48,906 nucleotides of DNA from Clostridiales bacterium (lineage in GTDB: Bacteria; Bacillota; Clostridia; Christensenellales; Aristaeellaceae), in the NCBI GenBank assembly GCA_015056055.1, contig SVHC01000022.1, positions 1 to 48,906 of the forward strand, written 5' to 3'. A program made the position numbers and the translations under genes. Shown here piece by piece: positions 1-48,906 of this stretch; position 1 is the first letter of the stretch; each line of letters opens with the position of its first letter. The notes beneath the pieces were generated by a model. The model ran no database searches and was not told the DNA's origin. It saw nothing but the letters and a program-made list of their open reading frames with translations.

Positions 1-191
1 CCACCAAAGAAATCATTTTCGGAAGATGAACCGCCGGAAGAATTATTTCCCCACGATGAATCAGACGAACTTCCGGAGCCCCATACTTCAGGCGGAGTTG
101 CATCGCCGGAACCAAAGCTTTCAGCCGATGCACCGGTTGCGATAAAAATGCAGAGCATCATAACTGCTGTGGCACGAGTCCATTTACGCAT
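1..191 (-). CDS. Secreted Ser/Gly-rich protein, N-terminal part only
   Basis: The gene runs off the left edge, so only about 63 residues are visible. It starts at an ATG (189-191) with a GGAGG site about 10 bases upstream. The residues MRKWTRATAVMMLCIFIATG look like a signal peptide: positive charges, a hydrophobic core, then a small-residue AxA-type cleavage site. The mature part is low in complexity and rich in Ser, Gly and Asn, with several Asp/Glu, and ends in the window at SENDFFGG. The start codon lies inside the end of truA (8-base overlap), so the two are probably translated together. The FFG motif also occurs in both sortases further right. I do not recognise the family and assign no function. 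Export is inferred from the signal peptide only. Confidence 0.72.
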   Translation of the reverse strand, partial: MRKWTRATAVMMLCIFIATGASAESFGSGDATPPEVWGSGSSSDSSWGNNSSGGSSSENDFFG

Positions 192-921
192 TGTAATAAA
201 CCTCCATCAACGTAAGTCCCCGCGCCGGGGCAGTCATTCCCAAATCCAGCCTGCTGCCGGTTTCAAGTGCACGGCGTATGGCGCCCTCTTCCAGTTTACC
301 GGTTCCAACGCCAATCAGCGTTCCGGCCAGTATTCTGACCATGTTGTACAGAAAGCCGTTTCCTTTCACGTGGATTTCGACTTTCTGCTCATGCTTTTCT
401 ACTTCAACGGAATATATTGTTCTGACCGTATCTTTTACTACCGATCCGCTTGCTGCGAACGCATTAAAATCATGCGTACCGACCGCATACGCAGCTTCCC
501 TGCGCATTGCTTCGATATCTAGCGGATACATCACATGGGCATGCGTGTTGCGCAAAATTGCACTGGCATGCGCATCGTTATAGATGCAATAGCGGTACCA
601 CTTTCCCTTGGCTGAAAAGCGCGCATGGAAATCATCCGGTACTTCCTGAGAAGCTCGTATGCGAACATCGTCAGGCAGCACGGTATTGAGCGCGTAAGCA
701 TACTTTTCTGCCGGAATGCGTCCGATTGCATCGAAATGCGCAATCTGGCCAAATGCATGTACACCCGCATCCGTTCTGCTTGCGCCGGTAATCGTGTGTT
801 CATGCCCGGTCAATTTTCGAAGTGCTTCTTCTACAACCTGCTGTACAGCCAACGCATTTTCTTGCCGCTGCCATCCTGCATATGCAGTTCCGTCATATTC
901 AATCGTTAACCGTACGCGCAT
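184..921 (-). CDS. truA: tRNA pseudouridine(38-40) synthase TruA
   Basis: Isomerises uridines 38-40 in the anticodon stem-loop of tRNAs to pseudouridine. The 245-residue protein has the normal TruA length. It opens with the typical IEYDGTAYAGWQRQ strand-loop and carries the catalytic aspartate in ASRTDAGVHAFGQ (Asp about residue 52). The C-terminal half retains the family's RMVR-like segment (here FLYNMVRILAGTLIGVG). It is the last standard gene of the ecfA1-ecfA2-ecfT-truA operon, a common Firmicutes order. Its ATG overlaps the ecfT stop codon by one base (TAATG), which points to translational coupling. Nothing unusual was seen in the protein. Confidence 0.97.
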   Translation of the reverse strand: MRVRLTIEYDGTAYAGWQRQENALAVQQVVEEALRKLTGHEHTITGASRTDAGVHAFGQIAHFDAIGRIPAEKYAYALNTVLPDDVRIRASQEVPDDFHARFSAKGKWYRYCIYNDAHASAILRNTHAHVMYPLDIEAMRREAAYAVGTHDFNAFAASGSVVKDTVRTIYSVEVEKHEQKVEIHVKGNGFLYNMVRILAGTLIGVGTGKLEEGAIRRALETGSRLDLGMTAPARGLTLMEVYYNA

Positions 922-1724
922 TATATCAGCCCCCGTGTTGCGAGAACTACAGCAAACAGAAGAAGCATGCTTCCTGCGGCATACAAATCGATACGCGCAT
1001 ATTTCAAAACTTTCATGCGGGTTCTTCCTGCCCCACCGCGATAGCAGCGTGCTTCCATAGCAAGTGCAAGTTCATCAGCGCGTCGAAATGCGCTCACGAA
1101 CAGAGGAACCATCAGCGGCACCATTGCCTTTGCACGGTTCAGAAGGTTGCCGCTTTCGAAATCCGCACCGCGCGCCATCTGAGCACGCATGATTTTATCA
1201 GCTTCTTCCAGCAAAGTGGGAATAAAGCGCAGCGCAATCGACATGAGCATGGCAAGCTCGTGCGCCGGGAAGCCGATTTTAGCCAGCGGATGAAACAGTC
1301 TTTCAATACCGTCCGTAAGTGCAATGGGCGAAGTGGTAAGCGTCAAAAGCTGTGTGCCCAGAACAAGCAATACAAGACGGATTGCCATATATGCGGCGTT
1401 TTTCAAGCCCACATCCGTAATACGAATGAATTTCCACTCGATCAGTGCCTCTCCGCCGGAGGTGAAAAACATATTCAGGAAAAATGTAATTCCGACGATC
1501 GTCAGGATCGGTTTGATGCCTCGTACCAAAAAGCGGATTCCAAACCCCGTTATGGATGCGGCCATAAATATATAGGCAAATACCAGCACATAGCCCGTAA
1601 ACGATCCGGCCATGAAAACGGCAGCGATCAGGCCTACAGTCATCAAAAGTTTTGTACGCGGATCCAGTTTGTGAATCACGCTGTTTCCGGGAAAAAACTG
1701 TCCCAGCGTAACATTTTTAAGCAT
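921..1724 (-). CDS. ecfT: ECF transporter transmembrane subunit EcfT
   Basis: Membrane scaffold of the energy-coupling factor module. It couples ATP hydrolysis by EcfA1/EcfA2 to substrate release from exchangeable S components that bind vitamins or metals. The 267-residue protein has the family start (GQFFPGNSVIHKLDPRTKLL), several hydrophobic helices in the first two thirds, and the coupling-helix Ala-Arg-Gly type motif near MRAQMARGAD, followed by a second such motif around MEARCYRGG. The gene overlaps ecfA2 by 8 bases and touches truA. No S component gene is adjacent, so the module probably serves dispersed S components (group II ECF arrangement, an inference). Confidence 0.95.
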   Translation of the reverse strand: MLKNVTLGQFFPGNSVIHKLDPRTKLLMTVGLIAAVFMAGSFTGYVLVFAYIFMAASITGFGIRFLVRGIKPILTIVGITFFLNMFFTSGGEALIEWKFIRITDVGLKNAAYMAIRLVLLVLGTQLLTLTTSPIALTDGIERLFHPLAKIGFPAHELAMLMSIALRFIPTLLEEADKIMRAQMARGADFESGNLLNRAKAMVPLMVPLFVSAFRRADELALAMEARCYRGGAGRTRMKVLKYARIDLYAAGSMLLLFAVVLATRGLI

Positions 1725-2577
1725 GACAGTCTCCCTTCAGATTATTTCTAATTGCTTCTGCGAGTTCGTCAGGCGAGAATACGCCATCCGGAATACAAAA
1801 GCCCTTCTGACGCAGACGATTGCTCAGTTCGGCACAGGCAGGCACACCCAAGCCCATAGCCTTAAGCTCGTCCCCATGAGCAAATACTTCACGCGGCGTA
1901 CCGTCCAGAGCAACCACGCCACGATTCATAACGATAATTCTGGAGCAAAGACGTGCTACGTCATCCATGGAATGCGACACCATAATTACCGTTACGCCGC
2001 CGCGCGCATGATAATTGCGAACCATCTCCAGCATCTCTGTGCGGCCACGAGGATCCAGTCCGGCTGCCGGTTCATCCAGCACAAGCACCTGCGGGCGCAT
2101 CGCAATTACACCTGCAATTGCAACGCGACGTTTCTGACCACCCGAAAGCTCAAAAGGTGACTTGTCCAGCATATCTTCCGGAATGCCGACAATCTGTGCA
2201 GCTTCCAGAACACGCGCTTCGATCTGCTCCTCGGAAAGGCCGAGATTTGCAGGCCCGAAGGCAATATCCTTCCGTACGGTTTCTTCAAACAACTGATATT
2301 CCGGATACTGGAATACCAGTCCGACTTCGCGTCTGACCTGTTTGAGGCTGGTATCCTTATCATTCAGATTCAGGGCATTTACATAGACACTGCCCAGAGA
2401 AGGCTTCAAAAGCGCGTTAAAATGCTGGGCAAGCGTGCTCTTACCGCTTCCCGTGTGACCGATAAGGCCTACGAATTCCCCGTCTTCGATGCGAAGGGAA
2501 ACGCCGTCCAGCGCTTTTAACTCAAAGGGCGTGCCCGGCATATAAATATATGTGGCGTTTACGACTTCAATCGACAC
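1717..2577 (-). CDS. ecfA2: ECF transporter ATP-binding subunit EcfA2
   Basis: One of two ATPases of the energy-coupling factor module. The 286-residue ABC protein shows Walker A GHTGSGKSTL (about residues 36-45), a Q-loop at VFQYPEYQLF, the signature LSGGQKRRVAIAG, Walker B VLVLDEPAAGLD and the switch His in VSHSMDD. The start overlaps the end of ecfA1 by 19 bases and its own end overlaps ecfT by 8 bases, so the three subunits look translationally coupled. The EcfA2 assignment rests on gene order and on resemblance to the second ATPase of Firmicutes ECF operons. EcfA1 and EcfA2 are close paralogs. Confidence 0.95.
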   Translation of the reverse strand: MSIEVVNATYIYMPGTPFELKALDGVSLRIEDGEFVGLIGHTGSGKSTLAQHFNALLKPSLGSVYVNALNLNDKDTSLKQVRREVGLVFQYPEYQLFEETVRKDIAFGPANLGLSEEQIEARVLEAAQIVGIPEDMLDKSPFELSGGQKRRVAIAGVIAMRPQVLVLDEPAAGLDPRGRTEMLEMVRNYHARGGVTVIMVSHSMDDVARLCSRIIVMNRGVVALDGTPREVFAHGDELKAMGLGVPACAELSNRLRQKGFCIPDGVFSPDELAEAIRNNLKGDCHA

Positions 2578-3410
2578 AGTTCCACCGCCATTTCATCCAC
2601 CGTCATTACGTCCTTTACATCAATGCCATGTGCCCGAAGTTTATTGGCAAGAATAATCATTTCGGGGGCTTCCAATCCCAGATTTCGGATTGTATCTACC
2701 TGGCTGAATACCTGCATAGGCGTTCCTTCCATGGCAATCAAACCCGCGTCCATTACCAGAACGCGATCCGCCAAAGCTGCTTCTTCCATAAAATGGGTTA
2801 TCCATATGACGGTCACACCGCTGTTTTGGTTCAAATCCTGCACAACACGCATGACCTCCGCTCTGCCCGAAGGATCCAGCATAGCGGTCGCTTCATCAAA
2901 TACAATAATATCCGGACGCATAGCAATCACGCCTGCGATAGCAACACGCTGTTTCTGACCGCCCGAAAGCATATGCGGAGCCGACATGGCAAATTTTTCC
3001 ATGCCAACATTTTTGAGTGCGGCATCAACGCGGATTCGAATTTCCTCGCTGGAAACTCCCATATTTTCCAGACCAAATGCAACGTCCTCCTCAACTACCG
3101 TTGCTACAATCTGGTTATCCGGATTTTGAAATACCATACCGCAATGCCTGCGGACCTCAAAGGCCTCGTCCTCGTTTTTAGCCACAATACCGTTTACGCT
3201 GATTTCGCCTTCGGAAGGCAAAAAAAGTGCATTGATAAGCTTCGCCAGCGTACTCTTGCCGCTGCCGTTGTGGCCGAGGATTGCCAGAAATTCTCCTTTA
3301 TAAACCTCGAAACTGACTCCGCGCACCGCATCGTGTCCGTCTTCATATGCGTATTTTACATTGTCAGTCCGGATTACAACATTCTTCTTATCCATAACGC
3401 TATAAATCAT
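2559..3410 (-). CDS. ecfA1: ECF transporter ATP-binding subunit EcfA1
   Basis: First ATPase of the energy-coupling factor module. Visible motifs are Walker A GHNGSGKSTLAK, Q-loop VFQNPDNQIV, signature [13 protein letters not shown], Walker B IIVFDEATAMLDP and switch His in WITHFMEEA. The length (283 residues from the upstream ATG) fits the family. The start is uncertain: neither the ATG at 3408-3410 nor the in-frame ATG at 3393-3395 has a visible ribosome binding site. A TATAAT box lies at 3414-3419 and would place a transcript start near or after the upstream ATG, which favours the shorter form (278 residues). It is transcribed divergently from pgk. Confidence 0.94.
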   Translation of the reverse strand: MIYSVMDKKNVVIRTDNVKYAYEDGHDAVRGVSFEVYKGEFLAILGHNGSGKSTLAKLINALFLPSEGEISVNGIVAKNEDEAFEVRRHCGMVFQNPDNQIVATVVEEDVAFGLENMGVSSEEIRIRVDAALKNVGMEKFAMSAPHMLSGGQKQRVAIAGVIAMRPDIIVFDEATAMLDPSGRAEVMRVVQDLNQNSGVTVIWITHFMEEAALADRVLVMDAGLIAMEGTPMQVFSQVDTIRNLGLEAPEMIILANKLRAHGIDVKDVMTVDEMAVELCRLKS

Positions 3411-3413
3411 ACC

Positions 3414-3449
3414 ATTATAAAGTTAAATCGTACGCAAAACCCTTGTCAA
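3414..3449 (-). promoter_or_regulatory. Weak candidate promoter for ecfA1-ecfA2-ecfT-truA
   Basis: Read on the minus strand, a perfect TTGACA (3444-3449) precedes a perfect TATAAT (3414-3419), but they are 24 bases apart, too far for one standard sigma-A promoter. TTGACA could instead pair with TAACTT (3420-3425) at 18 bases. Either reading puts the transcript start within a few bases of the ecfA1 start codon, which has no ribosome binding site. Confidence 0.35.
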
Positions 3450-3511
3450 ATCATCGAGATTTTACAAGACCTTCGCAATGAAAACGAGCAATTGTGGTAT
3501 CATATAGTTGG

Positions 3512-3520
3512 GATAAATTG
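3512..3520 (+). promoter_or_regulatory. Possible -10 region for the pgk operon
   Basis: The stretch just upstream of pgk contains AT-rich hexamers (TATCAT around 3499-3504 preceded by TGG as an extended -10, TATAGT a few bases further on, and GATAAA near 3512). No good TTGACA is correctly spaced. A promoter is expected here because pgk begins the plus-strand operon, but the exact box is not certain. Confidence 0.25.
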
Positions 3521-3537
3521 AAGGAGCGTGACCCACC

Positions 3538-4725
3538 ATGTACAACAAGAAGACCATTGAGGATATCAGCGTAGCCGGCAAAAAAGTGCTTGTTCGCTGC
3601 GACTTCAACGTGCCGCTGGACGGCGACAACAACATCACGGACGAGACCCGCATCAATGCGGCTCTGCCCACTGTGCAGTATCTGCTCAACAACGGCGCAG
3701 CCGTTATCCTTTGCTCTCACCTCGGTCGTCCGAAGGGTGAGTTCAACATGAAGTATTCTCTTGCTCCGGTAGCAAAGCGTCTTTCCGAAAAGCTCGGCTT
3801 CGAAGTTAAACTCGCTGCTGACGTTATCGGCGAAAGCGCAAAGGCTCTGGCAGCTGAAGTAAAGGCTGGCGAAGCTATCCTGCTTGAAAACGTTCGTTTC
3901 CACGCTGAAGAAGAAAAGAACGTACCGGAGTTCGCCAAGGAACTCGCTTCCCTGGCTGATATCTTTGTAAACGATGCATTCGGCACTGCTCACCGTGCAC
4001 ATGCTTCCACCGAAGGCGTTACCCACTACCTGCCCTCCGTTGCCGGTTACCTCATCGGCAAGGAGCTCGATGTAATGGGCAAGGCTCTGACTGCTCCGGT
4101 CCGTCCGTTCGTTGCTATCCTCGGCGGCGCAAAGGTTAAGGACAAGATCGGCGTTATCACCAACCTGCTTGAAAAGGTTGATGCTCTTGTTATCGGCGGC
4201 GGTATGTCCTACACCTTCGCAAAGGCTATGGGCGGCGAAATCGGTAACTCCCTCCTCGACGAAGAGCGTATTGAGTTCGCCAAGGAGATTATGGCAACCG
4301 CAGCTGCCAAGGGCGTTAAGCTCCTCCTGCCGGTTGACAACGTAATCGGTGATGACTTCAACAACGACTGCAACCAGCAGATTGTTAAGAGCGGCGAAAT
4401 CCCGGCTGGCTGGGAAGGTCTGGATATCGGACCGGAAACCGCAAAGCTGTTCGGCGATGTTATCCGCACCGCTAAGACCGTTGTTTGGAACGGCCCGATG
4501 GGCGTTTGCGAAATGCCCAACTTTGCTAAGGGCACCATCGAAGTAGCCAAGGCTCTGGTTGAGAGCAATTCCATCTCCATCATTGGCGGCGGCGACAGCG
4601 CTGCAGCTATTGAGCAGCTTGGCTTCGGCGACAAGGTTACCCACATCTCCACCGGTGGCGGCGCTTCCCTTGAATTCCTCGAGGGTAAGGTTCTCCCCGG
4701 CGTTGCCGCTCTGGAAGACAAGTAA
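3538..4725 (+). CDS. pgk: Phosphoglycerate kinase
   Basis: Cytosolic glycolytic enzyme that transfers phosphate from 1,3-bisphosphoglycerate to ADP. The 395-residue protein has normal length. Key segments are [11 protein letters not shown] near residue 21, the substrate-binding SHLGRPKG near residue 60, RFHAEE, the interdomain region [12 protein letters not shown] and the C-terminal nucleotide-binding [10 protein letters not shown]. The start has an AAGGAG site at 3521-3526. Codon use is strongly biased (GCT, GGC, AAG, GTT), as in highly expressed genes. It is first in the pgk-tpiA-gpmI operon. The gap (GAPDH) gene often found upstream is absent here, and enolase lies about 11 kb away on the other strand. 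Confidence 0.99.
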
Positions 4726-4752
4726 TTCATACAATCAAATATACAATTTCGG

Positions 4753-4772
4753 GGGCGGGAACTATCCCGCCC
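4753..4772 (+). other. Intercistronic hairpin between pgk and tpiA
   Basis: A perfect 7-bp GC stem, GGGCGGG/CCCGCCC (4753-4759 with 4766-4772), with a six-base loop lies between pgk and tpiA. No T-run follows, so it is more likely an mRNA stabiliser or processing signal than a terminator (inference). Confidence 0.6.
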
Positions 4773-4793
4773 TCTATAATGGAGGATATAAAC

Positions 4794-5540
4794 ATGCGTA
4801 AGCCCATCATCGCCGGTAACTGGAAAATGAACAAGACCCCCGCTGAAGCTGCCGCTCTCGTAACTGAGCTTCTGCCCCTCGTTAAGGATGCACAGTGTGA
4901 TGTAGTCGTTTGCACTCCCAGCGTATGCTTCTCCGCAGTAGCTCCGATCATCGCAGGCACCAATGTTAAGCTCGGCGCACAGAACGTTCACTTCAAGGCT
5001 TCCGGCGCATACACCGGCGAGCTCTCTGCTGACATGCTCAAGGCTTGCGGCGTTGAATACGTCATCATCGGCCACAGCGAGCGTCGTCAGTATTTCGGCG
5101 AGACCGACAAGACCGTCAACCTGCGCTCTCTGGCAGCTCTGGAAAACGGCCTGACCCCCATCATCTGCGTTGGCGAAATGAAGGACGAGCGCGAATCCGG
5201 CTACACCAATGCTGTCGTAACCTATCAGACCCAGATGGCTCTGACCGGCATGACCGCAGAACAGGTTAAGAATGTTGTTATCGCTTATGAGCCCGTTTGG
5301 GCAATCGGCACCGGCCTCACCGCTACCGATGAGCAGGCAAACGAGACCATCGGCGTTATCCGCAAGGCTGTTGAGCAGAACTTCGGTAAGGAAGCTGCTG
5401 ACGCAGTTCGTATCCAGTACGGCGGAAGCATGAATCCCAAGAATGTTAAGGGCCTGATGGCACAGCCTGAAATCGATGGCGGCCTCATCGGCGGCGCCAG
5501 CCTGAAGGCTGTTGATTTCTCCCAGGTGGTGAACTACTAA
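4794..5540 (+). CDS. tpiA: Triose-phosphate isomerase
   Basis: Interconverts dihydroxyacetone phosphate and glyceraldehyde 3-phosphate. The 248-residue TIM barrel begins MRKPIIAGNWKMNKT, with the substrate Asn and Lys in NWKMN. It contains the catalytic His in IIGHSERRQYF (about 95), the catalytic Glu in AYEPVWAIGTG (about 165) and the phosphate-binding YGGSMNPKN. An ATG 15 bases upstream (4779) lies within the GGAGG ribosome binding site itself, so the ATG at 4794 is taken as the start. The stop codon overlaps the gpmI start by one base (TAATG). Same strong codon bias as pgk. Confidence 0.98.
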   Translation: MRKPIIAGNWKMNKTPAEAAALVTELLPLVKDAQCDVVVCTPSVCFSAVAPIIAGTNVKLGAQNVHFKASGAYTGELSADMLKACGVEYVIIGHSERRQYFGETDKTVNLRSLAALENGLTPIICVGEMKDERESGYTNAVVTYQTQMALTGMTAEQVKNVVIAYEPVWAIGTGLTATDEQANETIGVIRKAVEQNFGKEAADAVRIQYGGSMNPKNVKGLMAQPEIDGGLIGGASLKAVDFSQVVNY

Positions 5541-7093
5541 TGAGCACCACTGCCCTTCTGATTCTGGATGGTTTCGGTATCGGTCAGGCTGATACCGCTT
5601 CCAATGCCATCCTTGCTCAGGGCACTCCGAACATTGATGCCCTGATGGAAAAGTATTCCCACACCGCTATCGGCGCATCCGGCCTCGATGTAGGTCTGCC
5701 GGACGGCCAGATGGGTAACAGTGAAGTTGGCCACACGAATATCGGCGCAGGTCGTGTTGTATACCAGATGCTGGTCAAGATCACTAAGGACATTCAGGAT
5801 GGCGTATTCTTTGAGAATAAAGCCATGCTTGCCGCAATGGAAAACTGCAAGGCAAACGATTCTGCACTGCACCTGATGGGCCTTGTTTCCCCCGGCGGCG
5901 TTCATTCCCACACCGAACACCTCTACGGCATTCTGGAAATGGCAAAGCGTCATAGCCTGTCCAAGGTTTATGTTCACTGCTTCCTGGATGGCCGCGACGT
6001 TCCGCCGGATTCCGGTTGGAAATATGTTCAGGAACTGGTTGAAAAGATGGCTGAAATCGGCGTTGGCAAAGTTGCAACCGTTATGGGTCGTCTTTACGCC
6101 ATGGACCGTGACTTCGCATGGGAGCGCGTTGTAAAGGCTTACAATGCTATGGTTTGCGGCGAAGGTCTGCGTGCCAATGATCCGGTTAAGGCTATCACCG
6201 ATTCTTATGAGGTCGTTGATGAAACCGGCAAGCATCTGACTGACGAATTTGTTCTTCCCACCGTTATCGACGAGAACGGTACCATTAACGCTAACGATTC
6301 TATTGTATTCTTCAACTTCCGTCCTGATCGCGCCCGTGAAATCACTCGTGCATTCGTGGATCCGGAGTTCAATGGTTTTGAGCGCAAAAAGGGCTTCTTC
6401 CCGCTCACCTATGTTTGCATGGCTCAGTATGATGCAACCATGCCGAACGTATTGGTAGCATATCCGCCGGAGTCCCTCACCATGACCATGGGCGAGTATC
6501 TCTCCAAGTGCGGCAAGACCCAGCTGCGTATCGCAGAGACCCAGAAGTATGCTCATGTCACTTTCTTCTTCAATGGTGGCGAAGAGCGCACTTTCCCGGG
6601 CGAAGATCGCATTCTGGTTCCTTCTCCTTCTGCCGAAGAAGTTCCGACCTTCGATCTGAAGCCGGAAATGAGTGCTTATGAAGTAACCGAAGCCGTACTG
6701 CCCTGCATCAACGAAGATAAGTATGATGCCATCATTCTCAACTTTGCCAACTGCGACATGGTTGGTCATACCGGCGTGATGGAAGCGGCAAAGAAGGCTG
6801 TCAAGGCTGTAGATGAGTGCGTGGGCAAAATTGTTGACGCAATCGTTGCCAAGGGCGGCAAGTGCATTATCACTGCCGACCATGGTAATGCCGATCAGAT
6901 GCTCGATTACGAGCACGGCGGAGCTTTCACTGCTCACACCACCAACCCCGTTCCGGTTATCGTTGTGGATCCCGAGAATCCTCAGCAGGCCCTGAAGGCA
7001 ACCGGCCGTCTGTGCGACCTCTGCCCCACCATGCTTGATCTGATGAAGATTGAGAAGCCCGTCGAGATGACCGGCGAAAGCCTGATTCTGTAA
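5540..7093 (+). CDS. gpmI: 2,3-bisphosphoglycerate-independent phosphoglycerate mutase
   Basis: Mn2+-dependent interconversion of 3- and 2-phosphoglycerate without a 2,3-bisphosphoglycerate cofactor. The 517-residue protein has the family length. The metal-binding start is LLILDGFGIG, and the phosphorylated serine lies in GQMGNSEVGHTNIGAGR (about residue 61). The second metal cluster is in NFANCDMVGHTGV and the ADHGNADQM segment. The inserted phosphotransferase domain includes HCFLDGRDVPP and NFRPDRAREI. Only a weak ribosome binding site (GGTGGTG) precedes the ATG, which overlaps the tpiA stop, so translational coupling is likely. A strong terminator follows directly. Confidence 0.98.
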   Translation: MSTTALLILDGFGIGQADTASNAILAQGTPNIDALMEKYSHTAIGASGLDVGLPDGQMGNSEVGHTNIGAGRVVYQMLVKITKDIQDGVFFENKAMLAAMENCKANDSALHLMGLVSPGGVHSHTEHLYGILEMAKRHSLSKVYVHCFLDGRDVPPDSGWKYVQELVEKMAEIGVGKVATVMGRLYAMDRDFAWERVVKAYNAMVCGEGLRANDPVKAITDSYEVVDETGKHLTDEFVLPTVIDENGTINANDSIVFFNFRPDRAREITRAFVDPEFNGFERKKGFFPLTYVCMAQYDATMPNVLVAYPPESLTMTMGEYLSKCGKTQLRIAETQKYAHVTFFFNGGEERTFPGEDRILVPSPSAEEVPTFDLKPEMSAYEVTEAVLPCINEDKYDAIILNFANCDMVGHTGVMEAAKKAVKAVDECVGKIVDAIVAKGGKCIITADHGNADQMLDYEHGGAFTAHTTNPVPVIVVDPENPQQALKATGRLCDLCPTMLDLMKIEKPVEMTGESLIL

Positions 7094-7098
7094 TTTCT

Positions 7099-7133
7099 AA
7101 AAAAGATGCGCGGCATTGCCGCGCATCTTTTTT
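7099..7133. terminator. Bidirectional terminator between gpmI and bofA
   Basis: The perfect 10-bp stem GATGCGCGGC/GCCGCGCATC (7105-7114 with 7118-7127) has a three-base loop. It is flanked by six A on the left and six T on the right, so it can end transcription from both converging genes. Confidence 0.93.
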
Positions 7134-7134
7134 C

Positions 7135-7401
7135 TTATAGCACCAGTTGAAGCACAAGGATAAGTCCTACACCCGGTAATCCCAGAAACCCTACAGCCAT
7201 AGCTGTAAACGGATTCAATGTTAGTGAATATCCAACAATCCTCCCCAGCAGATTTATTACAAGAAGGGCAATCGCTCCCAAGACACTTCCTGTCATCAGT
7301 CTCCATAAAAAGCGCATCGGTATCAATAACAGATAACTTATAACCCACAACAGTGCAAGTCCTACACCGAAGGCCAATATCAGTTCCCAAGGAATATGCA
7401 C
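7135..7401 (-). CDS. bofA: Pro-sigma-K processing inhibitor BofA
   Basis: In spore formers BofA sits in the forespore outer membrane and holds the SpoIVFB protease inactive until the sigma-K checkpoint is passed. The chosen start is a GTG (7399-7401) preceded by a GGGGAGG site, giving 88 residues, close to the B. subtilis length. The frame stays open upstream, but the extra residues look non-coding. Two hydrophobic segments flank MRFLWRLMTGSVLGA, and the C-terminal signature NLLGRIVGYSLTLNPFTAMA followed by GFLGLPGVGLIL is characteristic. It stands alone, convergent with gpmI. It is the clearest sporulation marker in the window. A sigma-E-like promoter lies just upstream. Confidence 0.93.
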   Translation of the reverse strand: MHIPWELILAFGVGLALLWVISYLLLIPMRFLWRLMTGSVLGAIALLVINLLGRIVGYSLTLNPFTAMAVGFLGLPGVGLILVLQLVL

Positions 7402-7422
7402 ATTCCCGCCTCCCCTCAAATA

Positions 7423-7451
7423 ACCATATGCTATATATTCTATGGATATTC
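7423..7451 (-). promoter_or_regulatory. Candidate sigma-E-type promoter of bofA
   Basis: On the minus strand, GAATATC (7445-7451) and CATATGGT (7423-7430) are separated by 14 bases. The known sigma-E consensus is KMATATT, 14-15 bases, CATACAMT. The -35 differs at one position and the -10 keeps CATA and the final T. The start point would fall about 15 bases before the GTG, with the ribosome binding site included. B. subtilis bofA is sigma-E dependent, which fits. A weaker sigma-A-like TTCATT-17-TAAAAT lies further upstream. Confidence 0.45.
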
Positions 7452-7601
7452 GCGGAATGATCTTCACACATGCTTCCTGCAAATTCCTTGTATAATCGCG
7501 TTTGCGCTTATTGGGGTATTTTACTCTATACAATCCTAAAAATGAAATTCAGCCTGTTTTTGCAAGCCTGAGAAGCATTCGGTTACATGGCTGCCACATA
7601 T

Positions 7602-7629
7602 AAAAAAGAGCCTCGCTTGGAGGCTCTTA
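7602..7629 (-). terminator. Terminator of sortase gene 1
   Basis: Read on the minus strand, AAGAGCCTC and GAGGCTCTT form a 9-bp stem with a four-base loop followed by TTTTTTA. It begins about 13 bases after the stop codon of the sortase gene. Confidence 0.92.
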
Positions 7630-7641
7630 CAAAACTATGCA

Positions 7642-8637
7642 TTAGTGAGAACTCAACTGCTTTGCATCCTTCATAAGTTTGGTTACGCTCTCAATCGTTT
7701 CATCCGCACGCAATTTGCGGGTAAACAGAAGGAAACGGCCGTTGTCCTGATAATAGCTGCAGGTAACAAGTGTAAGCAACTCATCCTCAAAGCTAACGTC
7801 AACGGGAATATCGTACATGGAGCGTTTGAGAATTTCATCGATAAAGGCGTTAAAGTCTTCTTCCTTTTCGAAGTCGTACTTTTCGAGGTCAAAATAGTCC
7901 CTATCATCCTTGTTCATGGACGCATTGAATGCCGCATAAATCACGTATGTACCGTCTTCATAGATAGTATCAAACTGAACAGTAGGATACTTCTTCAGAT
8001 TCTTCAGCTTGCGCATCTCATCCAGCGTGCCAAAGATACTGCCATCCTTCTGATTGTGGCCGTGAATTACGATATGCTGAGAACGGGGCCAAAGCATATT
8101 GCGTCCATCCATAAACGCAGCACCAGCCTTATCCTCTTCGCCCATAAAATTATGCGTAAGATAGTAGGCATTATCGCGGCAGAAAGGAACGGGCTCTGCT
8201 ACATCAACACCGGCAGTTACATAACCAACAAAGTCCGGGTTGGCATAATAGAACTCTCCTGCCATGAACTTTTCCTGCAACCTGGGAGGTGCAGCATCAT
8301 ACTTAGTAAACCGGGAAGTTGCATCCGGGGTTGCCGTCGGCTGCTCATCTACAACATCTGCACTTTCCTCTGTTTCGGAAACACCAAAGAAAGCGGCAAA
8401 AGGATCATCTGCTGACGCATCATCACTCTCAGCAAGCGAAGCAAAGGGATCTTGATTTTCCGGCGCAGGAGTAGCCTTCTGCGGTTCCTGTGTTGCAGTA
8501 CCGCCAAAGAAATCCGAAAGAAGGTCGCCGCCTTCAGCAACGGCAATGATAGCAGAATCGCTGCCCAGAGCCAGGACACAGGAAAATACAGCGCACAAGA
8601 GCATGCTGAGAAGACGCTTCCTATTCGTATAAGTCAT
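7642..8637 (-). CDS. Class B-type sortase with signal peptide and acidic tail (sortase 1)
   Basis: Membrane or extracellular transpeptidase of the sortase B family, which joins secreted proteins to peptidoglycan. The protein has 331 residues: a signal-like hydrophobic segment (7-33), a low-complexity Pro/Thr/Asp/Glu tail (35-107), then the catalytic domain (about 108-331). The catalytic His lies in IHGHN (194), the Cys in TLVTC (293) and the Arg in DNGRF (301). Two FFG motifs sit in the tail (DFFGG at 42-46, AAFFG at 81-85). The domain aligns without gaps to sortase 2 over 224 residues. It has its own promoter and terminator. No NPQTN- or LPXTG-like sorting signal was seen in neighbouring proteins, so the substrate is unknown. 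Confidence 0.93.
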   Translation of the reverse strand: MTYTNRKRLLSMLLCAVFSCVLALGSDSAIIAVAEGGDLLSDFFGGTATQEPQKATPAPENQDPFASLAESDDASADDPFAAFFGVSETEESADVVDEQPTATPDATSRFTKYDAAPPRLQEKFMAGEFYYANPDFVGYVTAGVDVAEPVPFCRDNAYYLTHNFMGEEDKAGAAFMDGRNMLWPRSQHIVIHGHNQKDGSIFGTLDEMRKLKNLKKYPTVQFDTIYEDGTYVIYAAFNASMNKDDRDYFDLEKYDFEKEEDFNAFIDEILKRSMYDIPVDVSFEDELLTLVTCSYYQDNGRFLLFTRKLRADETIESVTKLMKDAKQLSSH

Positions 8638-8768
8638 ATCATATCCTCCAACTAATCTTTTTCCAAAGTCAAATGGCAGATCTTGGACGGCATTTATTGT
8701 CCATAAGTTCCATCCAAGCGGAAGACAAATTCTTATATAAACCGCCTTCCGAATTCTGTTACTTTATA

Positions 8769-8797
8769 AGTATAGCAAAATTCAGTTTAAAAAACAA
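8769..8797 (-). promoter_or_regulatory. Sigma-A promoter of sortase gene 1
   Basis: TTGTTT (8792-8797), 17 bases, TATACT (8769-8774) on the minus strand. The expected start near 8762 leaves a leader of about 125 bases before the ATG. The -10 context TTTTGCTATACT is identical to that of sortase gene 2. Confidence 0.75.
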
Positions 8798-8820
8798 CGC
8801 ATAATAACTTCGCTAATATT

Positions 8821-8860
8821 AAAAAGAGGTTCCTCTTTTGTTGAAAGGAATCTCTTTTTA
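8821..8860 (-). terminator. Terminator of sortase gene 2
   Basis: A long imperfect hairpin on the minus strand: AAAAAGAG pairs with CTCTTTTT and TTCCT with AGGAA, separated by one G-T pair, with an 11-base loop and a T-run. It begins shortly after the sortase 2 stop codon. Confidence 0.88.
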
Positions 8861-8888
8861 ATCAGATGCAAACTACATGTTACTATAC

Positions 8889-10196
8889 TCAGTGCTGACT
8901 AAGCTGAATTGCTGCTTGCATAACATCAGTTACGCTTTCAACCGTTTCGTTCGGTCGTAATCTACGAGTAAACAGAATAAAACGGCCATTGTCCTGATAA
9001 TAACTGCAGGTTACAAGTGTAAGCAGCTCATCCTCATAAGCCACATCAACCGGAATATTGTACATTGAACGCGCTTTAATCTCGGCAATGAATGCATCAA
9101 AAGATTCTTCTGTTTCAAAATCATATCGTTCGAGGTTGAAGAATTCCTTATCATCTTTGTTCATAGATGCATTGAACGCTGCATAAATCACATACGTTCC
9201 ATTTTCATAAAGCGTGTCAAAATTGACAGTGGGATACTTCTTCAGATTGCTCAGCTTGCGCATATCATCGAGCGAGCCAAAGACAGTACCATTCTTCATG
9301 TTGTGACCATGAATTACAATATGCTGGGTCCGAGGCCAAAGCTTATTACGTCCATCCATAAATGCCGCGCCAGCCTTATCCTCTTCGCCGTAGAAATTAT
9401 GATTCAAATAATACTCGTTATCGCGACAGTACGGCACCGGCTCCTGTACATCAACACCCGCAGTCAGGAAACCAACAAAGTCCGGATTGGCATAATAAAA
9501 ATCAGCCGTCATGAATTTCTGCTGGAGCACAGGAGGAACAGAATTATATTTTGTGAATCTCGAGGACATATCCGGAGTTGCAGTCGGCGCCATCGTCGGT
9601 GCCGCAGTCATTTCTGGTGTCGGCTCAACAGTTGCTTGCGGTTCGATTGCTTCCTGCTCACTGTTGCCCGCAAAAGGATCGTTGATGATGTCCTCCCCTT
9701 CATTCTCATTTCCAAAGAACGCTGCAAATAAATCGTCGCTATCCCCCGCTTTATTGTCACCATGCACGTCCAGTGAACCGGTAGCTATAGGAGTAGCATC
9801 AGGAACCGGTGTTTGCACCGGATTATTGTTCCCGAAAAACTGCGCCAGAATATTTGTTTCACCCTGAACGTTTGCAGGCGCCTCAGAAGTTTGTTGCGGC
9901 TGTTCATTCGCATCAGGCGCAGCAGTCGATGTTGGCATAGTTGGCGCGCTCGTAGGAGTCGCTATAGGGGCACGTGTCGGCACCGGTGTTGCGTTCGCGC
10001 TATTTGCCAATTGCTCTGCTAACTGTTTGGTACGATATTGACTTTCGTAGGAAACCTGATCATCGGAAATGGTTTTAACGAGAATTGCAATAAATACCAC
10101 GCATAAGATAGCACAGCTGTATTGAATAATCTGCAGAATTTTATCTCTCTTCTGAAGTTTGGGATTATTAAGGGAACGCTTGCGTTTGCGAGCCAT
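8889..10196 (-). CDS. Class B-type sortase with N-terminal membrane anchor (sortase 2)
   Basis: Paralog of the neighbouring sortase and probably also a cell-wall transpeptidase. The start is the ATG at 10194-10196, which has a GGAGG site, giving 435 residues. A positively charged start and one transmembrane helix (about 18-43) make it a type II membrane protein, unlike sortase 1. A long disordered region (about 65-210) is rich in Pro, Thr and Ala, then acidic, with FFG motifs in AQFFG and AAFFG. The catalytic domain has His in IHGHN (298), Cys in TLVTC (397) and Arg in DNGRF (405). The Pro/Thr-rich part may span the cell wall (inference). Sortase 1 follows downstream on the same strand with its own signals, so this looks like a tandem duplication. 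Confidence 0.93.
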   Translation of the reverse strand: MARKRKRSLNNPKLQKRDKILQIIQYSCAILCVVFIAILVKTISDDQVSYESQYRTKQLAEQLANSANATPVPTRAPIATPTSAPTMPTSTAAPDANEQPQQTSEAPANVQGETNILAQFFGNNNPVQTPVPDATPIATGSLDVHGDNKAGDSDDLFAAFFGNENEGEDIINDPFAGNSEQEAIEPQATVEPTPEMTAAPTMAPTATPDMSSRFTKYNSVPPVLQQKFMTADFYYANPDFVGFLTAGVDVQEPVPYCRDNEYYLNHNFYGEEDKAGAAFMDGRNKLWPRTQHIVIHGHNMKNGTVFGSLDDMRKLSNLKKYPTVNFDTLYENGTYVIYAAFNASMNKDDKEFFNLERYDFETEESFDAFIAEIKARSMYNIPVDVAYEDELLTLVTCSYYQDNGRFILFTRRLRPNETVESVTDVMQAAIQLSQH

Positions 10197-10321
10197 ATTA
10201 GATTCCTCCAGCAATTGACATACAGATGAATAGCAAATATTGGACGTCTCTATTCCGAATTTGTTCCATATTAGAAGTAAAATGCTATATGCGCATAGCT
10301 ATACATATTATCACCTGTAAT

Positions 10322-10350
10322 AGTATAGCAAAAGTTTTTTCCAATTTCAA
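10322..10350 (-). promoter_or_regulatory. Sigma-A promoter of sortase gene 2
   Basis: TTGAAA (10345-10350), 17 bases, TATACT (10322-10327) on the minus strand. It leaves a leader of about 120 bases, parts of which are conserved in the sortase 1 leader. Confidence 0.78.
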
Positions 10351-10395
10351 TGTATAAATCGTAAAAACGTATCATTGCACAGCACGATAGAAGAT

Positions 10396-10429
10396 AGAAA
10401 AACGCCGCATCTATACAGACGCGGCGTAA
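10396..10429 (-). terminator. Terminator after rplA
   Basis: On the minus strand ACGCCGCGTC pairs with GATGCGGCGT (one G-T pair), with a six-base loop and then TTTTTC. It closes the rpmG-secE-nusG-rplK-rplA operon about 20 bases after the rplA stop. rplJ and rplL do not follow. Confidence 0.92.
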
Positions 10430-10448
10430 ATTGTTTGTGCTTGTTTAA

Positions 10449-11135
10449 TTAGAAGCGCAGACCATTAACCTTGATGCCCGGGCCCATCGTGCTGGAGATA
10501 ACGATGGAGCGCAGGTAGGTGCCCTTAGCAGCTGCCGGCTTGGCCTTAACAACTGCCTCCATAAGTACGCGGAGGTTGTCCACGAGCTTGTCGGCATCGA
10601 AGGAAGCCTTGCCCAGGGGGCAGTGGATGATAGCGGTCTTATCTACACGATACTCAACCTTACCGGCCTTGATATCGTTGATAGCGCGAGTAACATCCAT
10701 AGTAACGGTACCGGACTTCGGGTTCGGCATGAGGCCCTTCGGACCAAGCACGCGACCCAGACGGCCAACCAGACCCATCATGTCAGGGGTAGCTACGCAG
10801 ACGTCAAAGTCAAACCAGCCGCCCTGAATCTTGGCGATCATGTCTTCAGCGCCAACATAGTCAGCACCTGCTGCGGTTGCCTCGGTGGCCTTGTCGCCCT
10901 TAGCGATAACGAGAACACGGATCTTCTTACCAGTGCCGTGCGGCAGAACAACTGCGCCACGAACCTGCTGGTCTGCGTGACGGGGGTCAACGCCCAGACG
11001 AACAGAGATTTCGATGGTCTCATCAAACTTGGCCTTGGCAGTCTGCTTTACAAGAGCAATTGCCTCTTCCGGGTCATACAGCTTTGCATTATCAATAAGC
11101 TTCTGGCTGTCCAGATATTTCTTACCCTGTTTCAT
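10449..11135 (-). CDS. rplA: 50S ribosomal protein L1
   Basis: Component of the mobile L1 stalk near the ribosomal E site. In many bacteria it also represses its own operon by binding the L11-L1 mRNA. The 228-residue protein has the family length and the typical segments [13 protein letters not shown], the [20 protein letters not shown] signature (about 120-140) and a C-terminal [15 protein letters not shown]. An AAGGAGG site precedes the ATG. It follows rplK by 66 bases. The usual next genes rplJ-rplL are missing; a terminator and then the sortase genes follow instead. Confidence 0.98.
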
Positions 11136-11201
11136 TCCTATAATATCCTCCTTGTGGTGATAACGGCACTATGTCCTCCCACGATCGGCAAATCGTTGCT
11201 A

Positions 11202-11627
11202 TTAGTCAACAACGACAACGCCCATCGAGCGCGCAGTACCAGCGATCATGCTCATAGCAGATTCAATGGAAGCAGCGTTCAGGTCGCGCATCTTCTTCTC
11301 AGCGATCTCTTTGATCTGAGCCTTGGTGATGTTAGCAACCTTGTCGCGATTCGGGCGGCCGGAAGCGGAATCCAGTCCGCACGCCTTCTTGATGAGCACC
11401 GCAGCGGGCGGCGTCTTCGTGATGAAGGTGAACGAGCGATCCTGATAAACCGTGATTACGACGGGAATGATCAGGCCAATATCTTTTGCGGTACGGTCGT
11501 TGAACTCTTTGCAGAAGCCAGGGATGTTCACGCCGTGCTGACCGAGCGCGGGACCGATCGGCGGTGCGGGGGTTGCCTTACCGGCGTTAACCTGCAGCTT
11601 GATCAGTGCGGTAACTTTCTTTGCCAT
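11202..11627 (-). CDS. rplK: 50S ribosomal protein L11
   Basis: Part of the GTPase-associated centre, binding 23S rRNA helices 43-44. It is needed for the RelA-dependent stringent response. The 141-residue protein starts [20 protein letters not shown], the proline-rich N-terminal domain contacting factors ([14 protein letters not shown]), and ends in the RNA-binding domain with a GTARSMG segment. A GAGGAGG site precedes the ATG. The 82-base gap after nusG holds two hairpins that may serve as an L1-binding control region (inference). Confidence 0.98.
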
Positions 11628-11709
11628 GGGAATCCTCCTCTTTCATGTGGTGTTTCAGCGGAGCGACACTTTTACGCTCCTCCCACTTATTGAAAGCCCT
11701 TTCGGGCGA
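11628..11709 (-). other. rplK leader with two hairpins
   Basis: The nusG-rplK gap carries GCCCGAAAGGGC (a GAAA-loop hairpin just after the nusG stop) and then GGAGCG/CGCTCC with an intervening loop. L1 autoregulation by binding an rplK leader is well known, but I did not verify an L1-site match. Confidence 0.4.
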
Positions 11710-12237
11710 TCAATCTCCAATGCGAACGACCTCATCAAAATCAAGGTCAATCGCCAGCTCTCTTTTGAGCATGGTCACGAGCACGCGGATGTGCTTGAGC
11801 TGCGTATCAACTTCCGTCACACGGCCAGTCCAATCTTTGAAGGGACCCGCAAGAATGCGAACCTCATCACCGGTCTGGATGTCCACGCGAACAGTTTCCT
11901 GAGTCTGTCCAATGGAAGCAAAATCCGTTTCAGACAAAGGAGTCGGGCGGGAACCGCCGACGAAACCTGTAACGCCGCGAGTATTGCGAACGACATACCA
12001 GGAATCCTCGTTCATGCGCATCTTTACCAGCACATAACCCGGCAGAAGCTTTCTCTGAACCGTTTTGCGACGGTTATTTTTGATCTCCACAACTTCCTCG
12101 ATCGGGATCGAAATCTCCTGAATCATATCGCCCAGGCTGCCGTTTTCGATCAGCTTTTCAAGGTTAGCTTTGACCTTATTCTCGTAACCGGAATAGGTAT
12201 GTACTACATACCACTGCGGCTGGGCAAGATCAGACAT
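11710..12237 (-). CDS. nusG: Transcription termination/antitermination factor NusG
   Basis: Binds the RNA polymerase clamp and modulates pausing and transcription-translation coupling. The 175-residue protein has the NGN domain starting PQWYVVHTYSGYENKVKANL, the central LLPGYVLVKM segment with the aromatic-rich polymerase-binding face, and a C-terminal KOW domain (GDEVRILAGPFKDWTGRVTEV, about 125-150). It lies 13 bases after secE, the near-universal secE-nusG order. The ATG is preceded by a GGAGACG-type site. Confidence 0.98.
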   Translation of the reverse strand: MSDLAQPQWYVVHTYSGYENKVKANLEKLIENGSLGDMIQEISIPIEEVVEIKNNRRKTVQRKLLPGYVLVKMRMNEDSWYVVRNTRGVTGFVGGSRPTPLSETDFASIGQTQETVRVDIQTGDEVRILAGPFKDWTGRVTEVDTQLKHIRVLVTMLKRELAIDLDFDEVVRIGD

Positions 12238-12250
12238 AATCGTCTCCTGC

Positions 12251-12496
12251 TTAGCGGCTGATCAGCTGAACCAGTGCGCTGGCACCGGCATCGATCAGTC
12301 CGATAATGACACCCATCGCCACCATGAAGCCGATGACGACGAGGGAGTAGTTCACAAGCTCTCTGCGGGAAGGCCAGGTAACCTTCTTGAGCTCATGGAA
12401 CATCATCTTGAAGCTGTTAGCAACGCCCAGTCCAAGATTTTTGAAAAAGCGGCCAACTTTCACGAAGAAATTCGGCTTAGCATTCTCATTCGCCAT
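12251..12496 (-). CDS. secE: Preprotein translocase subunit SecE
   Basis: Small membrane subunit that clamps the SecY channel. The chosen ATG (12494-12496) has an AAGGA site about 10 bases upstream. A GTG nine bases further up is in frame but too close to that site. The result is 81 residues: a charged N-terminal amphipathic region, the conserved FHELKKVTWPSRRELVNYS segment, and one transmembrane helix (VVIGFMVAMGVIIGLIDAG). It sits between rpmG and nusG, as is usual in Firmicutes. Confidence 0.96.
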   Translation of the reverse strand: MANENAKPNFFVKVGRFFKNLGLGVANSFKMMFHELKKVTWPSRRELVNYSLVVIGFMVAMGVIIGLIDAGASALVQLISR

Positions 12497-12514
12497 TCGA
12501 TTCACATCCTTCAG

Positions 12515-12676
12515 TTATCGAGTTTCCTTGTGGCTCGTGTGCTTCTTGCAGAAGCGGCAGTACTTGCTCATTTCCAGACGATCCGGATCGTTCTTCTTGT
12601 TCTTGATGGTATTGTAGTTACGCTGCTTGCAATCGCTGCATGCAAGAGTAACCTTTACTCGCTTATCCGATGCCAT
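12515..12676 (-). CDS. rpmG: 50S ribosomal protein L33, zinc-binding form
   Basis: Small ribosomal protein of the large subunit. The ATG at 12674-12676 with a GGGAGG site gives 53 residues. Two Cys pairs (CSDC and CRFC) show the zinc-ribbon form, as opposed to cysteine-free zinc-independent paralogs used under zinc limitation. It begins the rpmG-secE-nusG-rplK-rplA operon, with a good promoter upstream. The rpmG-secE-nusG order is standard in Firmicutes. Confidence 0.97.
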
Positions 12677-12749
12677 CCCTAGACACCTCCCAACGTAATA
12701 ATCAGCGCCTTCCAAGCACAAACAAATAAGCCCAAAGGCAGACTGATAT

Positions 12750-12778
12750 AGTATAGACTAAAAACCCCTCAGATGCAA
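12750..12778 (-). promoter_or_regulatory. Sigma-A promoter of the rpmG-rplA operon
   Basis: TTGCAT (12773-12778), 17 bases, TATACT (12750-12755) on the minus strand, about 75 bases before the rpmG ATG. Confidence 0.8.
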
Positions 12779-12850
12779 GCAATTTTGAAGGAAAAACGTA
12801 AATTTCACGATAAATCCTCTGTAATTTTTTTGCGTCTGTATAGTTTGCAC

Positions 12851-13483
12851 TTATTTCTGCATCCAGCTTTCGTCAGACGGATTTGCACGGAACGCCTTCA
12901 GACGTTCAATATCGCTTTCTGCAATGTAGCCTTCTTCGCTTGCGGCAATGCACAGTGCATCGAAATCCGAAAGAGAAATATTCTTCACATCGGCAGCTGC
13001 AAGGCGATCAAGTCCCTTCTGCATACCATAGCTAAAAATGGATGCAACGCCCAGAACGTTAGTGCCTACTTCGCGCAGAGCCTCAACAACCTCGATAACC
13101 GAACCGCCGGTGGAGATCAGGTCTTCCACTACAACAACCTTCTGACCTGCTTCTACGCGGCCTTCGATGCGGTTGTTGCGGCCATGATCTTTGGCAGAAC
13201 CACGAACATAGCACATCGGCAGATTCAGAATTTCGGCAACAATTGCAGCATGCGCAATACCGGCAGTGCTGGTACCGGCAACCACTTCACACTCGGGATA
13301 GTTTTCGGAAATAACCTTCGCCAGAGCATTCTCAACCACGCGGCGGGATTCCGGATAGGACAGAATCAGGCGATTGTCGCAATAAATGGGAGAACGGATT
13401 CCGCTTGCCCAGGTGAACGGCTCGTCAGGGCGCAGGAATACGGCCTTAATTTTCAAAAGCTCTTTTGCAATTTCGCGTTTCAT
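12851..13483 (-). CDS. pyrE: Orotate phosphoribosyltransferase
   Basis: Fifth step of UMP synthesis: transfers the phosphoribosyl group of PRPP to orotate, giving OMP. The 210-residue protein shows the type I PRTase fold. The PRPP-binding loop is KVVVVEDLISTGGS (about 120-133). The flexible loop carries the conserved KDHGRNNRIEG, and the start is FTWASGIRSPIYCDNR. It is the last gene of pyrK-pyrD-pyrF-pyrE, three bases after pyrF. No convincing terminator was seen in the roughly 75 bases downstream, before the rpmG promoter. Confidence 0.97.
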   Translation of the reverse strand: MKREIAKELLKIKAVFLRPDEPFTWASGIRSPIYCDNRLILSYPESRRVVENALAKVISENYPECEVVAGTSTAGIAHAAIVAEILNLPMCYVRGSAKDHGRNNRIEGRVEAGQKVVVVEDLISTGGSVIEVVEALREVGTNVLGVASIFSYGMQKGLDRLAAADVKNISLSDFDALCIAASEEGYIAESDIERLKAFRANPSDESWMQK

Positions 13484-13486
13484 GGT

Positions 13487-14194
13487 TTATTCTCCTTCCA
13501 CAAAGTCACGTACAGCACGGCAATATGCGGCCACAGGATCGGCTGCTGCGGTAATGGAGCGACCAACTACGATATAATCTGATCCGATCTCTCTTGCGCG
13601 TGCAGGGGTCGTTACACGCTTCTGATCGCCTACATCGTCATCCGCAAAGCGAACGCCGGGGGTTACAGTCAGGAACGATGCGGAACAAGCCTGCTTTACA
13701 AGGCCTGCCTCCAGCGGAGAGCAAACAACACCGTCAAGGCCTGCACCCTGTGCATTCTTTGCATAGCTGGTGACAACATCATTGATCGGATTGGGAATCA
13801 GCAGTTCATCATGCATCAGCTGTTCGCTGGTGCTGGTCAGCTGCGTTACAGCAATCAGCTTCGGGCGTTCGCCCTTTGCGCCGGCTTCAAGGCCTTCAAT
13901 AGCTGCGCGCATCATAACGCTGCCGCCTGCTGCATGCAGATTTACCATATCCGCACCCAGAATAGCCAGATTTTTCATAGCCTTTTTGACGGTGGTGGGA
14001 ATGTCGTGCAGCTTCAGATCCAGAAAAATCTCATGACCACGCGCTTTGATCTCACGCACGATCTGCGGACCTTCGCCGTAGAACAGTTCCATACCGATCT
14101 TTACAAACGGCTTTACATCCTGGAATCGATCCAGAAACGCAAGCGTTTCTTCGCGATTTGCAAAGTCGCATGCAATGATTACATCTCTTTTCAT
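13487..14194 (-). CDS. pyrF: Orotidine 5'-phosphate decarboxylase
   Basis: Last step of UMP synthesis, decarboxylating OMP. The 235-residue TIM barrel has the signature DLKLHDIPTTV (catalytic Asp-Lys-Asp about residues 60-65), the VNLHAAGG strand, a long TQLTSTSEQ loop and the phosphate-binding ITPGVR-type segment (here VTPGVRFADD). The C-terminal GSDYIVVGRSIT is also typical. Its ATG overlaps the pyrD stop by four bases (ATGA). It belongs to the class I (short) form found in Firmicutes. Confidence 0.97.
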   Translation of the reverse strand: MKRDVIIACDFANREETLAFLDRFQDVKPFVKIGMELFYGEGPQIVREIKARGHEIFLDLKLHDIPTTVKKAMKNLAILGADMVNLHAAGGSVMMRAAIEGLEAGAKGERPKLIAVTQLTSTSEQLMHDELLIPNPINDVVTSYAKNAQGAGLDGVVCSPLEAGLVKQACSASFLTVTPGVRFADDDVGDQKRVTTPARAREIGSDYIVVGRSITAAADPVAAYCRAVRDFVEGE

Positions 14195-15093
14195 CCGTGT
14201 GCCCTCCCGATAATTGATTGCAGTGAATCGATTTTATACTCAGCCATTTTCTTAGGCAGATCATCAATAATCTTTTTGCACGCCATAGGATCCACAAGAT
14301 TGTGTGCGCCAACCTGTACAGCAGAAGCACCGGCAGACAGATAACAGATCACATCATCAGCTGTGCGGATACCGCCGGCGCCGATGATCGGAATCTTTAC
14401 TGCTTCATATGCCTGATATACCATTCGGAGAGATACCGGCATAATCGCAGGACCCGAGAATCCGGCCATTTTTGTGGAAACAATCGGCTTTCCGCGCCTG
14501 GGATCGATAACCATGCCAAGCAGCGTATTGGTAATTGTAAGGCCGTCTGCGCCTTCTGCTTCGCAGGCGCGGGCAATCTCGCAGATATCCGTCACATTCG
14601 GAGAAAGTTTCATGAATACAGGCTTTTTGCATACGCGCTTTACTGAAGCGCAGACTTCGCCGGCCGCTTTTGCACTTGCGCCAAATGCCAATCCCCCGCC
14701 GTGTACATTCGGGCAGGAAACATTGATTTCCAGAATATCTACATCTGCCGTATCAAATCTGCGTGCAGTCTCCACATATTCTTCAATGGAGAAGCCGGAA
14801 ATGTTTGCAAGCTTTACGCCGCTGTACACTTCCTTCAGCTTGGGAAGTTCTTCGCTGATAACCGCATCTACACCCGGATTTTGCAGTCCGATACAGTTCA
14901 GCAGTCCACCTTCGCATTCTGCAATGCGAGGAAGCGGATTGCCATAGCGCGCGTTGAGCGTCGTTCCTTTCAGGGAAATTGCGCCGAGGCAGTTAATATC
15001 GTACCACTTGGCCATTTCATAGCCAAATCCAAAGGTGCCGCTGGCCGGGATTATAGGATTCGGCAATTCGACTTTCCCCAGCATCATCTTCAT
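14191..15093 (-). CDS. pyrD: Dihydroorotate dehydrogenase, class IB catalytic subunit
   Basis: FMN subunit that oxidises dihydroorotate to orotate and passes electrons through PyrK to NAD+. The ATG at 15091-15093 overlaps the pyrK stop (TGATG) and has a GGGGAGG site, giving 300 residues. Typical segments are NPIIPASGTFGFG, the Asn and Gly-rich KGTTL, the catalytic Cys in VSCPNVHGGG, the Lys/Asn pair in KLSPNVTD and FMN-phosphate contacts in GAGGIRTADD. The neighbour pyrK fixes it as class IB. Confidence 0.97.
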   Translation of the reverse strand: MKMMLGKVELPNPIIPASGTFGFGYEMAKWYDINCLGAISLKGTTLNARYGNPLPRIAECEGGLLNCIGLQNPGVDAVISEELPKLKEVYSGVKLANISGFSIEEYVETARRFDTADVDILEINVSCPNVHGGGLAFGASAKAAGEVCASVKRVCKKPVFMKLSPNVTDICEIARACEAEGADGLTITNTLLGMVIDPRRGKPIVSTKMAGFSGPAIMPVSLRMVYQAYEAVKIPIIGAGGIRTADDVICYLSAGASAVQVGAHNLVDPMACKKIIDDLPKKMAEYKIDSLQSIIGRAHG

Positions 15094-15803
15094 CAGAAGC
15101 GCACCTCCCCACTCTTCATAACCGGGCCTTCGACGCAAATACGCTTAGTACCCGTCAGTGTTTCGCAGGAGCAGCCCATGCATGCACCGAAACCGCAGCC
15201 CATACGCGCTTCGAAAGAAAGCTGGCCTTCCCTGCCAAGTCCGTGTACTGCCTTAAGCATCGGTTCCGGTCCGCATGTGAGATAATAGTCGTAATCCATA
15301 TCTTTCAAGGCATCGGTTACGAAACCCTTGATGCCGCAGGTGCCGTCCGCGGTAGTTACGTGAACCTGCGCAAATTCTGCAAACTTATCCGCATAGAAAA
15401 CTTCGCTTGCGGTATTAAAGCCCAGAACACAGGTTATGTTTTCGCCGGCAAGACGCTTGGCAAGGCCATAAAGCGGAGGAACGCCCACGCCGCCGCCTAC
15501 CAGAACAATCTTCTTTCCCCGCGCAGCTTCCATGTTGTAACCGTTTCCGAGACCTACCAAAACATCCAGTTTATGACCGGCAGTCATCTCGCTCATCTTC
15601 GCGGTACCTTTACCTACAACCTTATAAATCAGGCGAATCCAACCATCGCCCCAGTCACATATACTGATGGGACGACGAAGATACAATCCATCAATACGAA
15701 TGTTTACAAACTGACCGGGAGCTTTGATATTGCTCGTATCACCGGCAATTGTCATCTCATATACATTCGGTGCTATACACACATTTGCTGTAATCTCGTA
15801 CAC
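15093..15803 (-). CDS. pyrK: Dihydroorotate dehydrogenase electron-transfer subunit PyrK
   Basis: FAD and [2Fe-2S] subunit that moves electrons from PyrD to NAD+. The GTG at 15801-15803 has a GGAGGG site and gives 236 residues; no better ATG is in frame. The FAD-binding motif is LRRPISICDW, the NAD-binding glycine motif VGGGVGVPPLY, and the iron-sulfur cysteines cluster in MGCGFGACMGCSCET plus RICVEGP near the C-terminus. It is first in the pyrKDFE operon. No pyrR-type attenuator or upstream pyr genes are visible; the inferred leader is only about 35 bases. Confidence 0.95.
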   Translation of the reverse strand: MYEITANVCIAPNVYEMTIAGDTSNIKAPGQFVNIRIDGLYLRRPISICDWGDGWIRLIYKVVGKGTAKMSEMTAGHKLDVLVGLGNGYNMEAARGKKIVLVGGGVGVPPLYGLAKRLAGENITCVLGFNTASEVFYADKFAEFAQVHVTTADGTCGIKGFVTDALKDMDYDYYLTCGPEPMLKAVHGLGREGQLSFEARMGCGFGACMGCSCETLTGTKRICVEGPVMKSGEVRF

Positions 15804-15845
15804 ATTATCCCTCCATATGCAAGTCTGCAAAAACCCATTTTATAT

Positions 15846-15874
15846 ATTATACCATATCACGATATCTGTTTACA
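15846..15874 (-). promoter_or_regulatory. Promoter of pyrK-pyrD-pyrF-pyrE
   Basis: TATAAT (15846-15851) with an upstream TGG (extended -10) and a weak -35, TGTAAA, at 17 bases (15869-15874). The leader is short and leaves no room for a PyrR-bound attenuator. Confidence 0.65.
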
Positions 15875-15920
15875 GAACACCCCTATCCAATCTCACAATT
15901 TTAACACATGTAAGACATGC

Positions 15921-15944
15921 AAAACCCGGGGTATGAACCCCGGG
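15921..15944 (-). terminator. Terminator after the TIM-barrel isomerase gene
   Basis: A perfect 8-bp stem CCCGGGGT/ACCCCGGG with a four-base loop, followed on the minus strand by TTTT. It lies about 10 bases after the stop codon. Confidence 0.88.
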
Positions 15945-15953
15945 CAAACAATT

Positions 15954-16673
15954 TTACTCCTGAGATTTGAGGAAATTATAGCAAATCTGTGCTTCCGTCA
16001 AACCGTCAGGCTCAAGCGTTTCGCTTTCCACAACCATAGGAATTCCCATTTCCTTTGCCTTTGCATAAACAGCCGCAACAGGAGCTTCTCCCTTTCCAAG
16101 CGGTGCGCCCTTATGCGTGGAGAAGCCGTCCTTGATGTGGATGAAGCGCAGACGATCCCTGTACTGCTCCATCAGTTCAACGGGATTCTTGCCCGCAACA
16201 AAGGCCCAGAAAGTATCGATTTCAAGTGCGATATTGGTGCGGTTGATCAACTCATCATAAATGATCTGACCATCCATATTCGGCAGAAATTCGCCGCTGT
16301 GATTGTGGAAGCCCAGCGTAATTCCCTCTTCTGCAAGCATGGGCTGCAGGCGGTTTACCTGCTCAATGAAATCGTCCAGCTTTGCCTTTGTAGTAAGGTC
16401 ATGGCCGGGAATAATATAGTTTTTGTTGCCGATCGCCTTGTGGAATGCAACAGTACCTTCGTAATCATCAAGGAGTTCATTAAGTCCGGTATGCGTGCCG
16501 GAAACCTTCACGTTGTTTTCATTGAGCATGGCATTGATTTCCTCGGCGCTATGTCCAAAGAAGCCTGCGAACTCAATCAGTTTATAGCCCATGGCAGCAA
16601 CCGCTTTGATTGCGCCTGCAAGATCTTTCTCGGTAATGTCTCTTACCGAATACATCTGAATGCCATATTCCAT
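15954..16673 (-). CDS. Sugar phosphate isomerase/epimerase family protein (xylose isomerase-like TIM barrel)
   Basis: 239-residue protein of the xylose isomerase-like/AP endonuclease 2 superfamily. Likely metal-ligand positions are the Glu in LIEFAGFF, His in SGTHTGL, FHNHSGEF, the Glu-Asp pair in ALEIDTFWA, FIHIKDG and the Glu in VVESETLE. Members isomerise or epimerise sugars, inositol intermediates or hydroxypyruvate; the substrate here cannot be told. It is a single gene with its own promoter and terminator, downstream of enolase and near a kinase/isomerase/glycosidase cluster, so sugar metabolism is a reasonable guess. Confidence 0.88.
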   Translation of the reverse strand: MEYGIQMYSVRDITEKDLAGAIKAVAAMGYKLIEFAGFFGHSAEEINAMLNENNVKVSGTHTGLNELLDDYEGTVAFHKAIGNKNYIIPGHDLTTKAKLDDFIEQVNRLQPMLAEEGITLGFHNHSGEFLPNMDGQIIYDELINRTNIALEIDTFWAFVAGKNPVELMEQYRDRLRFIHIKDGFSTHKGAPLGKGEAPVAAVYAKAKEMGIPMVVESETLEPDGLTEAQICYNFLKSQE

Positions 16674-16720
16674 ACGTATCTCCCCTTAAATAGCCTTAGT
16701 ATAAAAACAACTGCTATTTC

Positions 16721-16749
16721 ATTATATCATTGCGCTCCCGAAAAAGCAA
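16721..16749 (-). promoter_or_regulatory. Promoter of the TIM-barrel isomerase gene
   Basis: TTGCTT (16744-16749), 17 bases, TATAAT (16721-16726) on the minus strand, about 50 bases before the ATG. Confidence 0.78.
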
Positions 16750-16755
16750 TCTATC

Positions 16756-18048
16756 CTACCGATATGTCGGGCATTTCAAAGCGTGCCTTCCGGGATAGCG
16801 GGATGCGAAGCCTAATTCCTCCTCAATTTTCAAAAGACGGTTGTATTTTGCACATCGTTCACTGCGGCTGGGGGCACCGGTTTTGATCTGCCCCACATTC
16901 AGTGCAACAGCAAGATCGGCAATAAAGGTATCTTCCGTTTCACCGGAGCGATGCGAAACAATCCCAGTATATCCCGCGAATTTTGCAGTGCGGATGGCAT
17001 TCATTGTTTCTGTAAGCGTTCCAATCTGATTCGGTTTAATCAAAATAGAGTTTGCACACTTTTTTTCTATTCCCCACGCAAGCCGTTTTTCGTTCGTTAC
17101 AAACAAGTCATCGCCCACAAGCTGTAATTTTCCACCAAGCTTCCCGGTAAATTCCTTCCATCCGTCCCAATCATCCTCATCCAGACCGTCTTCAATTGAT
17201 AGTATCGGATACTTCTTTGCCAACTCTTCCCAGTGAGCAATCATTTCTTCTCTGGTAAAGCTTTTGCCTGATTTAGGCTGCTGATATCCTTCATCTTTTT
17301 TCCAGGCGCTGGCAGCAGCATCAATCGCAAGAGCTATGTCCTCACCGGGACGGTATCCTGAGCGTTCTATCGCCTTCATGAGATATTCCAGAGCCTGTGC
17401 ATCACTGTCAAGCTCAGGAGCATATCCGCCCTCATCTCCGACGCCTGTTGATTTTCCTGACTCTCGAAGCACTGTGCACAACGAATGAAAAATCTCCGCA
17501 CACCAGCGCATGCCTTCTGCAAAGCACTTTGCGCCCACTGGCATAATCATAAACTCCTGTACATCGATGCCATTGTCCGCATGCACACCGCCATTCAGCA
17601 CGTTCATCATCGGTACCGGAAGTGTATCTGCGCTCACTCCTCCAATAAACCGATATAACGGCATTCTCAATGCTGTTGCGGCTGCACGCGCACACGCAAG
17701 TGATACGGCAAGGATCGCATTTGCACCAAGTCGTGATTTGCTCTCTGTTCCATCCAGAGCACACAGCTGCATATCGATCTTCTGCGTTTCGTCTGCATCC
17801 ATTCCCGCAAGCAACGCACAAATATCCCCGTTTATATGATCTACGGCATACAAAACACCTTTTCCATCAAAGCGTTTTTTATCACCATCGCGTAATTCCA
17901 TCGCCTCATATTTTCCGGTAGATGCACCACTCGGAACGGATGCGCTCGCCTCAATGCCGCTTTCCAGTATTACTGTTGCCTCTACAGTAGGATTTCCTCG
18001 GGAATCCAGAATCTCTCTCCCGCACACTCTTTGAATTCGATGCGCCAT
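16756..18048 (-). CDS. eno: Enolase (phosphopyruvate hydratase)
   Basis: Converts 2-phosphoglycerate to phosphoenolpyruvate. The start is the ATG at 18046-18048 behind a GGAGG site, giving 430 residues. It contains [13 protein letters not shown] at the N-terminus, the loop [11 protein letters not shown], Mg2+ ligands in [25 protein letters not shown] and VGDDLFVTN, the catalytic Lys in [12 protein letters not shown], and SHRSGETED. It is transcribed away from the pgk-tpiA-gpmI operon. Codon choice differs sharply from that operon, with CGA, AGA, ATA, GGG and CAA already in the first 30 codons, so it may be a secondary enolase or one expressed at a low level (inference). Confidence 0.95.
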
Positions 18049-18104
18049 ACAAGTTCCTCCAATCTTATTTGGATATAGCTTGCCCGGAGGATTTCCAGCC
18101 ATAC

Positions 18105-18135
18105 AAAAATACAGGCGGATTCGCCTGTATTTTTT
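18105..18135 (-). terminator. Terminator after the six-hairpin glycosidase gene
   Basis: ACAGGCG/CGCCTGT stem extended by AAAAAT/ATTTTT, four-base loop, with a T-run on either strand. It separates the sugar cluster from enolase. Confidence 0.9.
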
Positions 18136-18147
18136 GAAACTCATATG

Positions 18148-19962
18148 CTATTTTACGGAATTCAATGCATCCCACGCATCCAGACACACTGCCAGATTGA
18201 TCGCACTTTCCCACGGACGGCAGCGGCAGTTGAAGGGCTCATTGTCAATATAGTATTCTGCCCATGTTCCCACTTCATCCAGAATATCAAGCGTCAAAGA
18301 AAGCAGGTCTTCCATAAGAGGATGCCGTGCTTTCGTCATCGCACCCAGCAGCAGTGCATAGTCATAGCCAAGTGCACGTCTGTCACCGCTTTCATCCTGT
18401 CGCGAAGTCACGCTGTGCGTTTTTTTATACGCATCAAGGAACGGCTGCAGAATCTCAGCCTGCTCGTCATCTGTAAGGAAATCAAATCCGTGCCATGCCG
18501 GAAGCAAAGCTACTGAACTCAGCGAGTATGCGCGCAATTCAGGAATCGGATTTTTCACCTGCTCCGTCATGCAATCCGGGCAGCGATACAAGCCATCCTC
18601 GGTGCGCTCAAGCCAGCCGATATAGCCAATCTTATTGTCGATTATGCAGCTGTCGCACCATCCAAAGTGGAAACGCGGCAATTCACTGTCTTTTTCGCGT
18701 TCGGGGCAATTTGCCATCAGTTGACCGCCCTGGAAGAAGTTCTCACGGTACAGCGATTTTGCCTCTTGCAGTTTTGCATCAAGAACATCATGAGTTCCGT
18801 AATAAGCCATATACTTTTCGACACTGAGGATAAACAGCATTGTTGATTCAGCAGAACCATGATACAGATAGCATCGGGGATATGTGCCGCCGGCAACATA
18901 CGTTTCATCTCCGGAAAATCCAGTCATGCCTCGTACCACATGCTTTATCTGCACATGCGCCGCCCATTCAAGCATGGGATGTATCTCTTCCATGAAAGCA
19001 TCATCACCCGAAGCCTCGTAATAGGCAAACGCAGTCAGAATAATGTATGCCGGAACCTCTACTTCATCATTAGAAAACTGGAGTCTTCCTTCCCTGTCGC
19101 CCATGCTTTCAGCATTTTTCAGGTCTCCATGCCACATGTACTTGTTTTTCCAGAAGGTAAGAATTGCTTTTGCTTCTTCCAACAGACCGATTCGAATCAG
19201 CCCTCGTGCCGTACCTGCCTGATCGCGCACATATGCCGCCATATAGAAATGTCCCGCTGCAACACCGCCATCACGGGATTGCTGAGCTTTGATAAAAATC
19301 GCAACGCTTTTCACAGCCTCTGCCAATCGTTTATCAGACGGTTTTGCAGTTATACGATCAAGGAATGCACGCCAGTAGGAAGTGCTGTCATCCTCTTTCT
19401 CCACAGCTGCTCGCAGCTGCTGCTCGCATTCTTCCGTGCGCGCACATACCACCACAATTTCACCTTTGCCGGGTTCAATACGTATCGAAGCATTATCATC
19501 TGCCAAAGATGCGCAGCCCTCGCAGAAGATAAACATGCGGTATTCATGGTGTGTCGCCATGTTGACAAAGAAGGTTGTTCCCTTGGAAATCAGAATGCAC
19601 AGGCAGTCTTTCTTGGACTCTCCAATGCCGTAATCTTTCCAGCGGTACACTTTTGCCTGTCCGTTGATATTCAGTTTAAGGGTGGTCGCAACCTGCGCAT
19701 CAACAGTACGGCGGAACGTATTGAATCCCATTGAAAGCGTATCACGGAAGTATACTTTTCCACCTTCATACTTCAAGCTGTGCTCCCAATTGTTGGTGTC
19801 GGCAATACGAGCAGTTTCAAAGGACAAAGGTTTCTCGCACAACATTTGCGTCATGCCCGGCATGGAATAATCGCTGCCATGCATGTCGATCAGATCCGGT
19901 CCCTGTCCATAGATCAGAAAACTTCCGTTTCCCATTGCATGAATCGCATTGGTATTTTTCAT
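18148..19962 (-). CDS. Six-hairpin (alpha/alpha)6 glycosidase-like protein, GH15-type architecture, with cysteine-pair insertion
   Basis: The ATG at 19960-19962 behind GGAGG gives 604 residues. The N-terminal ~190 residues look beta-rich (supersandwich-like). Residues about 205-604 have repeated helical pairs like the catalytic barrels of glucoamylase-type enzymes, with AAYVRDQAGTARG, EVEVPAYIILTAFAYYEASGD and GYDYALLLGAM. Candidate acids are Glu in GDETYVAGG and Glu in YYIDNEPFN (inference). An insertion at about 436-464 has two CxxC pairs 21 residues apart, like a zinc ribbon. No signal peptide is present, so the protein is probably cytosolic. The gene follows a SIS isomerase and a ROK kinase, suggesting breakdown of an imported glycoside. 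Substrate unknown. Confidence 0.75.
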   Translation of the reverse strand: MKNTNAIHAMGNGSFLIYGQGPDLIDMHGSDYSMPGMTQMLCEKPLSFETARIADTNNWEHSLKYEGGKVYFRDTLSMGFNTFRRTVDAQVATTLKLNINGQAKVYRWKDYGIGESKKDCLCILISKGTTFFVNMATHHEYRMFIFCEGCASLADDNASIRIEPGKGEIVVVCARTEECEQQLRAAVEKEDDSTSYWRAFLDRITAKPSDKRLAEAVKSVAIFIKAQQSRDGGVAAGHFYMAAYVRDQAGTARGLIRIGLLEEAKAILTFWKNKYMWHGDLKNAESMGDREGRLQFSNDEVEVPAYIILTAFAYYEASGDDAFMEEIHPMLEWAAHVQIKHVVRGMTGFSGDETYVAGGTYPRCYLYHGSAESTMLFILSVEKYMAYYGTHDVLDAKLQEAKSLYRENFFQGGQLMANCPEREKDSELPRFHFGWCDSCIIDNKIGYIGWLERTEDGLYRCPDCMTEQVKNPIPELRAYSLSSVALLPAWHGFDFLTDDEQAEILQPFLDAYKKTHSVTSRQDESGDRRALGYDYALLLGAMTKARHPLMEDLLSLTLDILDEVGTWAEYYIDNEPFNCRCRPWESAINLAVCLDAWDALNSVK

Positions 19963-19994
19963 GCTATAATTCCTCCGCGGTCTGCAAGCCAAGT

Positions 19995-20558
19995 TTATTT
20001 GTCAAAAAAAGCATTTTCGATGCGCAAGCAGAGCTGATGGTACAGCGCCAGGTGCTTTTCCTGAATACGATAGGTTTCATCCTCATCCACATTCAGCAAA
20101 ATATCGCTCAGATCCGCAAGTTTTCCGCCGCTGCGGCCCGTCATACCGATAACCTTCATTCCCATAGCCTTCGCAGTCAAAGCAGCACGACGCACGTTTT
20201 CGGCGTTTCCGGAGGTGGATATTCCAATCAGGACATCTCCCGGCTTCGCATATGCCGTTACCTGCTGAGCATAGACAGAAGCACCTTCGATATCGTTAAT
20301 TACAGCGGCAATCAGCGCACAGTTTGCTGTCAGATCAATGGCAGGCAGACCCTGCTGCAAAGACAGTGCCCATTCTTCGCCGATGGCATCTGTAATTTCG
20401 CTTTTCAGAGGACGTTTTTTGCAGAATCCCTTCACCAATTCACCCAGAATATGTGCAGAGTCGGCAGAACTTCCGCCATTGCCACACAAAAGCACCTTAT
20501 TGCCGTTTCGGAAGCATTCAATCAAAGCTTCAGCAGCCTTTTCATAATTGGGATGCAT
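19995..20558 (-). CDS. SIS-domain phosphosugar isomerase, GmhA-like
   Basis: 187-residue protein made almost entirely of one SIS (sugar isomerase) domain. Motifs are LLCGNGGSSADSAHILGELV (phosphate-binding Ser residues), CNGGSS-type glycines, ISTSGNAENV and the C-terminal helix with EKHLALYHQL, which matches the GmhA family of sedoheptulose 7-phosphate isomerases. GmhA makes D-glycero-D-manno-heptose 7-phosphate, but many relatives act on other phosphosugars. The gene lies next to a ROK kinase and a glycosidase-like gene and no heptose-synthesis partner (hddA/hldE) is in view, so the substrate is left open. Confidence 0.82.
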   Translation of the reverse strand: MHPNYEKAAEALIECFRNGNKVLLCGNGGSSADSAHILGELVKGFCKKRPLKSEITDAIGEEWALSLQQGLPAIDLTANCALIAAVINDIEGASVYAQQVTAYAKPGDVLIGISTSGNAENVRRAALTAKAMGMKVIGMTGRSGGKLADLSDILLNVDEDETYRIQEKHLALYHQLCLRIENAFFDK

Positions 20559-20559
20559 G

Positions 20560-21450
20560 CTATTCTTCCTCCTTCAAGCCGTTGATGGCTACAGTAAGCG
20601 CGGCCATATCGCCAATGGCATCACCCAGTTTTGCCGGAACCACGCTGCATACGTTTCGGGGATATACCAAAGCCTCTTCTTCAATTACACGCCAGGCAGT
20701 GTCTTTGAACCATTTTTCTGCACGTGCATAAATGCTGCCGATTACAATACGCTCCGGATTGAGAATATCAATCAGCATGGAAAGGCACATGCCGAGTTTC
20801 GTCGCGCTCTTTTCAAGAACCTTTTGCATTTCAGAATCTCCTGCCTCTGCGCGCATGACCACATCCTTTGCGCTTATGCCGCCGGAGAGCTGATGAATAC
20901 CACCGCCGGAGCAAAATCCTTCAAAGGAACCTGCCTTGCCATAACCGACAGGGCCGTCTGCTGCAGCGCGTACGTGACCGACTTCACCGGCCATATCGTT
21001 TGTACCGGCATAAAGCTTGCCATTGAGAATCAAACCTGCGCCAAAGCCTGTTCCAAACGTGAGGAATACCATATTATCGCAGCCCTTGCCTGCACCAAAG
21101 CGCCATTCGGCCAGTGCACATGCATTTGCATCATTTTGCAAATATGCCCTCGCACCCGTCTTTTCTTCCAGCCAGCGCACGATCGGTACTTCATCCCAAC
21201 CGGGCAGATTGGGCGGCGAAAGAATCAGTCCGTTTTTGCTGTCCAAAGGACCGCCGCAGCTTACTCCGATGGCAAGCGGCTTTTCTTCAGGAGCAAAGCT
21301 CAGAAGTGTTTCCAGTACTTCTTCCCAATTTTTGTAATCTGCCGTAGAAATTGCATGACGGGAAAGTATGCGGCATTCTTCATCACCGGTCACGATTGCA
21401 CATTTTGTTCCGCCAATATCCAGTCCCCAGAATAGCTTTTTGGAATCCAT
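20560..21450 (-). CDS. ROK family sugar kinase lacking the zinc-binding cysteines
   Basis: Probable sugar kinase of 296 residues. The phosphate-1 motif is LDIGGTKCAIV near residue 10, the catalytic Asp lies in QNDANACALAEW, and the ATP-binding part includes LTFGTGFGAGLI. The ROK signature normally has a CxCGxxGCxE zinc loop after a metal His; here the same position reads VGYGKAGSFE, so all three cysteines are lost while the Gly and Glu remain. Full-length kinase without an N-terminal DNA-binding domain, so not a ROK repressor. It is the first gene of the sugar cluster, one base before the SIS gene, with a good promoter. Substrate unknown. Confidence 0.87.
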   Translation of the reverse strand: MDSKKLFWGLDIGGTKCAIVTGDEECRILSRHAISTADYKNWEEVLETLLSFAPEEKPLAIGVSCGGPLDSKNGLILSPPNLPGWDEVPIVRWLEEKTGARAYLQNDANACALAEWRFGAGKGCDNMVFLTFGTGFGAGLILNGKLYAGTNDMAGEVGHVRAAADGPVGYGKAGSFEGFCSGGGIHQLSGGISAKDVVMRAEAGDSEMQKVLEKSATKLGMCLSMLIDILNPERIVIGSIYARAEKWFKDTAWRVIEEEALVYPRNVCSVVPAKLGDAIGDMAALTVAINGLKEEE

Positions 21451-21497
21451 AGGGGTTCCCCCTTGTCCCGGTTATTCAACCGTAAATTTCTGATTTT

Positions 21498-21526
21498 ATC
21501 ATATCATATTTTATGGCATTGCGCAA
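21498..21526 (-). promoter_or_regulatory. Promoter of the ROK-SIS-glycosidase cluster
   Basis: TTGCGC (21521-21526), 17 bases, TATGAT (21498-21503) on the minus strand. A second overlapping TATGAT lies at 21503-21508. Confidence 0.7.
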
Positions 21527-21547
21527 GAAATTCGCATAGCGAAGCAC

Positions 21548-21575
21548 AAAAACACCGCAGAAATCTTCTGCGGTG
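21548..21575 (-). terminator. Terminator after the peptidoglycan-binding repeat protein gene
   Basis: A perfect 10-bp stem CACCGCAGAA/TTCTGCGGTG, three-base loop, then TTTTTG on the minus strand, directly after the stop codon. Confidence 0.92.
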
Positions 21576-21590
21576 CCGCAAGGCTAAAAA

Positions 21591-23819
21591 TCAGTTGTAG
21601 TAATATGCTGCCGTCCCCTTATATGCCGGCGTTGTCGGATCCATAAGTGCCTTTATTACCTTTTCGTCCATCTTACCCAGCAAATGCAGGCCTTGCGATA
21701 CATCTACCAGTCCGAGGGACATTTGCAGCCGTTTTACCGCTTCGCTTGTAAGCCTGTTATAGACCCCGGTAGGCTCCATTTTATTTGAGAGATAATTAAG
21801 ACCAATCAGGCGCATCTGAAGCAACTCAATAAGATTGTGTTCCGTGATTGCACCCGGAAAATATTTTTCGGCATACATAAGAGCGCTTTGCATTTCAATA
21901 TCCGTCATTATTTGGGGAGCATGTGCTGCATTCGCGGCATACATCCGTTCCTGCGTTTTTACGTTAAGATCACCAGTTACAGACAATGCGTGCTCATACT
22001 GAAAATCACAGACTGCCTGCATCGTTGTCTTATCCAGCACTCCGGTAACAGCGTTGCTGTGAAGATATCCCAATTCGGCAAGGCGCAATTGAGCGCTGTA
22101 AATTCTGTCGCCCGTTTCACCTTCCAAATGGTCGGCATATCCGGCGTATGCCTGAGCATATTCCGAGAAGAGCATTCTTTGCATTTCCGGAGAAGCGATT
22201 CCATTTGCTTCCATGCCCATCTGTTTTTGATAAAGCTTCACTGCCTGAACAGTCTGTTCGCTATAACTGGACGTTGCATTTGCTGACGTATAATATAGCT
22301 CTTTCAGTCTGCTGTTCAGATTTTTCACCATATCACCGGAATCGTTTTTACGCAGTTCAATATACCCGCTGTGCTTTGTAGCAGTTGAGGAATACAGATG
22401 TGAAAGCATATCTGCATCAGCAACTCCCGTTGCCTTAAAACCGTGCTGCGACTGATATGCTTTTACGGCTTCTTCGGTACGTGCTCCGAAAATTCCATCT
22501 GCATTTCCTGCAAGATATTGCAGTGTCCGCAGTCTCTCCTGCATCTTGCGCACTGCCGTACCGCGGGAACCATTTTTAACGGTGGCATACAGTTCAAGCG
22601 GTTCAATATCGGCTGTAAAAATCATCTTCAGAAAACCTTCATCGGCTATTCCGCTTTCTTCCAATCCAAGATCAGACTGCAAAAGCTTCACGGCAGCTTC
22701 GGTCAGCTTACCATAGATGCCGTCTGCCTCATCCGTCAGATAGTTCAGGTCGATCAGGCGTCGCTGAAGATTCGTAACTTCCGTGCCGCGGCTTCCGTTT
22801 TTAAGCAGACTATAGGTTGACTTTTTTTCAGAATCCGTTTCTTTCACATGCACAGATTCCACAAAAAGATCCATTCCCAGCATCTTATCATAAATCAGCA
22901 CATTCCCGTTCGCATACGAAATCGAGGGTTCCTTGAGTTCGTACTCGGAAAGATCTGCAATCTGTACATAAGAGCCATTTTCTATGCAGTATCCATTCAG
23001 AATGCCTTCTTCCAGAATATACAGCATGCCATCTGCGGCAACAATGCTTTCACGGGAGAGTTCCTGCGCTGCTTTCAATTTTTCTACTGTGCGCGAAATA
23101 GGGTCGAATCGATGGAGAAAATGCTTTTCCGCCTCTCCTGCAATGTAATACAACATCACATGCTGTGCATCATAGGCGGTAATCATTGTGTTTTCTGCCA
23201 GCAGCTGTTTTTCTCCCTCGCCTGCAAATCGCACCCAGAGCTTTCCATCCACAGATGTTATCACATCAAAGAGCCCTGCTACCATCTGATATTGTGCGCC
23301 CTGCTCTTCCTTCGGCAGTTCCATAACGCCAATCCCAGCAAAATAAAGCCCATCGCTTCCTCCGGCGGTAACCACAAGGCCCTGATTGGTGGCCTGAAGT
23401 TTTTCAATATCTGTCCGCATTGTATGACCGGCTTTGTCCGCAGGGTATGCCTTAATCAGCATTCTTTCGTCTGCAGTCACATAAAATACTGTATTTTCAC
23501 CGGGCAGATATGTCGCTGAAAAAACATTTACTGCAATTGCTTCGCTTTTTCGCGACGTTATCTCTGTCCGCATTAAAGTGTATACAGACATATCATCCGC
23601 AAGGGTTCCGCCCGGTACCAGATAATACAGATTCTGCTCATCTGCACCTAAAATGTGCGTGATTAGTGTCCCTTCATCAGAAAAAGTAACGTCTCCAATA
23701 TGAATCTGGTTATTCTCCCCAATATGCGCTTCTCCGATCGGGGACTGATAGACCTTAGCAGCATATGCATTCGGAAGTATCAGAAACATTACGCAAATCA
23801 GCGCCAGCATTTTCCTCAT
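21591..23819 (-). CDS. Secreted protein with N-terminal propeller-like region and five peptidoglycan-binding repeats
   Basis: 742 residues with a signal peptide (1-20, cleavage after AYA). Residues 21-330 look like short beta-propeller blades, with repeated patterns such as LYYLVPGG, VFYVTADE and LYILEEG, resembling DUF5050-type propellers. Five PG_binding_1-like units follow at about 338-402, 413-477, 488-552, 569-628 and 662-727. The first two are canonical (NGSRGTEVTNLQRRL with DGIYGKLTEAAV), the later ones more diverged. No catalytic domain (amidase, SleB or NlpC/P60) is present, so it is probably a wall-bound structural or sensing protein (inference). The ATG has an AAAGGAG site. An ECF-sigma-like promoter precedes it. 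Confidence 0.85.
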   Translation of the reverse strand: MRKMLALICVMFLILPNAYAAKVYQSPIGEAHIGENNQIHIGDVTFSDEGTLITHILGADEQNLYYLVPGGTLADDMSVYTLMRTEITSRKSEAIAVNVFSATYLPGENTVFYVTADERMLIKAYPADKAGHTMRTDIEKLQATNQGLVVTAGGSDGLYFAGIGVMELPKEEQGAQYQMVAGLFDVITSVDGKLWVRFAGEGEKQLLAENTMITAYDAQHVMLYYIAGEAEKHFLHRFDPISRTVEKLKAAQELSRESIVAADGMLYILEEGILNGYCIENGSYVQIADLSEYELKEPSISYANGNVLIYDKMLGMDLFVESVHVKETDSEKKSTYSLLKNGSRGTEVTNLQRRLIDLNYLTDEADGIYGKLTEAAVKLLQSDLGLEESGIADEGFLKMIFTADIEPLELYATVKNGSRGTAVRKMQERLRTLQYLAGNADGIFGARTEEAVKAYQSQHGFKATGVADADMLSHLYSSTATKHSGYIELRKNDSGDMVKNLNSRLKELYYTSANATSSYSEQTVQAVKLYQKQMGMEANGIASPEMQRMLFSEYAQAYAGYADHLEGETGDRIYSAQLRLAELGYLHSNAVTGVLDKTTMQAVCDFQYEHALSVTGDLNVKTQERMYAANAAHAPQIMTDIEMQSALMYAEKYFPGAITEHNLIELLQMRLIGLNYLSNKMEPTGVYNRLTSEAVKRLQMSLGLVDVSQGLHLLGKMDEKVIKALMDPTTPAYKGTAAYYYN

Positions 23820-23855
23820 CCAAATCCGCTCCTTTCAGCGTTCAACTGATGTTTA

Positions 23856-23882
23856 GACGCGAACTTTTCTGTTTTCGTTCCA
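23856..23882 (-). promoter_or_regulatory. Candidate ECF-sigma promoter of the peptidoglycan-binding repeat protein
   Basis: TGGAAC (23877-23882), 17 bases, CGTC (23856-23859) on the minus strand. This resembles the -35 AAC/-10 CGTC pattern of cell-envelope stress ECF sigma factors such as B. subtilis sigma-M. No sigma-A promoter was seen between the upstream terminator and the gene. Confidence 0.45.
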
Positions 23883-23908
23883 GTTTCATCCACATAATAT
23901 CAAAACCC

Positions 23909-23954
23909 TAAAAAAACAAAGGCTCCGAATCTTGCAAAAAGAAACGGAACCTTT
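23909..23954 (-). terminator. Terminator of the amino-acid ABC importer operon
   Basis: AAAGGTTCCG pairs with CGGAGCCTTT (one G-T pair) on the minus strand, with a 17-base loop and then a T-rich tract. It lies after the ATPase gene. Confidence 0.88.
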
Positions 23955-23970
23955 ATAACGCTTACAATTT

Positions 23971-24693
23971 TTAGAGAAGCTTACTGAGGAAATCCTGAGT
24001 ACGTCTGTTCTGAGGATTGCCAAAGATCTGTTCGGGAGTGCCTTCTTCCACAACCAAACCCTCGTCCATAAACAACACACGATCGCCAACTTCGCGAGCA
24101 AAGCCCATTTCATGCGTTACGACAACCATGGTCATGCCCTCGCGAGCAAGATCCTTCATAACGTCCAGAACCTCGCCGACCATCTCCGGATCCAGCGCAC
24201 TGGTAGGCTCATCGAAAAGCATAACATCAGGGTTCATAGCAAGCGCGCGAACGATCGCAATACGCTGTTTCTGACCGCCCGAAAGGGATGCAGGATATGC
24301 GTTTGCCTTTTCCGTCAGACCAACGCGGTCAAGAAGTTCCATCGCCCGCTTTTCAGCCTGCTCCTTGGTCATCATTTTAAGATGCACCGGTGCAAGCGTA
24401 ATGTTCTCAATTACGCTTTTATGCGGAAAAAGATTGAACTGCTGGAAAACCATACCCATGCGGCGGCGAATCAGATTGATATCAACGCCTTTTTCTGTGA
24501 TATCTTTTCCTTCAAAGATGATTTTACCGGAATCGGGAGTTTCAAGAAGATTCAGGCAGCGCAGGAAGGTGGATTTACCCGAACCGCTGGGACCAATCAC
24601 TACAACCTTCTCGCCCTTTTTGATATGCTGGTTTACACCGCGCAGAACGTGGTTATCACCAAATTTCTTATGGAGTTCCTCAACGAAGATCAC
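23971..24693 (-). CDS. Polar amino-acid ABC transporter, ATP-binding protein
   Basis: Drives amino-acid import together with the neighbouring permease and lipoprotein. The GTG at 24691-24693 with a GGAAGG site gives 240 residues, the normal GlnQ/ArtP length, and overlaps the permease by 14 bases. Motifs: Walker [17 protein letters not shown]-loop [10 protein letters not shown], signature [16 protein letters not shown], Walker [15 protein letters not shown], switch [12 protein letters not shown]. The family is the polar amino-acid (PAAT) type. Which amino acid is carried cannot be told from this subunit. Confidence 0.95.
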
Positions 24694-25399
24694 TTTCGCG
24701 CACCTTCCTTTCGATACGTCCAAAGATATAGGTAAGCAGAGTTACGATCAGAAGATAGATTGCTGCAACAACCAGAAGCGGCATATACGGAGAATACGTA
24801 ATACCACGTACCTGGTCACCTGCTTTGGTCAGATCGCGCAGACCAATGTAACCGACAACCGCAGTCTCCTTGAGCAGCATAATAAACTCATTGAGCAGGC
24901 TGGGCAGTGTGATTTTGAACATTTGCGGAAGAACGATCAGGCGCATTGTTGCGCCTGCGGAAAGGCCCAAAGAACGCCCCGCTTCGGTCTGCCCCTTATC
25001 GACTGCAAGAATACCGCCGCGAACCATTTCGGAAACATACGCGCCGCTGTTCAGGCCGAATGTGAGAATTGCAACTACAGCAGCCGGACCGCGGTAAGAC
25101 ATCATTACGATAAAATACATGATCAACAGCTGCAGAACAATCGGCGTTCCGCGAATCAGGTTTACATAGAACGAAGCGATTCCATTCAGAAGGCGCGACT
25201 TACTCAAACGCATCAGTGCAATGATAATGCCCAGAATGATTCCCAGTACCGCAGCGCCCGCAGCAATCAGCAGCGTATTGCCGAGACCTTCCATATACAG
25301 ACGCCAACGATCCTGATAGATAAAGTTCTTATAGAACTGATCGCCCACAGATTCAAACCACGCAAGCATTTCAGCCCAAACCAAATTGAAATCGAGCAA
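24680..25399 (-). CDS. Polar amino-acid ABC transporter, permease
   Basis: Inner-membrane channel subunit of the HisM/GlnP type, 239 residues. Several transmembrane helices are visible, with the first conserved [19 protein letters not shown] segment, [16 protein letters not shown] and the EAA-like coupling loop [21 protein letters not shown]. The start is a TTG (25397-25399) preceded by GGAGGG at good distance; no ATG lies nearby in frame. About 25 residues before the first membrane segment are longer than usual. The gene is separated from the binding-protein gene by a long hairpin and overlaps the ATPase gene. Confidence 0.94.
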
Positions 25400-25453
25400 G
25401 GATTGTCCCTCCTTACAAAGAGCACATTCGACCGATTATATTTAAGGAAAAAT

Positions 25454-25520
25454 GCGGAGCTGTCGTACCGGCACTTGCAGGAATCTGTTCCTGTAAGTAT
25501 GCCCAGAACGGCAGCTCCGC
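25454..25520 (-). other. Long imperfect hairpin between binding-protein and permease genes
   Basis: Arms at 25454-25483 and 25488-25520 form a roughly 30-bp imperfect stem with a four-base loop; on the minus strand it is followed by ATTTTTCC. It could partly terminate or stop 3' decay, so that more binding protein than membrane subunits is made (inference). Confidence 0.75.
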
Positions 25521-25537
25521 TGCAACTCAATTCGAAA

Positions 25538-26305
25538 TTATTCGCCTACAGTGTACTTGATATACAGATTATCGATGGTGCCGTCGCTCAGAAGACGCTC
25601 AAGAATAGCGTTAACCTTCTCGCACAGTGCGGTGTTGCCCAGCTTGAAGGCGATGCCATAGCTTTCGGGTTCCATCTCAATGCCCTCGAGAATTACAAGA
25701 CCATCAATGTTGGATACGATTTCCTCTGCAGGTGCGGAGTCGATCATAACTGCATCGATGCGGCCGGCAGCCAGATCCAGTGCAGCATTGGTACCGGTGC
25801 TGTACTGACGTACTTCAACACCTTCCATGTCGCTTACAAAGAAATCGCCGGTGGTGCTCATCTGAACGCCAACTACCTTGCCTACGAGGTCATCTACCTT
25901 TGCGATGTCCGCATAGCCTTCACGAACGATGATGGACTGAACAGCAGTAGCGTACGGAGTGGAGAACAGAACGCTTTCCTGACGCTCAGGGGTAATGGTG
26001 ATACCGGACATAGCGGCGTCTGCCTTGTTGCTGGTAACCATGTTGATAACGGAGTTGAATTCTACATTCTCAATAGCGAGTTCAAGACCAAGTTCCTTGG
26101 CAATAATCTCTGCAACTTCCATATCGACGCCAATGTACTCGCCGCCTTCGCCAACCATCTCCCACGGAGCGAACTCAGCATTGGTAGCAACCGTAAACTT
26201 ACCGGCGTTTACAGTATCAAGACCACTTTCGTTGCTCTGGCAACCAGCAAGAACAACGCACAGCGCGAGAGCCATTACGAGGGCTGCAAACTTCATAAAC
26301 TTCAT
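25538..26305 (-). CDS. Amino-acid ABC transporter substrate-binding lipoprotein
   Basis: Extracellular lipid-anchored binding protein of 255 residues (SBP family 3). The start is the ATG at 26303-26305; an ATG nine bases upstream touches the AGGAGG site and is unlikely. A lipobox LAGC at about residue 22 marks lipidation. The mature domain begins KFTVATNAEFAPWEM, followed by GVDMEVAEIIAKELGLEL, a family 3 signature, SGITITPERQESVLFSTPY and the C-terminal LSDGTIDNLYIKY. The ligand is not clear; the Asp residues in the binding cleft regions fit a polar amino acid. First gene of the importer operon with its own promoter. Confidence 0.95.
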   Translation of the reverse strand: MKFMKFAALVMALALCVVLAGCQSNESGLDTVNAGKFTVATNAEFAPWEMVGEGGEYIGVDMEVAEIIAKELGLELAIENVEFNSVINMVTSNKADAAMSGITITPERQESVLFSTPYATAVQSIIVREGYADIAKVDDLVGKVVGVQMSTTGDFFVSDMEGVEVRQYSTGTNAALDLAAGRIDAVMIDSAPAEEIVSNIDGLVILEGIEMEPESYGIAFKLGNTALCEKVNAILERLLSDGTIDNLYIKYTVGE

Positions 26306-26336
26306 CGGAAACATCCTCCTAAAACATAATGAATGG

Positions 26337-26365
26337 ATTATACATCCGAACCATCATTTTTGCAA
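26337..26365 (-). promoter_or_regulatory. Promoter of the amino-acid importer operon
   Basis: TTGCAA (26360-26365), 17 bases, TATAAT (26337-26342) on the minus strand, about 25 bases upstream of the lipoprotein ribosome binding site. Confidence 0.82.
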
Positions 26366-26441
26366 TATCAGCCCCCGTTAAATGAATATTAAATCATACT
26401 TTTTTCTATGTGTCCGAATTTTTATACACCCTTTCTGGGGA

Positions 26442-26470
26442 TTGACAAATCTCATCGGCAAAGGTAAAAT
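26442..26470 (+). promoter_or_regulatory. Sigma-A promoter of mgtE
   Basis: TTGACA (26442-26447), 17 bases, TAAAAT (26465-26470). The expected start near 26477 leaves a 240-base leader before mgtE. The 402-base stretch between the importer genes and mgtE therefore holds two divergent promoters plus this leader. Confidence 0.85.
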
Positions 26471-26506
26471 AATATAGTTCCATTCCTAATACATATACTG
26501 ATTTAT

Positions 26507-26682
26507 GGGAGGTGACACCGAATGGACGATGGCGGTCATAGTACGTTGAATGAAGGCGTGCCCAGGCGGTGTCGCACATTCCGCAATCGCCCCTCCGGCA
26601 GATAATCCTTTCACGCCGGTATAATTCGACACGTCTGATTTCATCTTTCCCGCCAAACAGGCTTGCAAGGTGTGCAATGCCT
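26507..26682 (+). promoter_or_regulatory. Structured mgtE leader, candidate Mg2+-responsive control element
   Basis: GGAGG (26508-26512) can pair with CCTCC (26592-26596), and TGACACCG (26513-26520) with CGGTGTCG (26567-26574). Competing stems are GTGTCG (26569-26574) with CGACAC (26627-26632), CCGGC (26595-26599) with GCCGG (26615-26619), and a late hairpin CAGGC...GCCTG (26658-26682) before the mgtE ribosome binding site. Mutually exclusive stems are typical of attenuators and riboswitches. I could not match the M-box consensus. A small reading frame sits inside. Confidence 0.55.
26522..26605 (+). CDS. Candidate 27-residue leader peptide upstream of mgtE
   Basis: ATG at 26522 with a GGGAGG ribosome binding site (26507-26512) nine bases upstream, then 27 codons to TAA at 26603-26605. 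The peptide starts MDDGGHSTLNEG and continues VPRRCRTFRNRPSGR: acidic at the start, then proline and six arginines. This recalls the enterobacterial MgtL leader peptide, which has an acidic/proline-rich start followed by arginines and controls the Mg2+ transporter mgtA. The ribosome binding site and its spacer are themselves base-paired with codons near the end of the frame. Too short for statistical support; the call is an inference from the initiation signals, position and composition. Confidence 0.5.
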   Translation: MDDGGHSTLNEGVPRRCRTFRNRPSGR

Positions 26683-26716
26683 GATTTCATTATGTAAATT
26701 TGGGAGGATGAATCCA

Positions 26717-28063
26717 ATGAATTCTGAAAGAATGAAAGAACGGCTGGATGCATTGATTCAGCTCGGCCGTCACAATGAACTGCGCGGCGCAATGATGATG
26801 CTCAACGAGGTCGATATTGCAGAATACATGGCCGAACTCAAGAAAGAGCATCTTCTGATGGTATTCCGTATTCTTCCGAAAGATATTTCTGCGGATGTTT
26901 TCGCATATCTGGACGATGAAAAGAAGCAGGAACTTATTGAACTCATCGGCGACGGTGAAATCCGTGCCCTGATTGATGATATGTTTCTGGACGATGCGGT
27001 TGACTTTCTGGAGGAAATGCCTGCAAGCGTCGTACGCAGGATTCTGCAAAGTACCGATGAGCATACCCGCAACCTGATCAATCAGTTCCTGCGTTACCCC
27101 GAGAACTCTGCAGGTTCAATCATGACGATTGAATATTGCGAATTTCATCAGGGAATCACGGCTCGTCAGGCGCTTGATAATCTGAAGCGTACCGGTATCG
27201 ATAAAGAAACGATCTATACGCTCTATATCATTGACCAATCCCGCCGCCTCTGCGGTACACTCGCACTGCGTCGCCTGATTATGGCTCCCGACGATGCACT
27301 TGTCGAAACGATTATGGATACCACGGTTATCAGTGTAAAAACGCTGGATGACCAGGAAACCGTCGCCGATACTGTGCGTAAATACGACCTTCTGACCATT
27401 CCCGTTGTAGACAACGAAGAACGCCTCGTCGGTATCATTACTGCGGATGACGTCATGGACGTTATCGAAGAAGAGAACACCGAGGACTTTGAAAAGATGG
27501 CGGCTCTGCTCCCCAGTGATGACGAATACCTCAAAACTTCTGCATTCCAGCTGGCCAAGAATCGTATGCCCTGGCTGATCGTCCTGATGCTTTCCGCCAT
27601 TCTTACCGGCGCGATCATCACTCATTTCGAAGGGCTTCTGGCAGGCGCCGTCGGCCTGACCGCATTTATCCCCATGCTGATGGGTACCGGCGGTAACTGC
27701 GGTGCTCAGGCTTCCACACTTGTTATCCGCGGTCTTGCGCTTGGTGAAGTTCAATTCAAGGATACGCTCAAGGTTCTCTGGCGCGAATTCCATGTAGGTC
27801 TTATGGTCGGTCTTGCGCTTGCCGGACTCACATTCCTGCGTCTTATGTTCCTCAGCCAGTCCGGATTGACGGTATCTCTGGTAGTTTCCATCAGTCTTTA
27901 TTGTACGGTTGTTTTCTCAAAGGCAATTGGCTGTACGCTGCCGCTGTTCGCAAAGCGCATAAACCTTGACCCTGCTCTTATGGCAAGTCCGCTTATTACA
28001 ACCCTCGTCGATATTTGCTCCCTGCTGATTTTCTTCATGATCGCTTCGCAGTGGATGCTCTAA
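26717..28063 (+). CDS. mgtE: Magnesium transporter MgtE
   Basis: Homodimeric Mg2+ channel gated by intracellular Mg2+. The ATG at 26717 lies nine bases after a GGGAGG site and gives 448 residues, the usual length; earlier in-frame ATGs are at or before that site. Domains: N-terminal helical MgtE_N domain (about 20-120), tandem CBS domains (about 130-250), a plug helix, then five transmembrane segments (about 280-448) with the family motif GTGGNCGAQAST and the pore-lining ASPLITTLVDI (Asp near the C-terminus). Preceded by a 240-base structured leader with a possible leader peptide, so transcription or translation is probably controlled there. A TtcA-like gene follows after 24 bases. Confidence 0.97.
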   Translation: MNSERMKERLDALIQLGRHNELRGAMMMLNEVDIAEYMAELKKEHLLMVFRILPKDISADVFAYLDDEKKQELIELIGDGEIRALIDDMFLDDAVDFLEEMPASVVRRILQSTDEHTRNLINQFLRYPENSAGSIMTIEYCEFHQGITARQALDNLKRTGIDKETIYTLYIIDQSRRLCGTLALRRLIMAPDDALVETIMDTTVISVKTLDDQETVADTVRKYDLLTIPVVDNEERLVGIITADDVMDVIEEENTEDFEKMAALLPSDDEYLKTSAFQLAKNRMPWLIVLMLSAILTGAIITHFEGLLAGAVGLTAFIPMLMGTGGNCGAQASTLVIRGLALGEVQFKDTLKVLWREFHVGLMVGLALAGLTFLRLMFLSQSGLTVSLVVSISLYCTVVFSKAIGCTLPLFAKRINLDPALMASPLITTLVDICSLLIFFMIASQWML

Positions 28064-28087
28064 TTTCAAACCCACGGAGGATACCTG

Positions 28088-28807
28088 ATGAAAGATGTGC
28101 TTGGCTGCATTCGCCGCGCCGATAAAGATTTTCATATGATCGAACCGGGCGACAATGTTCTTGTCGGCGTTTCCGGCGGAAAGGACAGTCTCCTTCTGCT
28201 GCATGCTATGGCTTTGTACCGCCGCTTTTGCCCGACTCCTTTCACATTGCAGGCAGCAACCCTTCACATGGGCTATGAGCCGTTCGATCTGTCCGGCATA
28301 CGCGCTCTGTGCGAGGAGCTGGATGTCCCCTATACCGTGAAACAAACAGATATCGCCAAAGTTATTTTCGAGGAGCGCAAGGAAAAGAATCCCTGCTCCT
28401 TGTGCGCAAAGATGCGCCGCGGTGCTCTTTCCGACCTCTGCAATGAACTCGGCGCAAACAAAGTGGCACTTGGTCACCACAGGGATGACGCCATCGAAAC
28501 GCTTCTTTTGAGCATGCTGTATGAAGGTCGCCTGCACACGTTCCAGCCGGTCACCTATCTTTCACGCTCGAATATCACGCAGATTCGCCCCATGGTATAC
28601 CTGAGCGAAAAGCATGTAATTCACATGACAAAACAGCTTAATCTTCCTGTGGTCAAGTCCCCTTGCCCGGCAAACGGACGTACCAAGCGTGAGGATATGA
28701 AAGACCTGCTTAACTACATCTGCAAGTCCGTTCCCAATGCCAAGGACCAGCTTCTCAGAGCCTTGCAGAATGAAGAGCAGTATGGTCTCTGGAACAAGCC
28801 TCGCTAA
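28088..28807 (+). CDS. TtcA-family tRNA thiolation protein (PP-loop ATPase)
   Basis: 239 residues of the TtcA/TtuA class, which adenylate tRNA bases and replace oxygen by sulfur. The PP-loop is SGGKDSLLLLH (about residues 29-39). The cysteine pair CSLC (about 102-105) and a later Cys in SPCPANGR are as in TtcA, where three Cys hold an iron-sulfur cluster. The motif GHHRDDAIETLLL is typical. TtcA makes 2-thiocytidine-32; the exact target is not certain in Firmicutes homologs. GGAGG precedes the ATG. The gene probably shares mgtE's transcript and ends at a strong terminator. Confidence 0.88.
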   Translation: MKDVLGCIRRADKDFHMIEPGDNVLVGVSGGKDSLLLLHAMALYRRFCPTPFTLQAATLHMGYEPFDLSGIRALCEELDVPYTVKQTDIAKVIFEERKEKNPCSLCAKMRRGALSDLCNELGANKVALGHHRDDAIETLLLSMLYEGRLHTFQPVTYLSRSNITQIRPMVYLSEKHVIHMTKQLNLPVVKSPCPANGRTKREDMKDLLNYICKSVPNAKDQLLRALQNEEQYGLWNKPR

Positions 28808-28821
28808 ACATTTTATTCCTG

Positions 28822-28849
28822 CGGCGCAGCTTCGGCTGCGCTGTTTTTT
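28822..28849 (+). terminator. Terminator after the TtcA-like gene
   Basis: GCGCAGC/GCTGCGC stem with a TTCG tetraloop followed by TGTTTTTT. Confidence 0.93.
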
Positions 28850-28865
28850 ATAACCTTGCCATGCC

Positions 28866-28894
28866 TTGAACTTATACATAGTTTATGATAAACT
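28866..28894 (+). promoter_or_regulatory. Promoter of the SLC13/ArsB-type permease gene
   Basis: TTGAAC (28866-28871), 17 bases, TAAACT (28889-28894). Confidence 0.65.
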
Positions 28895-28940
28895 ATCCTG
28901 CGGCTAAAACAATGAAATCACAAAGGAAAGAAGCGTCTGC

Positions 28941-30047
28941 ATGAAAAAAGCGATAACGTATCTCAAGAATGAACCTGTTCTGATTATTGCATGGATTCTC
29001 GCCCTTGCTTCCATGTTCATCGTACCGCCGGACAGTGCATACGCCGGCTACATCGATACGCATACTCTGGCGTTGCTTTTCTGCCTTATGGGTGTTATGG
29101 CTTCATTGCAAGGTATAGGCTTTTTTCGACGTGCAGGCGAAATTCTGCTGCAGAAGACCAGAACAAGCCGCCAACTGGAAGCAGTCCTGATATTTCTTTG
29201 CTTTATTTCCAGCATGCTGATTACTAATGATGTTGCACTGATTACTTTTGTTCCTTTTGCACTTGAAGCTTTGCGCATGGCAAAGCTTGAAAAGCGCATC
29301 ATTCCCGTAGTCGTTATGCAAACGATTGCTGCCAATCTCGGCAGTATGGCAACGCCCATCGGCAATCCTCAGAATTTGTATCTATACTCCCACTATTACC
29401 TGAGTGCCGGAACATTCTTCTCCGTTTCCCTTCCCTACGTTGCATTTTCTGCTGTTTTGCTGGCAGTATTTATTCTGCTGAAAAAACCGCAGCCCGTTTG
29501 CCCGCCTACCGCTGAAACAAAAATTATTTCTACCCGCACTCATCTTGCAACACTCGCTGTTTTGTTTTTAATTTGCCTGTGCGCCGTTGCGCACATTTTG
29601 AACGTATGGCTTGTTCTGGGAATCGTTGCCATTTGCCTTTTGATTCTGGACCGCCGATGCCTCTTGCATGTTGACTATGCACTTCTTGCGACATTTGCAG
29701 GTTTCTTTGTTTTCATCGGCAATCTCGGTCGCGTTCCTGCATTCAGTGATTTTCTGCGTTCTATCCTTGAAGGACGTGAAGTATTGGTAGCCATCGCCGC
29801 CAGCCAGGCGCTTTCCAATGTTCCCTGCGCTCTGCTCCTTTCCGGTTTCACCGAGAATGCTCTTGCACTCGTAATCGGTACGAATCTCGGAGGTTTGGGC
29901 ACCTTGATTGCATCGATGGCAAGTCTCATCTCTTTCAAACGCATTGGCATTGAATATCCCAATCTGCGTGGACGCTACTTAGGGTATTTCACCGTGGCGA
30001 ATATCGTTTTCCTCGCATTTCTTCTCGGACTCTGGTTGTTGCTTTAA
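28941..30047 (+). CDS. SLC13/ArsB-superfamily anion permease
   Basis: Integral membrane protein of 368 residues with about ten hydrophobic segments. Typical ion-transporter-superfamily features are MLITNDVALITFVPFA (the conserved N-D in the first re-entrant repeat), LGSMATPIGNPQNLYLYS (the SxTPxGNPQN motif) and, in the second half, SQALSNVPCALLLSG and GTNLGGLGTLIASMASLI. These motifs occur in ArsB, NhaD-like and SLC13 carriers. The protein is shorter than ArsB (about 430), and no arsR/arsC is near, so arsenite transport is not supported. Substrate (an anion or dicarboxylate) unknown. A single-gene unit with its own promoter and terminator. Confidence 0.87.
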   Translation: MKKAITYLKNEPVLIIAWILALASMFIVPPDSAYAGYIDTHTLALLFCLMGVMASLQGIGFFRRAGEILLQKTRTSRQLEAVLIFLCFISSMLITNDVALITFVPFALEALRMAKLEKRIIPVVVMQTIAANLGSMATPIGNPQNLYLYSHYYLSAGTFFSVSLPYVAFSAVLLAVFILLKKPQPVCPPTAETKIISTRTHLATLAVLFLICLCAVAHILNVWLVLGIVAICLLILDRRCLLHVDYALLATFAGFFVFIGNLGRVPAFSDFLRSILEGREVLVAIAASQALSNVPCALLLSGFTENALALVIGTNLGGLGTLIASMASLISFKRIGIEYPNLRGRYLGYFTVANIVFLAFLLGLWLLL

Positions 30048-30068
30048 GCATCTTATAATTGAATCAGC

Positions 30069-30110
30069 CCCTGTCGTGCGTAAGTTCACATACGACAGGG
30101 ACTGTATTTT
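30069..30110 (+). terminator. Terminator after the permease gene
   Basis: CCCTGTCGT/ACGACAGGG stem with a 14-base loop, followed by ACTGTATTTTTAT. Confidence 0.82.
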
Positions 30111-30122
30111 TATATCTGCAAT

Positions 30123-30629
30123 TTAATCCTTCTTAATAGCGAAGCAAATACACCTGTGTATTTTTCCGCGGTATTCGATTTCTTCTACTGTTTCAATTCG
30201 CTGCATGCCGCATTTTTCCATCACACGCATGCTTGCGATGTTCTCTTCAAAAGCGCCTGCCCGAATCTCCGAAAAGCCTTTTGCAAACAGTGCCTCAATT
30301 GCAAGCTTCACAGCCTCTGTAGCATAACCCCTATTGTGGTACTTACTGCGTATTACCCAACCAAGTTCCATGGAATCGGCGCTGATGTCCACGTCGTTAA
30401 TCCAGCCAAGAAATTCATTGCCGGCACATATCCCGCGCACAAAATGATTGTCTGCCATCGAATGTTCCTTTAGTCGCCGAAACAATTTCTCCACGCCCTC
30501 AGGAACTGAAAGGTCCGGAATCATATAGGTCTGCTTAATTGCATTATCCGTCAGAATTTCGTAGACAGCTTCTCTGTCCGATTCAGTGAAGCTTCGTAAC
30601 TCAATTTTACATGCATGCTGTTCATCCAT
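30123..30629 (-). CDS. GNAT family N-acetyltransferase (RimJ/RimL-like)
   Basis: Acetyl-CoA-dependent acetyltransferase of 168 residues. The ATG at 30627-30629 has an AAAGGAA site; it overlaps the end of the upstream zinc-ribbon gene by eight bases. The domain begins IELRSFTESDREAVYEILTD. The acetyl-CoA-binding loop is seen at YHNRGYATEAVKLAIEALF (R/QxxGxA-type), and the C-terminal NIASMRVMEKCGMQRI is typical of RimJ/RimL-like enzymes that acetylate protein N-termini, antibiotics or small amines. The substrate cannot be assigned. Confidence 0.9.
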   Translation of the reverse strand: MDEQHACKIELRSFTESDREAVYEILTDNAIKQTYMIPDLSVPEGVEKLFRRLKEHSMADNHFVRGICAGNEFLGWINDVDISADSMELGWVIRSKYHNRGYATEAVKLAIEALFAKGFSEIRAGAFEENIASMRVMEKCGMQRIETVEEIEYRGKIHRCICFAIKKD

Positions 30630-31008
30630 TTGGAAGTTCCTTTCCACACTTGGTGCAATAGAGAAATGTGGCTTCTGCTTTCGTGCCACAGTAGGGGCAA
30701 AACTGTGCCTTTTCTCCGGATACAGTTTTCTTTTGAGAATCGCCAAATCGTTCATTCAACGGATCGTTTTCTTCCCCATCTTCCGTGATATCAAAGGCAG
30801 AATAGCGTTTTTTACCCGTAGCATTTTTGATATGATATACCGCATTGACAATCGCCATCGCGATGAATATTACCCCAAACGCCGCAAATAGCGGTGGAGC
30901 CCCCATGCTAAGTGCAGCAATCATCCAAATAACGCCGAATACTGCCGCAAAAATTGCGCCAATCCCACCCATCATAGATGGTCCACGTCCCGGTTTGATA
31001 CTTTTCAC
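30622..31008 (-). CDS. Small membrane protein with C-terminal zinc ribbon
   Basis: 128 residues from the GTG at 31006-31008, chosen because an AAAGGAG site lies nine bases upstream; a longer form from a GTG at 31036-31038 has no visible site. Two adjacent hydrophobic helices (about 15-55, GGIGAIFAAVFGVIWMIAA and PPLFAAFGVIFIAMAIV) form a hairpin. A charged linker follows, and a zinc ribbon CPYCG...CTKCG ends the protein. Such two-helix plus zinc-ribbon proteins are common in Firmicutes and mostly uncharacterised. It overlaps the acetyltransferase gene, so the two are co-expressed. I do not assign a function. Confidence 0.8.
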   Translation of the reverse strand: MKSIKPGRGPSMMGGIGAIFAAVFGVIWMIAALSMGAPPLFAAFGVIFIAMAIVNAVYHIKNATGKKRYSAFDITEDGEENDPLNERFGDSQKKTVSGEKAQFCPYCGTKAEATFLYCTKCGKELPNG

Positions 31009-31040
31009 TTTTTCTTGCTCCTTTACTATTTCTGACACAT

Positions 31041-31046
31041 ATTATA
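31041..31046 (-). promoter_or_regulatory. Possible -10 box for the zinc-ribbon/acetyltransferase pair
   Basis: TATAAT on the minus strand about 35 bases before the GTG start; no convincing -35 at 17 bases. Confidence 0.4.
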
Positions 31047-31148
31047 TGCTCTGCTTAAGAACCATCGGCACATACAGTATATCACAACATTTGCAGCGCA
31101 GCAAGAATTGGGTTATCCACCTTGAATCAGCCTGTATCTTTTACACGT

Positions 31149-31183
31149 AAAAAGCAGGATCGTGCCAATTGGCACGATCCTGC
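31149..31183 (-). terminator. Terminator after the EF-G-like gene
   Basis: A perfect 30-base palindrome (31154-31183) followed on the minus strand by TTTTTACG. Stem of up to 13-15 bp, located about 20 bases after the stop codon. Confidence 0.93.
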
Positions 31184-31204
31184 AATAGAATGCAAGAATA
31201 AATA

Positions 31205-33283
31205 TTATTCTTCTTCGTCGTCTTCGCGCTTTGCGCTTTCGATGATCTTCTTGGCATCCATGGCGGGAACTTCCTCATAGCGCTCGAAACGCATGGAGAA
31301 GGAACCACGAGCCTGAGTCATGGAACGCAGGTCAGTCGCGTACTTGAACATTTCGGACTGCGGAACTTCAGCGATAACCTTCTGGAGGCCATCTTCCTGC
31401 TCCATGCCGGCGATGCGGCCACGACGCTTGTTCATATCACCGATGATATCGCCCATGTACTCGTCGGGTACGAGAACTTCAACGTGATAGATCGGCTCGA
31501 GGAGAACCGGAGAAGCGTCAACCAACTTCTTGAAAGCAAGACGGGTAGCAGTCTTGAAAGCCATTTCGGAGGAGTCTACCGGATGGTAGGAACCGAAGTG
31601 CAGCTTTGCAGTGATACCAACCATCGGGAAGCCGGCCAGAACACCCTTGCGAACGTTCTCATTTACGCCCTTTTCAACAGCGGGGATGAAGTTACGCGGT
31701 ACAACGCCGCCGACAACTGCATCTTCGAAGCGGATTTCTTCGCTGCCGTCTGCATTCGGGGAGAATTCAATAACAACGTGACCGAACTGACCATGACCAC
31801 CGGTCTGCTTCTTATGACGGCCTTCGCAGTCAAGGGTCTTGCGGATGGTCTCACGATACGGGATCTTGGGATCCTGCAGGATGCACTCTGCGCCGAACTT
31901 GCTGGCGAGCTTCTTGGTAACAACTTCCAGATGCATCTCGCCCAGACCGGAGAGCAGGCTCTCGGTGGTCTCAACGTTCTTCTCAACGCGGATGGTCGGA
32001 TCTTCTTCCATCAGGCGGCTGAGACCGGAGAATACCTTATCTTCTTCACCGGACTTCTTGGCATAAACTGCCATAGAAATGCAGGGAGCCGGGAACTGGA
32101 TGTCGGCATACTGAATGGGATTGGCGGCATCTGCGAGGGTGTGACCGGTATTAACGGTAACCAGCTTGGCCAGAGCGCCGATATCGCCGGCGATCAGCTT
32201 ATTGGTGGTGTTCTGCTTCTTACCACGCAGAACATAGATGGTGCCGGCCTTTTCAGCCTTCTCAGCATTTACATTGTAAAGGGCGGTATCGCCGGTGAGT
32301 TCACCGCTCATTACCTTGAAGATGGACAGCTTGCCAACAAAGGGGTCAGCCAGCGTCTTGAATACCTGTGCAGAGAACGGAGCAGAAACGTCGCATGCAC
32401 GCTCTACTTCTTCGCCGTTCTTCGGATTGGTACCGATAACTACGCTGTTTTCCGGAGAGGGCATGAGTTCGATGATGTTGTCCAGAACCTTGGCCAGACC
32501 AACGCGGTTGATGGAGGAGCAGCAAACTACCGGAACTACGGTGCCTTCTGCAATACCCTTGCGCATACCGATCATGATCTGCTCATCAGTGAGCTCGCCA
32601 TTCTCGAAGTAAGCTTCCATCAGCTCATCATCAGCGCCTGCAGCTGCTTCCATGATGGCTTCGCGTGCAGATGCAATTGCATCCTCTGCGCTTGCGGGAA
32701 CATCAACTTCCTTGAAGCTTTTGCCTTCGCCCATGAAAGCCTTATTCTTCAGAACGGATGCAACGCCTACAAACTGACCCTTATCCATGATCGGGATCTG
32801 GATGGGAGCGATGCAGGAGCCGTACTTATCGGTGATGGTAGCCAGAGCCTTGTCGAAGTTGGCATTCTCGCGATCCATCTGGTTGATAACGATCATGCGG
32901 GCAGTGTTGGTCTTTTCGCACATTGCCCATGCCTTTTCAGCGCCAACATTCAGGCCGCCAACGGCACCAACAGTAATGATTGCGCCTTCTGCCACGGTCA
33001 GCGGGCCGACCATTTCGCCTGCGAAATCGAAGTAGCCGGGAATGTCGATCAGGTTGATCTTGGTTTCCTTCCACTCCAGGGGAGCAAGCGCGGCCGAGAT
33101 CGAAATCGTTCGTCTGGTCTCTTCGGGATCGAAGTCAGTGGTGGTGGAACCGTCTTCTACACGGCCCTGACGGTCGATCGTACCGGTAGCAAAAAGCAGA
33201 GCTTCGACGAGCGTCGTCTTACCCTCACCGCCGTGGCCAACGACAGCGATGTTGCGGATGTTTTTGGTGCAATAGTCCTTCAT
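31205..33283 (-). CDS. EF-G-like translational GTPase, divergent paralog
   Basis: 692 residues from the ATG at 33281-33283 (GGGGAGG site). It has the five-domain EF-G layout: GTP-binding domain (1-~270), domain II, III (LSGLGEMHLEVV), IV (KIPYRETIRK, GGHGQFGHVVIEF) and V (EVLVPDEYMGDIIGDMNKRRGRI). G1 is GHGGEGKTTL, G4 is NQMD. Switch I reads RRTISIS where EF-G has RGITI, and G3 reads DIPGYFDF where EF-G has DTPGHVDF, so the catalytic His is Tyr. This matches the EF-G-like subgroup (EF-G2 type) seen alongside canonical fusA; a role in ribosome translocation or recycling is inferred. A stand-alone gene with strong codon bias, so probably well expressed. Confidence 0.9.
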   Translation of the reverse strand: MKDYCTKNIRNIAVVGHGGEGKTTLVEALLFATGTIDRQGRVEDGSTTTDFDPEETRRTISISAALAPLEWKETKINLIDIPGYFDFAGEMVGPLTVAEGAIITVGAVGGLNVGAEKAWAMCEKTNTARMIVINQMDRENANFDKALATITDKYGSCIAPIQIPIMDKGQFVGVASVLKNKAFMGEGKSFKEVDVPASAEDAIASAREAIMEAAAGADDELMEAYFENGELTDEQIMIGMRKGIAEGTVVPVVCCSSINRVGLAKVLDNIIELMPSPENSVVIGTNPKNGEEVERACDVSAPFSAQVFKTLADPFVGKLSIFKVMSGELTGDTALYNVNAEKAEKAGTIYVLRGKKQNTTNKLIAGDIGALAKLVTVNTGHTLADAANPIQYADIQFPAPCISMAVYAKKSGEEDKVFSGLSRLMEEDPTIRVEKNVETTESLLSGLGEMHLEVVTKKLASKFGAECILQDPKIPYRETIRKTLDCEGRHKKQTGGHGQFGHVVIEFSPNADGSEEIRFEDAVVGGVVPRNFIPAVEKGVNENVRKGVLAGFPMVGITAKLHFGSYHPVDSSEMAFKTATRLAFKKLVDASPVLLEPIYHVEVLVPDEYMGDIIGDMNKRRGRIAGMEQEDGLQKVIAEVPQSEMFKYATDLRSMTQARGSFSMRFERYEEVPAMDAKKIIESAKREDDEEE

Positions 33284-33324
33284 TGATAGTCCTCCCCGCA
33301 ATATAGATAAATGTGATTGAAAGC

Positions 33325-33352
33325 CTGATTTACAGCCAACGCAGTAAATCAG
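33325..33352 (-). other. Hairpin in the leader of the EF-G-like gene
   Basis: A perfect 9-bp stem CTGATTTAC/GTAAATCAG with a 10-base loop, about 40 bases before the ATG. It is not followed by a T-run, so it may control translation or stability (inference). Confidence 0.55.
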
Positions 33353-33376
33353 CGCTCGCATGAAAATCTATCTTAT

Positions 33377-33405
33377 ATTTTAACAGAAAATCCTGCAATT
33401 GTGAA
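33377..33405 (-). promoter_or_regulatory. Promoter of the EF-G-like gene
   Basis: TTCACA (33400-33405), 17 bases, TAAAAT (33377-33382) on the minus strand. An overlapping alternative is TTGCAG-17-TAAGAT. Confidence 0.65.
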
Positions 33406-33454
33406 CCCCCAAAATTAAAGGAATTTCAGGCTTTCTTGTTGAAATATTCTACCT

Positions 33455-34732
33455 ATGAATATTAAGTTATATTATAAAAATGTTATGTGCAGACTTTTTA
33501 CTGTTGCAATCGTACTGATTCTGCTTCCGCAGGTCGCTCTGTGTGAAAATCACTCGCGTGATGAAGTTCGCGAAATGTACAGTCAATTGTACGCAAAGCC
33601 TGCACGCACGCCTTATGCGGTTGTTCCCGATGCTTCCGCCTTTTCTGCCGGTGCACTTACATGGGATGCTCAGATGCAGGCAATGAACTATACCCGTTTC
33701 ATGCGTTATCTAGCGTATCTCCCCTATGACCTTACGCTTGATAACATAGCTGTTGAAAAAGCACAAAATGCCGCTCTCCTGCTTGCTGCAACGGATATGC
33801 TCTCACATACGCCCGAAAAGCCGGCAGGCATGGAGGAGAGCTTGTACTCCTCTGCTTACTACACTTGCTCAACTAGCAACATTGCTGCATTCAACTGGTT
33901 TACGGACGATATGTTGCTTGTGAGTCTTGACTATTTCATGCAGGACGAGGCTGACTACAATCTTCCGGCTCTTGGACATCGCCGCTGGATACTCTCTCCC
34001 CGGCTGCAAAAAACGGGGTTTGGTCTTGCCAATTCCGAATCCGGCGTAAGTTACACGGTTATGCATGTAATGGATTTTTCCGCCGAAAAGCCCGATTATC
34101 TGCACATTGACTGGCCATCTGCAGGAGCTTTCCCCGCAGAACTTATGACGGAAGGAACCCCTTGGTCCGTTTCATTAAATCCTGATAAGTTTGACATGGA
34201 AGCAAGTTCGCCTTCCATCAAACTCACTGAAACCGTCAGCGGCGCACAGTTTGCATTTACGCTTCCTTCTTTTGAACCCCGTGCAAATTACTATGCAATC
34301 AATCACGAAAGCTATGGTGAGGGTTCCTGCCTTATTTTCCGCCCGGATCTCTCTTCTGCAGGTCTTCACGGCTATGAGCAGAATCAAATCTGGGAAGTGG
34401 AAATTTCCGGCCTCGTCACTGTAGAAGGCGAAATAACCACGATTTCCTATTCCGTTGAAATCATCTCTCTTGAGCCAATTGAACCCGTTGCCGTTGAAAT
34501 TGACCCACAGTCGCTTTCTTTGGCTCCCGGCGAAACGTACGCTCTGTCTGCACTGGTAATTCCTTCGTGGGCGGATGATCTTTCCGTCCTATACGAAAGC
34601 AGCGATCCCGCTATTGCCACAGTTGACGAAAGCGGTCTTGTAACCGCTATTGCCGAGGGCTGCTGCACTATTACCGCAATCACAGTAAACGGCGAATCCG
34701 ACGTATGCACCTTAACGGTTTCTGCAAAATAA
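33455..34732 (+). CDS. Secreted CAP-domain protein with C-terminal Ig-like (BIG2) domain
   Basis: 425 residues from the ATG at 33455. A hydrophobic segment (about 11-30, VAIVLILLPQVALC) is a signal peptide. The middle (about 60-330) looks like a CAP/SCP-type domain, with LGHRRWILSPRLQKTGFG as the clearest motif and a long insertion. Residues about 340-425 form a BIG2-like Ig domain (LSLAPGETYALSALVIPSWADD, IATVDESGLVTAIAEGCCTITA). No ribosome binding site is visible at the ATG or at the in-frame ATG at 33485, so the start is uncertain. No cell-wall sorting signal is seen; the protein is probably released or held by the Ig domain. Function unknown. Confidence 0.83.
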   Translation: MNIKLYYKNVMCRLFTVAIVLILLPQVALCENHSRDEVREMYSQLYAKPARTPYAVVPDASAFSAGALTWDAQMQAMNYTRFMRYLAYLPYDLTLDNIAVEKAQNAALLLAATDMLSHTPEKPAGMEESLYSSAYYTCSTSNIAAFNWFTDDMLLVSLDYFMQDEADYNLPALGHRRWILSPRLQKTGFGLANSESGVSYTVMHVMDFSAEKPDYLHIDWPSAGAFPAELMTEGTPWSVSLNPDKFDMEASSPSIKLTETVSGAQFAFTLPSFEPRANYYAINHESYGEGSCLIFRPDLSSAGLHGYEQNQIWEVEISGLVTVEGEITTISYSVEIISLEPIEPVAVEIDPQSLSLAPGETYALSALVIPSWADDLSVLYESSDPAIATVDESGLVTAIAEGCCTITAITVNGESDVCTLTVSAK

Positions 34733-34748
34733 ACATCCTTAAGCATTA

Positions 34749-34784
34749 CAGCGCCCGGAACCTTATTAATGGTTCCGGGCGCTG
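34749..34784. terminator. Stable hairpin between convergent CAP and metalloprotease genes
   Basis: A perfect 14-bp stem CAGCGCCCGGAACC/GGTTCCGGGCGCTG with an eight-base loop, midway between two converging genes. The flanking T-tracts are poor on both strands, so termination is probable from position and stability but not certain. Confidence 0.65.
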
Positions 34785-34794
34785 TTGCATAGCT

Positions 34795-35937
34795 TTAATT
34801 TGCTTTTTCGTCTGCAATCACCATTAGCTCGCGCTCAGACCGCATTTCACCCGGATACGGATATCGCTTTGCGCACTTGTCAAACTGTTTTCTGATTGCT
34901 TCTGCCTTGGCGGTGTCTTTTTCGGAAAGCAGGGCAACTGCGTATTCCACGCGCTTCACGGAGGGAAAAGTCTTCATCTGCTTCATGAATGTTTTTATTT
35001 CTTTTGTAAGCATTCCTTCGATTGTTTCCCTGCGGTTTTCCCCTACCGTTTCGCAATAAATACGATCACAGATGACAAGATTTCGATGGATGCCATTCAT
35101 TCCGGAAGCCTTTGCAAGCATATGTTGCATAAGCCTGTCTGCCTCAGCAAACTTCTTTTCATCCATCAGCCTGTTGCATGCAAATACCCCCTGCGCAGCC
35201 ACCAAATTGTTTTTCATTGCTGCATCGCCGGGAACTGCAAACCATTCTTCGGGCATATCACAAAGACGCACACCCTGTGAAATTTGCTCATTTACTTTCA
35301 ATTGTATCCATAATGCGCGCATTGCATCCGGATTCTTTCCCAGCGAAAAGGCATTGTATCCGTCATTATCGACTCCACCCATGCGCATAGGCACGCCGTT
35401 TACAAGCGCAAAACCGAAGCCGATTACACTGAACATGAGCAGCAATGCCGCAAAAGATGCAGTTTCAGGCATTGCAAAATAGATGCACAATGCTATTACA
35501 GCCGTTACAACGTTCATAACGGAGCCGCCGAGATTATACAGCATCACAGGTATCTTTCCGTCTTTTATGTCAGGCGGCGACATAAGACATTGACCTCCTG
35601 TTCCTGCAATGGAAAGCCTGCGAAATCGAATTGCATTTCCTTCTTTTACCCATATCCAGCTGAATATTCTGAAAGAGCAGAAACCGTATCCCGATGCCAG
35701 ACCGAATACAAGGTGACCCGCTTCATGGACAACAATCTGCACAATCATTGCCAAATACATCGCGATAATCATCAGCAAAAAGAGCAGCAATTCGGGCACA
35801 TCAGATTGACCGTTCATGGCAATTCTGTTCATTATATCCACGATCATCATTCCACACAAGCCGCCAATCAGAATAAATACGGCCATCACAGCACACTGCT
35901 GCCAGGCAATATGACGTTTTTTTGATTTATTTCCCAT
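34795..35937 (-). CDS. M50-like membrane metalloprotease
   Basis: 380 residues from the ATG at 35935-35937 (AAAGGCG site). Hydrophobic segments occupy about 12-40, 50-75, 130-185. The zinc motif HEAGH (71-75) lies in a membrane helix, and a matching third ligand motif NGVPMRMGGVDNDG (about 180-193) follows, as in site-2-type proteases. The C-terminal ~180 residues are soluble and helical with repeat-like pairs, possibly TPR-like. It is the last gene after an alpha/beta hydrolase and an MFS carrier (4-base gap), so the three are probably co-transcribed. Substrate unknown. Confidence 0.85.
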   Translation of the reverse strand: MGNKSKKRHIAWQQCAVMAVFILIGGLCGMMIVDIMNRIAMNGQSDVPELLLFLLMIIAMYLAMIVQIVVHEAGHLVFGLASGYGFCSFRIFSWIWVKEGNAIRFRRLSIAGTGGQCLMSPPDIKDGKIPVMLYNLGGSVMNVVTAVIALCIYFAMPETASFAALLLMFSVIGFGFALVNGVPMRMGGVDNDGYNAFSLGKNPDAMRALWIQLKVNEQISQGVRLCDMPEEWFAVPGDAAMKNNLVAAQGVFACNRLMDEKKFAEADRLMQHMLAKASGMNGIHRNLVICDRIYCETVGENRRETIEGMLTKEIKTFMKQMKTFPSVKRVEYAVALLSEKDTAKAEAIRKQFDKCAKRYPYPGEMRSERELMVIADEKAN

Positions 35938-35941
35938 GAAT

Positions 35942-37177
35942 CTATTCGCCTTTCGCCTTTCTAAAATAACGCAGGCTGAATACCAGTGCAATTACGCCAA
36001 GTATCGGGAAGATTGCTGCCGTCAGCATTCCTACCTTCATACCAATCTGCTCTGCAGTCATGGAGAAGGTTTCCGCAAGACTTACAGCCCAGCTGCTTGC
36101 CGCAACATTGTCTACCACGATGCCCAGCATCTGCGGAGCAACCGAAGCACCGAAGTCGCCGCCCGCCGCCATCAAGGCATAAGCAGCAACACCGGGCGCA
36201 GGAATCTTTTCCTCCATAAGGATAAGCATACCCGGCCAGAGCATCGATGTAAAAGGTCCGGTCAAAACGCATGCAATCATCGATACCGCAGAATTCTGCG
36301 AAAGCGCTGCTACCAGATAGCACACCACTGCGCCGCACATACTCCAAAGCAGAACCTTTGAAATATTCTTTCCGTATTTTGCGTATGCCGTTCTTACAAG
36401 GCCAAGCAGTACTGCAAAGAGGCACAGGCCAAGGATATCACCCATTGCCTTGGAAATTCCCAATGCATTTTCAACATAGCCGGAAATCCAGTTCGTCATT
36501 CCGTTTTCTGCTGCACTGCCAAGGAAAATGCACAACACGCACAGTGCAAGGGAAATATTTCTCTTTTTTGCCGTTCCTTTTTCACTTCCATGCGAAAGCT
36601 CCATCTCCGGCAACGGCGAAGTGCAAAACAGATAGAACGAAACAAGCGGAAGCATTGCCCAGAACATAGCCAGATACATCCAGTTTTCCGTTCCGAATAC
36701 TTTTAAGAATACCGTGCTTACGATAACAACCATCGTAACGCCATATGCATATAGTGAATGCAGCGTGCTCATATCACGATCCGGATTATCCGAAGGAAGC
36801 GCAGCAACAGTGGGGCTGAGAAGCACTTCATTCAATCCGGCCGCAATCGAAAAAATAATGGTTCCAACCAGCAATCCTGCATAAGCATGCTGAGGTACTA
36901 TCATGGGAATCAGTGCGTATGTAAGCAAACCGATAGAAGTCAGAACCGGCATAATCTTAAGCGTCTTACGAGCATTAAAATACTTCGTAAAGAAGCTAAA
37001 GATCAAATCAACAGCCAACTGCGTGCAAAAATTTGTCACTACCAGCGTTCCAAGCAGCGTATACGATATTCCATACATCTCCCTGAAAGTCAGAAAAAGA
37101 ATCGGCGGAAGGCTGAATACCGAAGACATTGCCAGATAAGTATAGAAACATGCCCACTTCGTTCTCTTGAAATTCAT
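35942..37177 (-). CDS. MFS transporter
   Basis: Major facilitator carrier of 411 residues with about twelve hydrophobic helices and a charged central loop (MELSHGSEKGTAKKRN, about 200-220). The N-terminal half shows FFTKYFNARKTLKIMPV, a variant of the MFS loop 2-3 motif, and helix 5 SIAAGLNEVLLSPTVAALP. This resembles sugar/nucleoside-type or FucP-like MFS proteins, but the substrate is unknown. Start ATG with an AAGGGG site. It lies between an alpha/beta hydrolase and a membrane protease in an apparent operon, suggesting import or export of a compound that the hydrolase acts on (inference). Confidence 0.9.
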   Translation of the reverse strand: MNFKRTKWACFYTYLAMSSVFSLPPILFLTFREMYGISYTLLGTLVVTNFCTQLAVDLIFSFFTKYFNARKTLKIMPVLTSIGLLTYALIPMIVPQHAYAGLLVGTIIFSIAAGLNEVLLSPTVAALPSDNPDRDMSTLHSLYAYGVTMVVIVSTVFLKVFGTENWMYLAMFWAMLPLVSFYLFCTSPLPEMELSHGSEKGTAKKRNISLALCVLCIFLGSAAENGMTNWISGYVENALGISKAMGDILGLCLFAVLLGLVRTAYAKYGKNISKVLLWSMCGAVVCYLVAALSQNSAVSMIACVLTGPFTSMLWPGMLILMEEKIPAPGVAAYALMAAGGDFGASVAPQMLGIVVDNVAASSWAVSLAETFSMTAEQIGMKVGMLTAAIFPILGVIALVFSLRYFRKAKGE

Positions 37178-37188
37178 ACTTTATCCCC

Positions 37189-37935
37189 TTATTTGTTTTT
37201 TGCCCACACGGCATGCTCTACAAACCGGATAATCGGCGTAGTATCTTCAAGGCTGTGCGGATGGTGATCGCATTCAGGCTTTACAATTTGCACAATTTCT
37301 CCGTCTGCTGCTTTCACAATGTCGTATAGAATCTTTCCATTTTCTTCGTAGGGAACTACCTGATCCTTTGCACCGCATACAAGAATAATCGGAATATGGT
37401 TTTCCAGAATCGGCCCGATGTTGTCAATGGGATGGTTTCGGTAGTTGATAAGAGACGACTTTGTATGCCCGGTGGCTTGCACCATTTCTTCATACATTCC
37501 GCTGTCTTCCCTTGCCTGCCCCATACTGCACGGACAGCTGAGCAGGTTGAGTACCGGTGCATCCAGATAAAGCGCCGCCACTCGCTGCGGATATCGTGCA
37601 GCAAAATACACTGCCTGCATCCCGCCGCAACTCATGCCCACAGGAACACATGCTTCCGCAAGGCCGAATTCCGATACAAGATGCCTGCAGAGCATTTCCT
37701 TTGCATCGTCATCAGAAGGAACATGCCAGCGCGTCTGATTTTCAATATATGCCAGGTGCCATCCTCTCGCAAGCATATCCAGTTCAAACTGCGGAAACGC
37801 ACCAAAGTATTCGGTTTTCAAAAGCCAGTTTTTGCATGCATTGCGCTTTCCCGGAATAACCAGTTTGGCCTTGCGCCCATCAAGCACAAAATCCAGCATT
37901 TTAAAGCCATTCCATACAGATTCAAAATACTCCAT
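37189..37935 (-). CDS. Alpha/beta hydrolase
   Basis: Soluble 248-residue hydrolase with a Ser-Asp-His triad: nucleophile in GMSCGGMQA (Ser about 102), Asp in CGAKDQVVP (about 191), His in CDHHPHSLED (about 227). No signal peptide, so cytosolic. The sequence around the nucleophile (VPVGMSCGG) and the DLDMLARGW segment resemble prolyl oligopeptidase/esterase-like hydrolases. It starts the operon with the MFS carrier and metalloprotease. The ATG has a GGGAGG site. The substrate is unknown. Confidence 0.88.
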   Translation of the reverse strand: MEYFESVWNGFKMLDFVLDGRKAKLVIPGKRNACKNWLLKTEYFGAFPQFELDMLARGWHLAYIENQTRWHVPSDDDAKEMLCRHLVSEFGLAEACVPVGMSCGGMQAVYFAARYPQRVAALYLDAPVLNLLSCPCSMGQAREDSGMYEEMVQATGHTKSSLINYRNHPIDNIGPILENHIPIILVCGAKDQVVPYEENGKILYDIVKAADGEIVQIVKPECDHHPHSLEDTTPIIRFVEHAVWAKNK

Positions 37936-37975
37936 ACTCTGCCTCCCTTCTCGAAGGTATCCACGCGTTTAAATA

Positions 37976-38003
37976 CAGGGTCCTCTCCGGAGAGAGAACC
38001 CTG
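37976..38003 (-). terminator. Terminator after yebC
   Basis: CAGGGT-CTCTC/GAGAG-ACCCTG stem with one mismatch and a four-base loop; on the minus strand it is followed by ATTTAAAC, a weak T-tract. It separates yebC from the hydrolase operon. Confidence 0.7.
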
Positions 38004-38018
38004 CAAAATATTCTTTGA

Positions 38019-38765
38019 TTATTCTTCTTCGTCTTCCTCAGGCAAATTGGCGTTGTGCCATACGCTCTGAGTATCGTCGTAATCCTCAAGCCAGTCAATC
38101 AGCTTGACAACCTTTTCTACGGTTTCCGGATCGGTTACGTCCACGGTATTGTTGGGAACCATGGCGCGCTCCGCATTCAGGAACGTGCAGCCGGCATTTT
38201 CCAGATTCTCACGAACCTCGGAGAAATCATTGGGGTCGGTGTAAACCGTAGCCACACCGTCGCCAATCTCAACATCTGCAGCGCCTGCATCCAGAGCGAG
38301 CATCATCAGCTCATCCTCATCCAGACCCTTGGAGTTATCCAGCTCGATAACGCCCTTGCGCTCGAACATCCATGCAACGCAGCCGTTAGCACCCATGGAG
38401 CCGCCGTTCTTATCGAAAATATGGCGAACTTCGCTTGCTGCACGGTTGAGGTTGTCGGTAACGATCTCAACGATAACAGCTACGCCGCCCGGAGCATATC
38501 CTTCATAGGTGATCTCTTTATAGTTAGCGCCGTCACCTTCGCCCGCTGCCTTTTTAATGGAGCGGTTGATGTTATCATTGGGCATGTTGGATGCCTTTGC
38601 CTTTGCGATAACGTCGCGCAGCTTGTTATTGGAAGCCGGGTCAGGACCGCCCTCACGAACGGCAATTGCAATTTCACGGCCAATCTTGGTAAAAATCTTA
38701 CCGCGCTGTGCGTCAGTCTTTTCTTTCTTGTGCTTGATGGTAGACCATTTGTTATGTCCGGACAT
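38019..38765 (-). CDS. YebC/PmpR family translation and regulatory protein
   Basis: 248 residues, the normal family length. The N-terminal signature MSGHNKWSTIKHKKEKTDAQ, the KIGREIAIAVREGGPDP helix and the C-terminal acidic tail are conserved. The family was first described as DNA-binding regulators; recent work shows that YebC helps ribosomes translate proline stretches (established for the family, not shown here). It is divergent from recX with a good promoter in the gap. The start has a GGGGGCG site. Confidence 0.95.
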   Translation of the reverse strand: MSGHNKWSTIKHKKEKTDAQRGKIFTKIGREIAIAVREGGPDPASNNKLRDVIAKAKASNMPNDNINRSIKKAAGEGDGANYKEITYEGYAPGGVAVIVEIVTDNLNRAASEVRHIFDKNGGSMGANGCVAWMFERKGVIELDNSKGLDEDELMMLALDAGAADVEIGDGVATVYTDPNDFSEVRENLENAGCTFLNAERAMVPNNTVDVTDPETVEKVVKLIDWLEDYDDTQSVWHNANLPEEDEEE

Positions 38766-38796
38766 AAATACGCCCCCTGCTTTGTTTCGTCTACTT

Positions 38797-38826
38797 ATAA
38801 TACCACAAAAAGCCCCCTGCCGTCAA
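38797..38826 (-). promoter_or_regulatory. Promoter of yebC
   Basis: TTGACG (38821-38826), 18 bases, TATTAT (38797-38802) preceded by TGG on the minus strand. Confidence 0.72.
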
Positions 38827-38834
38827 TGCGGCGA

Positions 38835-38863
38835 TTGAATTTCCACGCAAAATCTGATATAAT
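38835..38863 (+). promoter_or_regulatory. Promoter of recX
   Basis: TTGAAT (38835-38840), 17 bases, TATAAT (38858-38863), 20 bases before the GGAGG site. Confidence 0.78.
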
Positions 38864-38884
38864 TTACGCACTGGAGGCACATTT

Positions 38885-39523
38885 ATGTACATAATTTGTG
38901 AAATTCGCCGCGAACGCGGTCTTGTATCCCTGTGTGCAGACGGTACTGTGCTTATCACTGTGCGCGCCTGCGACCTCGAATCGCACCCTGTTTTTGAAGG
39001 GGACGAAATTGATATTGACGAATATTCCGCAAAAATGGCATCTGTGCAGTTCGCAGATGCCTATGAAGCAGCCCTTTCGATGCTGGACCGCTCCGCAAAA
39101 ACCGCATGGCAGATATCTTCTTCTCTCGCACGAAAAGGCTTTGTAACCGATGCCATCGAAAGCGTCATTGCCCGCCTCACGGAAAATCGCCTGATTGACG
39201 ACAGACATTTTGCCGAAAGGATGACGGAATCTGCCGGACGCAGCGGAAGCGGAATTTACGCCATCAAACAAAAAATGCGTGCCAAGGGTATTTCAGAGGA
39301 CGATATTGAAAATGCCGTTTCAGCCATCGACCCGGAGGAACAGCTTGCCGCAGCAAGTGCCTTAGCAAAAAAGCTTGCGCCGCGCTACAGCAGCGAACCG
39401 CGTCCAAAGGCCCGTGCAAAACTTTCTCAAGCCCTCGCCCGCCGCGGCTTCTCATGGGATGTAATCTCTTCCGCTCTTGAAAACATCAATTTTTCCGAAG
39501 AAGAATTCGACGAATTCTGTTGA
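38885..39523 (+). CDS. recX: Regulatory protein RecX
   Basis: Modulates RecA filaments, usually by capping and limiting their growth. 212 residues built of three tandem three-helix RecX repeats: the first around ALSMLDRSAKTAWQISSSLARKGF, the second around LIDDRHFAERMTESAGRSGSG with IKQKMRAKGIS, the third near the end with KLSQALARRGFSWDVISSAL. RecA is not in this window, but separated recA and recX are common. GGAGG precedes the ATG. A single-gene unit with a good promoter and a terminator. Confidence 0.93.
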   Translation: MYIICEIRRERGLVSLCADGTVLITVRACDLESHPVFEGDEIDIDEYSAKMASVQFADAYEAALSMLDRSAKTAWQISSSLARKGFVTDAIESVIARLTENRLIDDRHFAERMTESAGRSGSGIYAIKQKMRAKGISEDDIENAVSAIDPEEQLAAASALAKKLAPRYSSEPRPKARAKLSQALARRGFSWDVISSALENINFSEEEFDEFC

Positions 39524-39532
39524 TTCCGAAAC

Positions 39533-39574
39533 AAATGCAGCTCCATGCCACCTTATCGGCTTGGAGCTGCATTT
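39533..39574. terminator. Bidirectional terminator between recX and the M16 peptidase gene
   Basis: A stem AAATGCAGCTCCA/TGGAGCTGCATTT of about 13 bp with a 16-base loop between converging genes, T-rich on both sides. Confidence 0.82.
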
Positions 39575-39590
39575 ATTTAGATTATCACAT

Positions 39591-40838
39591 TTATCCTACG
39601 GTCTTCGCCAGCTTTTCGGCATTCTTACCGACAAAGGCATAGGCACACGGGCTCATCAGCACGCGGCGAAGAATCGCATTGGTTTCCTCGCGGGTAACAG
39701 CTTCAATCTTTGCAAGCACCTCTTCTTCCGTCTGAGTGCTGTCCAAAAGAAGCTTTCTGCGACCAAGAGCATTCATATGATTCGAAACGGATTCCTGACC
39801 GAGAATATAGCTTGCCTTCAGCTGAGCTTTTGCCTGGCGGAACTCCTGCTCAGTGAGACCGGTTTCCACAAAGGCAGCAATCTCATCGCGAATCAGCTTT
39901 ACTACTTCGCCTGCGCTCTCCGGATTTGTACCGGCATATACAGTCAGCATGCCGCAATCCGTGTACGTATTGGGATAGCTGTAGACCGAGTATGCAAGGC
40001 CGCGTTCCTCACGAATGGATTGGAACAGATGCGAGCTCATAGCACCGCCGAGCACGGAATTAAACAGCGTTGTGGGATACAGTTCCTCGCTGCCCATGGG
40101 CGCCGTCGGGAATGCGAGGCACAGATGCATCTGCTCGATATCCTTTTCGCGCCAAAGAACAGTCGGTTCTACGGGATTGGTAACAAAATCGCTTCGACGC
40201 TCTCCCTGAGCTTTAAAATCGCCCAGATAGCGTTGTGCCATTTCCAGCACCTTTTCCCAATCATAGTTGCCCGCAATCGCCAGAACGGTATCCTCCGGCC
40301 TGTAAAGACGGTTGTAATATTCCAGAATGGATTCGCGCGTGAACGAACGGATATTCTCCTCGCTTCCCAGTATCGGGCGAGAAATCGGCTGATCCCCATA
40401 CTGAGACAGCATGATCAGTTCATGGACTACATCTTCCGGCGTATCTTCCGCCATGGCGATTTCCTCCAGAACAACGCCCTTTTCCCTCTCAATGTCTTCC
40501 GGGTCAAAGCGCGAATGCAGAAAGATATCCGTCAGAATGTCCATTGCCAGCGGCAAATCTTCATCTACGGTTTTGGCATAAAAACAGGTGCATTCCTTGG
40601 CGGTAAAGGCATTCAGCGCGCCACCAACTGCATCCATCTCTTCTGCGATAGCACGGGCGCTGCGCTTCTGCGTTCCCTTAAAGAGCATATGCTCAATAAA
40701 GTGGCTCATACCGTTTTCATGCGGAAGCTCATACTGTGAACCGCTTGCCACCCACAGACCCACAGAGGTTGATCTGCAATGCGGCATGCGTTCACCGATA
40801 ATTCTTACGCCATTGTCCAACACAAATTCGTCGAACAT
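39591..40838 (-). CDS. M16 family zinc peptidase (insulinase-like)
   Basis: Zinc-dependent endopeptidase of 415 residues. The active-site motif HFIEHMLF (inverted HxxEH) is at about residues 46-53, with the distal Glu in FTAKECTCFYAKTVDEDL and EREKGVVLEEIAM. The C-terminal half is the inactive M16 repeat with the R/Y pair (REERGLAYSVYSY). It resembles the mitochondrial processing peptidase type often found downstream of pnp in Firmicutes. No signal peptide, so cytosolic. Downstream of pnp by 70 bases with a hairpin between. Confidence 0.94.
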   Translation of the reverse strand: MFDEFVLDNGVRIIGERMPHCRSTSVGLWVASGSQYELPHENGMSHFIEHMLFKGTQKRSARAIAEEMDAVGGALNAFTAKECTCFYAKTVDEDLPLAMDILTDIFLHSRFDPEDIEREKGVVLEEIAMAEDTPEDVVHELIMLSQYGDQPISRPILGSEENIRSFTRESILEYYNRLYRPEDTVLAIAGNYDWEKVLEMAQRYLGDFKAQGERRSDFVTNPVEPTVLWREKDIEQMHLCLAFPTAPMGSEELYPTTLFNSVLGGAMSSHLFQSIREERGLAYSVYSYPNTYTDCGMLTVYAGTNPESAGEVVKLIRDEIAAFVETGLTEQEFRQAKAQLKASYILGQESVSNHMNALGRRKLLLDSTQTEEEVLAKIEAVTREETNAILRRVLMSPCAYAFVGKNAEKLAKTVG

Positions 40839-40859
40839 ATTTCCTCCATGATGCTTATT

Positions 40860-40886
40860 CGCCCCGCTCGTTTTGAGCGGGGCGTA
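40860..40886 (-). other. Hairpin between pnp and the M16 peptidase gene
   Basis: A perfect 10-bp GC-rich stem CGCCCCGCTC/GAGCGGGGCG with a five-base loop. No T-run follows on the minus strand, so it may be a processing or stability signal, or a partial terminator. Confidence 0.6.
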
Positions 40887-40908
40887 AAAAGCTTTTTAGT
40901 TGTCCTGA

Positions 40909-43086
40909 TTAGTCGCGGCGACGCGGAGGACGTCCGGCATCGCGGCCACCATCGCGACCGCCTTCACGGCGCGGGGGACGACGAACGGGCATTGCCTCGT
41001 TATCGTATTCGATATCGTTGCGAACGAGGTTGATGCGGCCCTGGCTGTCGATTTCGGCAACGCGGCATTCCAGCGTGTCACCGATGTTGACAACGTCTTC
41101 TACCTTTTCAACGCGCTCGTTGGCAAGCTTCGATATGTGTATCATGCCATCTTTGCCCGGAGCATATTCAACAAATGCGCCGAAGGACATGATGCGAACT
41201 ACGGTACCGGTGAATACGGTGCCAACTTCGAGATCCTTTGCGATACCCTCGATGATGGAGCGAGCCTTGGCAGCTGCTTCTGCATCCGGAGTAGCGATAT
41301 ATACGCGGCCGTCGTCTTCGATGTCGATCTTAACGCCGGTCTCAGCAATGATCTTGTTGATCATCTTTCCGCCAGGTCCGATAACTTCGCGGATCTTATC
41401 GGGGTTGATGGTGAAGCGGATGATCTTCGGAGCGAACTTGGACAGTTCCGGACGCGGAGCCGGCAGTGCCTCGAGCATCTTGCCGAGGATGTGCATACGG
41501 CCGTCATAAGCCTGAGCAAGTGCCTGGCGGAGGATCGGCTCGTCGATGCCCTTGATCTTGATGTCCATCTGGATAGCGGTGATACCCTTGTGAGTACCGG
41601 CTACCTTGAAGTCCATGTCGCCTAGGAAGTCTTCCAGACCCTGGATATCGGTGAGAACAGCAACTTTACCGGTGTTCTCAACGTCCTTGATCAGACCCAT
41701 AGCAACGCCTGCTACAGGGCGCTTGATCGGAACGCCCGCATCCATCAGAGCCAGAGTGGAGCCGCAAACAGAAGCCTGAGAGGTGGAACCGTTGGAGGAC
41801 ATAACCTCGCTGACCAGACGCAGTGCGTACGGGAACTCTTCTTCAGAGGGAATCATGGGCTCAAGAGCACGCTCTGCCAGAGCGCCGTGACCGATTTCGC
41901 GACGGCCCGGGCTGCGCAGCGGCTTGGCTTCGCCGGTGGAATACGGCGGGAAATTGTAGTGGTGCATGTAGCGCTTGGTCTCCTCAGGGCTGATGCCGTC
42001 GAGGATCTGTACATCGCCCATTGCGCCCAGGGTTACGGTGGTCATAACCTGAGTCTGGCCGCGGGTGAATACTGCGCTGCCGTGCGGACGGGGCAGGATG
42101 CTGGTTTCGCACCAGATGGGGCGAACTTCAGTCAGCTTACGGCCGTCAGGACGGATACCCTCATCAATGATGTGGCGGCGCATAACTTCCTTCTGGAGGC
42201 TGTAGAGAGCATCGCCAACTTCATTCATGCGGCCTTCGTACTTCTCGGCGAAGTAGTCATTGACTTCCTGCTTAACCTGTTCTTCGCGGGCATTGCGCTC
42301 GGAGCGGTCATAGGTTTCGAACATCCAGCGAACCTTTTCAAGGGCAAATTCGCGTACGTCTGCCTTAACTTCCTCAGCCGGAAGGGACAGCGGGAACTCG
42401 CGCTTCGGCTTACCGATTTCCTTCTGGATATTTTCGATGAAAGCAACGATCTTCTTAATTTCTTCGTGAGCGAAGAGGATAGCCTTGAGCATGACCTCTT
42501 CAGAAACTTCCTTAGCGCCTGCTTCAACCATCATAACGGCATCCTTGGTGCCTGCAACGGTCAGAGCCATTTCGCTGACGGCGCGCTGCTCATCAGTCGG
42601 GTTAACGATGAACTCGCCATCGATCAGACCGATGTTGACTGCGCCGGTGGGGCCGGCAAACGGAATGTCGGAAACGGCCAGAGCGGCAGAGGAGCCGATC
42701 ATTGCCGGAATTTCCGGAGCATTGTTGCTGTCAACGGATACGCACATTGCCACGACCTGAACATCGTTGCGCATTCCCTTCGGGAACAGAGGACGCAGCG
42801 GACGGTCGATCAGACGGCTGGTGAGGATTGCCTTTTCAGACGGGCGGCCCTCACGCTTGATGAAACCGCCGGGAATCTTACCGACGGAATAAAGCTTTTC
42901 TTCAAAATCAACGCTCAGCGGGAAGAAGTCCATGCCTTCACGGGCTTTGTCCGCTGCAGTGGCCGTAACGAGCAGCACAGTATCGCCGTAGCGGATAAAG
43001 GTGGAGCCGTTGGCCTGCTCGGCGTACTTGCCGAACTCCAGAACGAGCTTACGCCCGCCCAGTTCCATTTCATACTGCTTGAACAT
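40909..43086 (-). CDS. pnp: Polyribonucleotide nucleotidyltransferase (PNPase)
   Basis: Phosphorolytic 3'-5' exoribonuclease of the RNA degradosome. The ATG at 43084-43086 with a GAGGAGGG site gives 725 residues. Domains in order: RNase PH domain 1 (start [19 protein letters not shown]), an all-alpha linker, RNase PH domain 2 (around [13 protein letters not shown] and [12 protein letters not shown]), KH ([15 protein letters not shown]), S1 ([21 protein letters not shown]), then a short Arg/Gly-rich tail. It follows rpsO, the common rpsO-pnp pair, with a terminator-like hairpin between them. Confidence 0.98.
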
Positions 43087-43218
43087 GTTTGTCCCTCCTC
43101 TGGACATATTATCTATTTTCTTTTATTTTACCCATTTCAGTAGCGCCAGTTCGCCGCGCTGTTTCAAAAGCGCAAGAAACGTTTTTGCATTTCCTCTGCT
43201 TTTGATACACCGCGGCGT

Positions 43219-43258
43219 AAAATTGCCGCCGCCCGGTAGGGTTCCCGAGCGACGGCAA
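43219..43258 (-). terminator. Terminator or processing hairpin between rpsO and pnp
   Basis: TTGCCG-T-CGC-T-CGG pairs with CCG-G-GCG-G-CGGCAA on the minus strand, with an eight-base loop and then TTTTA. This position often carries a leaky terminator and RNase III site controlling pnp in other bacteria. Confidence 0.8.
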
Positions 43259-43290
43259 CATAACTCCGGGATCCAGGTCGCCGACTCGTC

Positions 43291-43551
43291 TTACTTACGC
43301 AGACCGAGCTTAGCGATGAGCTGGCGGTAGCCCTCGATGTCCGTCTTCTTGAGGTAGTCAAGCAGACCACGGCGCTGACCAACCATCAGCAGCAGACCAC
43401 GGCGGGAATGGTGATCCTTCTTGTGATCCTTGAGGTGCTCGTTGAGGTGGTTGATACGGGCGGTGAGCAGAGCGATCTGCACTTCGGGGGAACCGGTGTC
43501 ACCAACGTGACGGCCATACTCGGCGATGATTTCGGACTTGTTGTTCATCAT
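43291..43551 (-). CDS. rpsO: 30S ribosomal protein S15
   Basis: Binds 16S rRNA at the h20-h22 junction early in small-subunit assembly, and in several phyla also represses its own mRNA. 86 residues from the ATG at 43549-43551 (GGAG site); an ATG four codons upstream is too near the site. The signature is [24 protein letters not shown], followed by [24 protein letters not shown] promoter and a structured leader of about 100 bases precede it. pnp follows. Confidence 0.97.
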
Positions 43552-43654
43552 GGTTTTCTCCATCCTTCCTTAATTGCCGCAAGCAAGGTAAGCCGTCGGA
43601 GTGTCGGCAAACCGCGCAGGCGGTCATTTTGTGGCCCATTTTGCCACGAATACT

Positions 43655-43683
43655 ATTCTACCATACAACCCATTAAATGTAAA
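43655..43683 (-). promoter_or_regulatory. Promoter of rpsO
   Basis: TTTACA (43678-43683), 17 bases, TAGAAT (43655-43660) with TGG before it, on the minus strand. It leaves a leader of about 100 bases with three possible hairpins. Confidence 0.72.
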
Positions 43684-43721
43684 CGCATGATAGAGTGAAT
43701 TCCGTGAATTTTTGCGAAATT

Positions 43722-44270
43722 TCACAGGAACTGTTTGGCTTCTTCTGTCTTGCCTTCTGCAAGAAGCGCACGAATCAGCGTAGAGGAAACTGTTTTCCCT
43801 GCAACCATAACCGGCTGAACGATTACCGGTGCATACCCATATTCTGCGGCAGAGGATGCAATCATCTGCGCATTTCCCTCTCCCTTAAAGCCAAAGGTAT
43901 TGTTATATCCCGTAATCACCGCAATCGGGCGCAGATTTTCCGCAATACTCTTCAAAAAATCCGCTGCCGTAACTGCTGCAAATTCAGAATCAAACCTGCG
44001 CACAACAGCATATTGAACGCCAAGCGCTTCGAGCTTTGCCAGCTTTTCTTCCAGCGTCATGAGTGGCTTGGGGGCACGCTCGGGACAAATGACTTCCAGA
44101 GGATTTCTGTCAAAGGTATAAACGACGCTTTCAACGCCATCTTTTCGGGCATATTCGATCGCCTTGGCAATCAGAGAACGATGACCCGCATGCACGCCGT
44201 CAAACGTGCCCAGCGCAACCGCCGAACGTTCCCCGCAGAATTCCCTTTCATCCTGCAGTATGTGCATCAT
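43722..44270 (-). CDS. ribF: FMN adenylyltransferase (FAD synthetase) domain of RibF, riboflavin kinase domain absent
   Basis: 182 residues. It carries the N-terminal nucleotidyltransferase half of RibF: SAVALGTFDGVHAGHRSLI (the HxGH-like motif), the FDRNPLEV strand and the ISSTxIR-type end (here VSSTLIRALLAEGKTEEA). Normal bacterial RibF has about 310 residues with a riboflavin kinase domain after this point; here the stop comes just after the QFL turn where the linker begins. There is no sign of a frameshifted remainder: the next bases are non-coding and the rpsO promoter follows. The truB-ribF-rpsO order is standard. The start follows the truB stop closely, with a weak site. Confidence 0.92.
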   Translation of the reverse strand: MMHILQDEREFCGERSAVALGTFDGVHAGHRSLIAKAIEYARKDGVESVVYTFDRNPLEVICPERAPKPLMTLEEKLAKLEALGVQYAVVRRFDSEFAAVTAADFLKSIAENLRPIAVITGYNNTFGFKGEGNAQMIASSAAEYGYAPVIVQPVMVAGKTVSSTLIRALLAEGKTEEAKQFL

Positions 44271-44273
44271 CTC

Positions 44274-45155
44274 TTATAAAAGCATCGCCTTGAAGCGCAC
44301 GCAGCCGTCTTCGGTAAATGCGCCCATTCCGGCGAACTCCTCCCCTATATATACGCGGACAATTCCCGTATGCTTCTGAGGTGCTTCCAGCAAAAGCTGC
44401 GGCCAGAGCGGATTTCCGTTGCGTACGCGCGCAATCTCGTCTGTACTTACCCTTACAAGCGGAATGTGCCCAATAGGATAATCCAGCGGTTTAAGATGTT
44501 CTTCCACGCTTGTCAATTCTGGAAGCGGAATCGCCTCTTCGGCAGTGAACACACCGGAACGCGTCCTTGCAAGTGCAGACATATGACCACCGCATCCAAC
44601 AAGCGCGCCGATGTCATGCATCAATGTGCGCACATACACGCCTTTTCCGCAATCAACTTGGATCCTGTGCCGGTTTTCGCCATTTTTCCCTATATAAGTC
44701 AAGGCATCAACCCGCACGGGGCGTTCCTCAATTTCAATCTCCTGACCCTTTCGAGCATAGGTATACAACGGTTTGCCATTGCGCTTCAATGCCGAGTATA
44801 CCGGCGGACGCTGCAGAATATCGCCGGTAAGCTTCCCCAACACACCGCGAATTTCGTCCTCACCGACGTGCACAGGATTTTCCTCCAGCACTGTTCCGGT
44901 TGCATCCTGCGTATCCGTGACTATACCAAGAGTAAGCTCCGCAACGTAGGTTTTCTGCTTATCAACGATATAATCAAACAGGCGCGTCGCCTTTCCGATA
45001 CAAATCGGCAAAACGCCTTCTGCTTCCGGATCAAGCGTTCCTCCATGACCTATTGCGGTTTTCGGTGGAAGCAAACGCTTTATGCGCGCCACAACGCTGC
45101 CGGATGACATTCCCAACGGTTTATATACATTCAAAAAACCTTTGATCTCGCTCAT
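44274..45155 (-). CDS. truB: tRNA pseudouridine(55) synthase TruB
   Basis: Modifies U55 in the T-loop of tRNAs. 293 residues from the ATG at 45153-45155, which overlaps the nrnA stop (ATGA) and has a GAGG site. It starts GFLNVYKPLGMSSG, carries the catalytic Asp in KTAIGHGGTLDPEAEGVL (about 42), and includes the RPPVYSALK loop and a C-terminal PUA-like region. Gene order rbfA-nrnA-truB-ribF-rpsO is as in other Firmicutes. Confidence 0.97.
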   Translation of the reverse strand: MSEIKGFLNVYKPLGMSSGSVVARIKRLLPPKTAIGHGGTLDPEAEGVLPICIGKATRLFDYIVDKQKTYVAELTLGIVTDTQDATGTVLEENPVHVGEDEIRGVLGKLTGDILQRPPVYSALKRNGKPLYTYARKGQEIEIEERPVRVDALTYIGKNGENRHRIQVDCGKGVYVRTLMHDIGALVGCGGHMSALARTRSGVFTAEEAIPLPELTSVEEHLKPLDYPIGHIPLVRVSTDEIARVRNGNPLWPQLLLEAPQKHTGIVRVYIGEEFAGMGAFTEDGCVRFKAMLL

Positions 45156-46093
45156 TTCATCGCCTCGCATGCGACGGCTACAACTTCATCCATCGCCTCA
45201 TAAACCGCAGCCTGCACTGTCATTCCTGCAGCGCGCGTATGACCACCGCCACCAAACCGCTTGGCAATGGCAGCCGCATCTGCTTCAAGCGTGCGTACCG
45301 AAAATTTTGCCCCATTTTTCTGAGTTGCAAGAAGGGCAATTTCCACACCTTCCATGTTGATCAAATGATCAATCAGGCCTTCCGTGTCAGAATACTCTGC
45401 ACCGCATTTTTGCAGCATTTCTTCCGTCACAAATCCGCAGGCGATCCGACCATCTGCATAAAAACGCACATCACTGAGCATCGCGCCCAACAAAAGTGTA
45501 TATTCTCTTCTACGGCAGCGGAACAGGCGTCGTGTCGTGTCTGCCACATCAAAAAGTTCGACCATCACAGCTGCCGCCTGCATATCACGGCACCGGGTGG
45601 AAGAAAAGCTGAAATTGCCCGTATCCGTGGAAATCGCAACATACAGACACAGTGCAATTTCTTCCGTAAGCGGCCAACATCCTTCGGAAAGCAGCTCGTG
45701 CACAATCGTTCCGGTGGCACCGTAATCGCACTCAATCCTGTTGAGCTGCGCATATCCCGGATTTGTGCCGTGGTGATCAATTACAGCAGTATATTCCGCA
45801 GCTTCAAAAATTCCAACTGCAGTTCCCAGTCTGCCGAGATCCGCAGCATCAACCGCAAGCACATATTTCGTATGATGCGCCTTATCCGGCGTGCGAAAAT
45901 CCGATGCTCCAGGCAGAAATGCGTACTTCGGCGGAATTGTATCCTCGCAAACGAGCTGCGCACTGCCATTCAAAGCATGATACAGAGCAAGCGTGCTGCC
46001 AATTGTATCTCCATCCGGCGATACATGGGCAATCAACGTCAGAGAATCCGCATTGCGAAGCCACAGAATCAGCTCTTTATTTTTCGCCGCCAT
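45152..46093 (-). CDS. nrnA: DHH-family oligoribonuclease / pAp phosphatase (NrnA-like)
   Basis: Degrades nanoRNA and 3'-phosphoadenosine 5'-phosphate in NrnA homologs. The ATG at 46091-46093, behind an AGGAGGG site, gives 313 residues and overlaps rbfA by 17 bases. Metal motifs are HVSPDGDTIGSTLA, the Asp in AVDAADLGRL, DHH (VIDHHGTN) and the Asp in ISTDTGNFS. The DHHA1 domain at the C-terminus has GGGGHTRAAG. Family and position between rbfA and truB fit the NrnA assignment. Confidence 0.94.
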   Translation of the reverse strand: MAAKNKELILWLRNADSLTLIAHVSPDGDTIGSTLALYHALNGSAQLVCEDTIPPKYAFLPGASDFRTPDKAHHTKYVLAVDAADLGRLGTAVGIFEAAEYTAVIDHHGTNPGYAQLNRIECDYGATGTIVHELLSEGCWPLTEEIALCLYVAISTDTGNFSFSSTRCRDMQAAAVMVELFDVADTTRRLFRCRRREYTLLLGAMLSDVRFYADGRIACGFVTEEMLQKCGAEYSDTEGLIDHLINMEGVEIALLATQKNGAKFSVRTLEADAAAIAKRFGGGGHTRAAGMTVQAAVYEAMDEVVAVACEAMK

Positions 46094-46445
46094 CCGCTTC
46101 GCCCTCCTGTTCGCCATTCCTGAGCAAGGCATTAATGCGGGCAGCATATTCAATGTTTTTGTCCAGTTCAAAAATCAATTCAGGCGTATAGCGCAGGTCT
46201 ACCTTCCGGCCAAGCTCGCGGCGAATAAATCCCCTTGCGCTTTTCAGTGCCTTAATGAAGTCATCTCTTTTTTCCTCTTCCAGAATGCTTACGCGCACTT
46301 TGCAGAATTTCAAATCGCGCGTAACTTCCGCGCTCGGAATGGAAAAAGTTCCGGAAATGCGCGGATCGTTCAGTTCATCGCGGATAATCTGATCCAATCC
46401 TTTACGAACCTCCTCAGAGATTCGATCAATTCTGTCATATCCCAT
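46077..46445 (-). CDS. rbfA: Ribosome-binding factor A
   Basis: Binds the 30S subunit during late assembly and helps cold adaptation. 122 residues; KH-like fold with DRISEEVRKGLDQIIRDELNDPRI at the start and a basic/acidic C-terminal tail. It follows infB (119-base gap) as in most bacteria. GGGAGG precedes the ATG. The end overlaps nrnA. Confidence 0.96.
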   Translation of the reverse strand: MGYDRIDRISEEVRKGLDQIIRDELNDPRISGTFSIPSAEVTRDLKFCKVRVSILEEEKRDDFIKALKSARGFIRRELGRKVDLRYTPELIFELDKNIEYAARINALLRNGEQEGEADGGEK

Positions 46446-46469
46446 TGTTTTACCTCCCTATCGTTACGC

Positions 46470-46533
46470 AAAAAGGATTCTCCGTTTCGGGCGGAAGAAC
46501 GCGTCCGCGCCCTCCACCGGAAGCGAAGAATCC
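46470..46533 (-). terminator. Terminator-like hairpin between infB and rbfA
   Basis: GGATTCT pairs with AGAATCC on the minus strand, enclosing an inner GGGC...GCCC stem, and is followed by TTTTTGCG. It may attenuate readthrough from infB into rbfA. Confidence 0.6.
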
Positions 46534-46564
46534 CCCGTTGCAAAATTCAGTTTATCCCTTCAGG

Positions 46565-48906
46565 TCAGCGCGCAATTTCTTCCATGGTGAAGCACTCGAT
46601 TACGTCGCCTTCCTTGACATCGTTAAAGCGTTCCAGACCGATACCGCACTCAAATCCGGTTGCGACTTCGCGCGCATCGTCCTTAAAGCGCTTGAGGGAA
46701 TCGATCTTTGCCTCGGTAATAACCACGTTATCACGCAGCAGGCGGGCGGTTGCATTTCGAACGATCTTACCGTCGGTTACGTAGCTACCTGCGATCGTGC
46801 CTGCGCCGGAAACCTTAAAGGTCATGCGGACCTGAGCACGGCCAAGGATAGTCTCCTTATACTGCGGAGCAAGCATACCCTTCATTGCAGCCTGCACATC
46901 TTCGATAGCATTGTAGATTACGCGGTAGAGGCGAATGTCAACCTTTTCACGGTCAGCGATGTCACGCACAGTGTTGTCGTGGCGAACATTGAAGCCGATA
47001 ATGATTGCATTGGATGCGCTTGCGAGCATAATATCCGATTCGGTGATGGCACCTACGCCGCCGTGGATAGCGCGCACGCGTACTTCCTCGTTCGAAAGCT
47101 TTTCCAGCGACTGGCGAACGGCTTCAACAGAACCCTGTACGTCAGCCTTGATAATGATATTGAGTTCCTTGGTCTGACCGGTAGAAATCTGAGAGAACAG
47201 ATCATCCAAAGAAGCCTTGGAGCTATTCTTAATAAGAGCAGCGCGCAGCTTGTCCTTACGCTCTTCAGCAACCTGTCTGGACAGACGGTCATCATTAACG
47301 GCAGAGAAGATATCACCTGCACTGGGAACATCATTGAAACCGATAACCTCAACCGGATCAGACGGACCGGCAGTCTTTACGCGTTCGCCACGGTCATTGA
47401 CCATTGCGCGTACGCGACCATATGCCGTACCGGCGATGATCATATCACCGATCTGCAGCGTACCATTCTTAATGAGAACAGTGGCAACCGGACCGCGACC
47501 CTTATCCAGCTGTGCTTCGATAATGGCACCGCGTGCCTTACGGTTGGGATTGGCGCGCAGATTCTGCATTTCAGCAACAAGCAGAACCATTTCCAGAAGG
47601 TTATCCACGCCTTCGCCGGTAAGTGCGGAAACCGGTACCATAATGGTATCGCCGCCCCATTCTTCGGCAACAAGGTTGTATTCCGTCAGTTCCTGTTTAA
47701 TGCGCTCAGGATTTGCAACCGGCTTATCGATCTTGTTGATTGCAACAATCGTGGGCACGTTTGCAGCCTTTGCATGGTTGATTGCCTCAACAGTCTGCGG
47801 CATAACGCCGTCATCTGCTGCTACAACCAGAATTGCAATATCCGTTACCTGAGCACCGCGAGCACGCATTGCGGTGAACGCTTCGTGACCCGGGGTATCA
47901 AGGAACGTAATGGATTCATCGTTTACATTAACCGTATATGCACCAATGTGCTGGGTAATGCCGCCGGCCTCGCCTGCAGTAACGCGGGACTTACGGATGT
48001 AGTCCAACAGAGATGTCTTACCATGGTCAACGTGACCCATGATCGTAACAACGGGAGCACGCTTCTCCAGATCCTCTTCTACGTCTTCGGTATCCTCTGC
48101 TTCGAGAGCATCTTCTGCCGTTTCTGCCAGCTTCAGTTCGAGTTCAACATCAAACTCGCTGCAGATGAGCTGTGCGGTATCGTAATCCAGTTCATTGTTA
48201 ATGGATGCCATAATACCAAGCAGCAGCAGCTTCTTGATAATTTCACCGACAGGCTTGCTGATACGCTCGGAAAGATCCTTAACCGTGATAGTTTCGGCAG
48301 TCATATATGCCTTTTCAATCTTAATCGGTTCCGGCTTATAGACTTCCTGCTGTACCTTCTTCTTGCGCTTGCCGCCGCGTACTACCTCATCATCCGATTC
48401 ATAACCGCCGCGGGTCTGTACACGACGATTCTTGGTACGCTCGGGATCGTTCTGACGTACATACTGCTTCTTGTTCGGATCGTAGTTGGATACGCGTTCC
48501 TTTTCTACAGTAGGCGTAAGATCAATTTTGCTGGCACGCGGAGCGCTGTTTCTGGCGCCTGCTGCCGGACGGCTGCCGCCGCCAAATCCACCCTGCGGAC
48601 GGTCGCCCTGAGGACGATTGTACTGGCCCTGCGGACGATCTCCCTGCGGACGGTCGCCCTGAGGACGATTGAACTGACCCTGCGGACGGTCACCCTGGGG
48701 ACGGTTGAACTGACCCTGCGGACGGTCGCCCTGGGGACGGTTGAACTGACCCTGCGGACGGTCGCCCTGGGGACGGTTGAACTGGCCCTGCGGACGGTCG
48801 CCCTGGGGACGGTTGAACTGACCCTGCGGACGGTCACCCTGGGGACGGTTGAACTGACCCTGCGGACGGTCGCCCTGGGGACGGTTGAACTGACCCTGCG
48901 GACGGT
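46565..48906 (-). CDS. infB: Translation initiation factor IF-2, 5' end beyond the window
   Basis: GTPase that brings fMet-tRNA to the 30S subunit and promotes subunit joining. The frame stays open to the right edge, so about 780 codons of the C-terminal part are visible. The C-terminal ~580 residues have the IF2-N motif ([23 protein letters not shown]), G1 [10 protein letters not shown]3 DTPGHEAF, G4 NKID and the C1/C2 domains. An ATG at 48302-48304 starts this conserved part, but the reading frame continues upstream, so the N-terminal extension is coding. It contains a Lys/Arg-rich linker and then a 12-residue tandem repeat, [12 protein letters not shown], up to the edge. Confidence 0.97.
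48591..48906 (-). repeat. infB: 36-nt tandem repeat in infB encoding a 12-residue motif
   Basis: Units start at 48591, 48642, 48678, 48714, 48750, 48786, 48822, 48858 and 48894 (the last is cut by the edge); the only irregularity is a 15-base partial unit at 48627-48641. Each 36-base unit encodes [12 protein letters not shown]. Units differ by a few bases (GTCGCC/GTCACC, CTGAGG/CTGGGG), and the first two have diverged most. The frame is kept throughout, so the repeat belongs to the disordered IF2 N-terminal region. The units are contiguous with no spacers, so it is not a CRISPR array. Confidence 0.95.

Follow-up and report, generated by a model that had tools for sequence, protein, structure and literature searches.

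Control of mgtE in the Firmicutes is usually credited to the M-box riboswitch. A second way of coupling a transporter gene to Mg2+ is described for enterobacteria, where mgtL encodes the leader peptide of mgtA in E. coli and Salmonella (PMC8934632, PMC11282234). In the passages cited here, ribosomes fall off mgtL at its EPDP sequence when Mg2+ is low and mgtA is transcribed (PMC8934632), and in Salmonella mgtQ the small ORF is translated less because of its residues Asp2 and Glu5, which frees the ribosome site of mgtB (PMC8092293). Excerpts from reports on mycobacteria place an M-box together with an upstream ORF before mgtE in Mycobacterium abscessus (PMC4974804) and before pe20 in Mtb (PMC12810186). 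As far as the extracts go, a review mentions pausing at an mgtE riboswitch (PMC12288461) and the Salmonella attenuators are among the closest published systems (PMC3641672). A search of the literature outside bioRxiv and most subscription journals found no description of an mgtE leader-peptide device in the text portions that it returned.

Here we describe the mgtE leader found in a stretch of 48,906 nucleotides from a Clostridiales bacterium (contig SVHC01000022.1), the whole of which is referred to as the window. The computation supports a conserved coding core that is specific to mgtE plus two covarying alternative pairings. The best reading, to which we give a probability of about 0.65, is a leader-peptide attenuator of mgtE working like MgtL and MgtQ, where the likeness is one of working and not of membership.

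Organisation of the mgtE leader

A sequence-only reading of the window had proposed a 27-codon frame with GGGAGG nine bases before its ATG inside the leader of mgtE, and the frame was found as described. The parts of the leader are as follows.

26442..26470, + strand: sigma-70-like promoter TTGACA-17-TAAAAT, with 11/12 consensus matches
26507..26512, + strand: GGGAGG, Shine-Dalgarno (SD) sequence for the leader ORF, with nine bases between it and the ATG
26522..26605, + strand: leader-peptide ORF of 27 codons, ATG 26522-26524, stop 26603-26605; codons 1-16 (M DDGG ... EGVP R R) form the conserved core and the tail is not conserved
26635..26651, + strand: linker element complementary to the mgtE SD (anti-SD), paired with it in the predicted fold
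26658..26683, + strand: hairpin (-12.3 kcal/mol) at the place where relatives have a terminator
26702..26707, + strand: mgtE SD GGGAGG, predicted to be sequestered
26717..28063, + strand: mgtE, Mg2+ transporter/channel and the controlled gene (Pfam PF01769, PF03448, PF00571)

The translated frame reads MDDGGHSTLNEGVPRRCRTFRNRPSGR and the mgtE gene, whose product carries MgtE, MgtE_N and CBS domains (Pfam), starts 111 nt past it. The GGAGGTG-type SD of the leader ORF is kept across the leader alignments. The leader is taken to be about 240 nt long because of the promoter-like element; similar hexamers were seen by eye upstream in many relatives, and shuffles of the region contain a mean of 1.5 sites with as good a match. 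The duplex formed between 26635-26651 and 26701-26717 has a predicted energy of -16.3 kcal/mol, which alone is not significant (z -1.3), and the hairpin at 26658-26683 is followed by ATTTCATTAT, with no clear U-tract, and did not score as a terminator. The neighbouring genes are a divergent family-3 solute-binding protein at 25538-26314 and, downstream of mgtE, a PP-loop ATPase family protein (28088-28807, Pfam) and a CitMHS-type transporter (28941-30047).

No Rfam family matched anywhere in the window at gathering scores, and at E<=10 the region 26380-26760 gave two sub-threshold matches, to an sRNA and a CRISPR repeat, and no riboswitch. The M-box or another Rfam family was rejected on these grounds as an identity for the leader, which agrees with the earlier reading, in which no M-box consensus could be found there. 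A search with the leader DNA in 396 genomes of the order returned its own genome as the sole match.

Conservation of the leader peptide

MgtE is present in 93 of the 121 genomes of the same family. By eye, a short ORF with a matching start was observed in the leader of each of the 30 closest mgtE genes, a set that contains the window's own, and the frame proposed from a single sequence is conserved among these relatives with codons that evolve as coding. Among 40 further upstream regions, four belong to the second genes of tandem mgtE pairs and 25 were added to give a set of 55 leaders, while variants such as MDAGGSSYGTYADHIRRS, MDAGSTGSIPGRS and MDSGTTSAGTDVGRRS were seen by eye in the other 11. 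The pattern shared by the 55 leaders is M-D-D-G-G-(R)-(C)-x-x-x-(E/D)-G-V-P-R-S. In the numbering of this alignment, proline was found at position 16 in 54/55 leaders, valine or isoleucine at position 15 in 50/55 and aspartate or glutamate at position 13 in 48/55. The window's copy of the peptide reads MDDGGHSTLNEGVPRR and that of the sister species (G001) reads MDDGGRNAMNDGVPER; across relatives the length varies from 20 to 52 residues. The peptide belongs to no Pfam family, and its core has one conserved proline with no EPDP-like repeat.

The likeness to MgtL proposed earlier holds for the acidic start, as aspartate or glutamate occurs at residue 2 or 3 in 54/55 leaders. The other half of that proposal, a C-terminal Pro-Arg-Arg / Phe-Arg likeness (PRRC..FR), was rejected since the tail is not conserved in the relatives. 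The resemblance that counts lies in the acidic start and, for relatives outside the order, in an MDxxPLP start.

In four tandem mgtE pairs (G098, G039, G118 and G073) the leader was observed before the first gene only, with none in L062-L064 and L067, and in a fifth pair (G088) it precedes both genes (L030, L048). Nine further loci (L264-L268, L270, L271, L273 and L275) have an mgtE that is about 30% identical to the window's, with Asp-start ORFs of another type (for example MDGYDSTGE and MDGHESTGD).

Coding signature

Codons 2-18 have a pN/pS of 0.40 (bootstrap 0.30-0.55, 22 disjoint pairs). When pairs of equal gaps were compared, the value in frame was 0.39 while the other two frames of the core gave 1.10 and 2.29. 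The constraint is confined to the first 18 or so alignment columns, and the tail after PRS is nearly free (pN/pS 0.82). In addition, Ser18 is encoded by both TCN and AGY codons. The distance from the ATG to the proline differs by whole codons among leaders, although this is weak evidence because translated frames were what was aligned. A local RNA fold of the core was rejected as a candidate, with 0 consensus pairs predicted by RNAalifold in the aligned core of 39 sequences. The frame before mgtE very probably encodes a translated regulatory leader peptide.

Codon choice within the core is restricted at two arginines. Arg17 is CGA in 44 of the 45 cases where arginine occupies this position in the 55 leaders, and Arg8 is AGA or CGA in 41/41 cases; in the predicted genes of 51 loci and the window, CGA forms 6.5-8.6% and AGA 4.7-9.4% of arginine codons. 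The constraint at Arg17 goes beyond the amino acid and has no obvious pairing reason. At this site the window has AGG and the sister species has glutamate. No run of codons for one amino acid, as in attenuators of the trp/his type, was found in the leader ORFs.

Specificity for mgtE and taxonomic reach

A sequence-only model of the core, for which 39 leaders were used in training, gave 56 matches at E<=0.01 in the 121 family genomes. All 51 matches with E<=0.001 sit no more than 500 nt upstream of an mgtE on their own strand, a position that none of the five weaker matches (E<=0.01, >0.001) has. The absence of matches away from mgtE is not by construction, despite the 39 training leaders. Searching 297 genomes of the order gave 11 matches at E<=0.01 in other families, where four (G182, G194, G188 and G142) directly precede mgtE and the other seven have no mgtE within the locus examined. 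A scan with a degenerate pattern found at least 119 stretches, and mgtE follows in at least 51; among the matches listed, two look alike but the sequence ends before the gene, and 66 are without mgtE. The sequences in which a match precedes mgtE, at least 51 in all, are titled Clostridia, Clostridiales, Eubacteriales, Bacillota, Christensenella, Christensenellaceae, Candidatus Pullichristensenella or Candidatus Faecivicinus.

The most widespread feature is the aspartate at codon 2. Leader ORFs were first recognised by eye or with loose filters, and the counts given here come from a fixed rule, with its misses included, that requires an SD, 12-50 codons and Asp at codon 2 in the last 460 nt before mgtE. 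Such an ORF was found in 75/94 regions of the family compared with 17/940 shuffles, in 16/23 regions from other families of the order (7/230 shuffles) and in 39/69 regions from other orders of the class (8/690 shuffles), which gives 130/186 for the whole class against 32/1860 shuffles. A slightly wider rule, used without a shuffle control, found 15/26 in other classes of the phylum. Both totals count short regions, namely L292 with 42 nt among the 186 and L379 with 94 nt among the 26. Among neighbouring genes sorted as non-mgtE and having 130-600 nt upstream, 11/137 scored, and all 11 ORFs turned out to lie upstream of mgtE genes missed by the gene sorting; one of them, in L326, sits at an M-box rather than at the main leader ORF. 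With the automatic gene sorting, the Asp2 ORF was found before only 21/38 MgtE-signature genes.

A start resembling that of MgtL was observed in 26/69 regions from other orders, mostly as MDxxPLP, for example MDSGPLPSRKAL, MDYDPLPILN and MDFDPLPSNF. The Asp and Pro counts of this set are no evidence by themselves because the regular expression that selected it demands Asp/Glu and Pro. The pN/pS of the MDxxPLP-type leaders is 0.65 (0.35-1.10, 7 pairs), which is not significant. Six loci (L307, L309, L310, L311, L324 and L330) have an MExG-type ORF further upstream and an MDxxPLP-type ORF adjoining mgtE. Such tandem leader ORFs recall mgtM/mgtP of Salmonella.

M-boxes alongside the leader peptide

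The M-box (RF00380) was not found in the window and, with strict filters, nowhere in its own genome. The family contains it in 12/121 genomes, seven of which have it just before mgtE when coordinates are compared by hand. An M-box, a variant leader ORF and mgtE follow one another in this order in G017, G060, G086 and G108 (L078, L075, L082 and L084), and also in G012, G056 and G105 (L080, L263 and L076). The description of this leader as unlike the M-box is correct for the window and its genome, whereas several relatives have the M-box and the peptide in series. By eye, L078 shows a terminator-like hairpin between the M-box and the leader ORF.

Among 40 further loci searched, 11 have an M-box, and an Asp-start ORF lies between it and mgtE in ten (L300, L315, L317, L319, L322, L325, L326, L327, L328 and L330). 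In the remaining M-box locus, L332, no Asp-start ORF was seen before mgtE. A single mgtE can therefore be subject to both devices in series; in L330 three leader elements, an M-box, an MExG-type ORF and an MDxxPLP ORF, follow one another before mgtE. The location of M-boxes before mgtE in relatives also points to Mg2+ as the signal. A Clostridiales-2 sRNA (RF02937) was found upstream of the mgtE region at L326 58-138.

Predicted alternative pairings in the leader RNA

Pairing was examined in 59 leaders, 55 from the family and four from other families. A one-helix antiterminator read from single leaders was dropped and replaced by tests over all of them, which are not independent events because the sequences are related. 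A hairpin with a U-rich stretch between the ORF stop and mgtE was found in 49/59 leaders, compared with 81/295 mononucleotide shuffles, and 10/59 have no terminator-like hairpin. With a stricter terminator rule 48 leaders qualify, and these were folded over the stretch that begins at the leader SD and ends with the hairpin's 5' arm. At least eight pairs between core and linker are predicted in 39/48, the other nine having no long duplex, and at least four pairs to the terminator 5' arm in 33/48. For the 43/48 leaders with linkers of 20-120 nt, 28.5 core:linker pairs were predicted against 13.7 in dinucleotide-shuffled linkers, and 6.3 pairs to the terminator 5' arm against 3.6. Furthermore, the cognate core:linker pairing is better in 39/43 after row and column means are removed.

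Complementarity between the linker and the mgtE SD has a mean z of -1.1, with 16/59 leaders below -1.65, and the cognate combination is better (residual negative) in 49/59. Together with the core:linker results, this predicts that the linker can pair either with the leader ORF or with the mgtE SD, the latter alongside the terminator. The two alternative pairings are predicted, and covary, across leaders, and a two-state RNA switch is on the strength of these models rather probable in the family. Outside the order, the 26 MgtL-like leaders have an ORF SD/start that is complementary to sequence downstream (mean z -2.2, 18/26 below -1.65, mononucleotide shuffles), and a terminator scored in only 4/26.

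Equilibrium folds of 45 leaders with no ribosome contain 9.4 core:linker pairs, a value that becomes zero by construction when the core is covered. With the core covered, the linker:mgtE-SD pairs increase from 7.0 to 9.4, the openness of the mgtE SD falls from 0.29 to 0.23, and the terminator probability shifts only slightly on average (0.55 to 0.62). The off state is favoured at equilibrium in many relatives too. Given this bias and the small change in the terminator, the model needs co-transcriptional folding.

The window's own copy of the leader is divergent. Its folding energy does not stand out (z -0.3 and 0.4). Its core:linker pairs number 0.0 when it is free and 7.0 when a ribosome is placed at mid-ORF, and the unpaired probability of the mgtE SD is 0.00 in all four modelled states. 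Peptide-coupled control of mgtE, as proposed from the sequence, best accounts for the conserved coding core and the alternative pairings among relatives, but the on state is unexplained in this leader because the core:linker duplex is not predicted when it is free and the mgtE SD is always closed. Translation may be the main level at which the window's leader acts, or its RNA may have to fold while it is being transcribed.

Proposed mechanism and alternative explanations

In the proposed mechanism, RNA polymerase would make the leader and ribosomes would start on the leader ORF. When Mg2+ is sufficient, translation through the ORF would prevent the leader SD and the ORF core from pairing; with the linker thus left free, the terminator hairpin could form, the linker could cover the mgtE SD, or both, and mgtE would be off. 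When Mg2+ is low, ribosomes would be lost or paused early, on the acidic start, and the leader SD and ORF core could then pair with the linker and the terminator 5' arm. Termination would be avoided, the mgtE SD would be free and the leader SD hidden, which would lock the on state. We infer Mg2+ sensing for this mgtE leader peptide, and destabilisation of the ribosome as the way in which it is sensed is somewhat favoured.

The conserved EGVPRS middle with its CGA codon is not explained by drop-off at the start, and it suggests mid-peptide arrest as a real alternative or an added step. An arrest-peptide attenuator, in which stalling at Gly-Val-Pro-Arg(CGA)-Ser is caused by the nascent core and the stalled ribosome, instead of drop-off at the acidic start, determines how the RNA folds, overlaps the attenuator described above, and its signal could be Mg2+ or another effector. 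The near-invariant Pro16 (54/55) and Val/Ile15 (50/55) fit a stall site, as do the choice of CGA at Arg17 (44/45) despite its low share of arginine codons (6.5-8.6%), the use of AGA or CGA at Arg8 (41/41) and the recurrence of GRS/GRR with CGA in distant leaders. The motif positions vary, however, with AGG in the window and glutamate in G001, and a ribosome modelled at PRS left the mgtE SD no more open on average (0.26 vs 0.29, 45 leaders), so that arrest as the whole explanation is unlikely though worth serious consideration. The conserved rare arginine codons AGA and CGA could also be read as classical attenuation by an amino acid (charged tRNA-Arg or similar) instead of Mg2+. This is very unlikely in view of the missing single-codon run, the position of the matches before mgtE and the wider spread of Asp2 than of any other feature.

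The high nucleotide conservation and the pairing of the ORF core with the linker would also be expected of an RNA element, such as a riboswitch of a new type, that is marked by the frame and looks coding by accident. A pN/pS of 0.40 in frame only, the switching of serine codons, the lack of consensus pairs within the core (39 sequences) and the lack of an Rfam match make this highly improbable. The conserved peptide might instead be a small protein with its own function that is co-transcribed with mgtE, but only the first 18 or so columns are constrained (tail pN/pS 0.82), the length ranges from 20 to 52 residues, no Pfam family contains it and none was found away from mgtE at E<=0.001 in the 121 family genomes. 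We consider it the least probable of the explanations weighed here.

The attenuator working like MgtL and MgtQ is the reading that we prefer. As a conserved peptide lies in a likely RNA switch, the relatives probably sense magnesium by means of the translating ribosome, either in addition to the M-box or in its place. If this is true, a large part of the Clostridia reads Mg2+ also or only by leader-peptide translation, like enterobacterial mgtA and mgtB; ribosome-based Mg2+ sensing would then be general and no enterobacterial oddity, and mgtE genes without an M-box would be explained. The leaders would also provide many natural peptides for mapping the nascent sequences that make the ribosome Mg2+-dependent. 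A broader and more tentative reading, which we hold at somewhat less than even odds, is that throughout the phylum the translating ribosome senses Mg2+ for mgtE. It would act through acidic-start peptides of two kinds, MDxG..[GP]R(CGA)S and MDxxPLP, which would have separate switches and be stacked with each other and with M-boxes; MgtL would be a branch of this or a convergent answer. The first kind of peptide would in that case hold a second sensing step at the conserved CGA.

Comparison with known systems

The comparisons with published systems refer to the passages cited above. Like mgtL, the device proposed here is a short ORF in the leader of a Mg2+ transporter gene, with an acidic start and an early loss of ribosomes that would turn the RNA on, and relatives outside the order have an MDxxPLP start like the E....PLP of MgtL (by eye). 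Unlike mgtL, the transporter is MgtE, the phylum is another one and the core is EGVPRS where MgtL has EPDPTP; in addition, an intrinsic terminator and SD masking are predicted here whereas mgtL has a Rho-dependent site. The intermittent prolines of MgtL (EPDPTPLP) are absent from the window's family and occur only in the MDxxPLP leaders outside the order, hence the leader is classed as working like MgtL and not as a member.

The resemblance to mgtQ, which is located between mgtC and mgtB, lies in the early acidic residues, the predicted alternative stem-loops and the proposed release of a ribosome site of a transporter gene. However, mgtQ has 8 codons and is inside an operon while the ORFs described here have 20-52 codons and are found in a 5' leader, where a terminator-like hairpin, unlike in mgtQ, accompanies 49/59 of them.

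The M-box likewise occurs before mgtE, and in some relatives it is in series with the leader peptide, but the conserved core described here has no consensus fold. Mycobacterial leaders also have a small ORF beside an M-box, with peptides that are set apart by their descriptions in the cited extracts, as a vcgB homologue and as mycobacteria-specific. The mgtE motif SRC-65-1 is, as here, an mgtE leader element that includes the SD; as far as the cited extract describes it, it is a structured riboswitch candidate of Thioalkalivibrio only, with no upstream ORF mentioned for it (PMC11109978).
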